Source: Flavobacteriales bacterium (GTDB lineage: Bacteria; Bacteroidota; Bacteroidia; CAIKAF01). From it: 48,468 bases of DNA. The notes beneath the pieces were generated by a model, which worked only from the letters and a program-made list of their open reading frames with translations, was not told the origin of the DNA and made no database searches. How positions within the stretch are numbered: the stretch's first letter is position 1; each line of letters opens with the position of its first letter. This document shows, in pieces, positions 1 through 48,468 of the stretch. A program made the translations under genes and the position numbers. The DNA is taken from positions 1 to 48,468 of the forward strand of contig JANWWP010000013.1 in assembly GCA_025055575.1 (NCBI GenBank), in the 5' to 3' direction.

Positions 1-600
1 ACCGGCGGCGCAGGCGGTAGTGGGTGTGATCCCTGCGGTGGGGCTGGCTTTTGTTGTGGCGAGTGCGACAATTTGGGAACCTGCAGTGGAAACGGGTTTT
101 CAGGAGGCAATGGTGCGGGTTGGGCCCCTGGTAATCAGCCCGCTCCGCCGGCGATCGTGACGCCGTATTTCCTTCCGGCCGGCGCCGCGGAGTCGGGTTC
201 CGGCGGTGGCGGCGGTGGTCAGGGCGGCGGCGGCGGCGGGGCGCGCAACGGAACGTGCAGCTGTTTTAATTGTGGCGGGAATCCATCCGGGGGAACGGGT
301 GGCGCCGGCGGAGCCGGTGGCGCCGGAGGTACCGGAGGTCGTGGAGGCGGCGGGTCTTTTGCTTTTTTTCGTACCAATTCTAACACAGGCGCCGTAATTG
401 TGGCGTGCAATTTTACGGCCGGTGCAGCTGGGGCCGGTGGAATTGGTGCCAATGGCGGTTCGGGTTCTCCTGGCCAATCGGGAAGTGCGGGCGCTACAGC
501 GGGTTGCGGCGTATGCAATGGAGCTCAAGGACAAACCGGCGCCAGCGGTGGACAAGGCGGAAACGGAGGCCGGGGCCGCGACGGGGCTAATGGACAGTCC
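1..600 (+). other. Gly/Cys-rich N-terminal module of the giant adhesin
   Basis: About 200 codons encode runs of Gly with Ala, Ser and Asn, broken by cysteine clusters (CDPC, CCGEC, CSCFNC, CGVC). The composition resembles polyglycine-II lattice domains of phage tail-fibre tip adhesins. A similar Gly/Cys-rich stretch ends the unrelated protein encoded at 32898-35180. The fold assignment is inference from composition only. The GC-rich GGC/GGT repeats also create antisense open frames that are not genes. Confidence 0.6.
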
Positions 601-3600
601 GGCGCTCAGGTGATTGATGGGGTGGTTGTCCCCTTCACGGCGCCTTCCCCGGATGCGGCCACTATTTCAGTGGGCTACGCATCCGCGGTGGGATGCACAA
701 ATTCCGAAATACCTCTGACTAAAAATGCCGGAAACTGGGTTTTGCCTGTGGGAGGCAGTTATGTCAATAATCTTACAGCCACTACCACAAGTTATAACAA
801 TTCTCAAAACAATGTCGCCATTTATTTTAATAACACGGGGGTATATAACATCACAGCCAATGGCACCAACTTTCAGAATTACCTCTTTATCCGGGATTCA
901 CGGCCTTTGCCCACGCTGAACGTCATTGATGTGGGGACCGGCCTTCCTGTGGTCAATCCGGTGTGCCCAGGTACACAAATTTCCATGTCCACCCCCACGG
1001 CAGGCGATAATTATGAGTGGCTTATTTACACCACCGATCCATCGCTGCCTATTTATTCAGCCAATACGCAGAATGCAGGGCCATTTACCCTCAATACGTC
1101 AGGAACTTTCCAAGTGCGCCTGAGAGTGTTTACCACCTGCTGCGGTTGGTCAATACCTGTGTATTTTACAGTGCAGGTATCCGGGGTTCAATTCTCTTAT
1201 TCGCAAGCATCCTATTGTCAGTCCAGTCCCAACCAAAATATAGTTCCTGGCCCTGGATTTACCCCTGGAGGCACGTTCTCTATCAGTCCCAGTTTACCTC
1301 CGGCCAACTTCAATTCTTCTACAGGCACCATTTCCAGTTTTAGTACCATTGCTCCCGGAGCCTACACGGTAACCTACACCTTGGGACCGTGTACTCATTC
1401 GGTGACGGTGACTGTGCTGCCCCCGGATTTTGCACCGGTTTCCTACCCCAATTCCATTTATTGCCTCGGAAGCGGTCTGGCTACGCCCAATCCACTGAGT
1501 CCGCCCTTAACTGGAACGTGGAGTTCCTCCCCCTCTTTAGGTGCTGCCTTAAATACTTCGAATGGCCAGATTGATTTGACGACGGCGGCTCCTGGCGCAT
1601 ACAATATTTTATTTACGCCCACGGGGGTGCCCTGTCCTGTCACTTCTACGAGTTCCTTAATCACGCTGGTCCAGACTCCTTCTTCAGCTTTTAATTACCC
1701 TCAGACTCAAATTTGTCAAAACTCTCCAGTTGTTTTACCCACAATCACAGGGGATCCGGGCGGGGTCTTTTCGGCTGTCCCTAATTTTTTGGATTTGAAT
1801 ACCGGTACAGGCGCCATTAATCCCGCGCTATCGCCCGCTTTTAATTATGCCATCACCTATTTAGTGGGCAGCTTGCCTTGTACCTCCCAGACCACGGTAA
1901 ATATTATCATTAATGATAGTATTCAATCGGGTTTTGTGTATGCGGATACTGTATTTTGCCAAAATGGATTTCCGAACTTACAAAATGTGACGTATGTGGC
2001 GCCGGCTACGGCTGGAGGCTTATTCACCTCAACGCCGGCTGGTTTAAACCTTTCTCCTACCACCGGCACGCTGAATCTGGCCGGAAGCACACCGGGCAAT
2101 TATCAGGTGACCTACACTTCCAATGGCGCATGCTCTACCTCTACCACCCGCCCAATGCATATTCTTGCGCCGGACGACGCCACGTTTAGCTATTCTCAAA
2201 GCAGCTATTGTTCCAACGCCGCCAATCCGACCCCCGTGGTGAATCTACCCGGAGGAAGCTTCACGGCTTCACCGGCCGGTCTTGTTTTTGTGAATAATGG
2301 AACGGGGGAAATTGACCTTGCAGCCAGCACGCCGGGAAGCTACACGATCAGTTACCTCACCAACGGTCCTTGCCCTTCACAGTCCTCACAAAATATCACT
2401 ATTATTCCGGCGGATAACAGCTTCTTTACTTATGCGACCTCCTCATATTGCAGCAACGCGACCAATCCGTCTCCGACCGTGACCCTTCCGGGAGGCACCT
2501 TCACCGCCACACCAGCTGGGCTCAGCATCAATCCGGCCACGGGCTTTATCAATTTAGCCACCTCCACAGCCAACACCTACACCATCACATATACCACGGC
2601 CGGCCAATGCCCTTCTTCCAGTACCTTTAACCTTACCGTCATTGCGGCAGATGATGCAGGCTTCAGTTATTCCGGAACGTTGTATTGTACGGATGCCACG
2701 CCCAATCCGGTCCCCACAATTAATCAGCCGGGTGGCACTTTTTCAGTGACGCCTCCCGGTTTGTTTTTCGTAAACGTTGCCACCGGGGAAATCAACTTAT
2801 CCGCTTCTGCGGCCAACATGTATTCCATTACGTATACCACCAACGGACAGTGTCCAAATTCCAGCAGTCAGACCATCCAAATTGCGGCTCCAGGAAACAG
2901 CAATTTCAGTTATTCTCAACTCAGTTACTGCAAAAACGAACCCAACCCGACGCCGAATGTCAGTGTGCCAGGCGGCACCTTTAGCTCTTCGCCCGCTGGA
3001 CTTGTATTTGTAAACCCCGCTCTGGGGACCATAAATCTCAGTGCTTCGGCCGCCGGAACCTATACCATCACCTATAATTCGGGCGGAGCCTGCCCCACAA
3101 GCAGCACACAAACGATCACAATCAACGATGTGGACAATGCCACATTTTCCTACAGTCAGCTAAGCTATTGCCTGGGAGGCACTAACCCAGTCCCCACGGT
3201 AGGAACTCCCGGTGGTACCTTCAGCAATACGCCTCCAGGTTTGATATTTGCTAATCCTGCGACGGGAGTTATTGATCTGACCAACTCAGTGGCAGGGAGT
3301 TATTTCGTGACTTACACGACCGGCGGGGTATGCCCGGCCTCACATACGCAAACCGTTATACTGAATCCGGTTGTATCGGCTGCTTTCAGTTATGGGCAAA
3401 CGGATTTTTGTTTGGGCGATCCCAATGCCACACCTTCGATCCTGAATCCGGGAGGAACTTTTAGCTCCAGTCCGGCGGGTCTGGTGTTTCTAAATCCGAC
3501 GTTTGGAATAATTGATTTGACGGCCAGCGCCGCAGGCACTTACACGGTCACTTACACCAGCGCCGGAACCTGCACCACTTCTGCCACCCAATCTCTGACC

Positions 3601-6600
3601 CTCCACGTAGCCGGCAATGCCACTTTCTCCTATTCTCAAAACACATATTGTCAAGGCGCCACAAATCCGACGCCTACTGTGGCCCAACCGGGAGGAACCT
3701 TCAGTTCTGTGCCGGCGGGCGTAGTTTTCAGTAACCCTGCCACGGGGACCATTGATCTAAATAACAGCTTGCCGGGCTCTTATACAATAATCTACACCAC
3801 CTCCGGCCCCTGTCCTGCATCGGCCACTTTCCCCTTGGTCATCAATGCCGCTTCCAATGCCTTTTTTGCTTACAATCAGACTACATATTGTCCGACTGAT
3901 CCCAATCCTACACCCACCGTGGCCACACCGGGAGGTACTTTCACGGCGTCCCCCGCGGGACTCACGTTCCTGAATCCTGGAACAGGTACTATTAATATCA
4001 GCGGTTCAAGCCCCAACACCTACACGATTACCTATAACACCGGGGGTGCCTGCCCTGGAACGAGTTCGCAGACCATTACCCTTGGCATCTCGGCCAATGC
4101 TGGCTTTTCTTATAGTTCCAGCACCTATTGCACTGGGGGGGCTAATCCCACGCCGACTGTGAACACTCCCGGCGGAACTTTTTCGGCTACGCCTGCAGGC
4201 TTGGTGTTTGTCAATCCTTCTAATGGAACCATTAATTTGACCAGCAGCCTCCCGAACACCTATACAGTCACTTACACCACGGCAGGAACATGTCCGGCCA
4301 GCAGCAGCGTGGGTATTGCCATTGCCTCTGCCCCTAACGCTTCCTTCAGCTACGGTCAGACGGCATATTGTACCAACGCCGGTGCGCCCACTCCCAGCGT
4401 GGTGACACCGGGTGGCACTTTTTCTGCTTCACCGGCCGGCCTTAGCCTGAATGCTGCCACCGGACAGATAAATCTGGCCTCTTCTTCGCCAGGTACCTAC
4501 ACCATTACATACACTTTGGCCTCCACGTGTACCACTTCGGCCACCCAGACTCTGACCGTCAACTCTGCGCCGACAGTGACTTTGTCATATCCTCAAACAT
4601 CCTATTGTCAAAACCAGGGATTTGTTACCCCCACCTTTGCCCCAACCGGCGGAACTTTTAGCGTCACGCCGGCAGGCCTCAATATCAATTCTGCATCCGG
4701 CGTTATCAATCTGGCGGGTTCCGTCCCGGGCACCTATACCATAACCTACAATGTCGGAGGTGTTTGCCCGGCTTTTGCCACCACCACCTTGGTTGTGAAT
4801 CCCTTGCCTTCAGCCTCCATCTTTCCAGCCGGGCCTTTCTGCTCCAACTCCCCGGCCACCTTGCTGCAAGGCAGTCCATCCGGTGGGACCTGGGTGGCCA
4901 CCACCTATCTCAATTCCTCTGGTTTGTTTAATCCTGCAGCGGCGGGATCGGGCAACCATTTGGTGCGTTATGTGGTCCAAAATACTTTTGGTTGCACCGA
5001 TACGGCGGCGCTTTTTGTAACAGTGAATGCCGTACCCACAGTCACTGTTCCAGCCCAGGGCCCCTTCTGTACTTCAACGAATGCCGTGGTACTGAATGGT
5101 TCGCCTTCCGGCGGCACTTGGAGCGGAAATCCCTTCGTCAGTTCGTCGGGTCTGTTTTCACCATCTGCCAGTGGGGCGGGCAATTTCCCGGTGACCTACG
5201 CTGTGACCCAGAATGGTTGCACCGGCAGCGCCACACAAAACATTGTCGTAACGACAGCGCCGGTTGTGACCATTAATACCCCCGGTGCTGTTTGTGCGGG
5301 AGGGGCCGCCCAAAATCTGACCGGAAGTCCTTCCGGGGGCACCTGGAGCGGCGGCAGTTATATCAGTAGTTCAGGCTTGTTTACCCCGCCAGCTGCTCCA
5401 GGTACTTATAATGTGACGTACACGGTAACCTCCAGTTCGTGTACCACCTCAGCGACCACCTCCATTGTCGTGAATCCCGTTCCGAACGCCACAATTCTCA
5501 CCACGGGGCCATTCTGTGTGAATCAATCCCCCGTGCAGCTCGCTGCGGCCACTACGGGCGGCACCTGGAGCGGAGGGGCCTACATCAGCGGCACAGGCTT
5601 GTTTAATCCTTCGGTGGCTGGAACGGGTTCTCCTGCTTCTGTGACGTACACGGTGACCAACGCCTTTGGCTGCAGCGCCACCAGCACAGCAAATATTACC
5701 GTGAATCCGGCCCCTGTTATTAACATCAATCCGTCAGGTCCTTTCTGTGCCAATGGCAGCGCTGTGACATTAACTGCCACACCGGTGGGGGGGACCTGGA
5801 GTGGTAGCTGCGTCACTGTATCTGGACAGTTTAATCCTTCCGTGTGCGGAGCTGGTATCCACACCGTGACTTACACGGCCACTCAGGCGGGCTGCACCAA
5901 CTCCGGGTCTGCCAGCATCACTGTGAATCCCTTGCCCAATGCGGCCATTATTAACAGCGGTCCCTACTGTACTACGGGATCTCCCGTACAACTGCAGGCC
6001 GTCACGCCCGGGGGCACCTGGAGCGGCGGTCCCTACATCACGGCTTCCGGTGTATTCAATCCGGGTACGGCAGGCGTGGGATCCCACACTGTGACGCACA
6101 GTATTACTCAAAACGGGTGCACCGCCACGGCTACAACCACCGTGGTTGTGAATGCCGGTCCCTCAGTGAGCATCAATCCAGCCGGTCCTTTCTGTGCGAA
6201 CGATCCAGTGCAGTTACTCACCGGCAATCCGGGAGGGGGAGTATGGAGTGGTAATCCTTACATTTCGTCGGTAGGCCAGTTTTTCCCCTCCAGCGCTCCG
6301 GCCGGAGTGTATAATGTGACTTACACCGTAACGGGCAGCAACGGGTGTCAGGCCACCACATCAGGGAGCGTCACCGTACATGCCGTGCCCAATTCATCCA
6401 TCGCGCCTTTGCCGGCCATCTGTTCCACATCTCCTCCCACGCAGCTCAATGCTGTGGTTTCGGGAGGTGTTTGGAGCGGCGGACTCTACATAAGTTCCTC
6501 CGGAATTTTCACCCCGGCCATTTCTGGCCAGGGAATTTTCCCTGTGACCTACACGCTCACCGATAACGGCACAGGCTGTAGCAGCGCCACCACCGTAAAT

Positions 6601-8265
6601 GTCAATGTGGTGCCGGGGCCCAATGCTGGAATCCTGCCGCAGGCGCCCATTTGTTATAACCATGGGAATATCGTGCTGACGCCATTTACGCCTGGCGGCA
6701 CTTTCAGCGGCGGCGCCTATGTGACACCTGGCGGCCAATTCTCGCCCACGGTGGCCGGAATCGGAAACTGGCCTGTGACCTATCAACTGACAGGACCGGG
6801 CGGCTGTGTGGCCCAATCCACATCCTATGTTACCGTGTTGGCCTTACCCAATGTTTCCATTACCCCGCCTCCCGCTTTCTGTAGCAACGATGGCGTGCAG
6901 GTTCTGGACGGCAGTCCCGTGGGGGGGCAATGGTATGGCAATCCTTTTGTAAGCGTGACGGGGCTCTTTTATCCTTCACAGGCAGGGCCTGGTATTTACC
7001 CCGTAAAATATATTGCAAGCCTTCCGAATGGCTGCACGGATACGGCTGAGGTGATTGTGCAGGTGAATCAGGCGCCCAACGCTTCTATCAATCCTGCCGG
7101 ACCTTTCTGCGCCAATGAATCGCCTTTCCAGCTTACAGCTGCCACAAACGGGGGCATCTTTACAGGGGGGGTATACGTCAGCAGCAGCGGTATGTTCTTT
7201 CCAAATCTGGCGGCTGTGGGCGGCAACGTTGTCCAATACAGCGTCACCGATCAAACCACAGGATGCAGCGCCACTTCCACAGCCAGCATCACTGTGCTGG
7301 GCGTGCCCAACGTGCAGATCGCTCCGGCCGGTCCTTTCTGTAAAAACGACCCCACCACCAATCTACTGGCCAATATTCCGGGAGGGGTCTGGTATGGCGG
7401 CAATTACGTCAGTGGGTTTGGCGGATTTAATCCCCTGTTTGCGAATGTGGGTCAAAACCTTGTAACCTACACCGTGAATGCCAACAATGGGTGCGTGGCC
7501 ACGGACAGCGCTTTCGTGCTGGTGTATGGCGTCCCGGATGCCGGCTTTGTTGCGCCTCCCGTGGTGTGCGAAAACGGTCCGCCAGAAGTTTTGCAACCTG
7601 TGACTCCTGGAGGACAATGGTCCGGTGGGCCGTATGTGAACAACGGTATATTTTATCCAGGCATTGCGGGTGTGGGTAATTGGCCCGTGATCTATTCTAT
7701 TATCGATACCAACGGTTGTAAAAACCAAAGCGGACAAAACATTTTCGTGGAGGCCGCACCCATTGCCAACTGGACTTATAACCCGAACGCCCTCCAGGTG
7801 ACTTTTGTAAACCTTTCTCAAAACGCCACCACCTTCATATGGGATTTCGGGGATAACAGCTCCGGATCGGTTTCTCCCAGTCCTTTCCATGTGTATCCGG
7901 ACAATGGCACTTATATTGTGCGTCTCATTGCCATCGGGAATTGCGGCTCCGACACCCTGATCTTGCCAGTTACGGTCAATAAAAGCGTGGGGTTGGCCGA
8001 AGGACCTCTTGTCCAGTTCCGTATTTATCCCAATCCCGTATTGGATGATTTGATTATTGAATCGGCTGGCTTGGGCGATTATCGCATTGCTCTTTCGATT
8101 GAAGATATTCAGGGACGCTTCACAGGCATCGCTGAAAGCTGGCAGGCCGTTGGAGCCCAGGTGCGCCATGTGGATGTGTCATCCCTGCCGCCGGGCGTGT
8201 ATCTTCTGAGATTGAAAACCGGTGACCGCGAGCAGACCCTTAAAATTGTAAAACAAGTGTATTAA
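1..8265 (+). CDS. Giant repeat adhesin with T9SS type A sorting domain (5' end outside window)
   Basis: The reading frame is open from base 1, so the true start lies upstream; the TTG at 73 is not a credible start. Visible order (codon 1 = base 1): a Gly/Cys-rich segment to about residue 200 with CSCFNC and CGVC clusters; a Cys-poor linker with Ig-like character to about residue 390; 15 repeats of about 80 residues (FSYSQxxYC ... PGGTF ... TYTITY ... C); 13 related repeats of about 76 residues (GPFC ... GGTWSGG ... VTYTVT ... C); a PKD domain (WDFGDNSSG); and a C-terminal type A T9SS sorting domain (YPNPVLDDLIIE ... GVYLLRLKTG). The inference is an exported, cell-surface-attached adhesin or filament. 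Nearly every repeat has two cysteines, suggesting one internal disulfide each. Just downstream lie a type B T9SS protein and PorE/PorP-like genes. No enzymatic domain is recognised. Architecture is clear; ligand and role are unknown. Confidence 0.9.
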   Translation, partial: TGGAGGSGCDPCGGAGFCCGECDNLGTCSGNGFSGGNGAGWAPGNQPAPPAIVTPYFLPAGAAESGSGGGGGGQGGGGGGARNGTCSCFNCGGNPSGGTGGAGGAGGAGGTGGRGGGGSFAFFRTNSNTGAVIVACNFTAGAAGAGGIGANGGSGSPGQSGSAGATAGCGVCNGAQGQTGASGGQGGNGGRGRDGANGQSGAQVIDGVVVPFTAPSPDAATISVGYASAVGCTNSEIPLTKNAGNWVLPVGGSYVNNLTATTTSYNNSQNNVAIYFNNTGVYNITANGTNFQNYLFIRDSRPLPTLNVIDVGTGLPVVNPVCPGTQISMSTPTAGDNYEWLIYTTDPSLPIYSANTQNAGPFTLNTSGTFQVRLRVFTTCCGWSIPVYFTVQVSGVQFSYSQASYCQSSPNQNIVPGPGFTPGGTFSISPSLPPANFNSSTGTISSFSTIAPGAYTVTYTLGPCTHSVTVTVLPPDFAPVSYPNSIYCLGSGLATPNPLSPPLTGTWSSSPSLGAALNTSNGQIDLTTAAPGAYNILFTPTGVPCPVTSTSSLITLVQTPSSAFNYPQTQICQNSPVVLPTITGDPGGVFSAVPNFLDLNTGTGAINPALSPAFNYAITYLVGSLPCTSQTTVNIIINDSIQSGFVYADTVFCQNGFPNLQNVTYVAPATAGGLFTSTPAGLNLSPTTGTLNLAGSTPGNYQVTYTSNGACSTSTTRPMHILAPDDATFSYSQSSYCSNAANPTPVVNLPGGSFTASPAGLVFVNNGTGEIDLAASTPGSYTISYLTNGPCPSQSSQNITIIPADNSFFTYATSSYCSNATNPSPTVTLPGGTFTATPAGLSINPATGFINLATSTANTYTITYTTAGQCPSSSTFNLTVIAADDAGFSYSGTLYCTDATPNPVPTINQPGGTFSVTPPGLFFVNVATGEINLSASAANMYSITYTTNGQCPNSSSQTIQIAAPGNSNFSYSQLSYCKNEPNPTPNVSVPGGTFSSSPAGLVFVNPALGTINLSASAAGTYTITYNSGGACPTSSTQTITINDVDNATFSYSQLSYCLGGTNPVPTVGTPGGTFSNTPPGLIFANPATGVIDLTNSVAGSYFVTYTTGGVCPASHTQTVILNPVVSAAFSYGQTDFCLGDPNATPSILNPGGTFSSSPAGLVFLNPTFGIIDLTASAAGTYTVTYTSAGTCTTSATQSLTLHVAGNATFSYSQNTYCQGATNPTPTVAQPGGTFSSVPAGVVFSNPATGTIDLNNSLPGSYTIIYTTSGPCPASATFPLVINAASNAFFAYNQTTYCPTDPNPTPTVATPGGTFTASPAGLTFLNPGTGTINISGSSPNTYTITYNTGGACPGTSSQTITLGISANAGFSYSSSTYCTGGANPTPTVNTPGGTFSATPAGLVFVNPSNGTINLTSSLPNTYTVTYTTAGTCPASSSVGIAIASAPNASFSYGQTAYCTNAGAPTPSVVTPGGTFSASPAGLSLNAATGQINLASSSPGTYTITYTLASTCTTSATQTLTVNSAPTVTLSYPQTSYCQNQGFVTPTFAPTGGTFSVTPAGLNINSASGVINLAGSVPGTYTITYNVGGVCPAFATTTLVVNPLPSASIFPAGPFCSNSPATLLQGSPSGGTWVATTYLNSSGLFNPAAAGSGNHLVRYVVQNTFGCTDTAALFVTVNAVPTVTVPAQGPFCTSTNAVVLNGSPSGGTWSGNPFVSSSGLFSPSASGAGNFPVTYAVTQNGCTGSATQNIVVTTAPVVTINTPGAVCAGGAAQNLTGSPSGGTWSGGSYISSSGLFTPPAAPGTYNVTYTVTSSSCTTSATTSIVVNPVPNATILTTGPFCVNQSPVQLAAATTGGTWSGGAYISGTGLFNPSVAGTGSPASVTYTVTNAFGCSATSTANITVNPAPVININPSGPFCANGSAVTLTATPVGGTWSGSCVTVSGQFNPSVCGAGIHTVTYTATQAGCTNSGSASITVNPLPNAAIINSGPYCTTGSPVQLQAVTPGGTWSGGPYITASGVFNPGTAGVGSHTVTHSITQNGCTATATTTVVVNAGPSVSINPAGPFCANDPVQLLTGNPGGGVWSGNPYISSVGQFFPSSAPAGVYNVTYTVTGSNGCQATTSGSVTVHAVPNSSIAPLPAICSTSPPTQLNAVVSGGVWSGGLYISSSGIFTPAISGQGIFPVTYTLTDNGTGCSSATTVNVNVVPGPNAGILPQAPICYNHGNIVLTPFTPGGTFSGGAYVTPGGQFSPTVAGIGNWPVTYQLTGPGGCVAQSTSYVTVLALPNVSITPPPAFCSNDGVQVLDGSPVGGQWYGNPFVSVTGLFYPSQAGPGIYPVKYIASLPNGCTDTAEVIVQVNQAPNASINPAGPFCANESPFQLTAATNGGIFTGGVYVSSSGMFFPNLAAVGGNVVQYSVTDQTTGCSATSTASITVLGVPNVQIAPAGPFCKNDPTTNLLANIPGGVWYGGNYVSGFGGFNPLFANVGQNLVTYTVNANNGCVATDSAFVLVYGVPDAGFVAPPVVCENGPPEVLQPVTPGGQWSGGPYVNNGIFYPGIAGVGNWPVIYSIIDTNGCKNQSGQNIFVEAAPIANWTYNPNALQVTFVNLSQNATTFIWDFGDNSSGSVSPSPFHVYPDNGTYIVRLIAIGNCGSDTLILPVTVNKSVGLAEGPLVQFRIYPNPVLDDLIIESAGLGDYRIALSIEDIQGRFTGIAESWQAVGAQVRHVDVSSLPPGVYLLRLKTGDREQTLKIVKQVY
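1185..4803 (+). repeat. Array of 15 type-A protein repeats (about 240 bp each)
   Basis: The units share the pattern [FSTV]SYSQxxYC, NPTPTV, PGGTFS, PAGLVFVNPATGTIDL, PGTYTITYTTxGxCP. The first four units are the most divergent and the middle ones the most alike. There are two cysteines in nearly every unit, about 57-60 residues apart. Units differ enough in DNA sequence that this is old duplication rather than recent tandem expansion. Confidence 0.85.
4806..7755 (+). repeat. Array of 13 type-B protein repeats (about 227 bp each)
   Basis: The units share INPAGPFC, a short polar stretch, GSPSGGTWSGG, YISSSGLFNP, a Gly-containing turn, VTYTVT, NGC and VNPVPN. They keep the two-cysteine layout and the Gly-Gly-Thr core of the type-A units, so both arrays probably descend from one ancestor. 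The change from GGTF to GGTW and from SYC to GPFC happens abruptly at about base 4806. Confidence 0.85.
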
Positions 8266-8292
8266 CCCTCCAAAATCTTCTCATTTATTGAT

Positions 8293-9816
8293 ATGACCCG
8301 ACAACGCATTGCGCATGCCGGCCTGAGAAATCCCAGGCTCCCCCTTGGGACTCTCTTAATATGGGCGTTTGTAAATTGTTCACTTGCTGGACAAAATACT
8401 TCGACGCAGATGGCCCACGAAATTTTGGAAAAAGCTAAAGCCGAGAAGATGCGCCAGCCTCAGGAACCCCGTTGGGACAAGGCTCCTCAGCCGGAGCAAG
8501 ACTGCCCGAATGCCATTCCAATTTGCGCAGATATTATTTCACAACCTAATGCCTACAGTGGCACGGGCTTTATCCCCAATGAAATCAACGGATCTTTCCC
8601 ATGTGGTTCTGCCAATACGCCCGGCTACGTTGAAAAAAATGATGTATGGTACATTTTCACTGCACAGAGTTCCGGTATGCTGCAGTTTACGTTGTTTCCC
8701 GTGAACCCCGCGGACGACTACGACTGGGCCGTGTTTCGCTTGCCTCACAAAGATGCTTGTCCTCTTTTGTACGTGGATCCGGCCCTGCGGGTCTCTTGTA
8801 ATTTTTCAGCGATTCCAGGCAACACCGGCCCCAACGGCCAACCGGGGCCTCAAAATGAAGCGCCCATTACAGTACAAGCAGGCGAAACCTATGTGATCAA
8901 TGTGTCGAATTTTTCCAGCACCCAAAGCGGATATATTTTGAATTTTACTGGATCCACGGCCACCCTGTACGACACGGTGCCTCCCGTGTTTTTGAATGCC
9001 CAGTACGTGTGCAACAATTACGGGGTCCGGCTTTCCTTCAATGAGCCCATTAAATGTGCCACGATTGCCTCCGATGGCACGGACTTTCTGGCTACCAATC
9101 TGGACAACGGCCTTCCGGTGCCTGTCATCGGTGCCGTGGGCGTGGGGTGTTCTCAGTTTCAACCCTATTGCGATTTTGTGGACGTGATGGTGGCGCCGTC
9201 GGCCATTACCCAGCCCACCCAAGTGGGGATCACGCTTCAGACGGGTTCGGATGGCAACACCCTCGGGGATAAATGCGATAACATGATGACCAATCTGACC
9301 GCTCAGGCTTTATTGCTCCCCAAACCCGTTGTGGATTTTGGCCCCGATAAAATGCTGTGTGCCCTCACAGCCATGTACGAATTTCCCTTACTGGATGCCG
9401 GCAATCCGGGCAGTCAGTACACCTGGTCCCTGAACGGTGTCATCCTGAACCACAGCGCCCCAACCTATCAGGTGACCCAGGCTGGCTTGTATGCAGTGAC
9501 GGTGAACACTTTAGTCACAGCGGACCCTTGTATCATTACAGAAGACATCAACATCCAAACCGCTGTGGAATATTGCGATAAAATTCCCAACGCTTTCACA
9601 CCCAACGGCGACGGCACCAATGAATTGTATTTACAAGGTTTTGATATCACCATCCTCAACCGATGGGGCGACACCCTTTACAACGGCAACACCGGTTGGG
9701 ATGGTACGTACAATGGTCAAAAGGTGTCCAACGGCACCTATTATGCCATTATCCGCTACACAGATTTGAACGGAGAAAATAAAACTCTGACCACGCCTAT
9801 CACTCTCGTTCGCTGA
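8293..9816 (+). CDS. Secreted protein with T9SS type B (gliding-associated) C-terminal domain
   Basis: 507 residues. A hydrophobic segment at about 18-33 followed by LAGQ suggests a signal peptide. A Cys-containing beta domain follows (from about residue 75, DCPNAIPICADI; DVWYIFTAQ), of a kind common at the N-terminus of Bacteroidota surface proteins. The C-terminus is a textbook type B T9SS sorting domain: IPNAFTPNGDGTNELY, ITILNRWGDTLYNG, GWDGTYNGQKVSNGTYYAII. It starts 27 bp after the giant adhesin gene, and its TGA overlaps the ATG of the PorE-like gene by one base (TGATG), implying coupled translation. Type B cargo is known to depend on PorP/SprF-family proteins in some species, and one is encoded two genes on. 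It may be the specific cargo or an adaptor of this locus; that is inference. Confidence 0.85.
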   Translation: MTRQRIAHAGLRNPRLPLGTLLIWAFVNCSLAGQNTSTQMAHEILEKAKAEKMRQPQEPRWDKAPQPEQDCPNAIPICADIISQPNAYSGTGFIPNEINGSFPCGSANTPGYVEKNDVWYIFTAQSSGMLQFTLFPVNPADDYDWAVFRLPHKDACPLLYVDPALRVSCNFSAIPGNTGPNGQPGPQNEAPITVQAGETYVINVSNFSSTQSGYILNFTGSTATLYDTVPPVFLNAQYVCNNYGVRLSFNEPIKCATIASDGTDFLATNLDNGLPVPVIGAVGVGCSQFQPYCDFVDVMVAPSAITQPTQVGITLQTGSDGNTLGDKCDNMMTNLTAQALLLPKPVVDFGPDKMLCALTAMYEFPLLDAGNPGSQYTWSLNGVILNHSAPTYQVTQAGLYAVTVNTLVTADPCIITEDINIQTAVEYCDKIPNAFTPNGDGTNELYLQGFDITILNRWGDTLYNGNTGWDGTYNGQKVSNGTYYAIIRYTDLNGENKTLTTPITLVR

Positions 9817-11753
9817 TGATGAAATTTTTTAAAATGAAATTATGGGTGGGCGCGGCCCTCACCCTTTGGCAGGCTTCTTGGGGCCAGACCATTCTGGAGC
9901 GGGCCGACTGGTTTTTTGAAGATAAAAACTATGTCCAGGCCGCCAAAGAATACCAGCAGGTGTTTGATAAAATCAAAAAGCCTGAGCTCAAGGCCGAAGT
10001 TCTGTATCGGATAGGCGTCAGTTATTTTCACCAGTGGAATTTTCCGGAGGCTCAAAAATGGCTCAACCAAGCCGTGGAGGCGGGATGCCGCAAAGGCGAC
10101 GCTTTTGTGAAGCTGGGCGATATGCTCCTAATGCATGGCGATTATAAGGCGGCCCAGGCTTACTATCAGCAGGGCATCACCCAGGACAGCCTGAGCGCCC
10201 TCCTGATGGCGCCGCGCCTGAAAACCTGCAAATCCGCACCTGCGCTCACCGAGCCTCCTTCCAACCTGGTCCATCAGAATGAAAAAGACCTCAACAGCCG
10301 TTATTCAGATTTTGGGGTGGCTTTTCTGGGTTCTGGAAAACTGGTGTACACCACCACGCCCGTGCCTTCCGAAGACAAAAAAGACGCCAAGGACAAAGCG
10401 CAAGACAATCTTTCAGGACTTCCTTTTTCCCGTCTCTTTTTTGCATCGGGCGATTCAGCTGCAGGCGTCTGGAAACCTCAGGGGCCTTTGCCGGAAGCGG
10501 TGAACTCTCCCTTCCACAATGGCGCTTCGGCTTTTGACCCGGCCAATAACATCTTCTACTTCACCCAATGCAACGGCTTCGATGGGAAAGGTAAAACCTG
10601 CAAGATTTATGCGAGTTCCTACAACCCCGCCTCCGGGGCATTTCTGCCGCCCCAGGCGCTGCCATTCTGTTCGGAGGAATACAATTGTGCGCATCCGGCT
10701 ATCACCCCCGATGGAAATATTTTGTATTTCAGTTCAGACAAATCGGGGGGCGTGGGCGGCAAAGACTTGTACCGCGCCATCCGGTCAAAATCCGGATCCT
10801 GGAGCGACATGATGAACCTGGGCCCCCAAATCAATACCCCCGGCGATGAAGTGTTTCCCACGGTTTCGGGCGATTCCCTTCTCTTCTTTTCATCGGACGG
10901 CCGGGAAGGCGTGGGCAATCTGGATATTTTTAAGGTGGTGATCCGCAACGGCGTGCCGCAAAAACCTCAGTTGATGGAGTTGCCCTTCAATTCCAGCGCA
11001 GATGATTTTGGACTGGTCATTTCTCCGACTTCCAAATATCAGGGCTTTTATTGCTCCAATCGTTTGGGAGGCTTTGGGATGGACGACATTTATTCCTTCC
11101 GGCTGAATCCAAAATTCTTTGACGTGGCAGGCTATGTGCGGGAAGAAAAAACCGCCCTGCCCGTGGCCAACGCCAAAGTGCAAATGAAAGGCACCGACGG
11201 CTCTGTAGTGGAGGTGACAACGGATGCCACGGGGCGCTTCAAAACCGACAAGTGCAACCCGCAGGCCGGCTATTATCTTTTGGCTTCCGCCAACGGTTAT
11301 TTTTCTAATTCTACCCAAATCCCGGCCCTCAATATGGACAGTAGGGAAGATCAAAGTGAACTGATGAAAAAACGCACCAGCGCTGAAATCTTCCTGATGA
11401 AAATCACCAAAGAGGAAATTAAATTGGATAACATTTACTATGAATACGACAGCTATCTCCTTACCGAAGAATCTAAAAAAGAATTGATGAAGCTGGTGAA
11501 ACTTCTTAAAGAGACGCCGGAGGTGAAAGTGCAGCTGAACAGCCATACCGATGAACGCGGCTCCGAGACCTACAATCTGAAACTTTCAGAAAAGCGCGCC
11601 GAAAGCGTCATGAATTTTCTAATGGAAAACGGCATTGAGCGGGAGAGAATGACCTATAAGGGCTGGGGCGAATCCAGCCCTGTGTATAAAAACGCAAAGA
11701 CCGAAGAGCAGCACGCCGCCAACCGTCGCACCACCTTTAATGTGATTGAATGA
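9816..11753 (+). CDS. PorE-like TPR / beta-propeller / OmpA peptidoglycan-anchor protein
   Basis: 645 residues. A signal peptide ends near SWGQ (about residue 24). Tetratricopeptide-type helices follow (about 25-130; YVQAAKEYQQVF, VLYRIGVSYFHQWNFPEA), then a PD40/WD40-like propeller (about 165-430; repeated ILYFSSDKSGG, LLFFSSDGREG), a carboxypeptidase-regulatory-like beta domain (about 437-510) and a C-terminal OmpA domain (about 540-645; NSHTDERGSETYNLKLSEKR) expected to bind peptidoglycan. This four-part order matches PorE of the T9SS, which links the outer-membrane translocon complex to the cell wall. The gene overlaps both neighbours (TGATG before, ATGA after). Many Bacteroidota carry several paralogues, so this may be a locus-specific copy rather than the core PorE. 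Confidence 0.88.
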   Translation: MMKFFKMKLWVGAALTLWQASWGQTILERADWFFEDKNYVQAAKEYQQVFDKIKKPELKAEVLYRIGVSYFHQWNFPEAQKWLNQAVEAGCRKGDAFVKLGDMLLMHGDYKAAQAYYQQGITQDSLSALLMAPRLKTCKSAPALTEPPSNLVHQNEKDLNSRYSDFGVAFLGSGKLVYTTTPVPSEDKKDAKDKAQDNLSGLPFSRLFFASGDSAAGVWKPQGPLPEAVNSPFHNGASAFDPANNIFYFTQCNGFDGKGKTCKIYASSYNPASGAFLPPQALPFCSEEYNCAHPAITPDGNILYFSSDKSGGVGGKDLYRAIRSKSGSWSDMMNLGPQINTPGDEVFPTVSGDSLLFFSSDGREGVGNLDIFKVVIRNGVPQKPQLMELPFNSSADDFGLVISPTSKYQGFYCSNRLGGFGMDDIYSFRLNPKFFDVAGYVREEKTALPVANAKVQMKGTDGSVVEVTTDATGRFKTDKCNPQAGYYLLASANGYFSNSTQIPALNMDSREDQSELMKKRTSAEIFLMKITKEEIKLDNIYYEYDSYLLTEESKKELMKLVKLLKETPEVKVQLNSHTDERGSETYNLKLSEKRAESVMNFLMENGIERERMTYKGWGESSPVYKNAKTEEQHAANRRTTFNVIE

Positions 11754-12667
11754 CACAACGACTTTTATTCCTCTTCACTGCGGCCGCTTTTTTCCTCCCA
11801 AAGAGTGCCGCGCAAAACGACCCCAACATCACCCAATGGATGTTTGTGCGCAGCGCACTGAATCCTGCTGCCACCGGTGTGAACAAAGGGTTGGACCTGG
11901 CCCTCTGGGGCCGCGAACAATGGTGGGGGCTGGAAGGCCGCCCCAGCACCCAGATGCTCACCGGCGGTATGTTTATCCCCAAAGCTAAAAGCGCCATCGG
12001 CCTCACGGTGTTGATGGATCGCCTGGGCATGCAGCGCAATTTCATAGGCCGGGTCAATTACACGGGCCATATCACCGTCAATGAATCCATTTTCATTGCA
12101 CTGGGGCTCACAGCCGGGGTGGTCAATACCGCCACCCGCGTCCAGGAACTGAACTGGCAAAATCCGGCGGAGCCGCTCCTGGGTCAGATTCCCGACAACA
12201 AAATCCTTCCGGATGCGGGCGTGGGAATAGAAGTGGTGCACAAGAATTGGTTCGTGGGCATGAGCGGGCAGCATCTGGTGTATGGGCAGGCCAGCCCCTA
12301 TCCGGCCTACGCCCGTACTTTGAATCTCTACTTCAGCTATGCTTTTGATATCAAAAACAGCCTGGTGCGCATTGTGCCTTCGGTTTTGGGAAGGTCCCCT
12401 TTCTTCACGGCTTCGGCCGATGGCAACGTGTTGTTTTATTTTCTCAAGGATCGCTTCTGGCTGGGCGGCGGCTATCGTTACAACGATGGCGCTTACGGCT
12501 TAGCCGGCGTGCAGATTATCAAGGGTCTGTATCTGGGATATTCCTATGATTACTCTTTCAGCCGGCTGCGGCCCTTCAATACGGGTTCTCACGAACTGAT
12601 GCTCCGCTACATGTGGAAAAAACCCCGAAAACCTCAGCCCTTCTTCCGTAATGTGCGGGTGTATTGA
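11750..12667 (+). CDS. PorP/SprF-family T9SS outer-membrane protein
   Basis: 305 residues. A signal peptide ends near SAAQND. The mature start NITQWMFVRSALNPAATGV is characteristic of the PorP/SprF family (usual length about 300-340). The rest is Gly/aromatic-rich and fits a beta-barrel, with alternating segments such as GLYLGYSYDYSFSRL near the end. Family members are T9SS-associated outer-membrane proteins, and several are needed for secretion or attachment of type B cargo. The ATG lies inside the stop of the upstream gene (ATGA), so translation is probably coupled. Together with 8293-9816 this suggests a cargo-specific module. Family assignment is strong; the particular cargo is inferred. 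Confidence 0.9.
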   Translation: MTQRLLFLFTAAAFFLPKSAAQNDPNITQWMFVRSALNPAATGVNKGLDLALWGREQWWGLEGRPSTQMLTGGMFIPKAKSAIGLTVLMDRLGMQRNFIGRVNYTGHITVNESIFIALGLTAGVVNTATRVQELNWQNPAEPLLGQIPDNKILPDAGVGIEVVHKNWFVGMSGQHLVYGQASPYPAYARTLNLYFSYAFDIKNSLVRIVPSVLGRSPFFTASADGNVLFYFLKDRFWLGGGYRYNDGAYGLAGVQIIKGLYLGYSYDYSFSRLRPFNTGSHELMLRYMWKKPRKPQPFFRNVRVY

Positions 12668-12754
12668 GGGGGCGGCCAGCTTTTGCTCAGAAATGTGGAT
12701 TATATTTAAGACCCTGGGTTCTATGCATTGAGCCCGGGAAGGTAAAAATGCTCC

Positions 12755-12762
12755 TACTTTTG
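12755..12762 (+). promoter_or_regulatory. -7 promoter element TACTTTTG
   Basis: An exact match to the Bacteroidota primary-sigma -7 consensus TAnnTTTG, 28 bp before the ATG at 12791. A TTG at 12728 could serve as the -33 element, but the 24-bp spacing is long. Confidence 0.45.
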
Positions 12763-12790
12763 TGGCTTTCAAATTATTAAGGATGTATTC

Positions 12791-13888
12791 ATGAAATTTT
12801 TTTCCAGGCTTTCATTTCCTAAAAGAATCTTGTGGGCAGCTCTCCTGGCCCTGCCGGCTTCTCTGGTATTGAGTCATTTTACGGAACCTCAGTCCTTCCT
12901 GTTGTCTTCCTGTTTGATGAATTTTGTACAAAACGGCCGTTTTCTGGAGCATGAGATAGACAGCCTGGGCATTCCCTCCGTTCAATATAAAAAACTGGGG
13001 GGTAAAACGTTTCATAATCCGGTGTATGTGGCGATGTATGGATTATTTTACTATGATCGTTACAAGGGGATTCGTGAAAATGCGTATTTCACAGACTATT
13101 ACAAAATTTTTGCATCGCGCAGGCTCGACCCGGAAACGTATAAGAAACGATTCCTGAACACCGCCCGATGGCTTAAGGATAATCTTCAAATTCAGCAAAC
13201 GGACACTTTGGTCTATGGGGTGTATCTATATCCCTTTCCATGGCCTGTGTACCGTTTGAAGGCCGGTTGGAAATCGGCCATGGCCCAGGGGGTGGCGGCC
13301 CAGATTTTTTTAAGAGCCTGGCGTGAAACGGGGGATAGCGCGTATATCCAAAAAGCCGAATTAGCGCTTAAGGCCTTGCTCGTGCCCGTAGAAAAAGGCG
13401 GCGTCACCCTTCAGGATTCTGAAAACAGCTGGTGGTATGAAGAATATGCCGATACTTTCGCTGTACGATCCCGCGTGTTGAATGGAATGGAACACGTGCT
13501 GATTGCCCTGGATGAAATGTTTCAGGCTACGCAGGACACTTTCTATAAAATATTGTTTGACAAGGGTATGAACGCACTCGCTGAAAATATCACAAAATTT
13601 TCGCACCCCCGTATGCCCTGGACCTGGTATGATTTGGACGGGCATGTAGCCAACTATAAGTATCATCATGTGAACATCAATCTGACTCAAAAACTATATG
13701 AAATGACCCAAAAGGACGAACTAAAAATATTTGAAAAATGGAAAAAAATGCATGCGTTTTATTTTATCCGGGAGTTTTTGAAGCAAAAGCCTGACCTTGT
13801 AGATATCGGAATCCTTTTGATAAATTTTTGTTTTTCATGGGGGGCGCTTATTCTGATTCTAAGCGCAACCAGATGGTTTAAGGTTTAA
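12791..13888 (+). CDS. D-glucuronyl C5-epimerase-like membrane protein
   Basis: 365 residues. The family assignment rests on the catalytic C-terminal domain pattern of D-glucuronyl C5-epimerases: GWKSAMAQGVAAQIFLRAW (about residue 158), WWYEEYAD (about 214), VLNGMEHVLIALDE (about 227) and WTWYDLDGH (about 275). These enzymes invert C5 of glucuronic acid to iduronic acid within a polysaccharide chain. The N-terminus has a hydrophobic segment (about 14-29) and the C-terminus another (about 338-357), so the enzyme is probably membrane-anchored with the catalytic part outside the cytoplasm. It has its own candidate promoter and no partner in the same transcript; glycosyltransferase and O-antigen-ligase-like genes lie 11-13 kb away. 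The substrate is unknown. Alternative: a related hydrolase- or lyase-like alpha-barrel protein. Confidence 0.75.
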   Translation: MKFFSRLSFPKRILWAALLALPASLVLSHFTEPQSFLLSSCLMNFVQNGRFLEHEIDSLGIPSVQYKKLGGKTFHNPVYVAMYGLFYYDRYKGIRENAYFTDYYKIFASRRLDPETYKKRFLNTARWLKDNLQIQQTDTLVYGVYLYPFPWPVYRLKAGWKSAMAQGVAAQIFLRAWRETGDSAYIQKAELALKALLVPVEKGGVTLQDSENSWWYEEYADTFAVRSRVLNGMEHVLIALDEMFQATQDTFYKILFDKGMNALAENITKFSHPRMPWTWYDLDGHVANYKYHHVNINLTQKLYEMTQKDELKIFEKWKKMHAFYFIREFLKQKPDLVDIGILLINFCFSWGALILILSATRWFKV

Positions 13889-13950
13889 TATTTTATTTAT
13901 ATCATAATATATTAATTTAGGCTAAAGCGTTTTTTAGATAGTCTGGTAGG

Positions 13951-14157
13951 ATGAAATTTCTCAGAATATTCTTATTAGCATCTTTTATAATATCATTATT
14001 TTTAAATATACATCAGAAATCCTTGATTTTTTGACACATTCAGGGATATGCTATAAAAGAGCACCGTAAATTTCAGAGTTTCCCTCCTCTTGTTGTTTTT
14101 AATTCGTCAATGTATCATTTAGAACCAACTGGTGGTCAGTTTACTTTTCAACTATAA
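13951..14157 (+). pseudogene. Possible remnant of a small exported-protein gene, interrupted by one TGA
   Basis: An ATG at 13951 opens a frame encoding a signal-peptide-like start (MKFLRIFLLASFIISLFL) that stops at TGA 14032-14034. The same frame then stays open for 40 more codons to a TAA at 14155-14157. A basic start followed by a hydrophobic core, then a polar continuation, looks like a short exported protein broken by one nonsense change. AT-rich DNA can produce this by chance, and no family is recognised. Confidence 0.25.
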
Positions 14158-14181
14158 AGTTTACGCCTCGTCATTATAAAT

Positions 14182-14209
14182 AAAAAGGCAGCCCAAAAGC
14201 TGCCTTTTT
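14182..14209. terminator. Bidirectional rho-independent terminator
   Basis: A perfect 11-bp stem (AAAAAGGCAGC / GCTGCCTTTTT) with a 6-nt loop. A-run and T-run flanks let it end transcripts from both sides; it sits between two convergent genes. Confidence 0.85.
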
Positions 14210-14232
14210 AAATCGGTGTGCGGGAAGAATGT

Positions 14233-16173
14233 TTACCGCACGATGCTCAGATGCTGGGTGTGGGATTGGGTGGGGGTGGCCACCGTCACCAGGTAATGGC
14301 CTTCCGGCAGCGCATCCACGGGCAGGGCTATTTGTTGCTGGCCGGTTTGGGTGCCCAGGGCTTTGTTTATCAGCAGGCGGCCGTTCAGGTCGTACACATT
14401 CACTTCCGTGGGCTCGGCTTTTTCCAGGTGGAAGCTGATGTTCACCACTTCCTTAGCCGGGTTGGGGAAGAGCGTGGTCACGAACAGCGGCTTCTCAGGC
14501 TCTTCGGTGGAGACGCTGGAAACCAGCTTGGCCTTGCCGGCGTTCCAGATGCGTCCTGTGGCTGTGTGGATCAGCAGCGCAATGGCTTCCATTTTGTTCT
14601 TATCGTAGGCCGCGGGGATGGTGTAGTTGAAGGTGTAGGTGGTGGAGCCGTTGGCCACAAAGCTGCCCGCCGGGATGCTGTTGGCCTGCCCGTTAAATCC
14701 GCCCAGCAACGCCCGCGCCGTGTGGTCGTACCACATGGTGGTGTAAGGCACAGGATCGGGCTGGACTCTAAAGTCAATGTTACCGTAAGGCAGGGATACG
14801 TTTCCGCCCGCATAGTAATTCGCCTGATTATAGGAATTGATGTTGCCCTTCACGCCATCCTCCGTGAGGACCACGGCCAGGCGGAACTCCTCACTGCAGG
14901 TGGTGACGAAATCGGCCTTCACGGACACCGAAAGGCTGTTGCCGCTGAGGGAAGGCGTTACGCTGAGGCTGGCCGGCGGCCAAATGGTGGAATAATCGGC
15001 ATAGTATTGCTGGAAAAGGCTGGGTGTCACGCTGGCATCCTTCAGGTGGCGTTCCACATGGCAGCCCGGAAAACCCGAGATGTTCAAAGCATTATCATAG
15101 GCCGTCACCGTCATGGGATCGCCGTTGTGCACGGCAATGCCCGCAAAGGTGCTCGGATAGGTGTTATGCAATTGCTCCATGGCCGTGAATCCACGGGGGC
15201 AATAGCCACACCAGGTACCTGTGCCTTCCTCGATCACCACGACTTTGGTCACCTGGTTCACGATGGTGCTCACTTTGGCCGACTTGGAGTTGTCGGCGGG
15301 GTTGGCATCGGCCTGGCCATTGGGGTTGGAAGCGGTAACGACGATGTCAAACTCTCCGGCCACATTCTTGTTGAAAGGCGTGCTGTGGTTGAAGGTGTAA
15401 GTGCCAAGGGGAGGAATGTTCAACCCGGTCAGGTTTTGTGTGTAGGTGTTGGTGCCATCGCTCCATTGCACCGTGAGGCTGTTCACCGGCTGGCCGACAC
15501 CGTTCATTATGGTGATATTTACATTCACGTTGGTGTTGCCGCGCACAAAACGGTCCATATTCACAGATTGCACCGATACATCATAGGTGTTGGGAATGGA
15601 AAAGACCTGGATATCATCTACATACAGGATAAACTTATCATTGCTGTTGTTGCGCCAGGCAATATACACCGGCTGGCCGGCCCAGGCGCTCAAATCTGCC
15701 CCATAGTAGGTGAAGGTTTGGCTGGCTGCCGGGACATCCAGGATTTTATTGGCCGGACTGGACATAAAATCTGACGGACCGGGGCCGGGGAGTGTGGTCA
15801 CCCACACCTGAAAGCCATCGGGGTAGTTGGGATCCGGGGTGGCCGCTTTGAAAATTAAATAGGGGTTCGATGCCGGAACGTTAATCTGCGGACTCACCAT
15901 CCAGTCGTCAGAGGTACCAATGGGGGCATACCACGAGATGCTGGTGGCGGCCTTGGTGCCCCCGCTGCCGCTGGCATCGCGCACCACCCAGGCGTTGTTG
16001 CCCATCCAGGAGAGCTGGCTGTTCGGAGTCAGGCCGTCCACATTGAATTGCGTCCAGCCGGCCGGCAGGCTGCCGGTGCCGTTCGAGAGCGTGACGCCTT
16101 CAAAATTTTCTGAAAACTGGGCATGCACGGAAAGGCAGACACCCAACAGGGGAAAGAGGAGAAATTTTCTCAT
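14233..16173 (-). CDS. T9SS type A secreted protein with Omp28-like thioredoxin-type segment
   Basis: 646 residues with a signal peptide (LLFPLLGVCLSVHAQ). Residues about 20-200 resemble the choice-of-anchor J / MAM-like beta-sandwich domain (NFEGVTLSNG ... LPAGWTQFN ... DDWMVSPQI ... LYVDDIQVF). An Ig-like stretch follows. Then comes an Omp28-like region beginning VVVIEEGTGTWCGYCPRG, with the CGYC pair at residues 322-325, as in thioredoxin-fold proteins. The C-terminus (about 565-646) is a type A T9SS sorting domain (LFPNPAKEVVNISFHLEKAE, VYDLNGRLLI, LPEGHYLVTV). The inference is a surface-attached or released protein, possibly with thiol redox activity. Monocistronic, reading into the terminator at 14182. 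An antisense open frame of 518 codons overlaps it and is not a gene. Confidence 0.87.
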   Translation of the reverse strand: MRKFLLFPLLGVCLSVHAQFSENFEGVTLSNGTGSLPAGWTQFNVDGLTPNSQLSWMGNNAWVVRDASGSGGTKAATSISWYAPIGTSDDWMVSPQINVPASNPYLIFKAATPDPNYPDGFQVWVTTLPGPGPSDFMSSPANKILDVPAASQTFTYYGADLSAWAGQPVYIAWRNNSNDKFILYVDDIQVFSIPNTYDVSVQSVNMDRFVRGNTNVNVNITIMNGVGQPVNSLTVQWSDGTNTYTQNLTGLNIPPLGTYTFNHSTPFNKNVAGEFDIVVTASNPNGQADANPADNSKSAKVSTIVNQVTKVVVIEEGTGTWCGYCPRGFTAMEQLHNTYPSTFAGIAVHNGDPMTVTAYDNALNISGFPGCHVERHLKDASVTPSLFQQYYADYSTIWPPASLSVTPSLSGNSLSVSVKADFVTTCSEEFRLAVVLTEDGVKGNINSYNQANYYAGGNVSLPYGNIDFRVQPDPVPYTTMWYDHTARALLGGFNGQANSIPAGSFVANGSTTYTFNYTIPAAYDKNKMEAIALLIHTATGRIWNAGKAKLVSSVSTEEPEKPLFVTTLFPNPAKEVVNISFHLEKAEPTEVNVYDLNGRLLINKALGTQTGQQQIALPVDALPEGHYLVTVATPTQSHTQHLSIVR

Positions 16174-16306
16174 GATGTTTTTTTTAACGCCACTAATTTA
16201 ATGATAAATTCCGAAAAAAACTGAATTAACATACGGAAAAATCGGGGCATTAAAATTTTGAAATGAGCAAATTTGTGCTCTCGTCTGTTCCAATGAGGTG
16301 TTTTTT

Positions 16307-16732
16307 ATGATGACAAAGCATTCCGGCGACAGCGGCGCCGATCCGCTGGTGCAGGCGGCCCGCCTGCAGCACGAAATAGCCGAACGGCTGGGCATTGCCC
16401 CGGAAAACCTGATTTTTGATTTTCGGGACCAGCAGGGGCGGGTGCGCCTGGATCTGGTGACGGTGAATCCCAAGCACGGCCAGAGTTTTTTGTTTCAGAC
16501 CACCCTGGGGGAGAGCCGCATCGACGCGCTCTATGCCATGCTGCATTACGTGAAAACGTACAAGGAAAAAGATCAGTCTTTCACCATCCAGTGGGCTCTG
16601 AAGGGTGAAAAAGAATTGCATACGTCCTACTTCAGGGCCGCCAATATTTTTGAAGCCCTCGAGAAATTCAGCTACGGGCGGGACATCAACAGCGTGATCA
16701 TTTTCTCCGTCACCTTAAATCCCATAGCCTGA
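16307..16732 (+). CDS. Conserved-looking small protein of unknown function
   Basis: 141 residues from ATG 16307, chosen because GAGG lies 8 bp upstream; a GTG at 16298 is also in frame. No signal peptide or membrane segment, so probably cytoplasmic. Helical start (DPLVQAARLQHEIAERLGI), then alternating strands (LIFDFRDQQGRVRLDLVTVNP). No known domain is recognised. Its TGA overlaps the ATG of the thioesterase gene by one base, and the ABC exporter follows, so the three genes form one coupled operon. A role in lipid or acyl metabolism is suggested only by this context. Confidence 0.7.
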   Translation: MMTKHSGDSGADPLVQAARLQHEIAERLGIAPENLIFDFRDQQGRVRLDLVTVNPKHGQSFLFQTTLGESRIDALYAMLHYVKTYKEKDQSFTIQWALKGEKELHTSYFRAANIFEALEKFSYGRDINSVIIFSVTLNPIA

Positions 16733-17151
16733 TGGGCGGTGAAAAGTTGTGGGTGCCGCTTCAGGTGCGCTACGTGGATTGCGATATGATGGGCCATGTG
16801 AACAACGCGGTGTTCCTAAGCTACTTTGAATTGGGACGCGTGGCCTATGGCCGCCGCTATCTGGGGGATTTTTTGGACTGGAAAAGGAACGGATTTCTGG
16901 TGGCGCGCCATGAAGTGGATTACACCATGCCGTTGTTGCTCACGGCTCCGGAACCGGGGGTGGAAGTGTGGTGCAGCCGGGTGGGCCGCAGCAGTTTTGA
17001 TTTTTCTTATGTACTGCGGGAGGCGGCCGGGTCCCCCGTCTATGCCCGCGGCCGCACGGTGGCTGTGTACATGAACCTTACCCACGGCGCTTCCGAAGCG
17101 TTGCCGCCCGATTTACGGCAGCATCTTGAACGGCTCATCCCAAAGGACTGA
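16732..17151 (+). CDS. Hotdog-fold acyl-CoA thioesterase (4HBT / YbgC-FadM type)
   Basis: 139 residues, the usual length for single-domain 4HBT thioesterases. The family motif is clear near the N-terminus: VRYVDCDMMGHVNNAVFLSY, where the Asp and the His-Val-Asn-Asn stretch form the active site. The later segment RSSFDFSYVLRE matches the second conserved strand. The reaction is hydrolysis of an acyl-CoA or acyl-carrier thioester in the cytoplasm; the acyl substrate cannot be told. Translation is coupled to the upstream gene by a TGATG overlap, and the ABC exporter starts just after its stop. Confidence 0.9.
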   Translation: MGGEKLWVPLQVRYVDCDMMGHVNNAVFLSYFELGRVAYGRRYLGDFLDWKRNGFLVARHEVDYTMPLLLTAPEPGVEVWCSRVGRSSFDFSYVLREAAGSPVYARGRTVAVYMNLTHGASEALPPDLRQHLERLIPKD

Positions 17152-17152
17152 C

Positions 17153-18961
17153 GTGGGCTCCCTGGCGTACATTCTGCACTTTGCCCGGCCTTTCAGGGGG
17201 CAGATCGTTCTTTACTTCGTGCTGATGTTGCTCTCCTCGGTGTTCAGCGTGGTGTCCATTGGGATGGCTTTGCCCTTTCTGAACATATTGTTTGAAGTGG
17301 ATGCCCCTGCGGGCGCCCAAGGCAGCGAACGTGTGGGGCTCCACCGGCTGTTTGGCTTTTTTGCTGACTTGAAGCATCGGGAAGGTCCTGAAGCGGCGCT
17401 CGCCGCCCTGGCGGCCGCGCTGGTGGCGCTGTTTTTTCTGAAAAATCTGCTGCGCTACTGGGCCATGCGTGTGCTCACGCCCATTCGCACCGGCATCATC
17501 CAGCGCCTGCGCGACCAAATGTACCAGGCCATTCTGGCCTGGCCTTCCGGCCGTTTCACAGACAGCCGCAAGGGCGATCTGCTCACGCGGTTTTCGGCCG
17601 ATGTGCAGGAATTGGAATGGGCTGTTTTTAATTCCATCACCTCACTGTTTCGGGATCCCATCACCATTCTGGTGACTTTGGCGGCCATGGTGGCCCTGAG
17701 CTGGCGCCTCACCTTGTTCATTCTGATTTTGTTACCTGTGAGCGCTTTCGTGATCGGGCGCATCGGCCGCAGCCTGAAACGGGTGGCGCATTTAGGCCAG
17801 GACGAGCTGGGACGCCTCACAAGCCTCACGGAGGAAACCATCAGCAATGTGCGCGTGATCAAATCCTTTGGGGCGGAGGAGGCTGTGCGGCGGCGCTTTC
17901 AGGAACTCAACAGCCGCTTCACCCAGCTGAGCCGCCGGATGATCAACAAGCGGGAACTTTCGGCGCCATTGAGCGAGTTCAGCGGCGCGGTAGTGATAGC
18001 GGTCATCATCTGGCTGGGCGGTATGATGGTGCTCCGGGGCGGTGCCGGAGCGCCGGATGCCGCGGGTTTTATCACCTTTATCGCCTTGTTTTCCCAGATC
18101 ATCACGCCGGCCAAGGCGGTGAGCACCACGTACTACAACATTCAGAAAGGCCGGGCTTCGGCCGCACGGATACAAGAGGTGCTGGAAGCCGAGCGGGAGG
18201 CCACCCCGCGGGATGTGCGGCCTTTGCCTCCCCTGAAGCAGGGCATTCGGCTGGAAAACGTAAGCCACCGGTATGGCGACCGTTGGGTTCTGAAACACCT
18301 GAATCTGACCCTTGAAGCCGGTAAAATGACCGCCCTGGTGGGCCGATCGGGCGCCGGGAAAAGCACCTTGGCGGACCTTCTGGCCGGCCTGATGCCGGTG
18401 CAGGAGGGCGCCATCTGGTGGGACACGGTGAACTATGCCGAAGTGCCTCTGGCCCGAGTGCGGGCTTCGGTGGCCCTGATGCCGCAGAGCCACATGCTTT
18501 TCAACGCCTCGGTGCGGTTTAACGTGACTTTGGGACAGGAACCCGTGGATGAAGAACGGTTAATGCGGGCCGGGCGCCAGGCTTTCGCCACGGAGTTCAT
18601 AGACCCCTTGCCGGAAGGATGGAATACGGTGGTGGGGGAGCAGGGTGGGCGCCTGTCGGGGGGGCAAAAGCAAAGGCTGGCCCTGGCCCGGGCCTTTTAC
18701 AAAGACGCGCCGGTGCTGGTGCTGGATGAGGCTACGGCCAATCTGGACGCGGCCAGCGAAGATCAGGTTCAGAAAGCCCTGAGCCACCTGCTGCAAGGAC
18801 GCACGGCTGTGGTGATCGCCCACAAGTTGCACACCGTGCAGCACGCGGATACCATCGTGGTGCTGGACTCCGGCTGCGTGGTGGACCAAGGCACCCATCC
18901 CGAACTCCGGGAGCGGTGTGCGCTGTATCGGGATTTGCTGGCCGAAAGTTTTGAAACCTGA
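17153..18961 (+). CDS. MsbA-type ABC exporter (fused membrane and ATPase domains)
   Basis: 602 residues from GTG 17153, chosen because AAAGGA lies about 5 bp upstream; a TTG at 17126 overlaps the thioesterase gene. The N-terminal half carries about six membrane helices of the type I exporter fold (for example VLYFVLMLLSSVFSVVSIGM and ITILVTLAAMVALSW). The ATPase half has Walker A GRSGAGKST (about residue 397), signature LSGGQKQRLALARA (about 501) and Walker B VLVLDEATANLD (about 521). Such homodimeric half-transporters move lipids, lipid-linked sugars or peptides across the inner membrane. The thioesterase partner favours a lipid-type substrate, but this is inference. Confidence 0.93.
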   Translation: MGSLAYILHFARPFRGQIVLYFVLMLLSSVFSVVSIGMALPFLNILFEVDAPAGAQGSERVGLHRLFGFFADLKHREGPEAALAALAAALVALFFLKNLLRYWAMRVLTPIRTGIIQRLRDQMYQAILAWPSGRFTDSRKGDLLTRFSADVQELEWAVFNSITSLFRDPITILVTLAAMVALSWRLTLFILILLPVSAFVIGRIGRSLKRVAHLGQDELGRLTSLTEETISNVRVIKSFGAEEAVRRRFQELNSRFTQLSRRMINKRELSAPLSEFSGAVVIAVIIWLGGMMVLRGGAGAPDAAGFITFIALFSQIITPAKAVSTTYYNIQKGRASAARIQEVLEAEREATPRDVRPLPPLKQGIRLENVSHRYGDRWVLKHLNLTLEAGKMTALVGRSGAGKSTLADLLAGLMPVQEGAIWWDTVNYAEVPLARVRASVALMPQSHMLFNASVRFNVTLGQEPVDEERLMRAGRQAFATEFIDPLPEGWNTVVGEQGGRLSGGQKQRLALARAFYKDAPVLVLDEATANLDAASEDQVQKALSHLLQGRTAVVIAHKLHTVQHADTIVVLDSGCVVDQGTHPELRERCALYRDLLAESFET

Positions 18962-19023
18962 ATTTTCAGGCTTTTTCCGGCTTTTTAAATAAAAAAATTT
19001 TGCCATGAGTGCCGGGGAACCCA

Positions 19024-19290
19024 TCAATAAATGGTATCCAAAAATGGGATAATTTCCGGACCTTTCGTCACAGTGAACACATAGAGCCCCACCTGAACGA
19101 ATGCCATACAGGTGAGCACCAGGATACATCCTGAGGAAATTCGGCTTTGCAATTGTATCCATGCGGCCTTTTCCTGGCCAATCTGCTTTTTGCGGAAGTA
19201 ATAGATGGCGGCAAAGTAAAGCCCAGCCGGAGGCATCATCAGGAACGTAATGAGAAGGAGAAAAAACATGGAGTCAGTTGAGTTTTTCAT
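19024..19290 (-). CDS. Small two-helix membrane protein, unknown function
   Basis: 88 residues with two hydrophobic segments (about 8-30 and 53-72) separated by a polar, charged stretch (YFRKKQIGQEKAAWIQ). The ATG lies within the stop codon of the upstream 573-residue membrane protein gene (ATGA overlap, 19287-19290), so translation is coupled and the two products may work together. No family is recognised. Confidence 0.7.
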   Translation of the reverse strand: MKNSTDSMFFLLLITFLMMPPAGLYFAAIYYFRKKQIGQEKAAWIQLQSRISSGCILVLTCMAFVQVGLYVFTVTKGPEIIPFLDTIY

Positions 19291-21008
19291 GAGGTGGTTT
19301 CATTCAGGACATTTTCATACACATACACGCGCCAGAAGGCTTCCGGGTGCTCATACACACCGAAAAGCCGGAGTCCAGGAGGCAATTTTTTGACCGGAAG
19401 TGCTGAGAAGATGTAACGTCCTCCCAGGGCCGTGAAGGCCTCCAGGTGGATATGCAAGGTGTCGAGAGGCGGCTCTTGTGCGTTTTTTCCGATTAAAAAA
19501 TCCCTGGCTTCATGCCCACGCTCCGCCGGAAAGTAATAACATCGGTTGCCCCAGTCATCGAAATACTTCCTGTTGGAGGGGTTGCGTTCCAGTTCGCCGG
19601 CCATCACCTCCCGGAAGCTTTGTTTGTAGCCGTAGTGGTACACCGAGAAAAGCCCGTCCAGCGTGTAAAACCCGTTGTATTGAGCCACGGAGGGGCTCAT
19701 GCCAATGGACACAACCCGGTAGGCAGAGTCGGGCAGGGCAATGTCGCGCTTGATCTGCTGGAAAAGCGGTTCGCTGAAGTAGGCTGAATAACCCGGTTTT
19801 CGGCTGTGGCCGGAGATGTTGCGGATATTATGAACCAATTCATCATCGGCCACCAGCAGGGTCATAAAAAAACATCCGGAAATCCACAGGGCAGGCCAGC
19901 GTGAAGAAGCAAATCGGGCCAAATGATGCAGCGAAAGCGCCAGAAGCAAAGTCCATAGCATGGGCAGCATGGTAATGAATCGATGGGCCTTGAGGGCCAA
20001 AACGATGGGAAGTGGTTTATATAGGTAGCGGGCCAGGAGGTCATAAAACCCGTAAAACAGAGCAATGGATGTCATGATCAGGAAAATGCGCCGGTACGGC
20101 CGGAAATTGCCTGGATACCGGCTGGCAATGGCCATCAGAATCAGGATGGGCAGGGGTGTGAAGTACGCAATATGATAATGGCTCATGAACAGGGTGAAGG
20201 CCGTATCGGCCAGACCCGTGAGCGCGTCCAGGGTTTCATCGGGCCGGTATTCTTTACGATGGGCCCGGAATCCGAAAGTAAAAAAGTACAAAAACACCAA
20301 AGGCAAATTCACCATCAGGTACACAAAACAATGCCCCAGAAAGGCCAGAATAAAGCGGGCCGGGATCACGCTTCGGCGCACGGCTTCCACCACAAGGAAA
20401 GCCACCACTGCGGAAGCGATGGTGGTGAAGCCCCAGACGAAGGAAGTGAAAAAAGGAAACAACAGGATGATGAGGTAATCATACCAGCGGTCCCGCCGGA
20501 TGTACACATTGTAAAATGCAAAAAGGAGCAGAGGCAGGCCTTGAACGGCCAGGCCAAAAACAGGAAACACTTGTATCATGCCGAAGCAGAAAGCCACAAA
20601 CCAGGAGATGGGACGGCCTGTGGCGGAGGGCAGAATATGGCGGTCCAGGAGCAGGAACATGCCCAGAAAGCCGATGCTGTGCACCAACAACTGGATGAGC
20701 TGATAACCATAATAGCCCCCCAGAAGGTGCACCGCCAGGTAGTTGAAAGAGAAACCGGGTGGCAGAGCGGCCCTGGGCAGTCCATTCATGAGAGCCGGAA
20801 TGAGGGTGTAATCGGTATACTCGAATCCTACCTGATATTTTTTCAGTAAGACCAACCACACCAATTCTCCTTCCAGGGTGTCGTGCAGGCGCACGTAGCC
20901 CGAAGGGCCCAATATGAATCCCAAGGACCAGCGCACCAGAAAAAAGGCCGTGAGGAGCCACGGCCATGAGGGAGACTTGAGAAAAGCCTGAAGTTTTTTC
21001 CCGGACAA
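19287..21008 (-). CDS. Large polytopic membrane protein (DUF6044-like)
   Basis: 573 residues with many hydrophobic helices through residues 15-420 and a soluble C-terminal part. An early loop motif GYVRLHDTLEGELVW recalls the Arg/His-Asp signature of DUF6044 (YkoS-type) proteins, which resemble membrane glycosyltransferases of the GT-C type in layout. The DUF6044 match is from memory of the family and should be treated as tentative. Coupled to a small membrane protein downstream; the DUF5723/OmpA gene ends 8 bp upstream on the same strand, so read-through is possible. A role in envelope glycan or polymer synthesis fits the neighbourhood but is not shown. Confidence 0.72.
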   Translation of the reverse strand: MSGKKLQAFLKSPSWPWLLTAFFLVRWSLGFILGPSGYVRLHDTLEGELVWLVLLKKYQVGFEYTDYTLIPALMNGLPRAALPPGFSFNYLAVHLLGGYYGYQLIQLLVHSIGFLGMFLLLDRHILPSATGRPISWFVAFCFGMIQVFPVFGLAVQGLPLLLFAFYNVYIRRDRWYDYLIILLFPFFTSFVWGFTTIASAVVAFLVVEAVRRSVIPARFILAFLGHCFVYLMVNLPLVFLYFFTFGFRAHRKEYRPDETLDALTGLADTAFTLFMSHYHIAYFTPLPILILMAIASRYPGNFRPYRRIFLIMTSIALFYGFYDLLARYLYKPLPIVLALKAHRFITMLPMLWTLLLALSLHHLARFASSRWPALWISGCFFMTLLVADDELVHNIRNISGHSRKPGYSAYFSEPLFQQIKRDIALPDSAYRVVSIGMSPSVAQYNGFYTLDGLFSVYHYGYKQSFREVMAGELERNPSNRKYFDDWGNRCYYFPAERGHEARDFLIGKNAQEPPLDTLHIHLEAFTALGGRYIFSALPVKKLPPGLRLFGVYEHPEAFWRVYVYENVLNETTS

Positions 21009-21016
21009 ATGGGACC

Positions 21017-23485
21017 TTATTGGAAGATAATGGTGAATTCCACCCGTCGGTTTTTCTGACGGCCTTCCGGCGTGCTGTTATCAGCCACCGGACGGTCTGG
21101 CCCGTACCAAGCCGTTTTAATCCGGCGTTCGGGAACGCCTCTTTTCAAAAGATAAGCTTTAACGGCATTGGCTCTGTTTTTACTGAGGGTGAGATTGCTG
21201 CTGCGGGAGCCCACATTATCCGTGTGTCCTTCAATAAGTAGGCCGTAGGTGGGTTCCTTCAGCAACTCAAGGGCCAGCTCATCAAGGGATGCGAAGGAGG
21301 TGGGCCGGATGATGGCTTTTCCGGTTTCAAATTCGAGATTTTCAAACACCTTGCGCAGCTTGGCCTGCACTTCTTCCTTGATGGGCGGGCAACCGTTGTT
21401 TTCGGGCACGCCTTTGAGGGTGGGACAGCGATCGTCTTTGTCGGGGATGCCATCGCCATCCTGGTCGTTGTAAGGACATCCACGGTTCTCTGCCGGGCCT
21501 GGCGCATCGGGGCACAGGTCGTCCTTGTCCAAAATACCATCATTATCCCTGTCCGGTGGGGGACAACCGCGGTACTGGGCCAGCCCGGGTACATCCACGC
21601 ACTCGTCTTCATCATCAAAAATGCCATCGTTGTCCCGGTCGGGGCATCCTTGTTGGCTGGCCGGACCAGCCAGCTTGGGACAGCGGTCGTTTTTATCGGG
21701 GATACCATCGGCATCCGTATCAGGACAACCATTAAATTGAGCCAAACCTTTCTGATCCGGACATTCGTCTTTTTTGTCAATGATCTCGTCCCCATCCCGA
21801 TCCGGGCAGCCTTTAAATTTCACCAGGCCGGAATCTTTCGGACAGTCATCCTCCTTATCGGGCACTCCGTCACGGTCGGTATCCGGACAGCCTTTGAATT
21901 CTTTCAACCCAGCCACCATTGGGCAATCGTCTTCGCTGTCCTGCACATGGTCGCCATCGGTATCCGGACAACCTCTGAATTCCCAGACGCCTGCGGTTTT
22001 TGGGCACTTGTCTTTGCGATTGGAAACTTTATCATTGTCTTTATCCCTGGGTTTTCCATAAGGAACGGGAATGGCTAGGCCGGAATAAAATCCGAAGGCC
22101 CGAATATCCCGGGACAACAGAGCTGAAAACAAGTTGGGTGAACCCAGATTGAAAGGCCCTAGCCTTAGGTAGGCCCCCCAATTAAATCCTGAAAGAGTGC
22201 TGTAGAAAGCCGGTGTGCCAATACCAAAAAAAGGATGTTCATACCGCACACTTAATCCATAGGTATTCCAATTGCGCGTTTTGGTGATATCGTTTTTTCC
22301 GGGATTGAGACTCAGGGCTGCTGAAACTGTGATAACCAGACGTTGAACAGGTTGTATTTCGCCAAACCAATGGAGCATACCGGGCAGATTCATCGCATAA
22401 GACCTTTTTATGGGATTGCGCACAAACAAGCTGTCCAGCACCCGGCTGATGTCTTCAAAACTTTGGGTTTCTTCAAAAACTTTCCTTGGAATTCCAACTC
22501 TATTTACCGAATAATTTGCGGCGTCGGGACTGTTTTTATAGAATACACCACCTATGTCGGTAAGGGATATCCCTGTCCTTAATAGGTATCCTGTGAGCCA
22601 ACGTTTAAATCGTTTTTCTCCATCCATTTCATATTCATATTCTTCGTAACGGGGGGAAAATTCATACGTGGCGCCTAAATCCAGGCCTATTCCAAAAGCA
22701 CGGGCCCGCGTTTGACTGGAAATAAAGTCCTGAAAATTATCATAAGCCAATTTTACATTATCCCCATAACCAAAAGATAAATTTGCGTCTCTCACATCGA
22801 AGTAAATGTTCGTGTCAGGACCTTCATAAATTTTATAATTCAGGTTGGTGGCTTGGAGATAAGCGGAACCGGCTCCCAACAAAAACTTTGGAGTGATTCC
22901 CACGTTGATGTGATGCTTCCCTGAATTCCAAACGGGCCGGGCATAAGCCAGGGCGATTTCATGGAAAGCATGCAGACCCACTTTGGGAGATTTGCTGGTC
23001 AATTCTTTCAGATAGAGCTCAGGTACCTCCAAGGAATTTTTAATTACCTCTGCCAGATCCTTATCCAGTCCGGCCATGTTGACCTGCAGACGTGTTCTCA
23101 GGGACAAGCCCAGGCCGCCATGTTTTCCCAGGCCCACAGTGAGGCCGAGAGGTTTGAATTCGGTCCGCACATCCAGGCCGTGAAGGCGGTTTGTTTTGCG
23201 TTCGATAACATATTTATTAAAAAATTCAGGATCATCAAAAAAAGCACTCTGAAACAAGCCATCCCTGTCGAGAGCCAGATAGCTGCTCTGCATGTTGAAA
23301 TCTAAGGCCAGTAAATTGGCGTGGAAACGGTAGGGGGTGCGTCCCAGTACCGCAGGGTTGTATTGCCAGTTATAACTGCCGGCGTAATTGTCCTGATGGA
23401 ATCCGTAAAAACTTTGGGCGTAAGCTCCAACAAACGATAGACCTGAAAAAAAATAAAGTAATGTATTGAATTTAGTTACTTTCAT
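21017..23485 (-). CDS. Outer-membrane DUF5723-like / TSP3-repeat / OmpA protein
   Basis: 822 residues from ATG 23485. This start gives a clean signal peptide (LLYFFSGLSFVGAYAQ) and avoids a TTG at 23503 that lies inside the -7 promoter element. Residues about 25-480 form a barrel-like region of DUF5723 type (HQDNYAGSYNWQYNPAVLG near the start). About ten thrombospondin type 3-like calcium-binding repeats follow (pattern CPDTDxDGxxDxxDxCP). The C-terminal OmpA domain (about 715-820; LEFETGKAII, IEGHTDNVGSRSSNLTLSKN) should bind peptidoglycan. Such proteins bridge the outer membrane and cell wall; the acidic repeats form a stiff calcium-dependent linker. The gene follows rnhB by 30 bp but has its own candidate promoter. 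Confidence 0.88.
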   Translation of the reverse strand: MKVTKFNTLLYFFSGLSFVGAYAQSFYGFHQDNYAGSYNWQYNPAVLGRTPYRFHANLLALDFNMQSSYLALDRDGLFQSAFFDDPEFFNKYVIERKTNRLHGLDVRTEFKPLGLTVGLGKHGGLGLSLRTRLQVNMAGLDKDLAEVIKNSLEVPELYLKELTSKSPKVGLHAFHEIALAYARPVWNSGKHHINVGITPKFLLGAGSAYLQATNLNYKIYEGPDTNIYFDVRDANLSFGYGDNVKLAYDNFQDFISSQTRARAFGIGLDLGATYEFSPRYEEYEYEMDGEKRFKRWLTGYLLRTGISLTDIGGVFYKNSPDAANYSVNRVGIPRKVFEETQSFEDISRVLDSLFVRNPIKRSYAMNLPGMLHWFGEIQPVQRLVITVSAALSLNPGKNDITKTRNWNTYGLSVRYEHPFFGIGTPAFYSTLSGFNWGAYLRLGPFNLGSPNLFSALLSRDIRAFGFYSGLAIPVPYGKPRDKDNDKVSNRKDKCPKTAGVWEFRGCPDTDGDHVQDSEDDCPMVAGLKEFKGCPDTDRDGVPDKEDDCPKDSGLVKFKGCPDRDGDEIIDKKDECPDQKGLAQFNGCPDTDADGIPDKNDRCPKLAGPASQQGCPDRDNDGIFDDEDECVDVPGLAQYRGCPPPDRDNDGILDKDDLCPDAPGPAENRGCPYNDQDGDGIPDKDDRCPTLKGVPENNGCPPIKEEVQAKLRKVFENLEFETGKAIIRPTSFASLDELALELLKEPTYGLLIEGHTDNVGSRSSNLTLSKNRANAVKAYLLKRGVPERRIKTAWYGPDRPVADNSTPEGRQKNRRVEFTIIFQ

Positions 23486-23500
23486 ACGATCTAATTTTTG

Positions 23501-23508
23501 CAAAAGTA
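23501..23508 (-). promoter_or_regulatory. -7 promoter element TACTTTTG for the OmpA-family gene
   Basis: An exact TAnnTTTG match on the minus strand, in the 30-bp gap after rnhB and 15 bp before the chosen ATG. No clear -33 TTG is seen at the normal spacing. Confidence 0.5.
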
Positions 23509-23515
23509 AAAAAAG

Positions 23516-24121
23516 TTAAATTTGAAAGAGCAGGGCATTGGATTCGTATTTTTTAATAAAAACCGGGCGGTGCCATGGAGAAATTCCAAATCTCAGAATG
23601 GCGGTCCTGTGCTCTGCAGTGGCATATCCTTTATTTTGCAGCCACCCATATTGCGGATAATCCCTGTGCAGGTCTGCCATGTGCGCGTCCCGGGCCACTT
23701 TAGCCAGGATGGAAGCGGCCGCGATGCAGGCCACTTGGGCATCGCCGCCAGGCAGACAGGTGTAGGGTCTGTCCCGCCAGGGTTGAAATTGGGTGCCATC
23801 CACCAACACATGTTCCGGGCTGGTTGACAAAGTATCCAAAGCTTTATGCATGGCTTTGACGGAGGCCCACAGGATGTTGAGGCGTTGAATTTCATCCACC
23901 CCGCACATACCTAAGGCCCAGGCTATAGAGTTTTCTTTGATCCATTCAGCCGCATCCAGGCGCTGTGCCTCTGAAAGTTTTTTTGAGTCGCGGATGAAAG
24001 AAGGCACAGAAATTCCCTTGGGTAGAATGACAGCGGCCGCGTACACTGGTCCGGCCAGGCATCCCCGGCCCGCTTCGTCGCAGCCGGCCTCAATAAGATC
24101 CGGGTAGTAAGGATGTTTCAT
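23516..24121 (-). CDS. rnhB: Ribonuclease HII
   Basis: 201 residues, standard for the family. The metal-binding acidic residues are in place: Asp15-Glu16 in EAGCDEAGRG, Asp108 in HVLVDGT and Asp145 in ASILAKVARD. The enzyme cuts the RNA strand of RNA-DNA hybrids and removes single ribonucleotides misincorporated in DNA, in the cytoplasm. Its ATG overlaps the stop of the glycosyltransferase gene (ATGA at 24118-24121), so the two are cotranscribed despite unrelated roles. Confidence 0.96.
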   Translation of the reverse strand: MKHPYYPDLIEAGCDEAGRGCLAGPVYAAAVILPKGISVPSFIRDSKKLSEAQRLDAAEWIKENSIAWALGMCGVDEIQRLNILWASVKAMHKALDTLSTSPEHVLVDGTQFQPWRDRPYTCLPGGDAQVACIAAASILAKVARDAHMADLHRDYPQYGWLQNKGYATAEHRTAILRFGISPWHRPVFIKKYESNALLFQI

Positions 24122-25245
24122 TTTTCTTCAAAAGTACGCATCACCCGGGCCAGAATGCCGGCCGAATCTTCCCAGCGAAAACGCTGCGCGTTCCCAAGAC
24201 CTTTCTCCGAAAGCGTCCGACGCAGTACATCGTCCTGCCATATTTGAAGCATTTTCCGCGTCATATCTTCCACGTTCTGCGGATCGGCGTACAGGCAGGC
24301 GTCGCCGCCTACTTCCGGCATAGCGCTGGTGGCGGATGTCAAAACCGGCACTCCGGCGGCCTGCGCTTCTACAATAGGTAAGCCAAAACCTTCATAAAGA
24401 CTGAGATATACGACAGCTTCAGCGCCGCCTACAGCACGTGCCAGGGCTTCGTCCGGAAGGGAAGGACACAATTTCAGCCGATTTTGCATCTGGAGCTTTT
24501 GCACCTGCTTTTTTAATCCGGTGTCCGCCCACAACGGACTGCCGGCGAGCACCAGGAGCGGCAGGTTTGGGTCGGCCCGAAGTGCGTTTTCCCACGCATT
24601 CAAAATTTTTTTTACATTTTTTCTTGGGTGAAAGCCTAAGGGTACAAAAAAATAGGGGTTTCCGTCCGCAAATTCCATCCGGGCTTGCTTTTTTAAATTG
24701 AGAGGAATCGGCTTGAAAAGCGTCGAGGGCGCATTATATACCACACTTATTTTTTCGGAAGGTACGGCATACAATTTTTGAATTTCATGGGAGGAAAATT
24801 GTGACACTGTAACCAACTGATGCGCTCTGCGGGCCAAACGCGGGAAATACAACCGATAGAGGTGGCGCCAATGGAAGGGAATCCACCGGGGCTCCACTTC
24901 GAAGTTTAGATCATGGATCACAGGCAGGGTGGGAAGGGGCGTGCGCAAAGGAGTCCAGCCGTCCGGGGAAAAAAGGGCATCTGCACCCAGCTTTTGTGCC
25001 AGACATGGCAGCCAATATTCCAAATAAAAGAGCATTCCCACAGGGTTATCGGCGCTTACAGGCGCATGCACAACATGCAGGGCGGGATGTGGCGCGGGCA
25101 ACTGAGATTGATCCCCGTCCAGCACCACAGTCCAACGGCAATGGGGCAGGCGATCCGGTAAGCGCCAGAGAAGTTCCCGCCCAAAGCGTGCCATACCCTC
25201 CTCGCGTCCGGCTTTAAGGATGCGCCCGCTCACCAGCCAATGCAT
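24118..25245 (-). CDS. Glycosyltransferase, GT-B fold (GT4 family)
   Basis: 375 residues from ATG 25245, which begins a typical MHWLVSGRILKAGREEG start; an open frame continues upstream to 25374 but overlaps the divergent gene. GT4 hallmarks: VIHDLNFEVEPRW in the N-terminal domain, VPLGFHPRKNVKKIL (sugar-nucleotide domain start), and YEGFGLPIVEAQAAGVPVLTS, the EX7E donor-binding motif. It should add a sugar from a nucleotide donor to a lipid- or glycan-linked acceptor at the cytoplasmic membrane face. Divergent from an O-antigen-ligase-like gene, which supports a role in surface glycan assembly. Sugar specificity cannot be read. Confidence 0.9.
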   Translation of the reverse strand: MHWLVSGRILKAGREEGMARFGRELLWRLPDRLPHCRWTVVLDGDQSQLPAPHPALHVVHAPVSADNPVGMLFYLEYWLPCLAQKLGADALFSPDGWTPLRTPLPTLPVIHDLNFEVEPRWIPFHWRHLYRLYFPRLARRAHQLVTVSQFSSHEIQKLYAVPSEKISVVYNAPSTLFKPIPLNLKKQARMEFADGNPYFFVPLGFHPRKNVKKILNAWENALRADPNLPLLVLAGSPLWADTGLKKQVQKLQMQNRLKLCPSLPDEALARAVGGAEAVVYLSLYEGFGLPIVEAQAAGVPVLTSATSAMPEVGGDACLYADPQNVEDMTRKMLQIWQDDVLRRTLSEKGLGNAQRFRWEDSAGILARVMRTFEEK

Positions 25246-25273
25246 AGCCCGGCAAAATAATGATATTTGCCGC

Positions 25274-26860
25274 GTGAGGTGGAATGGTGGGCCATGGAAG
25301 GCCTCGGAAGAATGGGCCGATACCTTGTTTATCACGGCGTTGACGGGGGCCGCTTTTTGCCTGCCCTGGTACAATACAGGTCTCAGTGTCGCCCAGATGG
25401 TAATGGGTGTGGCTGTCCTGTGGCCAGTGGGAATAAAGCGTCGTTTGCATAAATTATTTCAAAGACCGGAAGCTTTTTTAGGCCTGGGACTGTTCGGACT
25501 GCTGGCTCTTTCTCTAACCTACAGCGATGACAAGGCTCTGGGGTTTCAGCTTCTCAAAACACACATTCCGTTGTTTTCTTTTCCGGTGGCCCTGGCTTTG
25601 CGAGGCGGCGTCTCGGAAGGCGAATGGCGCCGAATTGTCTGGGCTTTTTTGATGGGAATTCTGGTGGCCGTTGGATTTAATATTCTTTACTCTGTTATTT
25701 ATCCATCGAACCCCACAGCCCAAAACCATAGGGAATGGTCGCGCACAGTGTCCCACCTAAGGCTGGGATACTTTGCGGCATGGGGCCTGATGCTGGTAAT
25801 GGAAGGCGGGGTCCGGCGGTGGTTTTCCCCTTGGATGGCGGCCTTTTGGGTCGTTGTGCTGGGGCTGACGCTTTTGATGCTTAAAAGCCTGGCCATGCTG
25901 CCTTTTCTGATCTTCGGCTTTCTGTTGTGGCTGCGGGCCTATGGGGTTTTGAAAAGGCCTTGGGCCCGGTGGGTTCTCTTCGGGAGTCTTGCAGGACTCA
26001 TCTGGATTGCGTATGGTGTGGGACGCGCTTATTGGAATTTTCAGCGCCGGGCGGATCCAGAGCGCCTTAGGCAGGTGCTGGCTTTGGAACCGCCTTATGA
26101 ACACTGGGATGGGGGCTTCTGGCTTGAGAATGGCACCCCGGCTTTTATTGGAATACATGAAGCGGCTTTAGAAAGGGCTTGGTCACGGCGCAGCTCAAGA
26201 GGGTACTGGGAACGCGACAGCAAAGGACAGCCGGTGCGTACCACTCTTCTGCGTTATCTGGCTTCCAAAGGGCACTGGATCAAAGACTCATCCGCAGTGG
26301 CGGCTCTGTCACCCCAGGATATCCGGGCTGTGGAGCAAGGTCTCACCAACCATCTGATGAGAGGCCCCCTGGATGTGGCCGGCCGGGCTTATGAATTTTT
26401 TTGGGAATGGCGCCAATTCCGGAAGGATCAGGATCCGCGGGGCCGGTCTCTGGCCACCCGTTGGGCCTTGTGGCAGGCCGGCCTGGCCGCCTGCCGGGCC
26501 CACTTAAGACGAGGCGTGGGGCTGGGCGACGTTCGGGAAGCTGTTTCAGAAATTCTTGATGCGCAGCGTTCGCCTTTGATCTATGAAAAAAAATTCGGAC
26601 TTCACCAGCAATGGCTCGGTCTTATCCTGGCGGGGGGGATCCCTCTTTTTGGATGGACCTTGCTTTTCTTATTGTGGCCGTTCTTCCTTCGACAACCCGT
26701 TTTTTTTGTTGGAAAAGATGGTTATATGCTCTTTTTTTTCACCTTGCTCATTCTGGGCTGCGGGATGTGGGAAGATATTTTTGAAACGCAGGCTTCGGTG
26801 ACCTTTTTCAGTTTTTTCCTGGCCTTGCTTCAAAATAGTGTAAAAACGTCGCGCTCTTAG
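25274..26860 (+). CDS. O-antigen ligase / Wzy-like polytopic membrane protein
   Basis: About 528 residues from GTG 25274; an ATG at 25220 is in frame but overlaps the divergent glycosyltransferase start, so the true start is uncertain. Many membrane helices (for example TLFITALTGAAFCLPWYNTG and LLMLKSLAMLPFLIFGFLLW). A long soluble loop spans about residues 250-450, and the C-terminal motif KKFGLHQQWLGLILAGGIP recalls the conserved His region of O-antigen ligases and polymerases. Such enzymes join or polymerise lipid-linked glycans on the periplasmic face of the inner membrane. The 3' end overlaps purH by 3 bp in convergent orientation. Ligase versus polymerase cannot be decided. Confidence 0.8.
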   Translation: MRWNGGPWKASEEWADTLFITALTGAAFCLPWYNTGLSVAQMVMGVAVLWPVGIKRRLHKLFQRPEAFLGLGLFGLLALSLTYSDDKALGFQLLKTHIPLFSFPVALALRGGVSEGEWRRIVWAFLMGILVAVGFNILYSVIYPSNPTAQNHREWSRTVSHLRLGYFAAWGLMLVMEGGVRRWFSPWMAAFWVVVLGLTLLMLKSLAMLPFLIFGFLLWLRAYGVLKRPWARWVLFGSLAGLIWIAYGVGRAYWNFQRRADPERLRQVLALEPPYEHWDGGFWLENGTPAFIGIHEAALERAWSRRSSRGYWERDSKGQPVRTTLLRYLASKGHWIKDSSAVAALSPQDIRAVEQGLTNHLMRGPLDVAGRAYEFFWEWRQFRKDQDPRGRSLATRWALWQAGLAACRAHLRRGVGLGDVREAVSEILDAQRSPLIYEKKFGLHQQWLGLILAGGIPLFGWTLLFLLWPFFLRQPVFFVGKDGYMLFFFTLLILGCGMWEDIFETQASVTFFSFFLALLQNSVKTSRS

Positions 26861-28395
26861 TGTTTGAAATGTCGGAAGCCCGTGAACACCATGGCCAACC
26901 CCAAACGGTCACAAGCTTCCACGGAATCCTGATCGCGGACGGAGCCACCGGGCTGGATGATGGCCTGAACACCCGCAGCGGCAGCGCGCTCCACGCTGTC
27001 AGGAAAAGGGAAAAAGGCTTCCGAGGCCAGGACAGCGCCCTGAACATTTAGTCCCGCTTCGCGGGCTTTTGCGAGGGCATGGTGCAAGGCATCTATCCGG
27101 GAGGTGTGGCCTGTCCCTACGCCTATCATCTGACCTTCGCGCACCAGAACGATGGCATTGGAACGGGTGTGGCGCACCACTTTCCAAGCCATCATGAGGT
27201 CTTGCCATTGCCCGGGATCGGGGTGCTTTTGGGTGACCACCCGGCCCTCTTCCTGGCGCAATGGCACGTGGTCCCTCTCTTGGATTAAAAAACCATGCAG
27301 GGCAGATCGCACCTGAAGGCGGGGCCTTTGAAAGGCTTTATGGCGCAGCAAAATACGCTGACTTTTTTTGCGCAACAGCGCGTAGGCTTCCGGCTCAAAG
27401 TCGGGCGCGCTGACGGCCTCGAAGAAAAAATCTTTCAGCTTTTCGGCCACATGGATAGTCACGGGTTTATTGCTCAAAAAAATCCCCCCAAAAGCGGATT
27501 TCTCGTCCGCCTTCAAAGCTTTTTCGAAAGCGATGTCCGGGTTGGAATTCACAGCCAGTCCGCAGGGGTTGTTGTGTTTGATAATCACCCAGGCCGGCTC
27601 ATGAAATTCTTCCAGGAAAGCAAGGCCGTTATCCAGGTCTAAGAGATTATTGTAAGACAATTCTTTTCCCCCCAGTTGTTCGAAGATCTCGTTCAAATGG
27701 CCTGCAAACCAACCTTTTTGATGCGGGTTTTCTCCGTAGCGGAGCGGCATCATGGATTCCGGCGAAATGCCTTGAAGTCCGGTGTTGTCGGGATGATCCT
27801 CACGGTCCAGCCATCGGTAAATGGCGTTGTCGTAAAGGGAAGTTCTCAGAAAAGCCCGACGGGCCATGTGTTTTCTTTCTTCCCTTGTGGTGTAGGGGCG
27901 CTGGCGCAGAATAGCCTCAAGAAAGGGCACTTCATGGCGCGAAGGGATCACCAACACTTCTTCAAAATTTTTTGCCGCGGCGCGAATCAGGGCGATTCCT
28001 CCGATGTCTATTTTTTCAATAACCTCAGGCTCCGGGGCCCCGCTTTGCATGGTTTCCTCAAAGGGATATAAATCCACCAGCACCAGGTCAATCCAGGGAA
28101 TCTCCATTCGTTGAAGAGTTTGGATGTCCTCCGGTTGATTCCGGCGGCCCAGGATACCTCCAAATATAGCGGGGTGCAAGGTTTTCACCCTGCCGCCCAG
28201 GATGGAGGGGAAGCCCGTGAGAGATTCCACTTCCTGCACCGGGTAGCCTTGCCCCCTGATCCAATCTGCCGTGCCGCCGGTGCTGAGAATTTCTATGCCG
28301 TGCTGGTGCAGCAATTCAAGAGTCTCTTCCAGGCCCTCTTTGTGGTACAAGGAAATAAGGGCGCGTTGCAGCGTGCGTTGTCCGGATGGCTTCAT
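26857..28395 (-). CDS. purH: Bifunctional AICAR transformylase / IMP cyclohydrolase
   Basis: 512 residues from ATG 28395, which overlaps the stop of the upstream gene by 4 bp (ATGA); a TTG two codons earlier is less likely. The N-terminal IMP cyclohydrolase domain shows IEILSTGGTADWI, GFPSILGGRVKTLHPAIFGG and VDLYPFEETM. The transformylase domain carries MPLRYGENPHQKGWF, IIKHNNPCGLAVN and FFPFPDSVERAA. It catalyses the last two steps of de novo IMP synthesis: formyl transfer to AICAR, then ring closure. Length and motifs are complete. The transcript is shared with the cystathionine beta-synthase-like gene. Confidence 0.97.
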   Translation of the reverse strand: MKPSGQRTLQRALISLYHKEGLEETLELLHQHGIEILSTGGTADWIRGQGYPVQEVESLTGFPSILGGRVKTLHPAIFGGILGRRNQPEDIQTLQRMEIPWIDLVLVDLYPFEETMQSGAPEPEVIEKIDIGGIALIRAAAKNFEEVLVIPSRHEVPFLEAILRQRPYTTREERKHMARRAFLRTSLYDNAIYRWLDREDHPDNTGLQGISPESMMPLRYGENPHQKGWFAGHLNEIFEQLGGKELSYNNLLDLDNGLAFLEEFHEPAWVIIKHNNPCGLAVNSNPDIAFEKALKADEKSAFGGIFLSNKPVTIHVAEKLKDFFFEAVSAPDFEPEAYALLRKKSQRILLRHKAFQRPRLQVRSALHGFLIQERDHVPLRQEEGRVVTQKHPDPGQWQDLMMAWKVVRHTRSNAIVLVREGQMIGVGTGHTSRIDALHHALAKAREAGLNVQGAVLASEAFFPFPDSVERAAAAGVQAIIQPGGSVRDQDSVEACDRLGLAMVFTGFRHFKH

Positions 28396-29756
28396 GCGCA
28401 AAGATTACCGATGATGTCTTCTTTTGTGATGATATGGTAGGCGCCGCTGAGGAATTTCACCAGAACCGCCGCATGGCCCTGCCGCATGAGTGCAGCCACA
28501 TTTTCCAGAGTTTCCTTTTCGTCCACCATGGGGAAGGGCGCTTCCTGGGCTTCGTGACAGGGACTTTCAGGTGTTAAATGGCCCTCCACGAGGCCTTGTA
28601 AGATGCGGCTGTCCGATAAGGCACCTGTAAATTGATTGCCTTCTTTTACGGGGATCTGGGAGATGCCCAACTTCTTCATGAGGTAAATGGCATCTTTCAG
28701 TGGCTGATCCGGACGCACTGTCACCAGAGGCTTATCGGCATGCGGGCGCACCAGGTCCCGTGCCCGGGGTTGGGTGGTTTCCAGGAAGCCCCGGTCGCGC
28801 ATCCAGTCGTCATTGAACATTTTACCCAAATAACGTATCCCGTGATCATGAAAAATGACCACCACCAGGTCCTCCGGTCCAAACATGTGTTTCATCTGAC
28901 GCAGCCCAGCCATGGCAGCGCCTGCAGAATTTCCAGCGAATATTCCTTCCTGGCGGGCAATTTCCCGGGTCATAAGGGCGGCATCCTTATCGGTCACCTT
29001 TTCAAAATGGTCAATGATATCAAAATCCACATTGGCGGGCAGGAAATCCTCACCAATGCCTTCGGTGATGTAGGGGTAAATTTCGTTTTTATCAAAAATG
29101 CCGGTTTCCTTATATTTTTTAAAAACCGATCCGTAAGTGTCAATTCCCAAAACGCGGATCCGGGGATTTTTTTCCTTCAGATACCGGCCCGCACCGCAAA
29201 TGGTGCCACCGGTGCCCACGCCCACCACCAAATGGGTGACGCGGCCCCCGGTTTGCTCCCATATTTCAGGGCCTGTGCTCTCATAGTGGGCTTGGCTGTT
29301 GGAAGGGTTGTCGTACTGGTTGGCCTTCCAGGCGTTGGGTATTTCAGTGGCCAGGCGGCTGCTCACGCTGTAGTAGGAACGGGGGTCTTCGGGCTCCACA
29401 TCGGTGGGACACACGATCACCTCCGCACCGAAGGCCTTGAGAGCATCTATTTTTTCTTTGCTTTGCTTATCTGTGGTGGTGAAAATGCATTTATAACCTT
29501 TCACCACGGCCGCTATGGCTAAGCCCATTCCGGTGTTGCCGCTGGTGCCTTCCACGATGGTGTAACCTGGCTTTAAGAGGCCGGCTTTTTCGGCATCTTC
29601 AATCATTTTGACAGCCATCCGGTCTTTAATGCTGTTGCCGGGATTGAAAGTCTCCACTTTGGCGGCCACCGTACAGGGGAAATCGGCGCACAGGCGGTTG
29701 ATGCGTACCAGCGGCGTGTGGCCAATGGTTTCCAGAATATTGTTTTTTATGTCCAT
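28392..29756 (-). CDS. Cystathionine beta-synthase-like PLP enzyme with CBS domain pair
   Basis: 454 residues from ATG 29756 (MDIKNNILETIGHTPLVRIN), a typical start for the family. The PLP lysine is Lys44 in NPGNSIKDRMAV; the phosphate loop is EGTSGNTGMGLA, with GVGTGGTICGAG downstream. The catalytic core covers about residues 1-320. A pair of CBS domains follows (about 335-454; SDSRILQGLVEG, AYHIITKEDIIGNL), which in eukaryotic CBS bind S-adenosylmethionine or nucleotides. It probably condenses serine (or O-acetylserine) with homocysteine or sulfide. The CBS pair favours cystathionine beta-synthase over plain cysteine synthase. Coupled to purH by ATGA. Confidence 0.92.
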   Translation of the reverse strand: MDIKNNILETIGHTPLVRINRLCADFPCTVAAKVETFNPGNSIKDRMAVKMIEDAEKAGLLKPGYTIVEGTSGNTGMGLAIAAVVKGYKCIFTTTDKQSKEKIDALKAFGAEVIVCPTDVEPEDPRSYYSVSSRLATEIPNAWKANQYDNPSNSQAHYESTGPEIWEQTGGRVTHLVVGVGTGGTICGAGRYLKEKNPRIRVLGIDTYGSVFKKYKETGIFDKNEIYPYITEGIGEDFLPANVDFDIIDHFEKVTDKDAALMTREIARQEGIFAGNSAGAAMAGLRQMKHMFGPEDLVVVIFHDHGIRYLGKMFNDDWMRDRGFLETTQPRARDLVRPHADKPLVTVRPDQPLKDAIYLMKKLGISQIPVKEGNQFTGALSDSRILQGLVEGHLTPESPCHEAQEAPFPMVDEKETLENVAALMRQGHAAVLVKFLSGAYHIITKEDIIGNLCA

Positions 29757-29786
29757 GTGCAGGGCAAATTTCCGCAATTCAGGGCA

Positions 29787-30296
29787 TCATTCCTCTATGT
29801 GCCGTCGGGTTTTAAATGGCGCCGGCCAGGTTACATTCACCCAGGCCGGATCAAACTGCACATCCAGATCATCATAGAACGCTATGGCTTCGGTGTTCCA
29901 GTCCAGCACTTGCCACTGGATGACCCCACAGCCGGCGGCACGGGATTCGTCCACCACTTTTTCCAAAAGACGGCGGCCCAGACCCCGGCCCCGCCAGGCG
30001 GGTTCCACGTACAAATCTTCCAGAAAAAGGCTTTTTCCACGCCAAGTGGAATACCTGTAGTATACTACGGCCATCCCAATGGCCGTGCCTTGATACCAGG
30101 CCAGCCAGGCTTTGAAGAGAGGCCTCGGGCCGAAACCGTCAGCCAGCATTTGATCTATCGAATTGGTAACCGCTTCCGGAGCCTTTTCAAAAGCCGCCAG
30201 TTGTCGTATCAATTCCAGAAGGGCCGGCATATCTTCCGGTCGCGCATCCCGAATATCAACTTCAGAAATTTCCAATTGGGAACCTGGAACATCCAT
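29787..30296 (-). CDS. GNAT-family N-acetyltransferase
   Basis: 169 residues from ATG 30296; the frame stays open upstream, but that part is the HU terminator region. Core motifs: VDIRDARPEDMPALLELIRQ at the start, LFLEDLYVEPAWRGRGLGRR (motif A, acetyl-CoA pyrophosphate loop RGRGLG) and WNTEAIAFYDDL (motif B). The layout resembles spermidine/diamine or thialysine acetyltransferases, but the acceptor is not provable. It transfers acetyl from acetyl-CoA to an amine. It lies between HU and the CBS-like gene, 30 bp upstream of the latter. Confidence 0.88.
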   Translation of the reverse strand: MDVPGSQLEISEVDIRDARPEDMPALLELIRQLAAFEKAPEAVTNSIDQMLADGFGPRPLFKAWLAWYQGTAIGMAVVYYRYSTWRGKSLFLEDLYVEPAWRGRGLGRRLLEKVVDESRAAGCGVIQWQVLDWNTEAIAFYDDLDVQFDPAWVNVTWPAPFKTRRHIEE

Positions 30297-30386
30297 AACA
30301 ATTTCAGATGAAATAAACCTTGGGCGTTTGCTTGTGTGCAGTTCTAAAAATACGCCCGTTCTCGGTAAAAAAAGCCAAAAAAAGAG

Positions 30387-30411
30387 AAAAAAAAAGCCCC
30401 ATGAATGGGGC
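30387..30411 (-). terminator. Rho-independent terminator of the HU gene
   Basis: On the minus strand: 7-bp stem GCCCCAT / ATGGGGC with a 2-nt loop, then nine T residues. It follows the HU stop codon by about 20 bp and separates HU from the GNAT gene. Confidence 0.88.
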
Positions 30412-30432
30412 CTGTTCTGTCTCAAATGATCT

Positions 30433-30708
30433 TTACTTACCTAAGCCGCTGGACAATTCAGCGCCGGCCTTGAAACGCACCACCTTTTTGGCGGGGATTT
30501 TGATTTCCTTGCCGGTTTGGGGGTTGCGACCGGTGCGGGCGCTGCGCTTGGTGACGCTAAAAGAGCCGAAACCAACCAGAGATACGCGATCGCCTTTTTT
30601 GAGCGCGCCGTGCACGGCGGAGGTGAAGGCGTCGAGGGCTTTCTTGCAGTCAGCCTTGCTGAGCCCGGAACCCTGGGCCATGGCATCGATGAGTTCTGCT
30701 TTGTTCAT
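30433..30708 (-). CDS. HU-family histone-like DNA-binding protein
   Basis: 91 residues, the normal HU length, from ATG 30708. Helical N-terminus MNKAELIDAMAQGSGLSKAD, then the signature RVSLVGFGSFSVTKR and the DNA-binding arm RTGRNPQTGKEIKIPA, including the Pro that intercalates in DNA. It bends and compacts DNA as a dimer. A distinct terminator follows, so it is monocistronic. A possible -7 element TGCATTTG lies on the minus strand at 30734-30741, one base off consensus. Confidence 0.96.
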   Translation of the reverse strand: MNKAELIDAMAQGSGLSKADCKKALDAFTSAVHGALKKGDRVSLVGFGSFSVTKRSARTGRNPQTGKEIKIPAKKVVRFKAGAELSSGLGK

Positions 30709-30974
30709 AGTGTTTTGATTTTGATGGGTTAAACAAATGCAAGACAAATGTGAAACAGATTTTTCAAAATGTGCAAGGGGTGTAGCGTAAAAAATCGAAT
30801 TTTTGTTAATAAAATCGCGGGTTTTGTTGAAAACCACGCCAAAAACCCCTGAATTTTCAAGCTTTTACAAGATTTTTTTTCCGGGTTTCCTTAAAGAATA
30901 AAGAGAAAAGTCAGGGAAAAATTCCGGGGCCTTGATGTTGGAATGGTTACCAGAAGCCCAAGAAGTTGGGAGTG

Positions 30975-31049
30975 TGGACTGCACCGGATTCGAACCGATG
31001 ACCTCTGCCCTGTCAAGGCAGCGCTCTGAACCTACTGAGCTAGCAGTCC
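30975..31049 (-). tRNA. tRNA-Val (anticodon GAC)
   Basis: On the minus strand, 75 nt including discriminator A. Acceptor GGACTGC / GCAGTCC pairs fully (7 bp). D stem GCTC / GAGC. Anticodon stem CTGCC / GGCAG with loop TTGACAG, anticodon GAC at positions 34-36, reading GUC/GUU (Val). T arm ATCGG TTCGAAT CCGGT. The 3' CCA is not encoded. Confidence 0.95.
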
Positions 31050-31059
31050 GGGAACAGGA

Positions 31060-31067
31060 CAAAAATA
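31060..31067 (-). promoter_or_regulatory. -7 promoter element TATTTTTG for tRNA-Val
   Basis: An exact TAnnTTTG match on the minus strand, 10 bp upstream of the tRNA 5' end and inside the 29-bp gap after the preceding gene. A -33 element is not obvious, so cotranscription with the upstream operon is also possible. Confidence 0.5.
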
Positions 31068-31078
31068 GCGAAAAGCCT

Positions 31079-31900
31079 TTAATCTTCCGGCCAGGCCCAG
31101 GAATGTGCGATGCCTCCGGCTTTATACAGACACAACAGCCACAAAGCCAGCACCGTGGGATGCTCGTGGGCGGCGGCACAGTCTTCCTGTAATGGGTCCC
31201 ACCGGTACAGCCCACCCGGGCAACGTACTTTTTCTAAAACTGTTAAGACATCCGGCAGTGTCTGCCTTGAATCAGACATCCAACACAGCGCCAGGGTCCC
31301 TTCCATCCAAGAGTCACTGCCAGGCTGGATAGTAATAAGCTTTTCCCGAATTCTGGGGGCCGCTTTTGTGCACCAAGGTTCCTCTATGCAAGGGATGGGA
31401 CGGGTTTTAAAAGAGCGGGCCCATGCACACGCTAAGGCGATATGAGCAAGGTGGCGTACATATCCTTCCGGGTTTAACCCCATGGTATCCTTGAAAGTTT
31501 CCTGCAATAGCCGGCAAAAAGGCAGAGAGTCCGGATAGAGACCGGCCAACATCAGGCTTTCCAGAGCGATGGCAGCGGGGGCGTCGGGGTGGGAGAGGGG
31601 GCGCAGCGGGACGAAGCTTTTATCGTGCAATTTTTGATAATACGGGAAAAGACGGCGGTCGTCGTCAAAAACCAGGGCAATCTTAAGTATTGATTCCAAC
31701 TCCACATTTGTCATATTGAGATATCGCCGGCCGAGGTAGTGTACAATCTCCCTTAAATTGTAGGATTTGTAAAACTCAGGATGGGATTTAAAGTGTTGGA
31801 GGGTTTCATTCAACAACCGCTCAGCCCGCACAGAATCGTTATTCTGAGCATAGCCGGACAAAAAAAAACATAAGCAAATTGGAATGAGAAATAGTTTCAT
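31079..31900 (-). CDS. Exported protein of unknown function
   Basis: 273 residues with a clear signal peptide (LFLIPICLCFFLSGYAQ). The mature part is mainly helical with several Cys and Trp residues (CAWARSFKTRPIPCIEEPWC; GGLYRWDPLQEDCAAAHEHP). A helical-repeat or terpenoid-cyclase-like fold is conceivable from the spacing of Trp and Gly, but no known family is recognised. It is third in the coupled operon: its ATG overlaps the stop of the FISUMP-type gene (ATGA at 31897-31900). Probably periplasmic or on the outer membrane. Confidence 0.7.
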   Translation of the reverse strand: MKLFLIPICLCFFLSGYAQNNDSVRAERLLNETLQHFKSHPEFYKSYNLREIVHYLGRRYLNMTNVELESILKIALVFDDDRRLFPYYQKLHDKSFVPLRPLSHPDAPAAIALESLMLAGLYPDSLPFCRLLQETFKDTMGLNPEGYVRHLAHIALACAWARSFKTRPIPCIEEPWCTKAAPRIREKLITIQPGSDSWMEGTLALCWMSDSRQTLPDVLTVLEKVRCPGGLYRWDPLQEDCAAAHEHPTVLALWLLCLYKAGGIAHSWAWPED

Positions 31901-32901
31901 TGGACGCAGCGCACGGCGGCCCCCACTTTCCGGGCTTCCTCCGGGACCAACAAATAACCAGAGGGCCGGGGACTGGCGAAAAAATTTTTATTTTTTTCCC
32001 ACGTAGATGACCAATACAATCCGGCCATGCCTTCCCCCACAAGGTTTTTTACTTCGGCGGAATACATATTGTTCAAGGAAAAACCCAGGCCTATATTATT
32101 ATCCTGCGGGGTCTCAAGCAAAGGCTTCAAATTGTCCTCAAACGGCGCCAACAAGGCGTACCACTCTTTTTCGCTCGGGAGGCGCCAGGAGGGAGGACAG
32201 GGATTTTGACCGGCTTTGAGGGTCACAATGTCCGGCCTTGTAGGCAAGGGGCGTTGAACCCCTTCGGAAGCAGTCCAATCTTGGGCCATCCAACGCAGCG
32301 CCCCGACCTGACGATAAATAATTCCTGTGGTGGAATCTTTCCTGACTGGAGAAAACTTCAGAGGAAAACGGTTCTTAAGCTTCAACGTGAAGGGTTCTCC
32401 TTCTCCGCAGGAAGTGATGCAATAAATTTGAACATCCAATGTTTCGGAAGGTATCGGCCTGGAGGCCTGAAGAATAATGGAATCTCCCCGGTTTCCAGAA
32501 AATTCCAGGGAGGTATCTTGGGTTTTAATCAGAATTTTTTCACATTTTCCATCTGTTTCGGGAAATAACACATAGTATTTTCCGCGGTCGGCTACATTCA
32601 TCTTTTTCACAATTCCCGGGCGGGGCAGGCAAGTGCCACACAGTTCATGCCAATGACCTTTGAGATAATAATTCAGGCAGCCCGTGGTGGAATTGAAGAC
32701 CCAATAACCATCAGCCGGTTTTTCAATAGCCTCAATGTCAGCCTGGGAAAGAATTTGTGGTGTTTCTTTATGATCTTTAGCAGGATGCAGGATATTTTGG
32801 CAAAAAGAGATGGATTGTAAATGACATCCAAATAAAAGAAATGAAAATAGTATAGTGCTTCTTTCTTTCAAGATCTCAAAAACAGCTTTTATTGCTATCA
32901 A
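31897..32901 (-). CDS. FISUMP-type protein, possible lipoprotein
   Basis: 334 residues. The N-terminus has a hydrophobic stretch ending LFSFLLFGC, which could be a lipobox with Cys26, so an outer-membrane lipoprotein is possible. The C-terminal third carries the FISUMP pattern (Fibrobacter succinogenes major paralogous domain): PCPPSWRLPSEKEWYALL, GLYWSSTWEK and a final AAVRCVQ. This fold is related to the C-type-lectin-like/formylglycine-enzyme group seen in many surface proteins. The middle part is beta-rich with Cys pairs (LCGTCLP, CITSCGEG). Overlaps both neighbours by ATGA, so three genes are translated as one unit. Molecular role unknown. Confidence 0.75.
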   Translation of the reverse strand: MIAIKAVFEILKERSTILFSFLLFGCHLQSISFCQNILHPAKDHKETPQILSQADIEAIEKPADGYWVFNSTTGCLNYYLKGHWHELCGTCLPRPGIVKKMNVADRGKYYVLFPETDGKCEKILIKTQDTSLEFSGNRGDSIILQASRPIPSETLDVQIYCITSCGEGEPFTLKLKNRFPLKFSPVRKDSTTGIIYRQVGALRWMAQDWTASEGVQRPLPTRPDIVTLKAGQNPCPPSWRLPSEKEWYALLAPFEDNLKPLLETPQDNNIGLGFSLNNMYSAEVKNLVGEGMAGLYWSSTWEKNKNFFASPRPSGYLLVPEEARKVGAAVRCVQ

Positions 32902-35180
32902 GGATTCACACTACCCAATACAGTTCCGCCTATATTGGTGAGGGATGATCCACTCCCGTTTCCTTGTAAGGCTAATCCTGCACCACCGCCCGGAGCCCCG
33001 CCAGGACAACCAGCTGGGGAACTTGGAGAACTGCCCCCTGAACTTCCAGCTACGCCATTGACGCCGCCTGCCCCGCCCGCTTGGGCATTTTGTCCATTAC
33101 ATGTGCCAGGACAACCTGTCGTGCCAGAGTTAGCTCCACCGCCACCAGCACCTCCTGTGGTAGCAGTTCCCGGCGAACCGGCGGCACTTGTGGCATTTCT
33201 ACTGCATGTCCAGCAAACCGTTCCTTGGATACAACTTGAAGTTTGACCAGGACCTCCTGATCCAGGGGGTGTTCCTGCACCACCACCGCCCCCACCACTC
33301 GCAGCACAACAACCTGCCCCACCGCCGCCACCTCCTCCTCCACCAGCCCGAATAGTTCCATAATTAAAAACCCTGATTGGCACAATTGAATTCGTCTGGA
33401 TAGCATGCCCGCCAGTTCCGCCAGCTTGAGGACAAATATCTCCCGCACACACACCATCCGACTCCCTGCTTCCATGCCCACCATTGCCTCCTCCCGCTAA
33501 AATCGTCCCATAATTGTATAGGACTATTCTGGCCCCGTTCGGCATGGTGCTGGCATCAAAACCTGGATTTCCGGCTACGCCGGAGCCGCCACCATTGTTG
33601 GCAGCCTGAAGCGTGACGCCTGAATTAATCCACACGCAATATCTGCGTGCCCTTGCTCCTCCTAAGGCAGAATTCAGATTATAACCCGTCTGGTTGGAAG
33701 AGATCACAACTACCTCTTCACACCATTCGCACAGGCTGTTCCAGAATCCGTTGCCCCCATTGGGTGTGGCCTTCGTGTCCCAAAATTGGAAGCAATCGTC
33801 GTCTGTGTTGTAGATCATGAGCCCTTCATTCAGAGTATTACCCATGGCATCGCGTTGGGCACGGGTCATGCGGGGTATCAAGACCCCTTTAGAGGTTGAG
33901 GTAAGGTCAAGAATGGCCCGGGATGGCGGGGCACCTGCATTCCCCGTACCTGAAATTTCCGCATTTATTTGAATACCCCCGCCGTTGCCGGGATCAATAG
34001 CCATGATGGCGTTGGTGCCGGCGCTGTTGCCCCCGCCCTGGTCAGTGAAAAACTTGATGGGGGCGGCGTTGCTGGCAATACGAATCCAGTGGCCGCTGAT
34101 CTGGGAATAGAGCCCCAGGTCGCTGGTGACGTTGATTTCCGTCGTGCCGCGCTGGATTACGCCGTTCTGCACCGCCATGCGGCCGTTGACATCCAGCAGT
34201 TGCACGGGTGTGGTGGTGCCGATACCCACCCGGCCGGCGGCCGTAAACCGCACCCTATCCGTGGTGCCGCTGCGGAACTGCAGGAAGCCGGTGGCATAGT
34301 CTATGTAGGAATCTGTGCCGGTCTGGTGCAGACGGAGGCGGTCGTTCACGTCGGCCGTGTTGCCGATCCACAAGCTGTTACCGGAGGGCATGAAAATGCT
34401 GCCTTCCACATTGAGCGTTGTAAAGCCGCTGGTGGGCGCCGTGAAAGTGTTATCCCCAGCTCCATAGAGCAGGGTCTGGTTGTTGCCCCGGATGTCCATC
34501 AGCCTTTGAGTGCCTCCATAGAAGCGGTGCTGGTAAGCGGAGGTGGCGGCTGGAAGGCTGTGCCACAGCGTGCTTCCCTCTATGCCTGTGGCGTAATCCA
34601 CTTCGGTCCCCGACAGTTGGGGAAACCATACCGCTTTGGTACCGGCGCTGCGGGTACCCGTGCTGGGCGCCGCCACACCGTTGGTGTTGTAGAGAATAAG
34701 ATTGCTGGCCGTGCCCGCCAATCGCAGTTCCGTCTGGGTGGTGCCGGCCCCAGAAAAGCGGGCGCGCTCGGTGTTGTTGGTACGGAACACAAGATCCTGC
34801 GCATCGGTGGTGCCTAAAAAGTGGGTCGCGGGCGAGGTGCCCGCATTCCCCGTGAGCCGCCAGTCGCCGCTGTTGCTGTTATCCAGTCGGGTCCAGGCGC
34901 TGCCGGTCCAGAAATAAAAGCCGGTGCCGTTGCCCCCGGTCACGGAGGCGTTGGTATTGTACACGAGGAGGCCGGTGGCCGGGGAGGTGATGGGCGAGGC
35001 CGAGTTCACGTTGCTCAAATTCACCCTAGGCACCAAAACCCCTTTGTCGTTGGATTTGACATCCAGCAGGGCGGATGCGTCCGGGGACGATCCATCCGTA
35101 TTGATGCCAACGCCCTGGGCTTTGATTTTAAAGGCTGCGACAGTTAGGAGAAAAAGGAGAAAAAATTTTTTCATCGCCAT
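32898..35180 (-). CDS. Tail-fibre-like exported protein with Gly/Cys-rich C-terminal domain
   Basis: 760 residues (MAMKK start; MKK two codons later is equally possible) with a signal peptide (LLFLLTVAAFKIKAQ). The mature start GVGINTDGSSPDASALLDVK and repeats such as VGIGTTTPVQLLDVNGRMAV are typical of Bacteroidota proteins resembling phage tail fibres. A second LDLTSTSKGVLIPRMTRAQR block lies at about residue 425. From about 540 the sequence turns to NYGTILAGGGNGGHG and NYGTIRAGGGGGGGGG, then a 150-residue Gly-rich stretch with Cys clusters (GCCAAS, CIQGTVCWTC). No T9SS sorting domain is seen, so the export route past the periplasm is unclear. First gene of an ATGA-coupled operon. Confidence 0.8.
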   Translation of the reverse strand: MAMKKFFLLFLLTVAAFKIKAQGVGINTDGSSPDASALLDVKSNDKGVLVPRVNLSNVNSASPITSPATGLLVYNTNASVTGGNGTGFYFWTGSAWTRLDNSNSGDWRLTGNAGTSPATHFLGTTDAQDLVFRTNNTERARFSGAGTTQTELRLAGTASNLILYNTNGVAAPSTGTRSAGTKAVWFPQLSGTEVDYATGIEGSTLWHSLPAATSAYQHRFYGGTQRLMDIRGNNQTLLYGAGDNTFTAPTSGFTTLNVEGSIFMPSGNSLWIGNTADVNDRLRLHQTGTDSYIDYATGFLQFRSGTTDRVRFTAAGRVGIGTTTPVQLLDVNGRMAVQNGVIQRGTTEINVTSDLGLYSQISGHWIRIASNAAPIKFFTDQGGGNSAGTNAIMAIDPGNGGGIQINAEISGTGNAGAPPSRAILDLTSTSKGVLIPRMTRAQRDAMGNTLNEGLMIYNTDDDCFQFWDTKATPNGGNGFWNSLCEWCEEVVVISSNQTGYNLNSALGGARARRYCVWINSGVTLQAANNGGGSGVAGNPGFDASTMPNGARIVLYNYGTILAGGGNGGHGSRESDGVCAGDICPQAGGTGGHAIQTNSIVPIRVFNYGTIRAGGGGGGGGGAGCCAASGGGGGGAGTPPGSGGPGQTSSCIQGTVCWTCSRNATSAAGSPGTATTGGAGGGGANSGTTGCPGTCNGQNAQAGGAGGVNGVAGSSGGSSPSSPAGCPGGAPGGGAGLALQGNGSGSSLTNIGGTVLGSVNP

Positions 35181-35189
35181 TAATTAAGA

Positions 35190-35219
35190 CAAATTTAATC
35201 TTAATGTCCGTAAGACAAA
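35190..35219 (-). promoter_or_regulatory. Consensus promoter of the tail-fibre-like operon
   Basis: On the minus strand: -33 TTTG (35216-35219), an 18-bp spacer and -7 TAAATTTG (35190-35197), all fitting the Bacteroidota consensus. The -7 element ends 9 bp before the ATG, so the leader is very short. The octamer AAGACAAA occurs twice here, covering both elements. Confidence 0.75.
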
Positions 35220-35301
35220 CAAGGGTTTGAAAAATTTATGCGAAAGCCTCTCCATTCAACACCCTCCCAGGTGTATTCGGCATGGGAAGTTGGGACAAGC
35301 C

Positions 35302-36291
35302 TCACACCAGATCGTGGGGACAGTACCCCTGCCTTTCCCAGTCGCTCAGGTTTTGAAGGGTGGTACGAGCTATGGCCTGCAGCGCCTCACGGGTGAGAAA
35401 AGCCTGGTGGGCCGTCATCAGCACGCGGGGATGGCGGCGCAGTTGTTCAAAGATCGCATCACCTGTTTCGCGGCCCCGCCAGTCGTAGAAATACAATCCT
35501 TTTTCTTTTTCATATACATCCAAACCTGCCGCTTCCACAATACCATTTTCCAAAGCTTCCAGCAAATGAGCGGAATGCACGATGCCGCCGCGCGCTGTGT
35601 TCAGAAAAATAAGACCGGGTTTCATGGCTTTGAAAACGTCGCGATGGATGATGTATCGGGTCTCCGCGTTGAGAGGACAGAAACACGCCAAAATGTCGCT
35701 GGAGGCCACCATATCCAGAAGAGGCAGGTATAGCAAACCAGTTTCTTTTTTCAATCGTTCGTTTTCGTGAATATCGCAGCCCAGAAGTCGGCAGCCAAAG
35801 CCTTTCATGATACGGGAAAAGGCTGATCCAATGAGGCCGGTACCGAGAATCCCCACCGTTTTACCGTGGACGTCAAAGCCCACCAGCTCGTCCAGCCGGA
35901 AGTCATTAGCCATAAAAAGCTCACGGGCGCGCAGGAGGCGCCGGTTCAGGGCCATCAGCAAGGCCACGGTATGCTCGGCCACGGAAAAGGGCGAATAATG
36001 AGGCACGCGGGCCACGCGCAACCCCAAACTTCGGGCTGCCTGGAGGTCCACGTGGTCATAACCGGCCGAACGTAAGGCAATAAACTGAACGCCTTCCTTA
36101 GCCAGGATTTCGAGTACAGGGCCATCGGCCTGGTCGGATGTGAAAAGCGCCACAGCCTTAAAGCCCCGGGCAAGAGAGGCGGTTTCTGGACGCAAAGCTT
36201 CTTCTGTGAAAACCAGTTCATGGCGACCTGCCGCTTCCGCTTCCAAATAGGGCTTGTCAAAACCGTGTACGCTGTACACCAGGGTCTTCAT
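35302..36291 (-). CDS. D-2-hydroxyacid dehydrogenase (D-lactate dehydrogenase type)
   Basis: 329 residues from ATG 36291 (MKTLVYSVHGFDK); an in-frame TTG two codons earlier is less likely. NAD-binding Rossmann motif GILGTGLIGSAFSRI (GxGxxG). Catalytic Arg in LNTARGGIV and catalytic His in LMTAHQAFLT; substrate-binding IALRSAGYDHVDL. The set fits D-lactate dehydrogenase (LdhA-like), which reduces pyruvate to D-lactate, but other 2-oxoacids are possible. It lies 31 bp downstream of trmD on the same strand. Confidence 0.9.
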   Translation of the reverse strand: MKTLVYSVHGFDKPYLEAEAAGRHELVFTEEALRPETASLARGFKAVALFTSDQADGPVLEILAKEGVQFIALRSAGYDHVDLQAARSLGLRVARVPHYSPFSVAEHTVALLMALNRRLLRARELFMANDFRLDELVGFDVHGKTVGILGTGLIGSAFSRIMKGFGCRLLGCDIHENERLKKETGLLYLPLLDMVASSDILACFCPLNAETRYIIHRDVFKAMKPGLIFLNTARGGIVHSAHLLEALENGIVEAAGLDVYEKEKGLYFYDWRGRETGDAIFEQLRRHPRVLMTAHQAFLTREALQAIARTTLQNLSDWERQGYCPHDLV

Positions 36292-36322
36292 GAGCAAAGG
36301 AAGTTTCTTTTTCGGTGTGTTT

Positions 36323-37102
36323 TCAGTCCGAAGGATCAGGAATTTTTGGATGGCTCAACCCGCGCTGAGGGCGCTGCAGTCCTTCATGGGCTCCCGACTC
36401 CGGTTCCGGGAGAAAAACCCAGGAAGAACTCTCCGCTTGGTGCTCCAAATACTGGCGGGTGCGCAGTTCGGCCATTTGGAGGCGCCAGGCCTCCACTTTT
36501 TTGGGGTCGCCGGAGCGCAATTCGGATGGAACGCGCATGCCACGCCAAATTTCTGGCCGTGTGTACACAGGAGGCGCCAAAAGACCATCCTGAAAAGAAT
36601 CGGTGAGGGCCGACATTTCGTCACCTAACACACCAGGTAAAAGGCGGACGATGGAATCCGTCATCACAGCCGCCGCCAACTCCCCTCCGGTGAGCACGTA
36701 AGGCCCAAGGCTGATAACCTGCGTGGCATAGGTTTCTACCACGCGCTGATCTATGCCTTTGTAATGACCGCAGACCAATACTAAATGCTTTTTCAGAGAA
36801 AATGCATTGGCAGATTTTTGGTGCCAGGGTTGGCCTTCCGGGCCAAAAAAGAGGATTTCATCCGGCTTGCCGTCTTTTAATATGGTATCCAGGGCCGCGG
36901 CCACCGGTTCACAACGGATCACCATGCCTCCTCCGCCGCCGTATGGATAATCATCAATCTGCCGATATCGGCCCAGCCCGTAATCGTGCAAATTGTGCAG
37001 ACGCACCGTGACGCAGCCCGCTTTTTGGGCCCGGCCCAGAATGCTGTGGTCCAGAAAACTCCGGAGCAGGTCTGGCACGGCTGCAATGATGTCAATTTCC
37101 AC
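36323..37102 (-). CDS. trmD: tRNA (guanine-N1-)-methyltransferase
   Basis: 259 residues from GTG 37102, giving the family-typical MEIDIIAAVPDLL start; an ATG at 37123 would add seven residues. SPOUT trefoil-knot motifs: QIDDYPYGGGGGMVIRCEPV, LVLVCGHYKGIDQRV, and SLGPYVLTGGELAAAVMTDS followed by RLLPGVLG. The enzyme methylates G37 of tRNAs with S-adenosylmethionine and prevents +1 frameshifting; it is normally essential. The usual rpsP-rimM-trmD-rplS neighbours are absent, so the gene is separated from its common operon. The last 25 residues or so look like a variable tail. Confidence 0.96.
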   Translation of the reverse strand: MEIDIIAAVPDLLRSFLDHSILGRAQKAGCVTVRLHNLHDYGLGRYRQIDDYPYGGGGGMVIRCEPVAAALDTILKDGKPDEILFFGPEGQPWHQKSANAFSLKKHLVLVCGHYKGIDQRVVETYATQVISLGPYVLTGGELAAAVMTDSIVRLLPGVLGDEMSALTDSFQDGLLAPPVYTRPEIWRGMRVPSELRSGDPKKVEAWRLQMAELRTRQYLEHQAESSSWVFLPEPESGAHEGLQRPQRGLSHPKIPDPSD

Positions 37103-37255
37103 CTCCCACAAAATTATGAACACTTGGTTTGGCCATCTATTTCCTCATCTTTTCACACATTTTAGTTTTTTGAATCAAGGGGATCCATTCTTCTCTTTAA
37201 AAGTTAGAGATTGGAGTAAAGATGATGATCCTCTAGAAAAAATATTATTGGAAAA

Positions 37256-37284
37256 TTGTTTTTAAAAAATAATTATTATCTTTG
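37256..37284 (+). promoter_or_regulatory. Promoter of the Fur/katG operon with overlapping palindromic operator
   Basis: -33 TTG at 37256-37258, an 18-bp spacer and a consensus -7 TATCTTTG at 37277-37284. The perfect palindrome AATAATTATT (37268-37277) touches the -7 element and resembles the core of PerR/Fur boxes. A repressor bound there would block the polymerase, consistent with autoregulation. Confidence 0.7.
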
Positions 37285-37304
37285 CCGAAAATTTTTCAGA
37301 CTCC

Positions 37305-39937
<2,633 letters not shown>

Positions 39938-39963
39938 AGGTTCTTGAGGATGTGTAATTGATT

Positions 39964-39991
39964 AAGGCGGGCAAAATCCCGCCTTTTTTTT
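39964..39991 (+). terminator. Rho-independent terminator of katG
   Basis: 8-bp stem AAGGCGGG / CCCGCCTT with a 6-nt loop, followed by a continuous T run to 39991. It begins 26 bp after the katG stop codon. Confidence 0.9.
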
Positions 39992-40008
39992 AAACTTTCA
40001 GGAACAGG

Positions 40009-40016
40009 TACTTTTG
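40009..40016 (+). promoter_or_regulatory. -7 promoter element TACTTTTG for ppk1
   Basis: An exact TAnnTTTG match 23 bp before the ppk1 ATG, directly after the katG terminator. No clear -33 TTG at the normal spacing. Confidence 0.5.
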
Positions 40017-40039
40017 CCATAAAACGTCTTTGCAGCCCC

Positions 40040-42160
40040 ATGTCGCCGAGAGATAAAATTAAATCCTATTTGGGTCGCTACTATTCCTCCAACATGAGTT
40101 GGCTGTCTTTCAACTTTCGGGTGTTGCAAGAAGCCATGAACGAGGAAAATCCGCTGCTGGAAAGGGTCAAATTTCTGGCTATTTTTTCTTCCAACCTTGA
40201 AGAATTTTTCCGGGTGAAGGTGGCGGCCATTCGCTCCCTGAGTGAATCCAGGAATGTCAAAAAACTGGATTTTGAGCCTTCCGAATTGTTGCAAAAAATA
40301 AAAAATGAAGTGTCCCGCCAGCAGGAAATTTTTGGCCACACTTACCGCCACAGTATTTTGCCGGCTTTGCAGAGAGAAGGCATTGAAATGTGCAACTTCG
40401 ATTGGCTTTTAGAAAATCACAAAGAGTTTTGCCGGGAGATTTTTGTTGAGAAAATCAAGCATTTTTTAAAGATTCAGCGGCTGAGCTGGAAGGACAAAAG
40501 TGTTTTTTTAGAAAACGGAAAAATTTATCTGGTTTTTTTCCAGGCCGATAATCCGGCGGATACCCTCATGCTGGCAGAAATCCCTGTGAAGACTGTGGGA
40601 CGCTTTTTAGAACTGCCGGGTGCGCCGGACGGGATGCGTCGTTTCTGCTTTTTGGATGATGTCATTCGTGTGGCTCTATGTCATCCGGCCCGAGGTCGGC
40701 GCTATGAAGGCGGTTATGCGGTGAAGTTGACCCGCGACGCGGACCTCAACATTGAGGATGAATTCTCCGGCAGTTTGCTGAAAAAAATAAAAAAAAGTCT
40801 GAAAAACAGAGCCCACGGCGCTCCGTCACGGTTTTTGTATGACAGCCGCATGCCGCTTCCTATCCTGAACCGCCTCAAAGAGGCGCTGGATTTGGACGAA
40901 GCCGACCTGGTGCAGGGCGATGTGTACCATAATTTCAGCGACTTTTTTTCATTTCCAGCTCTGGTAAATCGCCCCGATTTGCAATATCCGCCGGTGGAGC
41001 GGGTGCACATGGCGGAGGTGGAAGAAGCGGAATCTCTCCTCAAGCTGTTGCATCGGAAGCCACTGCTTTTGCATTATCCGTACATGCCTTTTGACTATTT
41101 CCTGCGTTTTCTGCGGGAAGCGGCTTACAGTAAGTCGGTGAGCGAAATCAAAATCACTCTGTATCGGCTGGCCCGCCAGTCGGCGGTGGTGGATCTTTTG
41201 CTTCAGGCGGCCGCCCAAGGAAAGGCCGTTACGGCTTTTTTGGAAGTGAAGGCGCGGTTTGACGAAGAAAGCAACTTAGAATACAGCGAAATGCTCAAGC
41301 GCGGGGGTGTGAAAGTGCTGTACAGTCTTCCCGGTCTTAAAGTACATGCTAAGATGTGTCTGGTGGTGCGTAAAAAAGGGAGCCACACCCGGCGATACGC
41401 TTATCTGAGCACGGGCAACTTCAATGAAAATACGGCCACACAATACACCGATTTTGCTTTGATGACAGCCTCTAAAAAAATCACAGGTGAGGTGGCCGAT
41501 CTTTTTGAGATGCTGGAAGACATGCGCAAACGCTTTGATTTCAAAAATTTACTCATCGCCCCTGACCATCTTAGGTACGAAATATACCGGCGTATTGATC
41601 GGGAAATCATCCACCACCTGGAAGGAAAGCCTTCGGGTATTTTCCTGAAAATGAACGGCGTGGATGACCCGGACATGATAGATAAGCTCTACGAAGCCTC
41701 TCAAAAAGGGGTGCCCATCCGTATGCTGGTGCGGGGTATTTGCAGAATTCTGCCAGGCGTGCCCGGGTTAAGCGACAACATTGAAATCCGCAGTGTGGTG
41801 GATCGTTTTCTCGAGCACAACCGGTTGTACATTTTCGAAAATGCCGGCCAACCGGAATATTATCTATCATCAGCCGATTTTATGAACCGCAATCTCAGTT
41901 GGCGCATTGAAGTCGCCTTTCCCATCACCGATCCTCTCCATCTGAACATACTGGAAACGGTGCGGGAGATGTATTGGAAAGATAATACCCGTGCCCGCAT
42001 TATTGACCCGGAGCATAAAAATGCTTTTCGCAGGCCTGCTCCCGATGAGCAGAAAATAAATGCCCAGTCTTTCTTTTGGGACTATTACAGGAGGTTGTTT
42101 AATCCAATAAAAGAGCTGGAATTGTCATCGAAGCCATCAGAAGGTATTCGGCCACAGTGA
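40040..42160 (+). CDS. ppk1: Polyphosphate kinase 1
   Basis: 706 residues, normal for PPK1. N-terminal domain start NMSWLSFNFRVLQEAMNE and FLAIFSSNLEEFFRVKVA. Catalytic domains contain the autophosphorylated His436 in GLKVHAKMCLVV and the second conserved His593 in FLEHNRLYIFENAG; YLSTGNFNENTA is the phospholipase-D-like signature. It reversibly makes polyphosphate from ATP at the membrane. The last 62 bp overlap the 3' end of the convergent HMA-MauE gene. Follows katG but is separated by a terminator and has its own candidate promoter. Confidence 0.97.
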   Translation: MSPRDKIKSYLGRYYSSNMSWLSFNFRVLQEAMNEENPLLERVKFLAIFSSNLEEFFRVKVAAIRSLSESRNVKKLDFEPSELLQKIKNEVSRQQEIFGHTYRHSILPALQREGIEMCNFDWLLENHKEFCREIFVEKIKHFLKIQRLSWKDKSVFLENGKIYLVFFQADNPADTLMLAEIPVKTVGRFLELPGAPDGMRRFCFLDDVIRVALCHPARGRRYEGGYAVKLTRDADLNIEDEFSGSLLKKIKKSLKNRAHGAPSRFLYDSRMPLPILNRLKEALDLDEADLVQGDVYHNFSDFFSFPALVNRPDLQYPPVERVHMAEVEEAESLLKLLHRKPLLLHYPYMPFDYFLRFLREAAYSKSVSEIKITLYRLARQSAVVDLLLQAAAQGKAVTAFLEVKARFDEESNLEYSEMLKRGGVKVLYSLPGLKVHAKMCLVVRKKGSHTRRYAYLSTGNFNENTATQYTDFALMTASKKITGEVADLFEMLEDMRKRFDFKNLLIAPDHLRYEIYRRIDREIIHHLEGKPSGIFLKMNGVDDPDMIDKLYEASQKGVPIRMLVRGICRILPGVPGLSDNIEIRSVVDRFLEHNRLYIFENAGQPEYYLSSADFMNRNLSWRIEVAFPITDPLHLNILETVREMYWKDNTRARIIDPEHKNAFRRPAPDEQKINAQSFFWDYYRRLFNPIKELELSSKPSEGIRPQ

Positions 42161-42848
42161 TCCAGGAGAGAGGCAGACGGATGCGGCTGCCCATGCAGGC
42201 ACAGTCCACCGGAGGCCCGGAGGCTCTCAAAAGGCCCCGCACAGCCCCGGCAGCGCCTGCGATCATCCATATCAAACAGGCCAGGTTCAATATCTTATTT
42301 TCAGGAATGAGGATATACAGCCAGCCGGCGCCTACTTCTAAAAAAGGATAGGCAAAACCGTACCAGGGCCAACGGGCGGCCACAAGGTCATAACGTGAAA
42401 ACGACCGGGCAAACGCCTTGATGTCCATCATTTTAAAAAAACCGAAAACCAGAAAAAAGCCCGCCATGAAAGCATGCATCCAATGCATCAGGCTGATTTT
42501 CCCACGCTCCATTTCCCAGGCTGTGATAAAGGAAGTGACTGCAATGAGTGATAAGGCAGCGATCAGAATGGGGTAATCGGGCCGTGGACTACCTGCTATA
42601 TTACTCGATGACTTTTTGCGGCTGACCGGGATCAGGTCTATGGGTCTGTAGGGGCCGGCCTGCCAAAGCAGTGCGCGGGCTTCCTCCAGAGAAAACCCGG
42701 CGGGTGCCTGGAGCATAAGAAATCGGTTTTGGGGATCTATTTCCAGAATATGGGCTCCGGCATTTTCGAGGACACGGGTAATTTTTTCGTGGCATGCGCT
42801 GCAATGCATGCCTTCTATATGAAGACGAAAAGTGGACGTGGAATTCAT
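42099..42848 (-). CDS. HMA-domain / MauE-DoxX-like membrane protein
   Basis: 249 residues. The N-terminal heavy-metal-associated domain carries the metal motif GMHCSACHEK (about residues 13-22), which binds Cu(I) or Zn/Cd ions. Four hydrophobic helices follow from about residue 93; FMAGFFLVFGFFKMMDIKAF and YGFAYPFLEVGAGWLYIL match the MauE/DoxX-type redox-associated membrane family. A late loop has CACMG. The fusion suggests metal or thiol handling at the membrane, perhaps delivery or reduction of a metal site; the exact role is unknown. The 3' end overlaps ppk1 by 62 bp in antisense. Confidence 0.85.
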   Translation of the reverse strand: MNSTSTFRLHIEGMHCSACHEKITRVLENAGAHILEIDPQNRFLMLQAPAGFSLEEARALLWQAGPYRPIDLIPVSRKKSSSNIAGSPRPDYPILIAALSLIAVTSFITAWEMERGKISLMHWMHAFMAGFFLVFGFFKMMDIKAFARSFSRYDLVAARWPWYGFAYPFLEVGAGWLYILIPENKILNLACLIWMIAGAAGAVRGLLRASGPPVDCACMGSRIRLPLSWITVAEYLLMASMTIPALLLD

Positions 42849-42975
42849 GAAGCGATTGCCAAGATATAATCTTCAGAATTATGGACGATTTAAACTTCAA
42901 TGATTTTGAAAATACAGTCGCGAAATTGGCCCATAGAAAAACTGAAATAATAGGAGTAAGGAAGGTAATACTCAA

Positions 42976-42983
42976 TACATTTG
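42976..42983 (+). promoter_or_regulatory. -7 promoter element TACATTTG
   Basis: An exact TAnnTTTG match 50 bp before the ATG of the NIDO-domain gene at 43034. No good -33 element is visible. Confidence 0.45.
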
Positions 42984-43033
42984 CAACGTCTACATCTAAT
43001 TCAACATCATTTAGCTAAACTACAACGTTTTAC

Positions 43034-45817
43034 ATGCGCATTTTTCATTTTCCTAGCCCTTGGCGCAGCACGCGCAAGGTACTGGGTATTTGTGTTGCCC
43101 TTCTTCCAAATCATTTGATTGCCCAGCACGTGTCCCACCCACCCGCAGCCCAACGCGGGGAGAGAAAGGTCGTGCACCTGCCGGACAGTGCCTATGACCG
43201 GATGAAGAAACAAGGCCTATTGGATCCGGCCACCCTGTATTTCGTGCAGTTGCCCTCTTCGGTGGATCGGCCCTTTGTTTTGGAAAAAGATGCCAAGTCC
43301 CCGGATGATGCCAAAAAGCCGGATTTCTTGGGTGGTGCCAAAAGCCTTAATTCCTACTGCTTCATCGAACCCAACCCCCAGACGTACCAGTCGCCTCCGG
43401 GGTTTATCCAGCTGGATGATGGCGGGGCAGGTCCTTTCAGCTTGCCTTTTACTTTTTGCTTTTACGGCACCAATTATAATTCCTTCTACATCAACACCAA
43501 CGGTAACATTACATTCAACGGAATTTATGCCACATTCACTCCTGTGGGTTTTCCCAACAACACCACCCAGCCGATGATTGCGCCGTTTTGGGCGGATGTG
43601 GATTTTGGAGGCTTGGGTCCCAATAATACTGGGGTGTGTTACTATCAAATTAACCCGACAAATGCCATTATCACATGGTATAATGTAGGCTACTACAATG
43701 AACAGCATGACAAAAAGAATACCTTTCAGGTGATCATCACCGACGGCAATGATCCGGTGCTACCGCCAGGTAACAATGTCGGCTTTCGATACAAGGATAT
43801 GCAATGGACAACAGGCGCAGCCAGTTGCGGAGCGGGTGTGGGCTCGCCCTGCACCTACAATGGTCAGACCTACACCTGCGGCGGAAATGGCGGGTTTTGC
43901 GGGGCCGCTGCTGTGGTGGGCGCCAACAGGAATAATGGGATTGATTTTGTACAGTTTGGCCAGTTTGACCATCCTGGAACTGACTTTGCCGGACCATTTG
44001 GAAACAGCGGCGTGGACTGGCTGGACTTTCAAACTTTTAATTTCAATGTGTGCACGTCCATTAACAATTCCAATGTGCCGCCCGTGATTTCGGCTTCCAA
44101 CATTTGCGGAGATACCCTGACGTTGTGTTTGAATGATACGGTGGTTTTTCCGATTTCTTTTCTCTCGCCGGAGCAAGGCCAAACGACCACTGTGGCCATC
44201 AATACAGTTCAGGGATCGGGCTTTACAATTCTCAGCAACAATCCGGGAAATGTGGCCAACATCTCCGTGCAATTTGTGAGCAGCCTGGCCAATATCGGAA
44301 CGAATGTTCTGCAATTTGTAGCCACCGACAATGGAAATCCCTCAGCCAACACCACGTATTACCTCGCTGTTAAAGTGGATTCCATTATTCTGAATCCTGT
44401 CATCACAGGGAATACCTCAGTGTGTGCCGGGCAAACCACCAATCTTTCGGTGGCCAATGGCCCGTACGACAGTTACCTGTGGTCTCCCGGAAACAGCACC
44501 TCTGCCACACTCAATGCGGGGCCTGGCACCTACACAGTAACTGTCACCCAAAGCGGTTGTTCCTCCACAAGCCCGCCTTTTACAATAAGTCTTGACCAGC
44601 CCACGGTGCAAATCCAGGGTACCCCGAGTTTTTGTGAGGGCGGCAGCACCACCTTGTCTGCCCAGCCGGCCAATTTTGCAGCGTACAGCTGGAGCAATGG
44701 CTCCACCGCCTCTTCCACGCAGGTTTCGCAACCCGGCACGGTGACCCTCACAGTGACCAATGCCAACGGTTGCACGGCTACGGCTTCGGTTTCTGTCACC
44801 CAGTTTCAGGCCAGCGTCACCATCAACGGCCCCAACGAAATGTGCGAAAACGCCTCTGTGAACCTCACAGCCACAGGAACCAATATTTCGCAATATGCCT
44901 GGAGCACGGGAGCCTCCACCCCCAGCATCGTATTCAACGGCGGGCCGGTGACCCTTACCATCACCACCGACCAAGGGTGCACAGCGTCGGACAGCTTTTT
45001 TGTACAAGTGAATCCGCTGCCTGCGGTGAATTTTTCTCCGGATAATTTCTGTGGAGGGGTGAGCGTCCCCTTTCAGGATGAAACCACGGTGGCTTCCGGC
45101 TCCGTCACTTCCTGGCAATGGACGTTCCAAAACGGCACACCTCCGAATGCCTTAATTCAAAATCCCTCAGTTGTTTTTCCGGAAAATTCCCAAAATGCAG
45201 TGACCCTCACGGTGACAACGGATAAAAACTGCATAGATTCTCTCACCAAAATCGTGGGTATTTTTCAAGGGCCTTCTCCCAATGTACAGCCTCTCCCTCT
45301 GTGTTTTGGGGAAGTTTTATTCCGCAACTTGACGGCACCTGGCTCTTCGCCCGTTCAATCTTTTCTGTGGCATTTTGGTGACGGCACCACCGGCCAGCAG
45401 GCGGATACATCGTTTGTGCATTCGTATCCGGAAGCCAACGCCACTTACACCGTTCAATTGGTGGTGACCGATGCCAATGGCTGTAAAGACTCCATTAGCT
45501 TGCCGGTACAAACATTGACACTTTTGGATTTGAACCAATTAACCAACCTTATATCCGCCAATGGCGACGGACTGAATGATGAATTCAGATTTCTTTTTTC
45601 CAACCCATTAATGGAACCTTTCCCAGACCTTTGCTATAATTTTAAACTGACCGTCTTCAATCGGTGGGGCAACTTGGTATTCGAAACATCGGATTTTGAT
45701 CATATGTGGAAGCCTGGCTCTAAGTTTTCTCCGGGCACCTATTTCTGGGTGCTCACCTATGAATCCAAAGCCGGAAAAATGGAAAAACGCGGCGGCACGG
45801 TGACCATAGTCAATTAA
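43034..45817 (+). CDS. NIDO/PKD surface protein with T9SS type B sorting domain
   Basis: 927 residues with a signal peptide (ICVALLPNHLIAQ). Residues about 125-340 match the NIDO (nidogen-type) domain: LPFTFCFYGTNYNSFYINTN, GNITFN, MIAPFWADVDF, IDFVQFGQFDHPG. A cadherin-like/Ig-like stretch follows, then three Ig-like repeats with paired Cys (for example VSVTQFQASVTINGPNEMC) and two PKD-type domains (WQWTFQNGTPPNA; FLWHFGDGTTG). The C-terminus is a type B T9SS sorting domain (LISANGDGLNDEFRF, LTVFNRWGNLVFET, FSPGTYFWVLTY). Probably a large adhesive surface protein. It stands alone, with no PorP/SprF partner next to it. Confidence 0.9.
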   Translation: MRIFHFPSPWRSTRKVLGICVALLPNHLIAQHVSHPPAAQRGERKVVHLPDSAYDRMKKQGLLDPATLYFVQLPSSVDRPFVLEKDAKSPDDAKKPDFLGGAKSLNSYCFIEPNPQTYQSPPGFIQLDDGGAGPFSLPFTFCFYGTNYNSFYINTNGNITFNGIYATFTPVGFPNNTTQPMIAPFWADVDFGGLGPNNTGVCYYQINPTNAIITWYNVGYYNEQHDKKNTFQVIITDGNDPVLPPGNNVGFRYKDMQWTTGAASCGAGVGSPCTYNGQTYTCGGNGGFCGAAAVVGANRNNGIDFVQFGQFDHPGTDFAGPFGNSGVDWLDFQTFNFNVCTSINNSNVPPVISASNICGDTLTLCLNDTVVFPISFLSPEQGQTTTVAINTVQGSGFTILSNNPGNVANISVQFVSSLANIGTNVLQFVATDNGNPSANTTYYLAVKVDSIILNPVITGNTSVCAGQTTNLSVANGPYDSYLWSPGNSTSATLNAGPGTYTVTVTQSGCSSTSPPFTISLDQPTVQIQGTPSFCEGGSTTLSAQPANFAAYSWSNGSTASSTQVSQPGTVTLTVTNANGCTATASVSVTQFQASVTINGPNEMCENASVNLTATGTNISQYAWSTGASTPSIVFNGGPVTLTITTDQGCTASDSFFVQVNPLPAVNFSPDNFCGGVSVPFQDETTVASGSVTSWQWTFQNGTPPNALIQNPSVVFPENSQNAVTLTVTTDKNCIDSLTKIVGIFQGPSPNVQPLPLCFGEVLFRNLTAPGSSPVQSFLWHFGDGTTGQQADTSFVHSYPEANATYTVQLVVTDANGCKDSISLPVQTLTLLDLNQLTNLISANGDGLNDEFRFLFSNPLMEPFPDLCYNFKLTVFNRWGNLVFETSDFDHMWKPGSKFSPGTYFWVLTYESKAGKMEKRGGTVTIVN

Positions 45818-45931
45818 AAATTCTGCCTTTCCATCTTGCGGCAGGTCGGGGGCTTTCAGAATGTGTCCGGATTTCCTTTAAAAAGGTTTTAGGAAATATT
45901 TTCAGTTCTTAGCCTTTTCTTTGTCAGGCTT

Positions 45932-47362
45932 ATGATTTGGAGAAAATTTTATTTTTTATGCCTTGTATGGATCACAGGGCCATTTCATAAGATGGCATCC
46001 CAGGTGGACATACAGTTTAAAGTGCAGGGTATTCCGACAGACACCCTCTGGTTTGGCCAGACCTGGGGTAAGCGCGCGATCCCCTTTTTCCATGCAGTGC
46101 GGGGGGCGGATGGCTGGGCCCGTTTGAAGTCGGATACCGTTTTGAGCAATGGCTTGTATGCCTTGATGTTTAAACGAGGGAAATTCGCCCGTTACACCTT
46201 TCTTTCCGTAATTCTGGAAGGGGGTCGGCACAGTTTTTCCATTGAGACTTTTCCGGATCAACCCTATAGTAAAGCTCTTGTTCAGAATGCGCCCCTTGTG
46301 GCAGCCTACATCCAGTACTATGACGGCCTGAACAGCCGTCTTCGCATGAGAGATTCCCTCAACGAAATGTGGCGCCTCAAAGAGGAATCTGGCGACTTTG
46401 ATGCTTTGGTGCGTTATGAAAAGACCATCCGGGAATACCAATTGGACATTCAAAGACAGCATCGTGGCTCCTGGCTGGATACCGTGGTGTCTTGGACTCT
46501 TCTGCCCGATCCTTCAGCATTTTTAAAAAATGAGATGGCCTTAACTGAACGAAAACTACTCAGAGAAAAGGAATACATCCAGAGCACACTGAACATGGTG
46601 AAAGAGGGTAATATTTCCCAGAAAATGCGTTGTCCCCTTTGGATAGACAGACTGGATCTTGCAGTATTTAAGCTATACAATAACCCTGAAGATTCAAAGC
46701 GTTTTGCGGATACTTTACTTCGGGCGTTGAGCCGAAATGAGGAAGCCTATCAGTATTATTTCACCTACATGGTGAATTCTTTTTCGGGAATGAGCCGATA
46801 TAGTCTTGATGAAGTATTTCTTCACTTATTTAACAATTATGTGAAACCTGGCAAAGCGCCCTGGATCGAAGAAGACAATCGAAATAAATTGGAAACCAAC
46901 GCGTTGGGTCTTCCAGGCACACTTCTGGGCGACAAAGCCCGCAATGCGCCGGTGGAAAACCGGGAAGGAAAAAAATTATTTTTGGACAGCCTGCTCCGAA
47001 ATAAAATTTCATTACTCGTATTCTGGGATCCAGAGTGTGGACATTGCCAAAAAGAGTTGCCGGAGTTGAAATCCGTTTGTGCGCCTTTTGTGGAACGCGG
47101 ATTACAGGTACTTACCGTGTGTATGGCCAAGGGTCCCAGAGCTTCCGATTGTTGGTCGTTCACAGATTCACGTCAATTGCCGGCGCAGTGGCAGTATCTC
47201 AGGGAGCCGGATGGTTCAGCGGCTCTTTCCAAGGCTTATAACTTGCGAAGTTTTCCTCGTTTGTATTTGGTGGATAGAAATAAGAAAATCGTGTACCGGC
47301 GTTCAGGGGAGGTACCAGCTTACGAGTTAGAAATTGTGTTAAAAAAAATCATTAAGAATTAG
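45932..47362 (+). CDS. TlpA-like thioredoxin-domain protein
   Basis: 476 residues with an N-terminal export signal (FYFLCLVWITGPFHKMASQ). Residues about 25-110 look like the DUF4369-type beta domain that often precedes thioredoxin domains in Bacteroidota. A long helical middle follows, then a C-terminal thioredoxin/AhpC-TSA domain: SLLVFWDPECGHCQKELPEL with the redox pair Cys369-Cys372 (CGHC), and the cis-Pro loop SFPRLYLVD. It should act as a periplasmic thiol-disulfide reductase or oxidase. Such an activity would suit a cell exporting many Cys-paired surface proteins, but no direct link is shown. Ends 3 bp from the convergent rsmE stop. Confidence 0.85.
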   Translation: MIWRKFYFLCLVWITGPFHKMASQVDIQFKVQGIPTDTLWFGQTWGKRAIPFFHAVRGADGWARLKSDTVLSNGLYALMFKRGKFARYTFLSVILEGGRHSFSIETFPDQPYSKALVQNAPLVAAYIQYYDGLNSRLRMRDSLNEMWRLKEESGDFDALVRYEKTIREYQLDIQRQHRGSWLDTVVSWTLLPDPSAFLKNEMALTERKLLREKEYIQSTLNMVKEGNISQKMRCPLWIDRLDLAVFKLYNNPEDSKRFADTLLRALSRNEEAYQYYFTYMVNSFSGMSRYSLDEVFLHLFNNYVKPGKAPWIEEDNRNKLETNALGLPGTLLGDKARNAPVENREGKKLFLDSLLRNKISLLVFWDPECGHCQKELPELKSVCAPFVERGLQVLTVCMAKGPRASDCWSFTDSRQLPAQWQYLREPDGSAALSKAYNLRSFPRLYLVDRNKKIVYRRSGEVPAYELEIVLKKIIKN

Positions 47363-47365
47363 GTC

Positions 47366-48082
47366 TTATTCATCCAAGGCTGCCAAAAGACTGATGGCAG
47401 CCAGAGCCGCGGTTTCAGATCTCAGCCGCCATGGACCTAATGAAAGAGGATGGGCTCCCCAGTCCAGGGCGGATTGGGTCTCTTCCGGTGTGAAATCGCC
47501 CTCAGGTCCGATAAAAAGGTGCCGGAACTGTGATTTTTTGTGGTTTCTTAAAATTTTTTCCATTGTAAAGGAACCCGCTTCACAGTGGGCCCAAAGAATA
47601 AGGCCATTTGGGCGCGCAAGCTCAGCGAGGGGAACAGGTTCGGCTACGTGCATCCGATAAGGGCGTCCGGATTGTTTTAAGGCGGCCAGCGCAATCCGCT
47701 GAAGGCGGTCTATCCGCAGATGTTTTTTAACGGTGCGCCGGCAAATGAGCCATTGAATGCTGATTGCGCCCAACTCAGCCGCTTTTTCAGTGAGCCATTC
47801 CATGCGGGAAGTATCCTGAAGAATGGAAACATACAGATGGACTGCCTGAAGGGGGGAGGGATGAAATTTTTCTGTTCCAGGAAGAATTTCCACCACTACA
47901 TGGCGTTCATCCTGGACCTCAGCAATACGCCCCAAAGCAGTATGGCCATTTCCTGTGGTGAGTCCGATCCGATCGCCTTTTTTCAAGCGACACACCCGAA
48001 CGCAATGGAACGATTCTTCGGGATGAAGAACCGCATGAGAGGCATCTACCCCATCCGGGTGATAAAAAAACTGAAGGCCCAT
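47366..48082 (-). CDS. rsmE: 16S rRNA (uracil-1498-N3)-methyltransferase
   Basis: 238 residues, the usual RsmE length. N-terminal PUA-like part (HPEESFHCVRVCRLKKGD) and a C-terminal SPOUT knot with FIGPEGDFTPEE and LSLGPWRLRSETAALAAISL. KAAELGAISIQWLICRRTV is the third family block. It methylates U1498 of 16S rRNA using S-adenosylmethionine. Its ATG overlaps the stop of the upstream helical-repeat gene by one base (TGATG), so translation is coupled. Confidence 0.95.
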   Translation of the reverse strand: MGLQFFYHPDGVDASHAVLHPEESFHCVRVCRLKKGDRIGLTTGNGHTALGRIAEVQDERHVVVEILPGTEKFHPSPLQAVHLYVSILQDTSRMEWLTEKAAELGAISIQWLICRRTVKKHLRIDRLQRIALAALKQSGRPYRMHVAEPVPLAELARPNGLILWAHCEAGSFTMEKILRNHKKSQFRHLFIGPEGDFTPEETQSALDWGAHPLSLGPWRLRSETAALAAISLLAALDE

Positions 48083-48468
48083 CAGTCTCGTAATACCAAG
48101 CGATACTTTTTGTAATATTCGTTGTATTCGGCCTCGGTAAGGTTGTGGTTGCCGGTTCCGTTGCCAAAATTGATATATCCGTAATATTTTGAGGTGCCGG
48201 TGGTGTATTTCCGCATAACGATGTAGGAAGTGGAAGCGGTTTTCTCACTCTCTTTAATTTTTCGAATACGCTCTGCTTCGGCGGCCTCCTCCTCGGCTTT
48301 ACGCTTGGCCTCGGCCTCGGCGGCCAGGCGGGCTTCCTCTTCGGCCTTGCGGCGGGCGTCTTCCTCGGCCTTGCGTTTGGCTTCGGCGTCCGCGGCCAGT
48401 CGTGCTTCCTCTTCGGCGTTGCGGCGGGCCTCTTCCTCGGCCTTGCGCTTGGCTTCGGAAACGGAGGC
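48082..48468 (-). CDS. Charged helical-repeat protein, C-terminal part (5' end outside window)
   Basis: The minus-strand frame is open from base 48468 to a TGA at 48082-48084: 128 codons, the start lying beyond the right edge. The N-terminal visible part is a 24-residue repeat (EAKRKAEEEARRNAEEEARL and close copies), expected to form a long charged alpha-helix or coiled coil as in TolA-type linkers. The last 48 residues are a Tyr/Asn-rich tail (SKYYGYINFGNGTGNHNL, YNEYYKKYRLVLRD) of no recognised family. Coupled to rsmE by TGATG. A cell-envelope linker is one possibility; function unknown. Confidence 0.8.
   Translation of the reverse strand, partial: ASVSEAKRKAEEEARRNAEEEARLAADAEAKRKAEEDARRKAEEEARLAAEAEAKRKAEEEAAEAERIRKIKESEKTASTSYIVMRKYTTGTSKYYGYINFGNGTGNHNLTEAEYNEYYKKYRLVLRD
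48274..48456 (-). repeat. 72-bp tandem repeat encoding 24-residue helical units
   Basis: Two full copies and a partial third, each beginning Glu-Ala-Lys-Arg-Lys-Ala-Glu-Glu. The DNA copies are highly similar, so the copy number may vary between strains, and more copies probably lie past the window edge. Confidence 0.85.

Follow-up and report, generated by a model that had tools for sequence, protein, structure and literature searches.

The receptor-binding tip of T2-type phages is gp38. Mounted on the gp37 trimer, it recognises the host receptor through loops that a polyglycine-II (PGII) sandwich holds in place (PMC12892980). The Fib_succ_major (FISUMP) domain resembles DUF1566, and both domains are known from DGR targets that have a C-type-lectin fold, phages included (PMC4159848, PMC8143477). 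Among cell-encoded surface proteins, the mycobacterial PE_PGRS proteins have been proposed to form PGII sandwiches (PMC9436101, PMC7830552). The gp38 fold is known from phages, which choose their hosts with it. Its occurrence on Sec-exported proteins of non-phage chromosomal operons in more than one Bacteroidia family would mean that this recognition part also serves cells.

Here we describe a locus of three genes, g1, g2 and g3, in a stretch of 48,468 nucleotides from a Flavobacteriales bacterium (the window, meaning the whole stretch of DNA analysed; its genome is G000). With moderate confidence, we read this locus as an operon encoding a surface adhesin made by the cell itself, with a phage-type tip, a lectin-like partner and g3 as an accessory; adhesion and the formation of a complex by the three products would follow from this reading. 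What is new is a gp38-like fibre that is cellular, exported and fused to its stalk, and whose operon also encodes a FISUMP partner; no paper describing such an operon was found in a literature search whose coverage did not extend to subscription papers. If true, the reading provides a testable set of partners (FISUMP, the helical g3 and a DUF4412-like protein) for a gp38-type tip, and FISUMP proteins gain a role in a defined complex.

Layout, expression signals and export of the three-gene locus

Three consecutive minus-strand ORFs span positions 35180-31079 with overlapping ends. The gene g1 (32898..35180, minus strand) encodes a tail-fibre-like, exported protein of 760 aa made up of a signal peptide, a repetitive stalk, a neck and a Gly/Cys-rich tip. 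It is followed by g2 (31897..32901, minus strand), which has a TTG start and encodes a 334-aa exported FISUMP protein, and by g3 (31079..31900, minus strand), whose 273-aa product is exported, all-helical and part of a family that has not been characterised. All three products begin with Sec-type signal sequences, as judged by eye, in agreement with the row of three exported ORFs described in a first-pass annotation of this DNA. The g1 signal peptide, also identified by eye (MAMKKFFLLFLLTVAAFKIKA followed by Q; 35118..35180, minus strand), has no lipobox, and translation may start at the second ATG.

The same annotation had reported ATGA at both junctions. This was correct for g2/g3 (31897..31900, minus strand, read from the sequence), whereas at the g1/g2 junction the TGA stop of g1 is overlapped by the TTG start of g2, giving TTGA (32898..32901, minus strand). 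Such stop-start overlaps would couple translation, so that the parts would be made together, and we infer that g1, g2 and g3 are co-translated in a fixed ratio. The consensus promoter with a very short leader that had been proposed was found as a perfect match to the Bacteroidetes pattern TTTG-N-TAnnTTTG upstream of g1 (TTTG-N18-TAAATTTG; 35190..35219, minus strand), 9-10 bases before the g1 ATG, a pattern for which 0.93 matches are expected by chance across the whole 48 kb window. The limit of 35219 previously assigned to the locus corresponds to the end of this promoter, g1 itself ending at 35180. Scanning the region for sigma-70 promoters gave no useful information, as is to be expected in Bacteroidetes. 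Directly downstream of g3 lies tRNA-Val(gac) (30974..31049, minus strand), which marks the same chromosomal site in a genome of the same genus (G001), and an HU gene is also located downstream.

It had also been stated that none of the proteins has a T9SS signal. An NCBIfam search indeed revealed no T9SS tail in g1-g3 at E<=0.1; elsewhere in the window genome, 88 matches to TIGR04183 were found. The possibility that g1-g3 are T9SS cargo was rejected, as none of them matched a C-terminal sorting domain. Without such a tail, all three might remain periplasmic; their exposure at the surface is presumed.

The g1 tip and its predicted fold

The tip of g1 (32901..33731, minus strand; 277 aa, residues 484-760) is Gly-rich, contains 13 Cys and has a predicted gp38 fold according to AlphaFold2, Foldseek, BFVD and PHROG comparisons. 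The AlphaFold2 model of these last 277 residues, obtained from an alignment of the window tip with six relatives from named contigs, reached a pLDDT of 86.8 and a pTM of 0.83. Its only significant PDB matches in Foldseek were three phage gp38 chains, all with probability 1.00, corresponding to PP01 gp38 (9v85; E 1.7e-7 and 2.9e-6) and S16 gp38 (6f45; E 4e-5), with moderate TM-scores (0.44-0.58); the next PDB match appeared at E 1.2. Sixteen BFVD viral models also matched the tip at E<=0.001 (best 2.7e-13), and those with names include tail fibres and Gp38 proteins.

Sequence profiles gave matches of modest strength, to be read in the knowledge that Gly-rich sequence can inflate such scores: phrog_11439 (tail fiber protein) matched four of eight tips, with E values down to 1.3e-5, and phrog_2056 (tail fiber; host specificity) matched three of the eight, with E values down to 1.4e-5. 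There was no match of g1 to Pfam GP38 (PF05268), and a PDB sequence profile search with the tip returned nothing. Since phage tblastn with the tip gave one weak match only (E 0.3) and a scan of viral contigs no confirmed relative, it is profiles and fold, and not close sequence similarity, that link the tip to phages. The models provide good support for the prediction that the tip is a PGII sandwich of the phage gp38 type. The initial description of a tail-fibre-like protein with a Gly/Cys tip was thus borne out beyond what its reader knew. By analogy with gp38, receptor binding would fall to the loops that connect the glycine helices, and g1 would be a Sec-exported tail-fibre-like stalk, presumably trimeric, ending in a gp38-type recognition tip.

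A parallel module was observed on another contig of the window genome (C19; L099:4483-6732), and also in L100, L101 and L102. It consists of a tail-fibre-like protein of ~500-534 aa with a Gly-rich, gp38-like tip and, 11-18 bases downstream, an exported DUF4412-like protein of ~200 aa. The paralogous tip on contig C19 matches phrog_11439 at E 5.7e-14 and Pfam GP38 at E 3.9e-4 (20.8 vs a cut-off of 25). In G001 the parallel fibre (L103) has no evident partner. If g1 belongs to a recognition device of the cell, as proposed below, a second, parallel module of this kind in the same lineage would make such devices a general type of surface system. A prophage tail module was also found in G589, from another lineage of the same phylum (L105:2-9093). 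It comprises a tape measure, an 821-aa gp38-tipped fibre (phrog_11439, E 4e-133), an endolysin and a downstream 177-aa Lcl_C/FISUMP-like protein, and represents a phage counterpart of the pairing of fibre and lectin.

The existence of this prophage, in which an Lcl/FISUMP-like protein follows a gp38-like fibre, and the fact that the fold predicted for the tip is a phage fold are what would be expected if g1 were the leftover tail fibre of a prophage or tailocin, with g2 and g3 as neighbouring phage genes. The genomic context largely refutes this interpretation. Nine of the ten other neighbours tested match families, every one of housekeeping type (purH, a cystathionine synthase-like PLP/CBS enzyme, GNAT, HU, 2-hydroxyacid dehydrogenase, TrmD, Fur, peroxidase and polyphosphate kinase), and no phage structural genes adjoin g1-g2-g3 among the neighbouring genes checked at the window locus and at the loci of its relatives. 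Moreover, the module lies among housekeeping genes in other genomes too, all three products bear signal peptides, a host-type promoter precedes g1, and the viral contigs yielded no confirmed relative of the tip. We consider a prophage or tailocin remnant very improbable.

The number of cysteines in the g1 tips (11-15) exceeds that in the last 280 residues of the prophage fibre and of the cellular paralogues (one), and several tip cysteines are invariant among relatives. So many conserved cysteines fit an exported, oxidised extracytoplasmic domain. They could also form disulfides and, in proteins that carry no T9SS tail, this might indicate a periplasmic or outer-membrane structural scaffold instead of an adhesin, the tip being a rigid cross-linked knob for envelope stability. 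The gp38 fold, known as a receptor-binding domain, and the use of the FISUMP/DUF1566 fold as a variable binding surface speak against such a role, and we judge it quite unlikely.

The partners of g1

The neck of g1 (PRMT.AQRDA...GL.IYNT..C..F.....GFWNSLC..C; 33720..33887, minus strand), located just before the tip, has a homologous counterpart at the start of mature g2 (probability 97.6 in hhalign, E 3.3e-12), in which the common neck module, delimited by hhalign, occupies positions 32629..32763 (minus strand). On sequence grounds, two different heads, the g1 tip and the FISUMP domain of g2, are mounted on one type of neck.

The C-terminal FISUMP (Fib_succ_major) domain of g2 (31900..32214, minus strand) was detected by Pfam at E 1.6e-5, below the gathering score (PF09603, 25.7 bits vs a cut-off of 33.9); the NCBIfam model TIGR02145 also scored below its cut-off (28.4 vs 41.65 bits). 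The homologues of g2 in G003 (35.6 bits) and G130 (50.7 bits) exceed the Pfam gathering score of 33.9. The lectin/FISUMP-like domain noticed at first pass is real, though the window copy scores below threshold, and g2 is a divergent FISUMP protein, predicted to be C-type-lectin-like. A PDB sequence profile search with g2 returned nothing. The proposal that g2 is a lipoprotein was rejected, as the lipobox LLFGC occurs in the window g2 only and is not conserved in any of four homologues (G003, G062, G057 and G130). A role of g2 as a DGR variable protein was rejected as well: there was no RVT_1 match in the window genome and no direct repeat of >=40 bases in positions 28000-38000 of the window, so that there is no sign of a DGR in G000. 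The g2 protein would be a second, stalkless recognition subunit, formed by a neck of the g1 type and a C-type-lectin-like FISUMP head, and we propose that both this head and the g1 tip bind ligands.

The third protein had been said to match no known family. This holds within Pfam, PHROGs and NCBIfam; a two-row g3 profile, however, revealed relatives in 13 genomes of the class, with at least 11 homologues, and the family has the motif GGY.LTHA ... D..IEA ... DGSW ... HTT.LALWALLE. A peptide-pattern search for g3 in the genome contigs found nothing. The structural model of g3 is all-helical, with 13 helices, and poor (pLDDT 59.7). With this model, Foldseek gave no PDB match at E<=0.001, and the top matches (GH105, C3d and C4; E 0.14-0.7) include alpha/alpha toroids. 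Over a short QW-like segment, the C-terminal DGSW motif matched squalene-hopene cyclase (E 0.013). An alpha/alpha toroid is probably the fold of g3, and is taken as a lead only.

Most relatives of g3 stand alone, away from g1. Two such solo relatives are located near giant exported proteins (L078:4822-9828 and L083:5066-11001) that are 41-43% identical to each other, and in L078 the g3 gene ends 13 bases upstream of the giant protein. The g3 family may therefore serve other large surface proteins too. In the operon described here, g3 might perhaps be an exported accessory that would help to assemble, anchor or process the fibre.

Distribution of the module and comparison with known systems

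Nine genomes of the class, the window's own included, strongly matched a two-row profile of the g1 tip; phylum-wide scans revealed no strong tip or g3 matches besides the window itself. The gene order is conserved beyond one strain, a check suggested at first pass, since the three-gene set is found in two other families, and G003 and G130 keep g1 next to g2. In G062 and G243, which belong to one genus of another family, the order is that of the window (g1-g2-g3), and in G057, from a third family, it is g1-g3-g2. In this last genome the TTG start of g3 overlaps the g1 stop (TTGA), the same CCTTGATAG arrangement as after g1 in the window, and the ATG start of g2 overlaps the g3 stop (ATGA). G003, from the window's family, and G130 contain g1-g2 only, with g3 absent anywhere in both genomes. 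In G062 and G003, g2 follows g1 after a short gap, with no overlap, and in G177 g1 is alone. A contig end truncates the tip in both G187 and G243; the assembly of G187, a genus-mate of G057, breaks inside the g1 tip (contig C1, L073:1-398), and neither FISUMP nor g3 was found elsewhere in that genome. The claim of strict coupling goes too far: the overlaps are kept in G057, but G003 and G130 lack g3, G057 has the swapped order, short gaps follow g1 in G062 and G003, and g1 occurs alone in G001 and G177.

In G001, g1 is placed directly before the same tRNA-Val/HU pair, from which it is separated by ~147 bases on the tRNA side, and neither g2 nor g3 left any trace. When this locus (L074:1-1603) was compared with positions 30433-35180 of the window, the chromosomal site was the same and the tip belonged to a different clade. 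The neck and tip tree splits with full support into a clade with the window, G003, G062 and G057, all of which have g2 following, and a clade with G001, G130 and G177. The placement of the window and its genus-mate G001 in different tip clades suggests replacement, transfer or cassette exchange at the site. The absence of g2 and g3 beside g1 in G001 and G177 indicates that g1 need not depend on them.

A PF09603 scan revealed a single FISUMP gene in G000, G057, G062, G243 and G130, each time beside the tip gene, three in G003, one of them beside the tip gene, and none in G001, G177 and G187. Given a few thousand genes per genome, we estimate the odds of one such adjacency at roughly one in a thousand, and the adjacency spans several separate families, with G062 and G243 counted as one genus. 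It could be argued that the tip gene is real, but that g2 and g3 are independent exported proteins travelling with g1 by chance or shared transfer, as g3 homologues mostly stand alone, both genes are missing beside g1 in G001 and G177, and the order differs in G057. However, the single-copy FISUMP genes adjoining the tip gene in several families, the overlapping junctions kept despite the swapped order in G057 and the common neck suggest that g1 and g2 are functionally linked, and we find a loose collection of genes unlikely. The link of g3 to g1, seen in three lineages, is weaker than that of g2.

Our preferred reading is that of an operon for a surface adhesin. It can be extended, as a tentative possibility, to the proposal that uncultured Bacteroidia took a phage receptor-binding tip as a dedicated, exported, multi-part cell recognition device, in which a fibre with a disulfide-rich gp38-type tip and a second, lectin-like head that shares its neck, both exported without a T9SS tail, would be directed at other bacteria or surfaces.

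Among known systems, PE_PGRS proteins differ from g1 in export domain and lineage, and we know of no fibre stalk and no FISUMP or helical partner in them. FISUMP proteins (PF09603, TIGR02145) are represented by g2 and its homologues, which carry the domain C-terminally; g2 differs from the curated ones in being divergent, in having a fibre-type neck and a middle domain before the FISUMP domain, and in the lack of a DGR in the genome. The stalk and neck of g1, of the GL.IYNT / VGIGT.TP type, presumably resemble those of exported 'tail fiber domain' proteins of Bacteroidetes with T9SS tails, to which there are neck-like matches, whereas g1 has no such tail and ends in a gp38-like tip. With the phrog_11439 tail fibre family, such as the L105 prophage protein, g1 shares a tip that matches the same profile, and the g1 tip profile in turn picks up the prophage tip; outside the tip, the phage protein differs from g1 in having no signal-bearing stalk, and its last 280 residues hold one Cys. 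The gp37-gp38 tip of T2-type phages (S16, PP01; PF05268) is like g1 in its PGII sandwich, predicted in g1, at the fibre end. In g1, the tip is fused to the stalk in one chain instead of being a separate chain docked on a gp37 trimer, and it comes with a Sec signal peptide, 11-15 Cys and a cell operon without phage genes. Even though g1 stays short of the Pfam GP38 cut-off and has neither the separate-chain layout nor the phage context, it would work like a phage gp38-type adhesin.
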